Origin: Candidatus Omnitrophota bacterium
Lineage (GTDB): Bacteria; Omnitrophota; Gorgyraeia; Gygaellales; Profunditerraquicolaceae
Reading direction: 5' to 3'
Length of the DNA: 33,022 nucleotides
NCBI GenBank assembly: GCA_026387255.1
Contig: JAPLMA010000035.1
Coordinates: forward strand, 1-33,022
Position 1 is the first letter of the stretch. Every line of letters starts with the position of its first letter. The notes beneath the pieces are model-generated. The model made no database searches, was not told where the DNA came from, and saw only the letters and a program-made list of their open reading frames with translations. This document shows positions 1 to 33,022 of the stretch, in pieces. The translations under genes and the position numbers were made by a program.

Positions 1-1280
1 ATCATATCCAAAATATTGGTCAATTGTTCGCCCAAAAATACACTAATAATCGCCGGAGGCGCTTCATTTGCGCCTAAACGATGCTCATTGCCGGCTAATG
101 CCACGGAAGCACGTAAAAGATCGGCATGTAAATAGACTGCTCTTAAAACCGCGGCTAAAACCGCTAAAAATTGCAGGTTATCTTCCGGAGTCTGGCCCGG
201 ATTAAGCAGATTATTGCCTTGATTATCTGCCAGTGACCAATTCAGGTGTTTTCCGCTTCCGTTTATACCGGCAAATGGTTTTTCATGTAAAAGGCAAACC
301 ATATCATGTTTTAAAGCCACCTTTTTCATTAATTCCATCAGTAGCTGGTTATGGTCAGCAGCAATATTTGATTCCTCAAACACCGGAGCAAATTCATACT
401 GATGCGGAGCAACCTCATTATGACGAGTCATCACCGGTATACCTACCTTATAAGCCTCTTGGGCCACCTCAAACATAAAATTAATTACGCGTTCTTTAAT
501 CGTACCGAAATATTGATCTTCCAATTGCTGTCCTTTAGGGCTGGGCGCGCCGATTAAAGTGCGGCCAGTCATAATTAAATCCTGGCGTAAATTATAATAA
601 TTCTTATCAATTAAAAAATATTCCTGCTCTGCTCCGCAGGTTGAGATAACTTTATTTACGTTTTTATGCCCAAATAATTTTAACAGGCCGATGGCCGCTT
701 TATTTAAAGCTTCATCAGAACGCAAAAGCGGCAACTTTTTATCTAATGCCTCGCCGTGATAAGAAATAAATATGGTCGGAATGCATAAAGTTTTACCAAG
801 CTTACTTTCAGAGATAAAGGCCGGGCTGGAAGGATCCCAGGCCGTATAACCTCTGGCTTCGAATGTCGCGCGGATTCCTCCCGATGGAAAACTCGATGCA
901 TCCGGCTCACCCTGAATCAGCTTATTCCCAGAAAACTTTTCAATAACTTTACCTGGGCCAACAATGGAAATAAAACTATCGTGCTTCTCAGCCGTAAGTC
1001 CGGTCATTGGCTGAAACCAATGCGTATAATATGTGGCACCTTTAGCAATCGACCAATCTTTCATGGCATTAGCAATCTCATTTGCCTGTGTCAAAGAGAT
1101 AGTCTTACCTTCAGACATCCAGGTATTAAATGCCTCAAAAGTGCTTTTAGAGATGTGCTTCTGCATAGTTTCTATGCTAAAGGTATTCTCGCCAAAATAA
1201 GTTGAAACTTTCTTTGGCAATTCTACCTTGTCTAATTTTACGCTCTTAATTTTAAATAAAACTTTTTGTCTTATACTCAT
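1..1280 (-). CDS. glnN: Glutamine synthetase type III, 3'-truncated by the window edge
   Basis: Absent from ORF track because no stop lies in the window. Minus-strand translation from ATG at 1280: [55 protein letters not shown]...; near window edge [33 protein letters not shown], typical of GSIII. AGGAGG RBS upstream. Confidence 0.95.
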
Positions 1281-1320
1281 TTGTTCCTCCTCGAGCACCT
1301 TGATTTTTTATCTCGCGAGA

Positions 1321-1379
1321 CTTCGACGAGTGCATTAAAATTTTGGTGTCAAAATTTTAATGCTTCTTATAAGTCGAAG
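1321..1379 (-). repeat. Long hairpin in the glnN 5' UTR
   Basis: CTTCGAC(1321-1327)...GCATTAAAATTTTG(1332-1345) GTGT CAAAATTTTAATGC(1350-1363)...GTCGAAG(1373-1379): perfect 14-bp inner stem and 7-bp outer stem; adjacent palindrome TCTCGCGAGA (1311-1320). Confidence 0.8.
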
Positions 1380-1420
1380 CCCAAATCTTAAAACTGTTTA
1401 TTCATTCTACCATAAGTCAT

Positions 1421-1467
1421 AAAAATTAAAAGAGGCATTCTTCATAGCTCCAGAACGCCCCTGTTCT
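1421..1467 (-). promoter_or_regulatory. ANTAR-type hexaloop hairpin overlapping an intrinsic terminator, glnN leader
   Basis: Minus strand: AGAAC-AGGGGC-GTTCT (1452-1467; loop A1, G4). Its 3' arm is part of GGGGCGTTC-TGGAGCTATGAA-GAATGCCTC-TTTT (1421-1461). Confidence 0.65.
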
Positions 1468-1472
1468 TTAAT

Positions 1473-1511
1473 TACAAGTAAAGAACTTAAGCTTCTGGTA
1501 ACTAAATTTTC
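1473..1511 (-). promoter_or_regulatory. Promoter-like element upstream of glnN (copy 1 of 3)
   Basis: Minus strand: GAAAATTTAGTTACCA-N15-TACTTGTA; TTACCA (1496-1501) and CTTGTA (1473-1478) separated by 17 nt. Confidence 0.6.
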
Positions 1512-1521
1512 TGAAGATCCC

Positions 1522-1551
1522 GGGGACGGTTCTCTTAAGATAACCGTCCCC
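1522..1551 (-). terminator. Inverted repeat downstream of glnK1, putative terminator
   Basis: GGGGACGGTT...AACCGTCCCC, 10-bp perfect arms just past the glnK1 stop. Confidence 0.5.
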
Positions 1552-1559
1552 ATGTTTTA

Positions 1560-1901
1560 TTATCCTATCGCTACTGAACCTCTTTCTTCGGTACGAATAC
1601 GAACACATTCCTTAAGGTCAAGAACAAAAATCTTACCATCTCCGGTTTCACCGGTCTTAGCCCCTTTAATAATGGCCTTGATGGTCGGCTCTAAAAAGTT
1701 ATCGTTTACGGCAATTTCCAGGCGAATTTTTCGCAGCAGGTTTCCTGTTTCCTTGGCTCCACGATAAACCTCGGTTATTCCTTTTTGCCGTCCATGCCCC
1801 AAAACTTCACTTACAGTAATCAGATTAACGTCCACTTTATATAGTTCTTCTTTTACTTCCTCAAGTTTGTACGGCTGAATGATCGCAATTACTAGTTTCA
1901 T
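1560..1901 (-). CDS. glnK: Nitrogen regulatory protein P-II
   Basis: 113 aa, [23 protein letters not shown]..., T-loop [14 protein letters not shown], downstream of an amt gene. Confidence 0.95.
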
Positions 1902-1910
1902 ATATACCTC

Positions 1911-3137
1911 CTATTCTATGATCGTATAGGCGCGTTCACGATGCTGCGTAAGATCAAGGCCAACCAGCTCATCTTTCTCGCTTACCCGCATCCTAAAAAA
2001 GATATCTACGAGTTTATAAATAGCAAAAGTGGCGATAAATGTATAACTAACCGCAACTGCCACTCCAACTAATTGTATCAACAGCTGTTTAGGATTACCA
2101 TAAAATAATCCATTTGCGCCAGCCGGGTTAATTATCTTAGAAGCCAATACCCCGGTTAAAAGTGTACCCAGTATCCCTCCGACCCCATGCACGCCAAAAG
2201 CATCCAAAGAATCATCATAACCAAACCGCGGTTTAGTTACAGCCACCGCAATAAAACAAACTATGCTGGCAGCAACACCAATAATAATGGCTGAAATCGG
2301 GCTTACAAATCCTGAGGCAGGAGTAACCGTAGCCAGTCCGGCAATTGAGCCGGTAACCATCCCAAATACTGTAGGCTTGCCATTACGTATCCACTCCAAA
2401 AATGCCCAGCTTAAACCAGCGGCGGCTGCCGCAGTGTTCGTAATCACAAAAGCGCTTACGGCAATTCCGTTTACCGCCAATGCGCTTCCGGCATTAAAAC
2501 CATACCAACCAAACCATAAAAGCGCAGTTCCTAAAACTACAAATGGAAGGTTATGCGGAGATGGAGTATGCTCTAAGTTTTTTCTTTTACCAATAACAAT
2601 CGCCGTAACTAAAGCCGCGATTCCGGCGCTGGTATGCACAACCATACCTCCGGCAAAATCCAACACGCCAAGGTTCTTAAGCCATCCTCCTTCTCCCCAA
2701 ACCAAGTGGCACAAAGGATCATAAACAAAGGTTGCCCAAAGCAGAGTGAAAACTAAAAAAGCCGAAAACTTCATCCTTTCGGCAAATGCACCGATGATCA
2801 AAGCCGGGGTAATCACGGCAAACATCATCTGAAAAAACATAAATGCCTGGTGCGGAATAGTAGCAGAATAAACAGGATAAGGCTGCATTCCAACTCCATT
2901 TAGGCCAAACCAACTAAGGCCTCCCCAAAATCCGTTGCCCGGGGCAAAGGAAAGACTGTAACCAAAAAGTATCCATTGTAAAGATAATAAACATAGGGCA
3001 ACAAAACACTGCATTAAAACGCTTAAGATATTTTTACGCCTGACCATGCCGCCGTAGAAAAAAGCAAGGCCGGGAGTCATCAACATTACAAAAGCCGCGG
3101 ATAGCAAAACAAATAATGTATCAACCTGATTAATCAT
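1911..3137 (-). CDS. amt: Ammonium transporter (copy 1)
   Basis: MINQVDTLFVLLSAAFVMLMTPGLAFFYGGMVRRKNILSVLMQ..., FDFAGG-like and DDSLDAFGVHGVGG motifs. ORF track start (3191) moved to internal ATG at 3137, preceded by AAGGGGGGG. Confidence 0.93.
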   Translation of the reverse strand: MINQVDTLFVLLSAAFVMLMTPGLAFFYGGMVRRKNILSVLMQCFVALCLLSLQWILFGYSLSFAPGNGFWGGLSWFGLNGVGMQPYPVYSATIPHQAFMFFQMMFAVITPALIIGAFAERMKFSAFLVFTLLWATFVYDPLCHLVWGEGGWLKNLGVLDFAGGMVVHTSAGIAALVTAIVIGKRKNLEHTPSPHNLPFVVLGTALLWFGWYGFNAGSALAVNGIAVSAFVITNTAAAAAGLSWAFLEWIRNGKPTVFGMVTGSIAGLATVTPASGFVSPISAIIIGVAASIVCFIAVAVTKPRFGYDDSLDAFGVHGVGGILGTLLTGVLASKIINPAGANGLFYGNPKQLLIQLVGVAVAVSYTFIATFAIYKLVDIFFRMRVSEKDELVGLDLTQHRERAYTIIE

Positions 3138-3206
3138 ATCCCCCCCCTTAATGAACACTTGACTTATGGAACGACAGTGAATATAAGTCAATGTGTGAAT
3201 TAATCC

Positions 3207-3233
3207 CGCCGAGTGTATTTTACGAGGCGGGAC
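3207..3233. repeat. Palindromic element in the amt1 5' UTR
   Basis: CCCGCCGAGTGTATTTTACGAGGCGGG: CCCGCC/GGCGGG arms. Confidence 0.55.
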
Positions 3234-3283
3234 ACCTTATTATTAGACAACTGAGTAATCAATTGTGTAAAATTTGGGTAAAT

Positions 3284-3372
3284 AAAAAAAACGCCTTTAC
3301 GATTATTTTTATAAACCGTATCGGCGCTAACATTGCGCTATTCAATATAAACACTTCCGCGTGCTTATATTG
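3284..3372 (-). promoter_or_regulatory. ANTAR-like two-hairpin leader with terminator, amt1-glnK1
   Basis: Minus strand: CAATATAAGCAC-GCGGAA-GTGTTTATATTG (3343-3372); GCGC-AATGTTA-GCGC (3324-3338); terminator CGCCgaTACG...CGTAaaGGCG-TTTTTTTT (3284-3326) overlapping the second hairpin. Confidence 0.6.
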
Positions 3373-3382
3373 ACTTATACTA

Positions 3383-3421
3383 TACAAGTAAATAATTACT
3401 TATCTTGGTAACCTAAATTTT
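3383..3421 (-). promoter_or_regulatory. Promoter-like element upstream of amt1 (copy 2 of 3)
   Basis: Minus strand: GAAAATTTAGGTTACCA-N15-TACTTGTA; TTACCA (3406-3411), CTTGTA (3383-3388), 17-nt spacing. Confidence 0.6.
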
Positions 3422-3494
3422 CTTCATTTCCAATTAGTTATCCACAGGGTAGGGGAGGTTTAAACCTCCCCTACTATTGTTAATAACTATCCTC

Positions 3495-3836
3495 CTATCC
3501 TATCGCCGGGCTTCCTCTTTCTTCGGTACGAATGCGAATACATTCTTTAAGATCAAGAACGAAAATTTTGCCATCTCCGGTTTCACCGGTCTTAGCCCCT
3601 TTTACGATTGCCTTGATTGTTGGTTCAAGATAATTGTCATTTACAGCAATCTCAAGACGAATTTTACGCAGAAGGTTTCCTGTTTCTTTAGAACCACGGT
3701 AGACTTCAGTTACACCTTTTTGCCGGCCATGGCCTAAAACTTCACTTACTGTAATCAAATTCACTTCAACTTTGTATAGCTCCTCTTTAACTTCTTCTAA
3801 TTTATACGGCTGAATGATCGCAATTACTAATTTCAT
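3495..3836 (-). CDS. glnK: Nitrogen regulatory protein P-II (copy 2)
   Basis: 113 aa, nearly identical to the 1560-1901 product; downstream of amt2. Confidence 0.95.
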   Translation of the reverse strand: MKLVIAIIQPYKLEEVKEELYKVEVNLITVSEVLGHGRQKGVTEVYRGSKETGNLLRKIRLEIAVNDNYLEPTIKAIVKGAKTGETGDGKIFVLDLKECIRIRTEERGSPAIG

Positions 3837-3851
3837 AGATGCCTCCTTTGT

Positions 3852-4005
3852 AAACTCTAAACACTAAACTCGAAATCCCTGCCTACCGGCAGGCAGGCTA
3901 AACAAACCCTAAATCTAAAACTCAAAATTTTAAAACTAATGTTGAGGTTTTGAATTTATAGCTTCGAGTTTGTTTAGAGTTTAGTATTTCGGGTTTAGGA
4001 TTTAA
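3852..4005. repeat. Intergenic inverted-repeat element between amt2 and glnK2
   Basis: AAACTCTAAACACTAAACTCGAAATCC...TTTGTTTAGAGTTTAGTATTTCGGGTTTAGGATTT, plus embedded CCTGCCTACCGGCAGGCAGG (3878-3897). Related to 31277-31413. Confidence 0.75.
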
Positions 4006-4016
4006 CATTATATTTT

Positions 4017-5246
4017 TTATTCAAGTATTGTATATGCCCTTTCACGATGCTGCGTAAGATCAAGGCCAATGGCTTCCGATTTTTCATCTACTCTAACACC
4101 AATAAAAATATCAACTAATTTGTAGATAACAAATGTTACCACTGCCGTATAAACAATCGTTACCCCTACCGCTAAAAGCTGTATCAAGAATTGTTTAGGA
4201 TTGCCAAAAAATGCTCCGTTGGCACCGGCGGGATTAACCAATTTTGAGGCAAATAATCCTGTAGCCAAAGCACCCCAAATACCACCAACACAGTGTACCC
4301 CAAAAGCATCCAAAGAATCATCATAGCCAAATAACGGCTTAATTACCGTTACCGCAATAAAACAAACCACACTAACTAATAAACCAATGATCATTGCTGG
4401 GATTACACCGACAAAGCCCGCCGCAGGAGTAATCGCCACTAAACCTGCAACCGCACCGGAACAAACACCAAAAATAGTCGGTTTACCATTACGCATCCAT
4501 TCTATCAATGCCCAGCTTAAACCTGCGGCGGCAGCCGCAGTATTAGTCACTACAAAAGCATTTACTGCTAAGCCATTAGCCGCCAGGGCGCTACCGGCAT
4601 TAAAACCAAACCAACCAAACCACAACAAGCCGGTTCCTATAACCACAAAAGGCATATTGTGCGGTGTAGGAATATTTTTATCCAAGTTTTTTCTCTTGCC
4701 TAATACGATTGCCGTAACCAAAGCCGCTATACCGGCATTAATATGCACGACCGTACCTCCGGCAAAATCCAAAGCTCCAAAATTCCTTAGCCATCCGCCC
4801 ATTCCCCAAACCCAGTGACACAAAGGATCATAAACAAAAGTTGCCCAGAGAAGAGTAAAAATCAAAAACGCGGAGAACTTCATCCTCTCGGCAAAGGCCC
4901 CGATAATCAATGCCGGAGTAATAATCGCAAACATCGCTTGAAAAATCATAAATGCCTGATGCGGTATTGTCCCGGCATAATCAGCGTATGGCTCTAACCC
5001 TACGCCGTTTAAACCCATCCACTGAAATCCTCCCCAAAATCCATTGCCCGGGTGAAAAGATAAACTATACCCGATCAAAACCCACTGCAGGCTTAAAACA
5101 CACATAATAATAAAACATTGCATCAAAACACTCAAAACATTTTTACGCCTGACCATACCTCCATAAAAAAATGCCAAACCCGGAGTCATCAACAACACCA
5201 ATGCTGATGAGATCAACACCCAGGCTGTATCACCCGAATTAATCAT
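4017..5246 (-). CDS. amt: Ammonium transporter (copy 2)
   Basis: 409 aa, MINSGDTAWVLISSALVLLMTPGLAFFYGGMVRRKNVLSVLMQ...; Amt/Rh family; GGAGG RBS. Confidence 0.95.
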   Translation of the reverse strand: MINSGDTAWVLISSALVLLMTPGLAFFYGGMVRRKNVLSVLMQCFIIMCVLSLQWVLIGYSLSFHPGNGFWGGFQWMGLNGVGLEPYADYAGTIPHQAFMIFQAMFAIITPALIIGAFAERMKFSAFLIFTLLWATFVYDPLCHWVWGMGGWLRNFGALDFAGGTVVHINAGIAALVTAIVLGKRKNLDKNIPTPHNMPFVVIGTGLLWFGWFGFNAGSALAANGLAVNAFVVTNTAAAAAGLSWALIEWMRNGKPTIFGVCSGAVAGLVAITPAAGFVGVIPAMIIGLLVSVVCFIAVTVIKPLFGYDDSLDAFGVHCVGGIWGALATGLFASKLVNPAGANGAFFGNPKQFLIQLLAVGVTIVYTAVVTFVIYKLVDIFIGVRVDEKSEAIGLDLTQHRERAYTILE

Positions 5247-5267
5247 TTTTCTTTCCTCCTTTTTAAA

Positions 5268-5456
5268 TTAACCTATTTTTAATTTATCCCTAACCATCTG
5301 CGCGTAAACTTTATTTATGCGCTTTGTCTTAAACCAACGCTCAATTGTCGTAACCTGGATATCCAACTTTTTAGATAAATCATATAAGGTATAACTTCCT
5401 TTTTCTTTTAGTTCTATTAATTCATTGATCAATTTTCCGTCAATCATATAATTCAA
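5268..5456 (-). CDS. Small helix-turn-helix DNA-binding protein
   Basis: 62 aa; SYTLYDLSKKLDIQVTTIERWFKTKRINKVYAQMVRDKL resembles an HTH; packed between barrel gene and amt2 on the same strand. Confidence 0.6.
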   Translation of the reverse strand: MNYMIDGKLINELIELKEKGSYTLYDLSKKLDIQVTTIERWFKTKRINKVYAQMVRDKLKIG

Positions 5457-5462
5457 ACCTAA

Positions 5463-6254
5463 TTAAAAATTAATATCCCATTGAAAAGTAATCGTATCAG
5501 TTAAATTACGGTTATTGTAAATATCATATGCCAGGATCGCCGAGATATCTTTGGTAAAACTCCAGGCAAAACCGGCATTTAAGGCCCCATAAGAAGATTG
5601 GGTGCCCTGATAATCAACACACAACCACAATTTATCGCTAATTTCAGTCATTGTGCGTTCCCAAGCGATCATTGGGCCGGCGTTATCCCTTAACCCGTCT
5701 TTATCCTTAAGCAATTTGCCATTACCTACGAAATATCCTCCGGAGAACCTTCCCAGATTAACCTTACCTATATTCACTGTCTTGGCTATCCTGCCATACC
5801 AAACATTATTATTCGTCCGGTTTACTCTAGTGCCCATATCATAACTACCTACTGCCACAGCAGGCATGTACTTAAAATAAGTACTTTCAGGAAGCCCAAG
5901 TTTAAAATGAAAATACCAGGGAGTTGAATCGTAAAAAGACCCTAAACCCTTTTTATAATCAAACCCTGTTTCCGCCATAATCTTACCCAACGGGCGCCAT
6001 ACTTTGCCCAGAAGATTTTCCTCCGGTTTATCCGATAATAAACTAAAGGTCAGCCCCCAAACCTGTAGAACATAATTATGCAGATCGTTAGCATTTTTAC
6101 CGGTTGTGGGAGCATAAAGATCATAGCCCAGGTGAATCTTCTTGTAGGGCTGAATATCCGTTGACGGCGCCCAAATAAGTGTTGAAGGCGTAGCATATGC
6201 ATTTGATAAAACAAAGGTGCAGAAAACCGCTAAGATTAATCCAATGCGTTTCAT
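5463..6254 (-). CDS. Predicted outer-membrane beta-barrel protein
   Basis: 263 aa, signal peptide MKRIGLILAVFCTFVLSNAYA, alternating amphipathic segments, C-terminal aromatic ...TITFQWDINF. Confidence 0.65.
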   Translation of the reverse strand: MKRIGLILAVFCTFVLSNAYATPSTLIWAPSTDIQPYKKIHLGYDLYAPTTGKNANDLHNYVLQVWGLTFSLLSDKPEENLLGKVWRPLGKIMAETGFDYKKGLGSFYDSTPWYFHFKLGLPESTYFKYMPAVAVGSYDMGTRVNRTNNNVWYGRIAKTVNIGKVNLGRFSGGYFVGNGKLLKDKDGLRDNAGPMIAWERTMTEISDKLWLCVDYQGTQSSYGALNAGFAWSFTKDISAILAYDIYNNRNLTDTITFQWDINF

Positions 6255-6273
6255 TGTTTGGCTCCTTTATAAT

Positions 6274-6341
6274 AAAAAAACGCCTTTTTATAATCCATCT
6301 TGGATCACAAAAGACGCCTGCGTCTAAAGCCTTATTTTAGG
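6274..6341 (-). promoter_or_regulatory. Second ANTAR-like hairpin/terminator unit in the barrel operon leader
   Basis: Minus strand: CCT-AAAATA-AGG (6330-6341), AGAC-GCAGGC-GTCT (6312-6325), terminator CGTCTTTT..GATCC-AAGAT-GGATT..AAAAGGCG-TTTTTTT (6274-6316) overlapping it. Loops deviate from A1/G4. Confidence 0.45.
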
Positions 6342-6345
6342 AAAT

Positions 6346-6402
6346 AAAAAAGCGCTCTATTTTCATAGAACGCCATTGTTTAGATCTTACACATCACTGT
6401 GT
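6346..6402 (-). promoter_or_regulatory. ANTAR dual-hexaloop leader with terminator, barrel-HTH-amt2-glnK2 operon
   Basis: Minus strand: ACAC-AGTGAT-GTGT (6389-6402) and AAC-AATGGC-GTT (6369-6380), both loops A1/G4; terminator GGCGTTCTAT-GAAA-ATAGAGCGC-TTTTTT (6346-6374) overlaps hairpin 2. Confidence 0.75.
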
Positions 6403-6412
6403 CTTACATTAC

Positions 6413-6450
6413 TACAAGTAGAAAATGCTTTAATCTGGTAACTAAATTTT
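6413..6450 (-). promoter_or_regulatory. Promoter-like element upstream of the barrel operon (copy 3 of 3)
   Basis: Minus strand: AAAATTTAGTTACCA-N15-TACTTGTA; overlaps the sigma gene TAG stop (6442-6444); 17-nt spacing TTACCA to CTTGTA. Confidence 0.6.
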
Positions 6451-6966
6451 ATCCAGATGCTTTTTGGCCTTAATCCTAATCTTTTGCATTAGCTTAACTA
6501 CACTCACATGAGATACCCCCATACGTTTACCTATATCTCTAGTAGTGAGCCCTTGGCTAAAGTAGGTAAGCAGCCTTTTTTCTCTTGGGTTGAAACCATT
6601 ACCCCGGATACTTTCTACTAAAAACTTGTTATGTAAATCCTGCCGGCAATCAGAACAAGCCCAATATTGACCCAAAACATCTTCTACGGTTGCTCCTTCA
6701 TTCGTACTTAAAGCCGCATCAATACTAACAATATTGAAACGCTCATTTACTTTACGGATATAATTCTTTAAATGAAAATAACAACCTTGCAGAATATAAC
6801 TATCTGTTTTATCGCTCAGCTTGCCTTTTAAAAAATTACTCCAAAGATGGATAGTTGCCTCCTGATAAAGATCATCATGGTTAAAACAGCGATAATGCCC
6901 ATTTAACCGGTAAGCAATCCTTTTTATAGTTGGCGATAACTTTTGATGCAACTCTTCAAAACTCAT
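6442..6966 (-). CDS. RNA polymerase sigma-70-family factor (small/alternative)
   Basis: 174 aa; region-2-like FNHDDLYQEATIHLWSNF and region-4-like LLTYFSQGLTTRDIGKRMGVSHVSVVKLMQKIRIKAKKHL. Confidence 0.8.
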   Translation of the reverse strand: MSFEELHQKLSPTIKRIAYRLNGHYRCFNHDDLYQEATIHLWSNFLKGKLSDKTDSYILQGCYFHLKNYIRKVNERFNIVSIDAALSTNEGATVEDVLGQYWACSDCRQDLHNKFLVESIRGNGFNPREKRLLTYFSQGLTTRDIGKRMGVSHVSVVKLMQKIRIKAKKHLDKI

Positions 6967-6985
6967 ATTTTAATCCTCAATAAAC

Positions 6986-7106
6986 AAAAAAGGCATCCCT
7001 ACCCCTATTGCTTGGGTAAAGGACGCCTTAGTCCTGACAAACAAAAAAGCCTTCCGGTAAACTTAACTCACCAGAAGACTCCTGTGTCTTTTGCTACAAC
7101 GCTGTA
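6986..7106 (-). promoter_or_regulatory. ANTAR dual-hexaloop leader with tandem terminators, sigma gene
   Basis: Minus strand: TAC-AGCGTT-GTA (7095-7106) and AAGAC-ACAGGA-GTCTT (7075-7090), loops A1/G4; terminator 7043-7077 overlaps hairpin 2; further hairpin AGGAC-TAAGGC-GTCCT (7020-7035) overlaps terminator 6986-7028. Confidence 0.75.
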
Positions 7107-7114
7107 TTAATTAA

Positions 7115-7142
7115 AGTTTAACATATTCTAATGATTTGTCAA
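7115..7142 (-). promoter_or_regulatory. Sigma-70-like promoter of the sigma gene
   Basis: Minus strand TTGACA (7137-7142)-N16-TAAACT (7115-7120), followed at once by the hexaloop leader. Confidence 0.6.
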
Positions 7143-10100
7143 CTAAAATTAAAAAAACGTTTCCGCAGTTCCTCCAGAATGAATATTAACGACATAAATA
7201 GAAACAATATACACCAGTCACTTAAACCCAAACCCGTAGTATTGAATATCTTCTGAAAAAACGGCACATAAATCAAGATACAGGTAAAAACAAACGAAAT
7301 AGCAATACTCCAAAAAATACGCATATTGCTGAAGAACCCGATCCTAAATGTTGAATATTTTTCGCTACGGCAATTAAAAACATTAGCGATCTGCATCACT
7401 ATAATACCAACAAAAAGAACGGTTATTGCCTTCAAATGAAGCGGATTAGTAAAAGTAGTATCATTTGGCTCAAGCTGCATTCCAGGTTTCCATCCTCCTT
7501 GAAAAAGTATAAAATAATACGCACCTAAAGTTGCTGAGGCGCTAAGCAATCCCAAAATAATATAACCTCTGAAAAGCACTATTTTATCGATGACCCCCTT
7601 ATTCTTAGGTCTTGGCGGAAGCTGCATAATCCCCGGCTCGGGTTTTTCTGCACCTAATGCCAAGGCGGGAAAAATCTCTGTGCCCAGGTCGATAGCTAAA
7701 ATCTGTAATACGGTTATCGGCATAGGAATTTTTAATAAAACATAGAATATAAAAGGTATCCCCTCGGGCACAAGATGCGCAAATATATAGGTAATAAATT
7801 TCTTGATATTATCAAATACTGCGCGGCCCTCTTCAATGGCAGAAACGATACTGGCAAAGTTATCATCGAGCAAAACCATTTCGGCAGATTCTTTGGCTAC
7901 ATCAGTTCCACGTAACCCCATAGCCACGCCTATATCCGAACGCTTAAGAGCGGGTGCGTCATTAACACCATCTCCGGTAACTGCAACGATATTACCCAAT
8001 TCTTTAAAGGTATTCACTACTCTTAATTTATGCTCCGGGTTTGCCCTGGCAAAAATTATTTCTTTGTTGAGGATCTTTTCCTTTAATTGCTCATCCGTCA
8101 AATGAACCAAATCTGTGCCGGTTATGACCTCATAATTCTGCGAAGAGATAATCCCTACCTGCTTAGCAATAGATAAAGCGGTCACCTGATAATCGCCGGT
8201 AATCATGACTACGCGTATTCCCGCTTTTTTACAAACAGAGATTGCTTCTTTTACTTCCGGCCGGGGAGGATCATACATGCCTGTGGCTCCGATAAAAACT
8301 AAGTCTTTTTCAACGGACTGCGCCGTCGCTTCAGAGATATCCTTTGGGTCAATTTTACAAAACGCGAGACCCAAAACCCTTAAACCCTCTTCTGCGAATC
8401 CATCAATATAAGCGGATATTTCTAATCTCTTCTTTTCTGTTAAATCTACAGCATCGTTCCCAATCATAACCTTAACGGAAAGCTCCAGAATCTCTTTAGG
8501 AGACCCCTTAACAAACGTATAGGTATATCCGTCACTAAGGGTGTGGACAGAGCTCATTCTCTTACGAATTGATTCAAATGGAAAACGTTTAAGAACATGA
8601 TATTTCGGGCGCTCTTGGTCAGCGTCATAACCAGCTTTTTTCATCAAAGTCAATAATGCAGCTTCCGTAGGATCACCAATGACGCTCCAATACTTTGCTA
8701 TCTCTGTAGGAGGATTCAGCTTTGCGGTATTACATAATGCACAGGTATGCATCAACTGATCAAAAGCAACGGTTCTAATCTCATTTTTCAGAAGAGTGCT
8801 GTCCTTAAAAGTAAATTCTCCTACCGGTTCATATCCACTTCCGGACACCTCAATAACTTTATCATTAATCCAAATTTTTCGAACGCTCATTTGGTTAGTT
8901 GTCAGCGTACCGGTTTTATCCGTACAAATAACATTAGTACAACCCAAGGTTTCTACTGAAGAAAGTTTTTTTATCAGAGCTTTACGTTTTGCCATCCTCT
9001 GTACGGCCATAGCAAGGGCAAGAGTTAACGTAGGCATGAGACCTTGAGGAACATTAGCCGTAATAATACCTATAGCAAACATTCCTGAAGCAAAAACCGT
9101 CAATTTAGTAAAGAATAAACCCGCGAAAAAGAAAACAAAACCAATAACAACCGATATAAATGCAATCAATCTGCCTATACGGTTGACTTCTTTCTGTAGC
9201 GGACTAAGATCTTCTTTAACCGTCTGCGTCAAGTATGCAATTTTACCGATCTCCGTTCCCATACCAGTGGCAATAACCACCGCTTTTCCCATACCAGAGG
9301 CAACGCTGGTTCCCGCAAAAACCAGATTAGGCATTTCAAGCCAAAGAAAATCCTTTCCATCATGAAATTCTTCTGAAAATTTATACGATAGTTTGGATTC
9401 GCCGGAGAAGGCGCTATTGTTAAGGCGTAATTCATGAGCCTCAATTAGCCTGGCATCCGCAGGGACATTATCTCCTTCCTCCAACATAATGATATCACCC
9501 GGGACAATCTCGCTTGTCGAAACAAGTCTCTCCTCGCCTTCTCTTATCAAGCGCGCATTGGAAGGGATCAGTTTTGAGAGCGCCTCAATCGCCTTCTCCG
9601 CTTTAAACTCCTGCCAGAAACTAAATACCGCATTAATAAAAACTACAGCAATACATGCCCAACCAGCCTCCGGCATCTGTGCCCAAAAACAAAGAACGCT
9701 GCAAAACCACATCATAACCGCCAATAAATTGGTAAGATGGGATAAGAACCTTATAATTAACAGTGTTTTTTTGACGGCTTTTAATTTATTAGCTCCATAT
9801 ACCTCCAACCGTTTTTTCGCAGAAAATTCGGAGATCCCGTTATCGCTGCTTGCTAATTCAAGATAAATCTCCTCTTTACTTAAAGCAAGAAAACCATCTT
9901 TTTCAACCCCTCCGTGCTGTAATGTCCGATAAAGCTCCTCATTGGTTGAACAATTCAGAAGTTGCCGTATAAATACCTTGTTATCCAAAAGCACAGCTAG
10001 CTTAGATATAATCTTAAGATGCGTTTCACTTTCCACTAATGGAGTAAGAAAAAGCACGACCAAATGCACCGGTTTTTTATCAATAGAGGAAAAATCTATT

Positions 10101-10357
10101 CCCTGCTTTGAGATACCGATAAATATCAATCCGGCTTTTAGTTCGGCTACTCTAGCATGAGGAATAGCTATACCATCCCCCGTTCCGGTAGTTCCGAGTC
10201 TTTCCCTTTTCAGGAGACTTTCCAAAACGTGTTTTTTGTCTTTTATTTTCCGGCTTTTATAAAACTGATCAACGATCTCTCGAATCACACCTTCACTAGT
10301 ATGAGATTTCAAGTTTATATCCACCAGATCCTTATTTATCAAATCAGCGATTTTCAT
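7139..10357 (-). CDS. Na+/K+-ATPase-like (P2-type) cation ATPase with N-terminal PtsN-like PTS EIIA domain
   Basis: N-term MKIADLINKDLVDINLKSHTSEG...RERLGTTGTGDGIAIPHARV (EIIA-Ntr-like with His); ATPase motifs SGES, CTDKTGTLT, TGDGVNDAPALK, AIDLGTEIFPALALGAE. ORF track start (10414) lies in the terminator; ATG 10357 has AAGGAGAG RBS. Confidence 0.9.
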   Translation of the reverse strand: MKIADLINKDLVDINLKSHTSEGVIREIVDQFYKSRKIKDKKHVLESLLKRERLGTTGTGDGIAIPHARVAELKAGLIFIGISKQGIDFSSIDKKPVHLVVLFLTPLVESETHLKIISKLAVLLDNKVFIRQLLNCSTNEELYRTLQHGGVEKDGFLALSKEEIYLELASSDNGISEFSAKKRLEVYGANKLKAVKKTLLIIRFLSHLTNLLAVMMWFCSVLCFWAQMPEAGWACIAVVFINAVFSFWQEFKAEKAIEALSKLIPSNARLIREGEERLVSTSEIVPGDIIMLEEGDNVPADARLIEAHELRLNNSAFSGESKLSYKFSEEFHDGKDFLWLEMPNLVFAGTSVASGMGKAVVIATGMGTEIGKIAYLTQTVKEDLSPLQKEVNRIGRLIAFISVVIGFVFFFAGLFFTKLTVFASGMFAIGIITANVPQGLMPTLTLALAMAVQRMAKRKALIKKLSSVETLGCTNVICTDKTGTLTTNQMSVRKIWINDKVIEVSGSGYEPVGEFTFKDSTLLKNEIRTVAFDQLMHTCALCNTAKLNPPTEIAKYWSVIGDPTEAALLTLMKKAGYDADQERPKYHVLKRFPFESIRKRMSSVHTLSDGYTYTFVKGSPKEILELSVKVMIGNDAVDLTEKKRLEISAYIDGFAEEGLRVLGLAFCKIDPKDISEATAQSVEKDLVFIGATGMYDPPRPEVKEAISVCKKAGIRVVMITGDYQVTALSIAKQVGIISSQNYEVITGTDLVHLTDEQLKEKILNKEIIFARANPEHKLRVVNTFKELGNIVAVTGDGVNDAPALKRSDIGVAMGLRGTDVAKESAEMVLLDDNFASIVSAIEEGRAVFDNIKKFITYIFAHLVPEGIPFIFYVLLKIPMPITVLQILAIDLGTEIFPALALGAEKPEPGIMQLPPRPKNKGVIDKIVLFRGYIILGLLSASATLGAYYFILFQGGWKPGMQLEPNDTTFTNPLHLKAITVLFVGIIVMQIANVFNCRSEKYSTFRIGFFSNMRIFWSIAISFVFTCILIYVPFFQKIFNTTGLGLSDWCILFLFMSLIFILEELRKRFFNFS

Positions 10358-10395
10358 TTCTTGCTCTCCTTTTATATCAATGGCCTCATACAAAG

Positions 10396-10421
10396 AAAAA
10401 ACCAGAGGACGCATTCTCTGG
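10396..10421 (-). terminator. Intrinsic terminator downstream of the c-di-AMP riboswitch
   Basis: Minus strand CCAGAG-AATGCGTC-CTCTGG-TTTTTT. Confidence 0.85.
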
Positions 10422-10436
10422 TGTGTTCTCTCAAAA

Positions 10437-10601
10437 ATAGGCTTACGAGGTTAGCTGTCGGGCTAGGATTGAGTAATCCTAATCTAAAATCATCTAGATA
10501 TTCGCCCCAAGGTTATTTTAATTAACCTTCTCTTGGTTTCCCCGCTATCCCTTTAGGCCTGCATAAAAATCATTACATCCCTAAAGAGAGATTAAGCATA
10601 T
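10437..10601 (-). ncRNA. Cyclic di-AMP (ydaO/yuaA-type) riboswitch
   Basis: Minus strand: ATGCTTAATCTCT...ATAGCGGGGAAACCAAGAG...CTTGGGGCGAATAT...TCCTAGCCCGACAGCTAACCTCGTAAGCC; matches the conserved ydaO pieces (GCUUAAUCU, AGCGGGG, GGGGYGAA, GWCAGCUAACCUCGUAAGC). Confidence 0.92.
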
Positions 10602-10609
10602 AGAAAATA

Positions 10610-10637
10610 TTTATAACACAAAAAATAATATTGTCAA
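10610..10637 (-). promoter_or_regulatory. Sigma-70-like promoter of the riboswitch-ATPase unit
   Basis: Minus strand TTGACA (10632-10637)-N16-TATAAA (10610-10615). Confidence 0.7.
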
Positions 10638-10659
10638 GATTAGATAGTAATTAGGGGCG

Positions 10660-11382
10660 TTAATTCTTTCCTCTTATTTCCTTTGCCAGGATAATCGCTT
10701 CAGCGACTTCACGCATGGATTTACGCATATTCATACTTTGTTTTTGAATTAAACGGTACGCCTCTGAAGAATTAATATTTGCATCAAGCGAAAGTATATC
10801 CTTTGCCCGCTCAACCAGCTTACGCGTAGTCAAAGCCTCTTCGGCAGAACGCACCCGTAAATCCAACTCAGCATTTTCAATAGCAATCGCCGCTTGATTA
10901 GCTAAAGCCGTCAAAAGATCCAATTCATGCTTAGAGAATTTATGTTTCTTGGAAGTATAACAGTTAAGCACGCCGATTACCCTGCCCTTTACTGCCAAGG
11001 GTACACAAGCCAAGGAACATAATCCTTCTTTTCTGGCGATGTCCTGATTTAAGTAACACGGGTCGGCTTTTACATCCAAAATGCAGATCGCCTTATTATC
11101 TTTGGCCACTACACCGGCAATACCTTCTCCCAGTGGAATATTCGGCTTTTTATTATATGCCTCGGATATTGACTGTGTCGCCTTAACCACTAATTCTTTT
11201 TTATCCGGGTCCAACAGCATTAAAGAAGAAATTTTAGAATTCATAATCTCAGCAGTGACTTGAACCACCAGGCGCAATAACTCCTCAAGATACATTCCAG
11301 AGGTAATCAAATTAGCAACCTTGGAAATTGCCTCAATTTGCTTTACATAGACTCCAAAATTATCTTTCTTTTTAACAACCAT
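10660..11382 (-). CDS. GAF-ANTAR domain RNA-binding antiterminator-type regulator
   Basis: 240 aa; GAF domain (SSLMLLDPDKKELVV...GVLNCYTSKKHKFSKHELDLLTALANQAAIAIENAEL) then ANTAR domain (EALTTRKLVERAKDILSLDANINSSEAYRLIQKQSMNMRKSMREVAEAIILAKE). Confidence 0.9.
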   Translation of the reverse strand: MVVKKKDNFGVYVKQIEAISKVANLITSGMYLEELLRLVVQVTAEIMNSKISSLMLLDPDKKELVVKATQSISEAYNKKPNIPLGEGIAGVVAKDNKAICILDVKADPCYLNQDIARKEGLCSLACVPLAVKGRVIGVLNCYTSKKHKFSKHELDLLTALANQAAIAIENAELDLRVRSAEEALTTRKLVERAKDILSLDANINSSEAYRLIQKQSMNMRKSMREVAEAIILAKEIRGKN

Positions 11383-12533
11383 TATCTTTTCTTTTCTAAA
11401 AACCTTTTTAACCTGGTTAAAGCTTCTTTTAAATTATCCAGGCTGGAGGCATAAGAGATCCTAATATATCCTTCTCCACTTAACCCAAAAGCTGTGCCCG
11501 GGACAACCGCAACTTTCTCTTCTTCCAGTAGTTTACGCGAAAAGTCCATTGAAGATAAACCCGTGTTCTTTATCGAAGGAAAAAGATAAAAAGCTCCCTG
11601 TGGCTTTAAACATTTTAAACCTAAGCGATTCAATTCCGCAACCATAAATTCACGCCGACGATTATATTCGCGCTTCATCTGTTCTACAGATTTTTTTGCG
11701 CTGACCAAAGCTTCCGCCGCTGCCATTTGGCTAGTAATTGACACGCACATAATCGTATATTGATGAATTTTAGTCATCGCCGCAATAATCTCTTTGGGCC
11801 CACAAGCAAAACCCACCCGCCAGCCGGTCATCGCATATGCCTTAGAAAATCCGTTAAAATACACTGTATTCTCCTTGGCTTTCGGTAAAGTTGGAAAAGC
11901 CACATGCTCAAAATCATAAGTCAAATCAGCGTAAACTTCATCGCTAATACAAAGCACTTTATGCTTAAGCAAAACTTTATTTATATCGACCAACTCCTTA
12001 CGCCGGTAAGAAACACCAGTGGGGTTAGTGGGATAATTTAAAATAACCGCTTTGGTCTTCTGATCAATATGCTTTTCTAAAAGTTTAGGGGTGATTTTAA
12101 AACCATCGCGGGATGTATCGATATAAACCGGTATACCACCTGCCAACTCTGTGACCGGTCCGTATGAAACATAGCTGGGTACTGGAATTAATATCTTATC
12201 CCCGGGATTAATAATTGCTCGCAAAACAAGATCCAGTCCTTCACTAACTCCTACCGTAATTAATGTTTCTTCATCCGGGCAATACTCAAGGTTATATTTA
12301 TCTTTTAGATAGCGATGAATACTTAGGCGCAATTTATAGAGCCCTTTATTCGAAGTATAACTGGTAAACCCCTGCTCTAAAGAATAAATCCCTGCCTCAC
12401 GAATCTGCCAGGGAGTGACGAAATCCGGCTCTCCAACTCCTAATGATATAACCTCCTTCATCCCCAGCACCAGATCGAAAAACGCCCGAATTCCGGAAGG
12501 CTGCATTTTTTCTACAACTTTTGATATTTTCAC
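11382..12533 (-). CDS. Class I/II pyridoxal-phosphate aminotransferase
   Basis: 383 aa; SLGVGEPDFVTPW, NYPTNPTG, FSKAYAMTGWRVGF; overlaps start of GAF-ANTAR gene. Confidence 0.92.
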   Translation of the reverse strand: MKISKVVEKMQPSGIRAFFDLVLGMKEVISLGVGEPDFVTPWQIREAGIYSLEQGFTSYTSNKGLYKLRLSIHRYLKDKYNLEYCPDEETLITVGVSEGLDLVLRAIINPGDKILIPVPSYVSYGPVTELAGGIPVYIDTSRDGFKITPKLLEKHIDQKTKAVILNYPTNPTGVSYRRKELVDINKVLLKHKVLCISDEVYADLTYDFEHVAFPTLPKAKENTVYFNGFSKAYAMTGWRVGFACGPKEIIAAMTKIHQYTIMCVSITSQMAAAEALVSAKKSVEQMKREYNRRREFMVAELNRLGLKCLKPQGAFYLFPSIKNTGLSSMDFSRKLLEEEKVAVVPGTAFGLSGEGYIRISYASSLDNLKEALTRLKRFLEKKR

Positions 12534-12543
12534 TTATCTATCC

Positions 12544-13029
12544 TTAATAAGAAATAGCTATCCTTTTATTCTCTGACTTTTGTTTCAAGATTACTCCATC
12601 TTCTTTATATTTTTTCAGTAAAAAGTGCGTAGCGGTTCCGCGCACATTTTCTAAGCAAGAAAGCTTCTCTGCCACAAAATTTGAAACTGTATGCAAATTC
12701 TTGCCCTCTACCACTACTAACAAATCATATGTCCCGCTAATTAAATAACAGCTGGTGACTTCAGGAAATGAATAGATGCGCTGGGCAATCTTCTCAAAAC
12801 CCAGATCCTTCTGCGGAACAATATTTACCTCAATTAATGCCCGCACTTCAGATTCAGTATCTTTAATCAAATCCTTATTGATGACCGCTTTATATTTTAA
12901 AATTGCTCCCTCTTTTTCGTACTGCTTAATCGCCTTCTTTACTGCATCCGGTTTTTTATGAATCATCTTAGCAATATCTTCTACGCTAGCCCGGCCATCT
13001 TTTTCTAATATCTCTAATATCTCGTCCAT
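12544..13029 (-). CDS. Lrp/AsnC family transcriptional regulator
   Basis: 161 aa, N-terminal wHTH and C-terminal ligand-binding (RAM-like) VTSCYLISGTYDLLVVVEG. Confidence 0.9.
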   Translation of the reverse strand: MDEILEILEKDGRASVEDIAKMIHKKPDAVKKAIKQYEKEGAILKYKAVINKDLIKDTESEVRALIEVNIVPQKDLGFEKIAQRIYSFPEVTSCYLISGTYDLLVVVEGKNLHTVSNFVAEKLSCLENVRGTATHFLLKKYKEDGVILKQKSENKRIAISY

Positions 13030-13046
13030 TTTTCTTTTCTCCCCTC

Positions 13047-13766
13047 TTAGTAAATGTGACAGATCTCTGCGCCTTTTCTTTTATGCTCTGAATTTTTATA
13101 CATTCTGATTACTTTATTAACTTTATTACTGCCGGCAACCTGTTTTTTATGGTTGCAGAATCTATCTAAAATATCATCCAATTCATTGTAAGTTATGCCC
13201 ATCTCCCCTTCATCGGTCTGTCCATGCCAAAGCCCGGCCGTAGGCGGCTTAGTAATAATCTCCTGTGGTATTTTTAACTCTCGAGCGAGCCGGCGTACCT
13301 GACGTTTAAATAAATCCGCAATCGGTAATATATCCACTCCGCCATCACCATATTTAGTAAAATATCCAACCAGCAGTTCAGATTTATTTCCGGTACCGCA
13401 AACCAAATAGTTTAGTTTATTGGCAAAATAATAAAGCGTGCTCATGCGCAGGCGCGGTTTAAGATTTCCCCGCGCCAGGCTGATTGCCCCGGGTAAAACT
13501 TTTAGGAAATTATTATAAACTGCGGATAAATCCACAAGCTTGGATTTAAGCCCTAACTTATGCGTAACTAATTTTGCATCTTTTAAATCCTGCGGATGGC
13601 TATTGCAAGGCAAAAAAAGAACGAGTAAATTATTTCTACCCACCGCTGCTTTAGCTAATGCCGCGACTACAGCAGAGTCTATGCCTCCGGAAAGTCCCAA
13701 AACAATACCTTTGGCCCCGGAATCCTTAACTTTTTGTTTAATCCATGAAACAATCTTAATACGCAT
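13047..13766 (-). CDS. nadE: NAD synthetase, ammonia-dependent type (no glutaminase domain)
   Basis: GIVLGLSGGIDSAVVAALA, GTGNKSELLVGYFTKYGDGGVDILPI, KPPTAGLWHGQTDEGEMGITY. Confidence 0.93.
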   Translation of the reverse strand: MRIKIVSWIKQKVKDSGAKGIVLGLSGGIDSAVVAALAKAAVGRNNLLVLFLPCNSHPQDLKDAKLVTHKLGLKSKLVDLSAVYNNFLKVLPGAISLARGNLKPRLRMSTLYYFANKLNYLVCGTGNKSELLVGYFTKYGDGGVDILPIADLFKRQVRRLARELKIPQEIITKPPTAGLWHGQTDEGEMGITYNELDDILDRFCNHKKQVAGSNKVNKVIRMYKNSEHKRKGAEICHIY

Positions 13767-13867
13767 GATAAAAGCCTTGGAAAAACTATTTACTACTATT
13801 TAGATGGGTAATGATTGGATTATATACCAGTAAATAGGGGGGGTCAAGGATATTAAATTTACGGAAA

Positions 13868-14545
13868 TTAAAACGAAAGCTTTAATTTAGTACCTAAAAC
13901 ATTGATATCCGTCCATTTACCGGAATTTTTTGTATCCTGCAACATATAATAAATCTCACCCTTTAAATTTTTGGTGATTGTCATACCTAAACCAACAGAA
14001 AATCTATTCGTGTTTAACCTTTGGCTATCATCAAAAAGGATAAAAATTTCATCCGACAGATACGGCTGAATTTCAAGCTTTGTAAACTTCCAAGGCGCCT
14101 TTACGGTAAATTTATTACGATATCTCCAGGTATCATCCTTATAATCAAAATGATTATACTCCAGGCGAGAACGGTCATCAAATTTAAATCCCGCGATATC
14201 CCATAATAAAGTAGCAGCAACATAAGGTTCATTTTCTACTAAAAATTTATCCCCGGACTTGGAAAGAACATACCGGTATCCTCCACCAACATTCAAATAT
14301 TTCTGTAAGTTGTAGAAAAAACCTACATCGTAATGTTGATAGTAGAATTCTTTAGCACTACCACCCCAACGAAATTCCTGCTCGAGAACTACTTTTGAAT
14401 CTTCGCCTATTTTCAATTCTTCCGATTCTGTATTCCAAACCTGAAAATCTCCGTCATCATAAGCATAAAGCTTAAATATTGGAAGTAAGCTTAATATGCC
14501 AATAATTATGCTTAATTTTAATATTTCTAACTTCTTTATTAACAT
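13868..14545 (-). CDS. DUF2490-like outer-membrane beta-barrel protein
   Basis: 225 aa; signal peptide, FQVWNTESEELKIGEDSKVVLEQEFRWG, terminal KLSF. Confidence 0.65.
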   Translation of the reverse strand: MLIKKLEILKLSIIIGILSLLPIFKLYAYDDGDFQVWNTESEELKIGEDSKVVLEQEFRWGGSAKEFYYQHYDVGFFYNLQKYLNVGGGYRYVLSKSGDKFLVENEPYVAATLLWDIAGFKFDDRSRLEYNHFDYKDDTWRYRNKFTVKAPWKFTKLEIQPYLSDEIFILFDDSQRLNTNRFSVGLGMTITKNLKGEIYYMLQDTKNSGKWTDINVLGTKLKLSF

Positions 14546-14555
14546 CTTCTTTTCT

Positions 14556-15224
14556 TTATTTAGACTTAATCGCTAAAACCTTAATAAAATCAGCGCAGTC
14601 TTCGATTTTATCAGTTACTCCCTCTAAATATTCTGCCAACTGATAAGTTAATAGCAGGCTAACCGAATCAAGTTTAGCGTGAATAATCGACCCGATCATT
14701 GACTTTTTCTGATCATCAGCTTCATGTTCTAAGAGATCAATCTGCCCACTCAGCGCTATAGCGTTTTTTAACTCATTCTTAGTAAGAGCAACTATGGCTT
14801 CCTGTAATTTAGAGATAGAATTTACAATCAAATCCGTGCCTAAAGAGATATCTTTTAGCACATTCTCCGGAAGTTTGTTCTCAATAAAACCTAATAATCT
14901 AGCGGCGCCATTAGTCCAATCTGCTATCTTATCCAGAGTTTTAACAAAATGCATCAGATCCTCTCTATCCGGAGGAAGCAGCATCCCCTCAGAAAGCTCA
15001 TTAATCATTTTAGAACGTAAAATATCCGCCTGATGCTCACTCTGCCTGACATTTTCAATTGCCTGCTCTTTGGCTTGGACATCATTCTGAATAAAAGCCT
15101 TAACCGCGGCAGAAAAATATGCCACCGTCTTATAAGTTTCCTCGACATGCTTTTTAGAATCCAGTAAAATCGATTGCTCTTCCGCCATACCTAACCAACC
15201 TAAAATATTTCTTGTCTCTCTCAT
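14556..15224 (-). CDS. DUF47 (PhoU-like) family protein
   Basis: 222 aa helical; GMLLPPDREDLMHFVKTLDKIADWTNGAARLL; next to PiT transporter. Confidence 0.88.
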   Translation of the reverse strand: MRETRNILGWLGMAEEQSILLDSKKHVEETYKTVAYFSAAVKAFIQNDVQAKEQAIENVRQSEHQADILRSKMINELSEGMLLPPDREDLMHFVKTLDKIADWTNGAARLLGFIENKLPENVLKDISLGTDLIVNSISKLQEAIVALTKNELKNAIALSGQIDLLEHEADDQKKSMIGSIIHAKLDSVSLLLTYQLAEYLEGVTDKIEDCADFIKVLAIKSK

Positions 15225-15237
15225 TATTTCCCCCTGG

Positions 15238-16221
15238 TTAAAGTTTTACAAATAATTTAATTACCCATAAAGCTATATAACTAATAATCCCGGAAATAAA
15301 AGGTGTCGCCAACCAACAAAGAATCATATCTTTCATAATGCGAAAATTTAAAACTCTGATTCCGCGCACCATGCCTACCCCGACAATCGCCCCCACAATT
15401 GAATGGCTGGTCGAAACCGGTATACCAAATAAAGTATAAACATGCACATTCACTGCGCTGGCTAATTGTGCCGAGAGCGCCATACTCGGCAAAAGACGGG
15501 TGATCTCTGAGCCGATAGTCTCAATAACTTTATAACCCCAGGTCATAATTCCTAAGACTATGGCTAAACCGCCGAATATCACACTCATCTTAGCTGTCAT
15601 TACGCCTGTTCCCGAGATAACTCCCACGGCGTTAGCGACATCATTTGCTCCCCAGGTAAAAGCAACATAGCAACCACTTAATATAATCAATAATGTAATA
15701 ACCGGCTTTAAATATTTACGCGGAATAATTCTGTACAATGAATTTTGTAGCAGCCTAAAAAATAAGTAACCTAATATTGCTGCGCCCAGCGGAGTAAAAA
15801 TCCAACAAATAAAGATATCTTTAAGCACTAACCAATTTACCGGGGCTCCTACTGCCAGGCCCGCTCCGGCAACCGCACCGACAATTGAATGGCTGGTCGA
15901 AATAGGCATCTTCCAGTAAGTAGCTAAAATCACCCAGACACAAGCGGCAAAAGATGCGACTAAAGCCAAATATAAAGAAAGATTTTTATCTAGCTGGTCC
16001 AAAGGCACAATACCTTTACCGATAGTTTTGGTTACATGCGCGCCCTGCAAATACGCTCCTAAGAAACCGAAAACTACAATCAGAATAATTGCCTGACGCA
16101 AAGTTAAAACCTTAGAGCCTACCGCCGTACCTAAAGAATTAGCTGCGTCATTTGCTCCGATTGACCAACCGACGGCTGCCCCCATTAACAAAACCAAACT
16201 TACTAAAAGATAAAAATTCAT
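15238..16221 (-). CDS. PiT family inorganic phosphate transporter
   Basis: 327 aa; GANDAANSLGTAVGS and TWGANDVANAVG repeats, MPISTSHSIVGAVAGAG and IPVSTSHSIVGAIVGVG. Confidence 0.93.
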   Translation of the reverse strand: MNFYLLVSLVLLMGAAVGWSIGANDAANSLGTAVGSKVLTLRQAIILIVVFGFLGAYLQGAHVTKTIGKGIVPLDQLDKNLSLYLALVASFAACVWVILATYWKMPISTSHSIVGAVAGAGLAVGAPVNWLVLKDIFICWIFTPLGAAILGYLFFRLLQNSLYRIIPRKYLKPVITLLIILSGCYVAFTWGANDVANAVGVISGTGVMTAKMSVIFGGLAIVLGIMTWGYKVIETIGSEITRLLPSMALSAQLASAVNVHVYTLFGIPVSTSHSIVGAIVGVGMVRGIRVLNFRIMKDMILCWLATPFISGIISYIALWVIKLFVKL

Positions 16222-16889
16222 CCTTTTCCTCTACAAATATTTACGCAGACCCCACAGACAAACTGCTCAACTTGACGCTGCGTTTGAAAACTTTTCAATT
16301 GATCAAAACACTTTTTATGATCAAAATCCGTAAAACTTTTCTGAATTGCGCCGCAAGGGCATATTTTAACACAAAGCCAGCAATTACCACAATCTTTTTT
16401 ATTTGGCCTATCGATCTCAAGCGGCATATCGGTTAAGATGGAAACCAGGCGGAATTGACTGCCTAGTTTTTCATTTACCAAAAGATTATTTCTGCCAATC
16501 CAGCCTAATCCAGCTAACATGCCTAATCTTCTATGCGAAAGATGCGCGGTATTTTTTTCCCAATCAATAATCTGCGTAGCCGGGATAGGTAGAGCCGCAT
16601 AACCTTTATTTTGAATTATATTTCCCAACTTTAAAGCTGTCTGGTCTAAAAATGAGTTTATTATTTTATAGTGGTGGAAATATAGTTTGGTCGGCTTTTG
16701 TTCCATCTCCGAAAGTATTGCTTGAGAAAGCCTCAGGCCCAAACAAATAGCCTTATCTAAATTCTGTAAAGTCTTAGGAGTAATCTGAAATTCATTTTTT
16801 ATTTCGCTAATATCAGCTACCCCAAAAAGATCCAACCCCTCTTTAAAGCATATTTTTTTTAAAGCTAAATAATTCCTCTTTTTATCCAT
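16218..16889 (-). CDS. 4Fe-4S protein resembling epoxyqueuosine reductase (QueG-like)
   Basis: LAGLGWIGRNNLLVNEKLGSQFRLVSILTD, CGNCWLCVKICPCGAI, CGVCVNICRGKG. Track start (16919, TTG) moved to ATG 16889. Confidence 0.7.
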   Translation of the reverse strand: MDKKRNYLALKKICFKEGLDLFGVADISEIKNEFQITPKTLQNLDKAICLGLRLSQAILSEMEQKPTKLYFHHYKIINSFLDQTALKLGNIIQNKGYAALPIPATQIIDWEKNTAHLSHRRLGMLAGLGWIGRNNLLVNEKLGSQFRLVSILTDMPLEIDRPNKKDCGNCWLCVKICPCGAIQKSFTDFDHKKCFDQLKSFQTQRQVEQFVCGVCVNICRGKG

Positions 16890-16900
16890 CCCAATCCTTA

Positions 16901-16967
16901 GAAACTGTTTCCGACTCAATCGGGAAATGGGGGTACCCCATGTCCCGATTAGCTAGGAAACAGTTTC
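16901..16967. repeat. Nested palindromic element between mnmG and the QueG-like gene
   Basis: GAAACTGTTTCC (16901-16912)/GGAAACAGTTTC (16956-16967) enclosing CGGGAAATGGGGGTACCCCATGTCCCG (16921-16947). Confidence 0.75.
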
Positions 16968-18821
16968 GCCTTTTAGTTTTTTCAAATAAACCATAAGTAA
17001 AGATATCGCTACTGGAGTTATCCCGGAAATACGCGAGGCCTGGCCTAAATTAAGCGGTTTGAATTTAGCCAGTTTCTCTCTAATCTCCCGGGATATTCCG
17101 GATAAACCGCTATAATCAAAACCCAACGGCAACCTGATTTTTTCCAGATGCTTAAATCGCTCCACATCCCTAGACTGTCTTTGAATGAAACCAGCGTATT
17201 TTACCCCGATAGCAACCTGCTGCCAAGCAGATTCAGAAATACCTGGCTTTAATTTATGCAGCAGACTTAAATCTTTAATGCTTATTTGCGGGCGCTTTAA
17301 TAATTCCTCCAAACTAACTACTCTTTTAAGCGGTGCACAATTGAGCCGGGCTAATTTTGTGTTAATTGATTTTGTAGGTTTAACGCGTGAGTTTTTTAAA
17401 AAAACTAAGCCCTCTTTAATGCCTTTTATCTTTTTTTCTGTTCGCTGATAATCATTCTTGCTTACCAACCCTAAATCAAAGCCCATCTTGGCCAAACGTA
17501 AATCCGCATTATCCTCACGGATAATCAAGCGGTATTCCACGCGCGAAGTAAACATACGATAGGGTTCAAGCGTTCCCTTGGTCGTCAAGTCATCAATTAA
17601 TACGCCAATATAGCTTGAAGTTCGATCCAAAATAAAAGGTTCTTTCTTATTTATACGCCCAGCAGCGTTAATGCCAGCAATTAAGCCTTGGGCGGCTGCC
17701 TCTTCATAACCGGTAGTACCGTTAATTTGGCCGGCGAGATAAAGGTTTTTAATAAGCTTTGTTTCTAATGTCGGATAAAGCTGGGTAGGTTCAACCACCA
17801 GATGTTCAATACCATAACCAAACCTGATTACTTTAGCTTTTTCTAATCCTTCAATGGAATGTAATATCTCAAGCTGCACATCTTCAGGCAAACTGGTAGA
17901 AACGCCATTAAGATAAATATCATTAACCCTCTCTCCTTCCGGTTCGAGAAAAACTTGATGCCGTTCTTTATCCGCGAATTTAACAATTTTATCTTCAATG
18001 GACGGACAATACCTGACTCCGGTAGCTTTAATTATACCAGAATATAGTGGTGAACGATTCAGGTTATTTCGAATAATCTGGTGCGTTTTTTTATTAGTAT
18101 AAGTTATGTAACAAGGAACTTGTTTGCGTTTTATATTTTTAGTCGAAAATGAAAACGATTTGGGGATTAAATCACCGTCTTGTCTTATGAGTTGAGAATA
18201 GCTAATGGTATTTTTATCCAGGCGCGGGCAAGTGCCGGTTTTAAAACGCAAAATGCTAAACCCTAATTCTTTTAAATTATCCGCTAAGGCCAAACAGGCA
18301 GGTTCATTAATTCTACCGCCGCTAAAATGTTTTAACCCCACATGGATCAGGCCATCTAAAAATGTCCCCGGACAGATAATTACACACCCGGCACGGATTA
18401 CACCTTTATCTGTAATTACCCCTGAAACTTTACCATCACTAACGATCAACTTATACGCCTGAGCCTCTTTAATGAAAAGATTCTTTTGATGTAAAAGCAG
18501 CTTCTGCATATAACGGCTATATTTACGCATATCAATCTGTGCCCGCGATGACTGCACCGCCGCGCCACGCGAAGAATTAAGAATGCGAAACTGTATCGCG
18601 CAGGCATCCGCAGCGACCCCCATTGCCCCGCCTAAAGCATCGAGGTCTTTTACCAGCTGCCCTTTGCCTACTCCGCCGATCGCCGGGTTACAACTCATCC
18701 TACCGATAGAATTAATATCTAAGGTAAGCATAATGGTTTTTACACCCAACCGGGCGCACGCCAGGCTTGCTTCGATGCCGGCATGGCCGGCACCGATAAC
18801 CATCACCTCAAAATTGTCCAT
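16953..18821 (-). CDS. mnmG: tRNA uridine-5-carboxymethylaminomethyl(34) synthesis enzyme MnmG
   Basis: 622 aa; VIGAGHAGIEASLACARLG, SCNPAIGGVGKGQLVKDLDALGG, AGQINGTTGYEEAAAQG, FTSRVEYRLIIREDNADLRL. Confidence 0.97.
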   Translation of the reverse strand: MDNFEVMVIGAGHAGIEASLACARLGVKTIMLTLDINSIGRMSCNPAIGGVGKGQLVKDLDALGGAMGVAADACAIQFRILNSSRGAAVQSSRAQIDMRKYSRYMQKLLLHQKNLFIKEAQAYKLIVSDGKVSGVITDKGVIRAGCVIICPGTFLDGLIHVGLKHFSGGRINEPACLALADNLKELGFSILRFKTGTCPRLDKNTISYSQLIRQDGDLIPKSFSFSTKNIKRKQVPCYITYTNKKTHQIIRNNLNRSPLYSGIIKATGVRYCPSIEDKIVKFADKERHQVFLEPEGERVNDIYLNGVSTSLPEDVQLEILHSIEGLEKAKVIRFGYGIEHLVVEPTQLYPTLETKLIKNLYLAGQINGTTGYEEAAAQGLIAGINAAGRINKKEPFILDRTSSYIGVLIDDLTTKGTLEPYRMFTSRVEYRLIIREDNADLRLAKMGFDLGLVSKNDYQRTEKKIKGIKEGLVFLKNSRVKPTKSINTKLARLNCAPLKRVVSLEELLKRPQISIKDLSLLHKLKPGISESAWQQVAIGVKYAGFIQRQSRDVERFKHLEKIRLPLGFDYSGLSGISREIREKLAKFKPLNLGQASRISGITPVAISLLMVYLKKLKGETVS

Positions 18822-18840
18822 GGGGATATTAAAAAAACAA

Positions 18841-18878
18841 GGGGACGGTTCTGTTTTTAAAAAACAGGACCATCCCCC
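18841..18878. terminator. Inverted-repeat terminator downstream of the RNR genes
   Basis: GGGGACGGTTCTGTTTTT/AAAAAACAGGACCATCCCCC with flanking A/T runs. Confidence 0.65.
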
Positions 18879-18895
18879 ATTTTTTTCCTAGATTT

Positions 18896-19288
18896 TCAAC
18901 ACTTAGAATAACCGCAACCATGACATTTAACGCAACCTTCCTCATGGCGCAGGGCGCCTCCGCAATCAGGGCACATTCCCACAATATTAACCTGCTCATC
19001 AAGATCAACAGATTGTAACTGATCGTCATGCGAATGTTTCATCGGGATAGCCATTGATTCTGCTACAGATAGAGCAGTGGTCTGCGCATTTATCAATCTA
19101 CGCTCCACAACCCGGGCAATCGCATCAGCGCAAGAGAATATCCTTTGGCCCTTTTCCCAGGAAGGAGAAGGACAGCGAATATTACGTAATTGTTCAATAA
19201 TAGACTTTACTTCAATATTCGCACGAAAAGCTAAAGAAACTAAACGTCCGGTTGCCTCCAACTGGCTAGCCGCACACATCTTCATCAA
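18896..19288 (-). CDS. C-terminal portion of class II (cobalamin-dependent) ribonucleotide reductase, separate reading frame
   Basis: CAASQLEATGRLVSLAFRANIEVKSIIEQLRNIRCPSPSWEKGQRIFSCADAIARV and C-terminal Cys-rich CPDCGG...CHGCGYSKC. Confidence 0.85.
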   Translation of the reverse strand: MMKMCAASQLEATGRLVSLAFRANIEVKSIIEQLRNIRCPSPSWEKGQRIFSCADAIARVVERRLINAQTTALSVAESMAIPMKHSHDDQLQSVDLDEQVNIVGMCPDCGGALRHEEGCVKCHGCGYSKC

Positions 19289-21149
19289 TATTTATCGTAA
19301 CATAGAGGTTACCGCAACCGGTAGAGACCTTAGTCGTAGTTCCAATAATTACTTCCGGCCGGGGCCGCGGGGCAATCTCTTTTTTAATTTCGTGCATACC
19401 TTTAACCTCTTGCTTCTCTTTAGGCTTGCCTACATTTAATACCTGCTCTTCACGGCTTCTATCGCGATAAATAGTTATACCTTTACAGTTTGAATCAAAA
19501 GCCAAAACATAAGATTTGCGCACCTCTTCAATGGTTGCCTCATGAGGAAAGTTGATCGTCTTACTGGTGGCATTATGCACATATTTCTGAAAAGCCGCTT
19601 GCATACGCACATGCCATTCAGGAGAAATATCATGCGAGGTAACAAAAATCCTGCGCACATCTTCAGGGATTTCCTTAATATCTTTTATCGAAGCGCTCTG
19701 AGCGATCTTTTCCATTAACTGGCTGCTATAAAATCCCCTCTGGTGAGCAACCTGTTCAAATAACGGCTCCACTTCCACCAGCTTATCATTATCCATAACA
19801 CTACGATGATAGGATAACGCAAAAAGAGGCTCAATTCCCGATGAACAAGGCCCGGCAATAATACTAATTGTCCCGGTCGGAGCAATGGTGGTCAGGGTAG
19901 CATTACGCATTCTGGTTGTTTGATCTTTTCGGTCATAGATACTTCCCTTAAAAGCCGGAAACACGCCTTTTGCCTTTCCCAGCTCCAGAGATTTTTTATT
20001 TGCTTGGTCTAAAATAAATGACATTACTTTTTCTGCCAGAGCTACCGCCTCTTCGCTATTATAAGGAATATTTAAACGAATTAACAGGCTTGCCCAACCC
20101 ATCACACCCAGGCCGATTTTACGGGTAGCCTTCGTCGCTTTCTCAATTTCCAAAAGTGGAAATTTATTTACATCGATTAAATTATCCAAAAAATGTACGG
20201 CTAAGCCCGTTACTTCCTTAAGCCTCTCCCAATCAATTTCACAACGCGAGGCTACTTTTCTACACATCTGGTCTAAATTTATCGAACCTAAATCGCAACT
20301 TTCATAAGGCAGAAGCACCTGCTCGCCACAAGGATTAGTTGATTCATACTTTCCTAATTTAGGCGTAGGGTTAAACTCATTCATTCTATCGATGAAAATA
20401 ATGCCGGGTTCACCGTTTTTATGCGCCTGTTTGACAATTAAATCAAATACCTCTTTTGTATTAATTCGTTTGATCGCCTTTTGGGAGCGTGGGTCAATTA
20501 AATCATAATCTTGGCCTTTAGCTAATTTTCGCATAAAGTCGTCCGTAATCGCCACGGAAATATTAAAGTTAGTGATGTGCCCATCGTTTTCCTTGCAGGT
20601 GATAAATTCTAAAATATCCGGATGATCCACGCGCAAAATCCCCATATTTGCGCCTCTGCGGGTTCCGCCTTGCTTAACTGCCTCGGTAGCCGCATCATAA
20701 ACGCGCATGAACGAAATCGGGCCGCTCGCTACCCCGCCGGTAGTTTTAACTACCGCATTTTTCGGGCGCAGCCGCGAAAAATTAAACCCTGTCCCTCCTC
20801 CGGATTTATGTATCATCGCCGTTACCTTAAGGCTCTCAAAAATAGACTCCATTGAATCTTCAATCGGTAAAACAAAACAAGCAGAAAGCTGTCCCATTTC
20901 TTTTCCGGCATTCATCAGGCAAGGAGAATTCGGCAGAAATTCTAAATTAGCCATCATCTTAAAAAATGCATCGCCAAGCGCCTTGATATTTTCATCGCTA
21001 GAGGAGTATTGTTTATCCGCAATCGCAATTGCACTGGCCACCCGAGTAAACATTTGTTCCGGAGTTTCAATAAGCTTGCCTTCCTGATCCTTGCGTAAAT
21101 ATCTACGCTCCAGAACCTTGATAGCGTTAGGAGTTAACTTTAATTCCAT
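19266..21149 (-). CDS. nrdJ: Class II (adenosylcobalamin-dependent) ribonucleotide reductase, catalytic portion
   Basis: 627 aa; NSPCLMNAGK, SGGGTGFNFSRLRP, NPCGEQVLLPYESCDLGSINL, ATLTTIAPTGTISIIAGPCSSGIEPLF; stops after TKVSTGCGNLYVTINIDEDVCG. Confidence 0.95.
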   Translation of the reverse strand: MELKLTPNAIKVLERRYLRKDQEGKLIETPEQMFTRVASAIAIADKQYSSSDENIKALGDAFFKMMANLEFLPNSPCLMNAGKEMGQLSACFVLPIEDSMESIFESLKVTAMIHKSGGGTGFNFSRLRPKNAVVKTTGGVASGPISFMRVYDAATEAVKQGGTRRGANMGILRVDHPDILEFITCKENDGHITNFNISVAITDDFMRKLAKGQDYDLIDPRSQKAIKRINTKEVFDLIVKQAHKNGEPGIIFIDRMNEFNPTPKLGKYESTNPCGEQVLLPYESCDLGSINLDQMCRKVASRCEIDWERLKEVTGLAVHFLDNLIDVNKFPLLEIEKATKATRKIGLGVMGWASLLIRLNIPYNSEEAVALAEKVMSFILDQANKKSLELGKAKGVFPAFKGSIYDRKDQTTRMRNATLTTIAPTGTISIIAGPCSSGIEPLFALSYHRSVMDNDKLVEVEPLFEQVAHQRGFYSSQLMEKIAQSASIKDIKEIPEDVRRIFVTSHDISPEWHVRMQAAFQKYVHNATSKTINFPHEATIEEVRKSYVLAFDSNCKGITIYRDRSREEQVLNVGKPKEKQEVKGMHEIKKEIAPRPRPEVIIGTTTKVSTGCGNLYVTINIDEDVCG

Positions 21150-21195
21150 TTTTCACCTCGAATAATTTGGAAGATTAATTTCGAAATACTCAAAC

Positions 21196-21224
21196 ACTAT
21201 AACAAAACAGTTACTGGTTGTCAA
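21196..21224 (-). promoter_or_regulatory. Sigma-70-like promoter of the RNR genes
   Basis: Minus strand TTGACA (21219-21224)-N17-TATAGT (21196-21201). Confidence 0.7.
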
Positions 21225-21288
21225 TAAAAAAATTTACAAGATATGGTGTATGTATTTATAATAATATACAATAGGTTGTAGGGAGAAC

Positions 21289-22314
21289 TTATCCGCCGGT
21301 AAAAGGCTTGCAGGACTCTCGAATGATCAATTCCGCAGGAAGCAAAATCTTTTTTATTACTTTTTTACTTAAACCAATTAAGCGATTTAATTCTTTAACA
21401 CTTTCTTCGGCCATACGGATTAGTGGCTGACGCACCGTGGTTAACCCTACCGGGCCATAAAGCCCTGAAGGATTGTCATCAAAACCCACAATCGATAAAT
21501 CATTCGGGATATGCTTACCCAGTTCGCGCGCCACCGCCATTACCTCTAAGGCCATCGCGTCAGAGGCAACAAAAACAGCCGTGGCCGGATCAAGAGCCTT
21601 AATTAATTTCTCGGCCGCGCTTCTGGCGGCGCCCCGAGAGTAATCGGTTTCGAATATATACTCCTGCCTAACCGGAATACTATTTTTCTCCAGTGCTCGC
21701 CGATAACCCTCCAAGCGCTTAGCGGCTGCCTGAGTCATCAAATCACCGGTAATATGCGCAATTTTTTTGTGGCCTAATTCAATCAAATAATTAACGGCAT
21801 TTTCCGCGCCGCCGGCGTTATCAATAGCAATGCAAGAAACATCTAAATCATCCACATAATAATTAATTACCACACTCGGTATACCTTTGGCCAAGCTATC
21901 CTCTAATTGTGCGCGATTACCGATAATATCAGAAAAAATCACTCCTCCTACTCCGCGTAAAGATAATGGAGTGCGCGCATCAGTTAAATGCAAGAGTAAA
22001 TCCAGCTTTAAAACTTCACACATCGTACCTACACCACGGATAAGTTCCAGGGCATAAAATGAATAAAATACCCCTTCATAGCGCGGAATAACCAGAGCGA
22101 CAACATTGCTTTTACCGGTAGCCAGGCGCTGGGCAAGAACAGAAGGTTGAAATTTTAATTCCTTAACCACATTCATTACCTTAATGCGATTAGCTTCTTT
22201 GACACTGCCTACTTTGTTAATTACGCGTGAAACAGTGGTAATAGAAACGCCACTGGCCCGGGCGACATCTTCAATAGAAATATTTTTAGAGGGAAATTTT
22301 TTGGTGCGTGTCAT
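21289..22314 (-). CDS. LacI family transcriptional regulator
   Basis: 341 aa; ISIEDVARASGVSITTVSRVINKVGSVKEANRIKVMNVVKEL plus periplasmic-binding-like domain. Confidence 0.93.
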   Translation of the reverse strand: MTRTKKFPSKNISIEDVARASGVSITTVSRVINKVGSVKEANRIKVMNVVKELKFQPSVLAQRLATGKSNVVALVIPRYEGVFYSFYALELIRGVGTMCEVLKLDLLLHLTDARTPLSLRGVGGVIFSDIIGNRAQLEDSLAKGIPSVVINYYVDDLDVSCIAIDNAGGAENAVNYLIELGHKKIAHITGDLMTQAAAKRLEGYRRALEKNSIPVRQEYIFETDYSRGAARSAAEKLIKALDPATAVFVASDAMALEVMAVARELGKHIPNDLSIVGFDDNPSGLYGPVGLTTVRQPLIRMAEESVKELNRLIGLSKKVIKKILLPAELIIRESCKPFTGG

Positions 22315-22332
22315 TATTCTGAGTGAAACTAA

Positions 22333-23493
22333 TTATTTAATACTATCGCCAATCTTAAGCGGCGTACTCATTGTCTTTATATCACAAGCAGAAATATTCT
22401 CTCTTACTTGAATTACGGCAATAGAACCTATAGATTTACCTTCGCGGTAAACATTAAACGCGTCTCCGTGTTTAATCCCAGAAGTTGTACCTAAATCTAT
22501 AACGACAAAATTATTATCTGGATTCACTGCCAAAATCTTACCAGAAAATATGAGCGCATCCACTTTTAAGGGGTTTTCTTTTTGGGCCGCGCTTGTTGAG
22601 CGCACAACTATCGCCGGTAACTCTACCGACTCCCTTGGTTTACTCTCCAAGCTAGCGGAAGGTTTGCCACTTTTTATCGCATCTAACTCATCCTTAAGAA
22701 AACTAATCTGAGCTATCCTCTCTGTAAGCATAGTTTCCATCTCGCCTAAACGTTTTTCTACTGTATCTTTACCAACCTGCAAATCCTGAAGTTTCCGGTC
22801 TAAAGCTGATTTACGGCTATTTAAACTACCTAATTGCTTGATCAGCACTGCGCTTTCATTTTTAATATTTTTAAAACTATCCTGAATTTTCACTTTATCA
22901 TTTCTTTCTCGCACTACTTCTTGAGACATACTATCTAGAAGCTTCTGATTATAATCTAACTGCCTTAGAAGATCTAGTTTTTCATTACGTAAACTATGAA
23001 CATCTATCTCCAAAGCACCTTTATCTCTTTGCAGGGATTCATTGCTAATTTGTAAATTTCTTAATTCACTGCGCAGGGAAGTCAATTGTATTTCTAAATC
23101 GGTTTTTGCCTTAAGTATCCCTCCCCAATAAGCGTCAGTATTTTGCAAATCTACTTCTGGCTGGACAACTGCTGGCTGTTGACGTTGGCTCTTTAGTTTC
23201 TCGATTAACTCATCTCTTGTTTTGCTTACCAATTCAAACTTCTTCTGTAAATCACCCAAATTCTCAACTACTTTATCCCGATCAAGCCGCAGAGAATCAA
23301 TTCTATCCTTATTGCCATTTAACTCAAGCTCCAACTGACTAATCTTATTGGTCAAGGTAGTATTCTCGCTTTTTAAATCATTACGCTCCCTAACCAATAG
23401 CTGTTGAGAACCAGTTGCTTGTAAAAAAAGAAAAAGGCATACTACGGAAAAACCTATTAAACCGATTATGATAAATTTTATCTTCTGTTCCAT
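22333..23493 (-). CDS. Membrane-anchored coiled-coil protein, unknown function
   Basis: 386 aa; N-terminal TM, long heptad region, C-terminal GKILAVNPDNNFVVIDLGTTSGIKHGDAFNVYREGKSIGSIAVIQV. Confidence 0.7.
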   Translation of the reverse strand: MEQKIKFIIIGLIGFSVVCLFLFLQATGSQQLLVRERNDLKSENTTLTNKISQLELELNGNKDRIDSLRLDRDKVVENLGDLQKKFELVSKTRDELIEKLKSQRQQPAVVQPEVDLQNTDAYWGGILKAKTDLEIQLTSLRSELRNLQISNESLQRDKGALEIDVHSLRNEKLDLLRQLDYNQKLLDSMSQEVVRERNDKVKIQDSFKNIKNESAVLIKQLGSLNSRKSALDRKLQDLQVGKDTVEKRLGEMETMLTERIAQISFLKDELDAIKSGKPSASLESKPRESVELPAIVVRSTSAAQKENPLKVDALIFSGKILAVNPDNNFVVIDLGTTSGIKHGDAFNVYREGKSIGSIAVIQVRENISACDIKTMSTPLKIGDSIK

Positions 23494-23507
23494 AACCCCC
23501 CCCCTAA

Positions 23508-24743
23508 TTATGATTGGGCGAATACTCTTTCTAAAACTAGGCTAGCCGCCCCCATGGCTACAGCATTCTCTCTTAACTGGGAATAAACAATTTTTATTTC
23601 CGTTGTTACTTCGCGAAAAGCCCAATCCATAACTGTAGACCTGACTTTATTTAAAAAATCATCCCCGGCCTCTTCAAATCCGCCACCAATGACCACCACT
23701 TGCGGATTAAGTAAATTTACTAGATAGGCAATCTTAATCCCTAATCTTTTGGCTGCGCTTTCTAAAACAATAGCCGCTGTCTCATTCTTCGCGCGAGACG
23801 CGATAAAAACACTTTTTAAATCTATATTTTCCGTACTCGTTTGAGTAATCCGAAAGAATTCTTCCGCTTTATCTTTTTCTTGCGCTAAAAGTAATTTCAG
23901 GTCATCAACAATCCCCAGATCCATCTCCCAACGCTTCAGGAAACAAGGATTTCCGGTTGCGCAACTGAAGAGATCCTGCTCTTTATAATTATACACCGAT
24001 ATTTCACCGGCATAACCTAAAGAGCCGCGGTAAACCTCACCATTAATCATAATACCACAACCAACTCCAGAAAACATATAAAGAACATTTTTATAACCAC
24101 CGGCTAAATCCAACCAATGCTCTCCGAAACAAGCGCTAGTTGCGTCATTTTCAATCAGCGCGGGTAGATTAAACTCTTTTTCCATCAATCCTTTTAATGG
24201 AAGGTCTACGGAAGCATAAGTATAATAATGATCCATCTTTTGCGGCCAATGGATTGAACCATCTTTCTTATTAATTAACCCGGCAATACCAACGCCAATA
24301 CCTTTTATACTTTCAACATAACCTTTAGAGCGCCTTAAGATCTCGCGCACAATTTCCAAAAGACATTCGGAAATTTCTTTCACTGATGCTTGTGGCCGGG
24401 TTACTTGGGTCTTGGTAATAATATTTCCTTTTAAATCCACCAACAAACCAACCATATTCATTAGATTTAATCCTACTCCAATAGCGCATCCTGCGCGCGG
24501 GTTTAAATCTAATAATACTGGCCGGCGGCCGCCTTCAGACACATCAAGCTCTTTTTCATAAACCAGATTGCGCTTGATAAAATCATCAACATAATTAGAG
24601 ATGGTTACCACATTCGTCCCCATCTTCTGTGAAATATCCGGCCGGCTTATCGGCCCAAGCTTCCTGAGTATATCAAGTATTTCAATGTTACGTTTTTCTT
24701 TTTCACTAAATACTTCTTTTTGTAAATCTAATATGTGCGACAA
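23508..24743 (-). CDS. ROK family transcriptional regulator (NagC/XylR-like)
   Basis: 411 aa; N-terminal wHTH (RKLGPISRPDISQKMGTNVVTISNYVDDFIKRNL) and ROK domain (CATGNPCFLKRWE). Confidence 0.9.
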   Translation of the reverse strand: MSHILDLQKEVFSEKEKRNIEILDILRKLGPISRPDISQKMGTNVVTISNYVDDFIKRNLVYEKELDVSEGGRRPVLLDLNPRAGCAIGVGLNLMNMVGLLVDLKGNIITKTQVTRPQASVKEISECLLEIVREILRRSKGYVESIKGIGVGIAGLINKKDGSIHWPQKMDHYYTYASVDLPLKGLMEKEFNLPALIENDATSACFGEHWLDLAGGYKNVLYMFSGVGCGIMINGEVYRGSLGYAGEISVYNYKEQDLFSCATGNPCFLKRWEMDLGIVDDLKLLLAQEKDKAEEFFRITQTSTENIDLKSVFIASRAKNETAAIVLESAAKRLGIKIAYLVNLLNPQVVVIGGGFEEAGDDFLNKVRSTVMDWAFREVTTEIKIVYSQLRENAVAMGAASLVLERVFAQS

Positions 24744-24757
24744 TTATAAATACCTTT

Positions 24758-24837
24758 CTTAAGTAGTAAATATTTAACTTTCTTAGATAATAAATATTAA
24801 AATATTACCATTAATTTACTACTAAAAATGGCTTAAG
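24758..24837. promoter_or_regulatory. Putative operator array upstream of the ROK regulator
   Basis: Inverted AGTAGTAAAT (24762-24771)/ATTTACTACT (24814-24823), outer CTTAAG (24758-24763 and 24832-24837), internal related unit TTAGATAATAAATATTAAAA. Confidence 0.55.
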
Positions 24838-24852
24838 TCAAGTATTTTCAGG

Positions 24853-26430
24853 TTAATACACATCAACCATTATAAATGTATGGTCTATAATTCCTGTAGT
24901 GGAAACGAGAACCAAATTTGTCTCCTTTGTCCCCAGATCAGAATATGCGCATTCAAAACCTGGGTTAGATACGCTGGGGGTCGCTTGCCCTAAATTTCCT
25001 GACCAAAGATATTGCAACTCTACCTGGTTGCAGCCGCTTGCCGGCATATTAACTAAAGATGAAACTGCGGTTTTCTGATCTTTCTCCAAAATATAATCAT
25101 CGGATATTAACTCAGACCTACCCATTTCTAAAGCATTACTAGCATCTTTAAAAGATAAATCCAAGAACGTTTTTAAATTATACTCTAAGGGCTTATTTTC
25201 CTCAATCTCCTGAAGCCTTGCCTTAGCTAGTTTTGCAATTTCTTTTTGAGAATCTCCGGAGTTTTTAACCAAAGCACTATAATAATCCTTGGCCTTAACT
25301 AAATCGCCTTCCCATTGAGAAAGTAAACCCAATTGATAAAAGCTAGAAATGACCTGGGGAGTAATTGAAAGCTTAGCAGTTAACTTTTCAAAATAGCTTC
25401 TGGCTTCCTTAATATCCGTTAATACATACGCATCAATCATGGCGATTTTATAGACAGCCTCATCAAAATGCTTAGTCTCCGCATAAAGCTGAATCAATTG
25501 TAAGTAAAATTCTCTGGCTTTCTTATACTCCTTCATTTTTTCTAAGTTAAAAGCGCGCAAATAGATTTGTTCCTGATTAAAAACGTTTTTCTGGCCCAAT
25601 TCATCTATTTTTTCATAAATTTTTTCAGCGTAAGCCATATCATATAAGCCTGTTGGTTTATAAACAAATAGGCTGGCAATTTCAAACAACTCCTGGATAA
25701 ATTTATCAAGCGAAAGATCCTTTACTACCTTCTCGATATAAATATCATAAACGGTTTGTGCAAGCTCCAGGTTACCCTCTTTATAAAATCCCGCGGCGAT
25801 TGTTTTAAGCTCAAAATCAGTAATTTTCTCTTCCAGGAGCTTATCCACGTAAAGTTTATAAAGCTCCCGAGCTTTTACCTTTTCTCCGGATGATAAAAGT
25901 GAGTCTGCGATATTCTTAACCAATAAAGCATCCTTAGTTGCTCCGGCATAAGCTTTTACATCTATGATTAGATCAATTAAAGCTTGTGCGTAAAAAGCAT
26001 CCTGCTGTCCGCGATGAAACTGCCAAAGCAAAAGCCTGCTTTTAGGACGCAAGCAATCACTAACATCTGCTTCAGTAACAACTTTTTTGGCATTATCGAC
26101 AATCTGATCGCGATAATTATTCCCGTTTGCGAAATAATCATCCCAAGATTGTTTTTCTTCCAAATAACTAAGTTGAGTGAAACGTGCGAGCGCCTTATAA
26201 TAATTAATACAGGATTTGTTAGATTTATTTACAATTTTATAGTTATCCAGAAAATCTATAAATTCAGAGTATTGGTTTTCCTTAAAATATTTTATTTTTT
26301 CATTCTCAAAGCTCGCGCAGCCACAAGAGCCAACAGGATTATTGTCCTGGACAGCGACTGACTGGGAAAAAACAGGTATCAGAAAAAAAATACTAAACAT
26401 AAATACTCTAAATTTTAAATTTACCCACAT
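24853..26430 (-). CDS. Secreted TPR-like repeat protein
   Basis: 525 aa; signal peptide and helical repeats (EKMKEYKKAREFYLQLIQLYAETKHFDEAVYKIAMI). Confidence 0.7.
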   Translation of the reverse strand: MWVNLKFRVFMFSIFFLIPVFSQSVAVQDNNPVGSCGCASFENEKIKYFKENQYSEFIDFLDNYKIVNKSNKSCINYYKALARFTQLSYLEEKQSWDDYFANGNNYRDQIVDNAKKVVTEADVSDCLRPKSRLLLWQFHRGQQDAFYAQALIDLIIDVKAYAGATKDALLVKNIADSLLSSGEKVKARELYKLYVDKLLEEKITDFELKTIAAGFYKEGNLELAQTVYDIYIEKVVKDLSLDKFIQELFEIASLFVYKPTGLYDMAYAEKIYEKIDELGQKNVFNQEQIYLRAFNLEKMKEYKKAREFYLQLIQLYAETKHFDEAVYKIAMIDAYVLTDIKEARSYFEKLTAKLSITPQVISSFYQLGLLSQWEGDLVKAKDYYSALVKNSGDSQKEIAKLAKARLQEIEENKPLEYNLKTFLDLSFKDASNALEMGRSELISDDYILEKDQKTAVSSLVNMPASGCNQVELQYLWSGNLGQATPSVSNPGFECAYSDLGTKETNLVLVSTTGIIDHTFIMVDVY

Positions 26431-26442
26431 ATCTCCTCCCTA

Positions 26443-27759
26443 CTAAATCTTCTTGCCGCGAGTTTTTATCAAAACCGGATGTTTCCAAAACTCTCTGATA
26501 ACATAATATGCCTTACGCGGCAGGCGCTTATTAATACCATTTTCCAACTGTTCACTTAAGGCAACAATACCAAACCATTCCTCATCCATATTCTTGTTAC
26601 ATTGGGCCCGAATATCAAAATAATAACTGCCGTTAGACCAGCCGTTTTGGGTATCATGAACACTCCAAGATGCCGGATTATCTGAATTATGTTTCCACCA
26701 TTCATCTGTCCACTCAAATGATGTCCCACCGATACAATTTCCTTCCCCAATTTTATTATTCGCCAGATTCTCATAAATCTGATTCCATTGTGATTGCAAA
26801 AAGAATGCCTGCATATCCTGGTCTTCTCTCTTAAGATAGGCATCATAACAATCCGCACCGAATTCAGCCAAGAGTACCGGCTTATCAAATGTCATTCTTA
26901 AAGATTTAAAAAGATTGCCAAAAGTTTTACCGCGATAAATAATGCAAGCAACAAAATCAACGTCTGTGCAAAACTCATTGGCAAACTCTAACCCCACTAA
27001 CTCCCCATTACCCAAGCCGACTGGGTGCAGAGGGTCGATTTTATGTATCTCTTTAGACAAATCATTAACAAAAGAATAATAAATCTTCGCGCGCATCGAC
27101 TTTTGTTTCTGGGGGTTCGGTTCTTTATCGATATCTTCATTGCTCCATGCATTTACATATCCCAAACAAGAATAATTGTTTTCGTTTCCTAAAATCCACC
27201 CCAAGATACCCGGTTCATCTTTATACAAATTCACCATCGCGATAACATTGTTCTTTACTTTGCTTTGAAATTTATCATCGCCATAAAAAGGGCAAGGATA
27301 CTCCCAAAAACCTAGCCAATCACCCATCAGCGTACGAATACCGTATAAATTATAAAAATCACGAATAACTTGTTTTACTTCTTCTGGATCTTCATGTGCT
27401 TGGTAAAGACGAATAGTATTAACCCCCATCTCTTTCATTAATTTGCCATCGGCTATCCAAGGTTTAGATTTATCGCTCCACCAATCATATTCATGGTTAC
27501 TTCCTATCGCCACAGGATTATAACAAACACCTTTTATGATATAAAACGAACCATTAACGATTAATTGGTAATGCCGGTTAGGAAGTTTTTGAATACGCAC
27601 GCCCGGGGTCGGTTGACACCTGGAAAGGACAAAAGGCAGAAAACAGAAAACAGAAAACAGAAAAACCCAAAAAACTATTTTCTGTCCTCTGCCTTCTATT
27701 TTCTGTCCTTTGCCTTTTAACTTCTTACTTCTGGCCTTATTCGAACTTAATTTCGTCAA
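26443..27759 (-). CDS. Glycoside-hydrolase-like TIM-barrel protein
   Basis: 438 aa; MGVNTIRLYQAHEDPEEV, GILGWILGNENNYS, KPVLLAEFGAD (candidate acid/base and nucleophile Glu). Confidence 0.75.
   Translation of the reverse strand: MTKLSSNKARSKKLKGKGQKIEGRGQKIVFWVFLFSVFCFLPFVLSRCQPTPGVRIQKLPNRHYQLIVNGSFYIIKGVCYNPVAIGSNHEYDWWSDKSKPWIADGKLMKEMGVNTIRLYQAHEDPEEVKQVIRDFYNLYGIRTLMGDWLGFWEYPCPFYGDDKFQSKVKNNVIAMVNLYKDEPGILGWILGNENNYSCLGYVNAWSNEDIDKEPNPQKQKSMRAKIYYSFVNDLSKEIHKIDPLHPVGLGNGELVGLEFANEFCTDVDFVACIIYRGKTFGNLFKSLRMTFDKPVLLAEFGADCYDAYLKREDQDMQAFFLQSQWNQIYENLANNKIGEGNCIGGTSFEWTDEWWKHNSDNPASWSVHDTQNGWSNGSYYFDIRAQCNKNMDEEWFGIVALSEQLENGINKRLPRKAYYVIREFWKHPVLIKTRGKKI
27624..27720. repeat. Inverted-repeat element within the 5' end of the glycoside-hydrolase-like gene
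   Basis: AAAGGACAAAAGGCAGAAAACAGAAAACAGAAAACAG versus CTATTTTCTGTCCTCTGCCTTCTATTTTCTGTCCTTTGCCTTT (imperfect inverted arms). Confidence 0.8.
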
Positions 27760-28891
27760 GGTAGAAAGTAGCGCCTTCTGGATTATTGTCTATATTAGTT
27801 GACCAGGCAAAACCTCCGATAATATACGACATATCTTTGCCCTTTAAGTCGATAGTATACTGTGTCCACTCTTTGTTCAGGATCACCGGACCGATAGTCG
27901 CGCTGTCTGAATCCGAGAACTCTCCCATAATGCCACCAACCTTAAACTCTTCAATGCGCTCGCCGCCTTTTTCACCGCGCGCCCAGAAAGTCAGTTTGGT
28001 AGTTTTGGAAAGATCAAACCCCGCATCAAGATTACCCCAGTTGTTCGCTGGATTCTGCCAGAAAATTCCTGCCCAACGCGCTCCCTGAGCAGCTTTTCCA
28101 TTATAAATTATCTTAATACAGGTATCTCCTAAATACGCATCTTCTTTTGAAGCGCCATCATATTTTATGTCGCCATAATCACCCATCCAACCAGAAGGAA
28201 TAAAATGGTTGGCGATACTTGATCGGTCCGCGTAAATATAAAATGGCATAGCTTGCTGCTTTACGCCTTCTGACTTTAACTGCGTATCAACCTCGAATTT
28301 TATATCATCAAGATAAAATGTAGCTCCATCGGGGTTTAAATCCGCGGTGGTCGTCCAGCCAAAAGCACCATTAACGTAAGAAAGATCTTTACCCACTAAA
28401 TTAACTGTGTACTGCTTCCAGGTATTCGTCAATTCAATCGGCCCCATCTCAACCATTACAGAATCAGGATATGTGCCCTTGATTCCGCCCGCCATTATTT
28501 TCTGGATTACCTCACCACCTTTTGCCCCACGCGCCCAAAAAGTAAGTTTGGTCATCCCAGTCAAATCAAACCCACCTTTTTTGTTTCCCCAGTTGTTCGC
28601 GGGATTCTGCCAATAAACACCTGTCCAACCTTGACCCTGTGATTTCTTAGCGCTATAGATAAACTGAATGCTCGTTACACCACTATGCGGATTATCCGCA
28701 GACTGGTCGTTCATTCTAATATCGCCATAATCACCCATCCAACCAGAAGGAATGTAATGGTTATCTTTGGCATTCTTATCCGAGAAAACCACAAACTCCT
28801 TAGGGCTGGCAGCTTTATCTTCGGCTACGGCCATTGCCGGAACCAAAAGGCCTAAAGCCAACAACATTACTAATAACTTTTTCATACCCAC
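27737..28891 (-). CDS. Secreted protein with two tandem carbohydrate-binding-like domains
   Basis: 384 aa; signal peptide; duplicated HYIPSGWMGDYGDI / HFIPSGWMGDYGDI, YWQNPANNWGN / FWQNPANNWGN, KLTFWARG / KLTFWARG, ATFYLDDIKFE / ATFYLDEIKFE. Confidence 0.8.
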   Translation of the reverse strand: MGMKKLLVMLLALGLLVPAMAVAEDKAASPKEFVVFSDKNAKDNHYIPSGWMGDYGDIRMNDQSADNPHSGVTSIQFIYSAKKSQGQGWTGVYWQNPANNWGNKKGGFDLTGMTKLTFWARGAKGGEVIQKIMAGGIKGTYPDSVMVEMGPIELTNTWKQYTVNLVGKDLSYVNGAFGWTTTADLNPDGATFYLDDIKFEVDTQLKSEGVKQQAMPFYIYADRSSIANHFIPSGWMGDYGDIKYDGASKEDAYLGDTCIKIIYNGKAAQGARWAGIFWQNPANNWGNLDAGFDLSKTTKLTFWARGEKGGERIEEFKVGGIMGEFSDSDSATIGPVILNKEWTQYTIDLKGKDMSYIIGGFAWSTNIDNNPEGATFYLDEIKFE

Positions 28892-29016
28892 CTCCTATTA
28901 TTGATTCTTGGTTATAGGTTTTAGGTTTGCGATATCCGCTAACTAAAAACCTTAAAAATTATTCATCCTTAAACCCGCTCCTTTCTCCTCCACAAAGATT
29001 ATTTTCATTACTTATC

Positions 29017-31425
29017 TCATCCCCATTTCTTCTGATACATATAATACGCTTTACGCAACTGCCTTAAAAATGGGCTTAATTTTCCGTCACCCTGGCTAGC
29101 CATCCCCAACCACTCTTCATGCATATATCCGTCAGGAAATGGGCCTGCCCATAATCCTTTTGTATCATGAATCGCCGGTTCATAAGCCTTCCACCATTCA
29201 TCCATCCACTCAAAAACTACTCCACCCAAGGCATTACCCTGGTTTCCAGTGAAAGCCATATTGCCGGCAATATCATCCCAAGAACCTAAATGATATTGCG
29301 CTTGCAACTCTTCAGATTCATCCAAACTCTTACCTTCGGCGTAAGCCGGACAGCCAAACTCAGTAATAAAAGCCGGTTTACCTGTTTGTTCTTTTACCTG
29401 TCTCCAAAAAGCACCAAAACCATAATCCCCGCGATAAGCATTCGTGCCAAAGATATCTATATCCGGAGCATGCTTGCCAAATTTATCTAAGAATAGAATG
29501 TCTCCACTGCAAATAGCCACGGGATGCTCAGGATCTATAGATTTAATTATTTTTGCTACTTCATTAACAAATTTAAAATAAACCTCCGGCTGCTCATTAG
29601 CATTACAGGCATAACCGTAAACATTTTCATTACCCAAAAGCCAAAATAATATATACGGCTCATCCTTAAATTCATTAACCATCTTGGTAACTGATTCAAT
29701 CATATTCTTCTGATGAATTGGGTTATTATAATCTGTACCCGGATTCCAAGCTGCCCCGGAGCCAATAGCATATTTGCCAAGAAAATCTCCCATGATCACC
29801 CGAATACCATAAGTATTATAAAGATCGCGCATTAATTCCTTATCCACCTTTAAAGGGTGGTGATAAAGCCGGATGGTATTTACACCCATCTCCTGCATTA
29901 ATTTAAAATCACCCACCGCCGGTTCATCGGGATCCTGTAAATTATTCTTATTTTTATCAACAAACGCATCATAAGGGCCGTCAATTTTACCATTTTGGTT
30001 AAAGTCTTCTTTCATCCAATTGCCTAAGGTACCATCATCCGGAGACTGGCCAACTTTCGTAGGCGCATAAGTAATCCCTTTGATAATATAAGGCTTATCC
30101 TCAACTAATAATTGCCAATCATCATTTTCATATTGCACTAAGCGCACCTTACCCTTACCCACTCTTTTCTTAATATTTAAAGAATCCGCGGTAGGCTTAA
30201 TCTTCTTTGCCTCAAGCGCTAAATCAACTTTAACAAACTTCCCCGGATTGACTGTGGCGGTATCATTAGAGATATCATTATCAAAACCATTTATAATGTC
30301 AATCTGGGCACCTTCTAATTTTACCCCGAGCTGCGGATTACGCATAAGTAAAAAGTTAATTTTAGCAATTGCTGCCTGGCCCACATACCAAGGTGTATGC
30401 CAATAAGTCCAGCCATAACTTCCGGGAAAATGCACCACAATCGCGTAATAACATTTAATTGCCTGAGTAATTAAACCGGCTTTCTCAAAGATCAATCCGC
30501 TACAGAATAATTTCACCCCTTGCGGTTCACTGGAGGTAGTCCATTTAACAAATGCCGCCTCTAAATCCGGAGAATAAAGAAAATCCCAGAGATCACCCTC
30601 CAGGCGCTTATCTTTAATTACCTGCTTAAAAATCGGGTCCTTTCTTACCGCGCTGTTATTAGGATAAACGCCTTCTCCTACTGCCTCAATTAAACCTTTT
30701 TGATCAAGAACAACATACCTATAATCTTTGCTTCCGACATTTTGAAATTCACCGTATTTTGTATAATCAACAAAATCTTCCTTACCTGGGTCAAATAAAA
30801 CTAACTTTGTCACCAACTGGCTAACTTTTTTCTTAACTTCGACTTCAATTGACCCGGTTTCAATTTTTTTGATGCTTTGTTCCGCGGCCAGCCTAAGCGA
30901 CCAAAACCAACCACGCGGATCCCAGGCTTGGCCATAAGAATATTTATCCATAATTACTTTAAACATCTTCTTGGCCTGATCATTTTTCTGCTGGCGCATC
31001 AAGCTTTCCGCCTGAATAAAATAACAGGTCGCCACATCATTTAAAGCCTGCACCGCTTCAATCTCTTTTTTATTCTTCGGCAAAGCCGTCAATAACTTTT
31101 GTTCCTTCTCCGCCTCATCCTTATATAAATCAATGCACTCTTGAGTATATTTAAAGGTAGCTTCAATATCCTTTTTTCCGTGAGCAATCCAAGACTTCGT
31201 GGTCAACTCACCTGAAGAAAGCTTGTTTTCCGCAAAACAAAAAACGTTAAGAAATAAAACAAGAAAAGCTGCCGTACAAATTCGAAATCCTAAATTCGAA
31301 ATCCTAAACAAATCCGAAATCCCAAATCCAAAAACCAAAACAGGCCCTTGTGAAGCTTCAAGCTTAAAGTTTCGGGTTTGTTTAGAATTTAGAGTTTCGA
31401 GTTTAGGATTTAACATATTATCCAA
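29017..31425 (-). CDS. Large secreted glycoside-hydrolase-like protein (N-terminal helical region, C-terminal TIM barrel)
   Basis: 802 aa; MGVNTIRLYHHPLKVDKELMRDLYNTYGIRVIMGDFLG, ILFWLLGNENVYG, KPAFITEFGCPAY; paralogous barrel to 26443-27759. Confidence 0.75.
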   Translation of the reverse strand: MDNMLNPKLETLNSKQTRNFKLEASQGPVLVFGFGISDLFRISNLGFRICTAAFLVLFLNVFCFAENKLSSGELTTKSWIAHGKKDIEATFKYTQECIDLYKDEAEKEQKLLTALPKNKKEIEAVQALNDVATCYFIQAESLMRQQKNDQAKKMFKVIMDKYSYGQAWDPRGWFWSLRLAAEQSIKKIETGSIEVEVKKKVSQLVTKLVLFDPGKEDFVDYTKYGEFQNVGSKDYRYVVLDQKGLIEAVGEGVYPNNSAVRKDPIFKQVIKDKRLEGDLWDFLYSPDLEAAFVKWTTSSEPQGVKLFCSGLIFEKAGLITQAIKCYYAIVVHFPGSYGWTYWHTPWYVGQAAIAKINFLLMRNPQLGVKLEGAQIDIINGFDNDISNDTATVNPGKFVKVDLALEAKKIKPTADSLNIKKRVGKGKVRLVQYENDDWQLLVEDKPYIIKGITYAPTKVGQSPDDGTLGNWMKEDFNQNGKIDGPYDAFVDKNKNNLQDPDEPAVGDFKLMQEMGVNTIRLYHHPLKVDKELMRDLYNTYGIRVIMGDFLGKYAIGSGAAWNPGTDYNNPIHQKNMIESVTKMVNEFKDEPYILFWLLGNENVYGYACNANEQPEVYFKFVNEVAKIIKSIDPEHPVAICSGDILFLDKFGKHAPDIDIFGTNAYRGDYGFGAFWRQVKEQTGKPAFITEFGCPAYAEGKSLDESEELQAQYHLGSWDDIAGNMAFTGNQGNALGGVVFEWMDEWWKAYEPAIHDTKGLWAGPFPDGYMHEEWLGMASQGDGKLSPFLRQLRKAYYMYQKKWG
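31277..31413. repeat. Inverted-repeat element within the 5' end of the 29017-31425 gene
   Basis: CAAATTCGAAATCCTAAATTCGAAATCCTAAACAAATCCGAAATCCCAAATCC... versus ...GTTTCGGGTTTGTTTAGAATTTAGAGTTTCGAGTTTAGGATTT; same style as 3852-4005. Confidence 0.85.
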
Positions 31426-32266
31426 CTAATGCCCCTTGAGTTACGCCCTTAATAATATACTTCTGCATTACAAGATAAACTATAATAATCGGTAAAGCCG
31501 TTATGGTAAGCCCCGCCATAAGTAAGGGATAATTTGTCACAAACTCGCCCTGGAATGTCTGCAAAGCTACCTGTAACGGCATAAACTGGCGATTATCAAA
31601 AATAATTAAAGCCAAAATATACTCATTCCATACCGCCAAAGCATTAAAAACTACGACTACCGCTAAAACCGGTTTAGATAGCGGCAGGGCAACATGAAAC
31701 CACAGCCCAAATTTAGAACAACCATCAATACGCGCGGCATCTTCTAATTCTTTAGGCATCTTATCAAAAAAAGTTTTAAGCAAAAATATACTTGTGGATA
31801 ACCCCACGTTAATCATGCAAAGTATATAACCAATCGGAGTATTTCTTAAATGCAGTTTATTTAATAAAACATATAACGCGACAAAACTTCCCGGTATCGG
31901 GATCATCATTGCCGCCATAAACATAATAAACAACCACTTGCTTCCCGGAAAACGTAAACGGCTAAAAGCATAAGCCGCCATGGAAGAAACCATTACAATT
32001 CCAAAAACTACTGCCACAGTATAAAATATACTATTAAGAAAATTGCGGCCAAAACCACCCTCCGCCCAAGCTAAAACATAATTAGCAAAATGAAACTGCC
32101 GCGGGATAAGCGAAATATCCTTAAATATCATATCCTGACTTTTAAGGCTCGAAACAATCATCCATAAAAGCGGATAAAGACAAGTGATTGCCACGCTGAT
32201 AAGGAATAAATGAATCAGCGTATTCACAACTATCTTCTTGGTTTTATAATAAAGTACATTTTTCAT
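31418..32266 (-). CDS. ABC sugar transporter permease (MalG-like)
   Basis: 282 aa; EAA motif ELEDAARIDGCSKFGLWFHVALPLSKPVLAVV. Confidence 0.92.
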   Translation of the reverse strand: MKNVLYYKTKKIVVNTLIHLFLISVAITCLYPLLWMIVSSLKSQDMIFKDISLIPRQFHFANYVLAWAEGGFGRNFLNSIFYTVAVVFGIVMVSSMAAYAFSRLRFPGSKWLFIMFMAAMMIPIPGSFVALYVLLNKLHLRNTPIGYILCMINVGLSTSIFLLKTFFDKMPKELEDAARIDGCSKFGLWFHVALPLSKPVLAVVVVFNALAVWNEYILALIIFDNRQFMPLQVALQTFQGEFVTNYPLLMAGLTITALPIIIVYLVMQKYIIKGVTQGALVG

Positions 32267-32276
32267 TTTCTTAAAA

Positions 32277-33022
32277 CTAACGCTCCTTCTTGGAAAATCT
32301 ATACTGGATAAACGAAATAACTACCAACACCAAACCAAAAGTAATCCCTTGCGCGCAAGCATAGCCAAAACGCGATGAGCCGCGCATAGAAGCCAAAATT
32401 CTTAATACCGGAACGGAAGTATGCCCGGCAAACTCTCCTCCCACCAAACTCACAATTAAAACAAATACCTGCATCGTGCCTAAAACCGTAAGTATCGCCA
32501 CTAAAACCACAACCGGTATCATCAACGGAATAGTAATTTTTCTAAATGACTGCCAGGCATTTGCCCCATCAACACGCGCCGCCTCATAAAGTTCGCGGGG
32601 AATAGTTTGCAAACCAGCCAAGAAGATTAAGAACCCCCAACCAAAACCTTTCCAGCAATGCACAATCGCCACGGTAGTCAGAGCAGTTTTCGGATCGGAC
32701 AACCAGTTATGTGCCAGGCTAGGAAGCCCTATCCCAATTAACGTACGATTAATGATATTTGCTCCATCAATGTCATTAATAATAAAACGCCAAGCCATCC
32801 CCACCACGACTTCCGATAAAACCGGGGGAATGAAAAAAATTACCCGATAGAAATTCTTCATTTTTATTTCCCGGTCGCATGCCCAGGCAAGCATAAAAGC
32901 CAGGATATTCTGCAAGGTGAGCGCGATCAAAGTAATGTAACTGGCATTCCACATCGCGCGCCACCAGTTAACATCCTGCAGAAAAATTTCTTTAAAATTA
33001 TCTAACCCCACAAATACCTTGG
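32277..33022 (-). CDS. ABC sugar transporter permease (MalF-like), 5'-truncated by the window edge
   Basis: EAA motif ELYEAARVDGANAWQSFRKITIPLMIPV; frame open to the window end (KVFVGLDNFKEIF), so the track ATG/GTG start is probably internal. Confidence 0.9.
   Translation of the reverse strand, partial: KVFVGLDNFKEIFLQDVNWWRAMWNASYITLIALTLQNILAFMLAWACDREIKMKNFYRVIFFIPPVLSEVVVGMAWRFIINDIDGANIINRTLIGIGLPSLAHNWLSDPKTALTTVAIVHCWKGFGWGFLIFLAGLQTIPRELYEAARVDGANAWQSFRKITIPLMIPVVVLVAILTVLGTMQVFVLIVSLVGGEFAGHTSVPVLRILASMRGSSRFGYACAQGITFGLVLVVISFIQYRFSKKER

Follow-up and report, generated by a model that had tools for sequence, protein, structure and literature searches.

Antiterminators of the ANTAR type are known from the regulons of EutV in Enterococcus faecalis, NasR in Klebsiella and AmiR in Pseudomonas (PMC3369931, PMC7496416). 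Their published RNA target is made of two hairpins with hexanucleotide loops that carry A at position 1 and G at position 4 (A1/G4), the second of which overlaps a terminator, and it is mostly found on nitrogen genes (PMC3369931). SELEX experiments with NasR revealed a preference for a C:G closing pair together with A1/G4 (PMC7496416). Both hairpins are required in the best-studied targets, and the linker that separates them is 5-12 nt long in natural eut targets, with linkers of 3 or 14 nt impairing induction (PMC3369931). It is also known that the expression of a sigma operon may be controlled by riboswitch-mediated termination. As for global nitrogen control, sigma-54 with NtrC, on the one hand, and GlnR, on the other, govern amtB, glnB/K and glutamine synthetase.

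We analysed a stretch of 33,022 nucleotides (hereafter the window; contig JAPLMA010000035.1 of assembly GCA_026387255.1) from a Candidatus Omnitrophota bacterium, in which the gene of a small alternative sigma factor is preceded by a leader that resembles this ANTAR target. ANTAR-dependent antitermination of the sigma messenger, with a feed-forward loop running from sigma to its targets, is likely to be the best explanation of this leader, and we would give it a probability of about 0.8. Support for this reading is comparative only; binding by an ANTAR protein is inferred, without binding or term-seq data. The genome-wide part of the work consisted of pattern, profile and RNA-model searches.

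The leader of the sigma gene

A leader of approximately 130 nt lies on the minus strand, as do all features of the window described below, between the gene of a P-type ATPase, which ends at 7139, and that of a 174-residue sigma factor (6966-6442). It has a sigma-70-type promoter, TTGACA-N16-TAAACT, at 7142-7115 (TTGACA 7142-7137, TAAACT 7120-7115). Two hexaloop hairpins come next, P1 (TAC-AGCGTT-GTA, 7106-7095) and P2 (AAGAC-ACAGGA-GTCTT, 7090-7075), both with A1, G4 and a C:G closing pair. P2, the presumed antiterminator, has its 3' arm in common with an intrinsic terminator, T1 (7083-7043; 7083-7045 with a U-run at 7048-7043). A third hairpin, P3 (AGGAC-TAAGGC-GTCCT, 7035-7020), displays G4 and the C:G closing pair, with T at loop position 1; its loop and 3' arm are shared with a second intrinsic terminator, T2 (7029-6986; 7029-6990 with a U-run at 6991-6986), ahead of the sigma ATG at 6966. 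As a result of these common bases, the folds are mutually exclusive within each of the pairs P2/T1 and P3/T2.

A sequence-only reading had described this promoter, the hairpins and tandem terminators on the minus strand between 7142 and 6986, and every element was found in its place. The dual A1/G4 hexaloops that it claimed held for P1 and P2, as did the arm shared between the second hairpin and a terminator (P2 and T1). The further hairpin that it saw overlapping a second terminator is present as well, without a full A1/G4 loop. From this arrangement it had derived attenuation of sigma expression, which is supported, by comparative evidence only, as an ANTAR-type antiterminator, and it had added 'possibly twice in series', which is supported structurally, an ANTAR role at P3 being less certain.

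The same reading had proposed to fold the RNA in both states. The minimum free energy fold of 6985-7115 contains both terminators and has an energy of -52.2 kcal/mol, whereas shuffled sequences average -29.8 (z -6.2, 0 of 200 shuffles as low); each terminator also stands out by itself (z -5.5 for T1 folded alone, z -5.2 for the T2 module at 6985-7036). A nascent piece of 50 nt, by contrast with the full-length RNA, folds with P2 in place of T1. Termination is therefore the default in the absence of protein, and P1 and P2 need something to hold them. P1, with only 3 bp, is absent from the protein-free fold of the leader; this is what is expected of a protein-stabilized element, but it is no proof of one.

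The module formed by P1, P2 and T1 meets the description of an ANTAR target in most respects. Its stems have at least 3 bp under hexanucleotide loops (3 bp in P1, 5 bp in P2), both loops (AGCGTT and ACAGGA) have A1/G4 and the C:G closing pair, which most orthologues keep, and its second hairpin excludes an intrinsic terminator (P2 at 7090-7075 against T1 at 7083-7045). The linker between the two stems, 4 nt, falls between the natural 5-12 nt and the impaired 3 nt, while 5-9 nt are common in the leaders of the target genes discussed below. The P3-T2 module does not have A1/G4 in two hexaloops, being limited to a single hairpin with a TAAGGC loop.

A search of 85,462 species genomes with the sigma factor retrieved 56 loci. 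Candidatus Omnitrophota accounts for nearly all of them, and a few carry labels such as Elusimicrobia or Firestonebacteria. In about 20 other genomes the orthologous sigma gene is preceded by the same order of promoter, P1, P2, T1, P3 and T2, and TTGACA-N15/18-TANNNT is present in 27 of the 28 orthologous leaders examined. P1 loops (AGCGTT, AATGAA and AGAGAT, for example) and P2 loops (such as ACAGAA, AGTGAA and ATTGAG) nearly always combine A1, G4 and the C:G closing pair. P3 loops (TAAGGC, CAAGGC, TGAGGC and the like) retain G4 and the closing pair without A1, position 1 being T or C in most cases, and the form GGAC-nnnGnn-GTCC is kept in nearly all sigma leaders. Covariation was computed on MAFFT alignments. 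For the T1 helix, 95.5% of cells are paired and the covariation score exceeds that of 499 of 500 shuffles; the T2 helix has four pairs with two-sided changes, a result reached by 3 of 500 shuffles. Over 22 sigma leaders P1 is paired in 94% of cells and P2 in 97% (96% together), with stems so nearly invariant that covariation is uninformative there, and the P3 helix covaries little.

The most trivial explanation would be a chance arrangement of AT-rich sequence and ordinary terminators. To be sure, AT-rich DNA often contains a lone short hairpin, and some 5% of random 110-nt pieces contain one A1/G4 hexaloop. However, the order of elements conserved in about 20 other genomes, the fold at z -6.2 and the covarying T1 and T2 leave practically no room for chance.

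Further variations on this theme were observed in more distant relatives (loci L057, L060, L066 and L068), where the sigma gene apparently has no TTGACA promoter and lies 3' of a nadE-like gene; their leaders have a hairpin such as GTCTC-nnnGnn-GAGAC, followed by a second hairpin overlapping a terminator.

At Rfam gathering thresholds the sigma leader has no match, and the sole match in the window, a c-di-AMP riboswitch (RF00379, 67.6 bits), lies elsewhere, at 10423-10608, 5' of the gene at 7139-10414. The product of this gene associates a PTS EIIA domain with a P-type cation ATPase, a fusion that is not known to us from any other place. Together, riboswitch and fusion gene may point to control of ion transport by c-di-AMP.

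The sigma factor, its ANTAR neighbour and a recurrent site

The 174-residue protein belongs to the sigma-70 family, with regions 2 and 4. It scores 45.8 bits with NCBIfam TIGR02937, for which the cut-off is 42.9, and the alignment of its orthologues shows conservation of DDLYQEA/QGCYFHLKNYIRK and of a C-terminal HTH. An AlphaFold model has two confident domains, with no confidence in their relative placement (pLDDT 79, pTM 0.48), and the PDB structures that match it best are sigma factors, though the TM-scores are low. A few genes 5' of the sigma gene, at 11382-10660, is the gene of a GAF-ANTAR protein, the presumed antiterminator (Pfam ANTAR, 2.9e-16, and GAF); no other ANTAR domain was detected in the assembled genome (1.07 Mb, 83% complete). 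The GAF region has a weak similarity to the NifA profile. In related genomes a gene order recurs: aminotransferase, GAF-ANTAR, sigma, porin, amtB, glnB, GSIII (glutamine synthetase III). An ANTAR domain was found in 218 of the 286 genomes of the phylum, many of which do not have this sigma factor, so that presence of an ANTAR gene alone is not diagnostic.

Inspection of the neighbouring leaders revealed a bipartite site, GTTACCA-N15-TACTTGTA, at three places in the window: 5' of porin-amtB1-glnB (6442-6413), 5' of amtB2-glnB (3412-3383) and 5' of the GSIII gene (1502-1473). The assembled genome contains no further exact copy, and the closest other candidate has two mismatches. Orthologous loci contain 81 exact sites, all with a spacing of 15 and all on the strand of sigma. 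Within the phylum, 56 of 286 genomes have the exact site, for a total of about 115, while a control with the reversed pattern gave 0. If a strong sigma is defined by a profile E-value of at most 1e-60, with one truncated case added (43 genomes of 286), then the exact site is present in 41 of these 43 and missing from 228 of the 243 others (Fisher 2e-34). Given this co-occurrence, the sigma factor probably uses the site as its promoter, a likely assignment also based on the geometry of the site, whose recognition by sigma with core polymerase is inferred. Six of the 56 site-bearing genomes have no detected sigma, which incompleteness may explain.

The genes 3' of the sites are mainly amtB, glnB, GSIII and porin genes. 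Several other sites precede genes for a hybrid-cluster protein, for a glutamine amidotransferase, for outer-membrane barrels of other kinds, for glutamine synthetase and, with a small Fis-type regulator in between, for glutamate synthase, among others.

It might be argued that the site is the operator of an activator or a repressor rather than a sigma promoter. There is no biochemical proof of a promoter, and the six genomes with a site and without detected sigma could be cited in favour of this view. Against it, the site is made of two dissimilar blocks at a fixed 15-base spacing, without symmetry; hairpins begin as close as 6-10 nt to the end of the second block, which requires transcription to start there; and sites and sigma co-occur nearly one to one. 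We consider the operator very unlikely and keep the promoter as the preferred reading.

About 40 genomes have a weaker relative of the sigma factor (E-values between 1e-37 and 1e-59), most of them without the exact promoter, whose sequence may have changed. These genomes could provide a handle on the coevolution of a sigma factor and its promoter.

Probable attenuators 3' of the recurrent sites

Each of the three sites in the window is followed by hexaloops and terminators, a feature that the sequence-only reading did not contain. The porin/amtB1 leader has a first module with P1 (ACAC-AGTGAT-GTGT), P2 (AAC-AATGGC-GTT) and a terminator at 6402-6346, then a second one with AGAC-GCAGGC-GTCT overlapping a second terminator (6325-6274). 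In the amtB2 leader a long hairpin with a GCGGAA hexaloop is followed by GCGC-AATGTTA-GCGC and a terminator (3373-3284), and in the GSIII leader a lone hexaloop, AGAAC-AGGGGC-GTTCT, overlaps the terminator (1467-1428). A covariance model for the porin-type leader, R1, gives this leader a strong score and the GSIII leader a weak one; within the window its E-value is 0.09 for the sigma leader and 0.37 for the amtB2 leader, neither of which is among its genome-wide matches. Because these two leaders score poorly, R1 is not a general detector of hexaloop-terminator modules. An R1 match on contig C116 was rejected, as it looks like an ordinary terminator. In porin-type leaders two-sided changes are seen in P1, and 98% of cells are paired when P1 and P2 are combined.

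The coupling extends to the phylum. Among 106 distinct sites, 98 have, within 110 nt on their 3' side, a C:G-closed hexaloop that begins with A or G and has G4. Hexaloops 3' of the sites total 245, compared with 63 after dinucleotide shuffling, whereas loops of 4, 5 or 7 are about as frequent as in the shuffles. For A1/G4 hairpins the corresponding counts are 144 and 4.5, and for segments with at least two hairpins of the R1/G4 kind (a purine at position 1, not the model) they are 69 and 0.3. Random 110-nt pieces from the same loci contain an A1/G4 hexaloop hairpin in 4.9% of cases. Site leaders being related sequences, the comparisons with shuffles overstate independence, though the effect is very large. 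The first hairpin starts at least 6 nt after TACTTGTA, most often 10 nt, a gap consistent with a -10 element followed by the RNA 5' end, as inferred from sequence alone.

These figures bear on a second alternative for the sigma leader, an attenuator worked by a small molecule, by a ribosome on a leader peptide or by another RNA-binding protein. That P1 is weak by itself, that P3 departs from the A1 rule and that there are no data on ANTAR binding leave some space for it. However, loop size, A1, G4 and C:G closing are the very features recognized by ANTAR proteins (PMC3369931, PMC7496416), the enrichment in A1/G4 is specific to six-base loops, no Rfam family matches the leader and the ANTAR gene is syntenic, all of which makes a factor other than ANTAR unlikely.

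The hexaloop of the GSIII leader (1473-1425) stands alone nearly at the expected RNA 5' end, contrary to the two-hairpin rule of ANTAR targets. A comparable case was seen elsewhere in the genome, in a carAB leader (L115, C117:11382-11450), where a sigma-70-like promoter, TTGACA-N17-TATAGT, is followed by a lone hexaloop, TAAAC-AAAGGC-GTTTA, overlapping a terminator; it could be a further ANTAR target, one without sigma. Such single-hairpin modules are perhaps bound differently, or they may be plain terminators.

The same question arises for P3 and T2, which might be independent of ANTAR: a plain second terminator with a chance hairpin in its 5' arm, or the site of another regulator. In favour of this view, most orthologues begin the P3 loop with T or C, there is no P1-like partner beside P3, and the P3 helix covaries little. 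By contrast, with GGAC-nnnGnn-GTCC kept and T2 covarying, both folds look selected, and solo hexaloop-terminator modules recur in the GSIII and carAB leaders. The balance tips slightly away from independence. A second attenuation step in series is inferred from its conserved and covarying structure; recognition of P3 by the ANTAR protein is possible, though less certain because A1 is missing from its loop, and no binding data exist.

Proposed circuit and comparison with known systems

ANTAR attenuation is retained as the best explanation because the motif matches the published target, because it is conserved in the phylum and because the single ANTAR gene is located a few genes 5'. In the proposed scenario, RNA polymerase would start at TTGACA/TAAACT and stop by default at T1, or at T2 once past T1. 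The active GAF-ANTAR protein would bind the P1 and P2 hexaloops, and P2, once bound, would retain the 5' arm of T1, blocking this terminator and letting transcription continue; P3, the alternative fold to T2, would probably serve as another checkpoint that works in this way. Sigma would then drive transcription from GTTACCA-N15-TACTTGTA of porin-amtB-glnB, amtB-glnB and GSIII. These target transcripts begin with hexaloop-terminator modules and would stop early unless the same GAF-ANTAR protein acted again. Nitrogen assimilation would then be governed by a coherent, AND-like feed-forward loop, with a sharp, leak-proof response. The activating signal, which is inferred, is probably nitrogen status, because the targets are nitrogen genes and the GAF region weakly resembles the NifA profile.

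A bolder reading goes further: a phylum-wide regulon where one GAF-ANTAR protein gates the sigma messenger and nearly every transcript that sigma starts, placing initiation and elongation under one signal in a coherent feed-forward loop, with solo hexaloops as extra ANTAR checkpoints. We lean towards it, if only by a small margin.

We searched the open-access literature, without subscription papers and preprints. Nothing relevant was found there on Omnitrophota and ANTAR or on ANTAR and a sigma factor, nor any report of an ANTAR-controlled sigma, of this promoter, of the regulon or of the feed-forward loop; a word search of the main text of PMC3369931 returned no sigma-factor target. Known ANTAR antitermination concerns catabolic and nitrogen operons, and a master sigma controlled by ANTAR and feeding the same attenuators would couple initiation with elongation. 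The analysis assigns to a sigma family of an uncultured phylum a probable function in a nitrogen regulon, with a promoter that is unusually invariant, while the recurring single-hairpin modules may bear on whether one hexaloop suffices for ANTAR recognition.

The regulons of EutV, NasR and AmiR share with the Omnitrophota system the dual A1/G4, C:G-closed hexaloops, with P2 overlapping an intrinsic terminator, and the choice of nitrogen genes, those of P-II and ammonium transporters among them. What differs is that in Omnitrophota the sigma messenger is itself the probable target, with tandem modules, and that the transcripts started by sigma would be targets again. In Clostridioides difficile, premature termination in the leader of the flgB operon, which includes sigD, likewise sets the level of a sigma factor, by means of a c-di-GMP riboswitch (linked to PMC5386303). 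There the sensor is a small-molecule aptamer, as against protein-bound hexaloops in the Omnitrophota leader, and to our knowledge no matching element is present in the leaders of the targets of the C. difficile sigma. Finally, sigma-54/NtrC and GlnR also exert global control over amtB, glnB/K and glutamine synthetase, whereas the means in Omnitrophota are a 174-residue factor of the sigma-70 family and a GTTACCA-N15-TACTTGTA promoter, with attenuation in addition.
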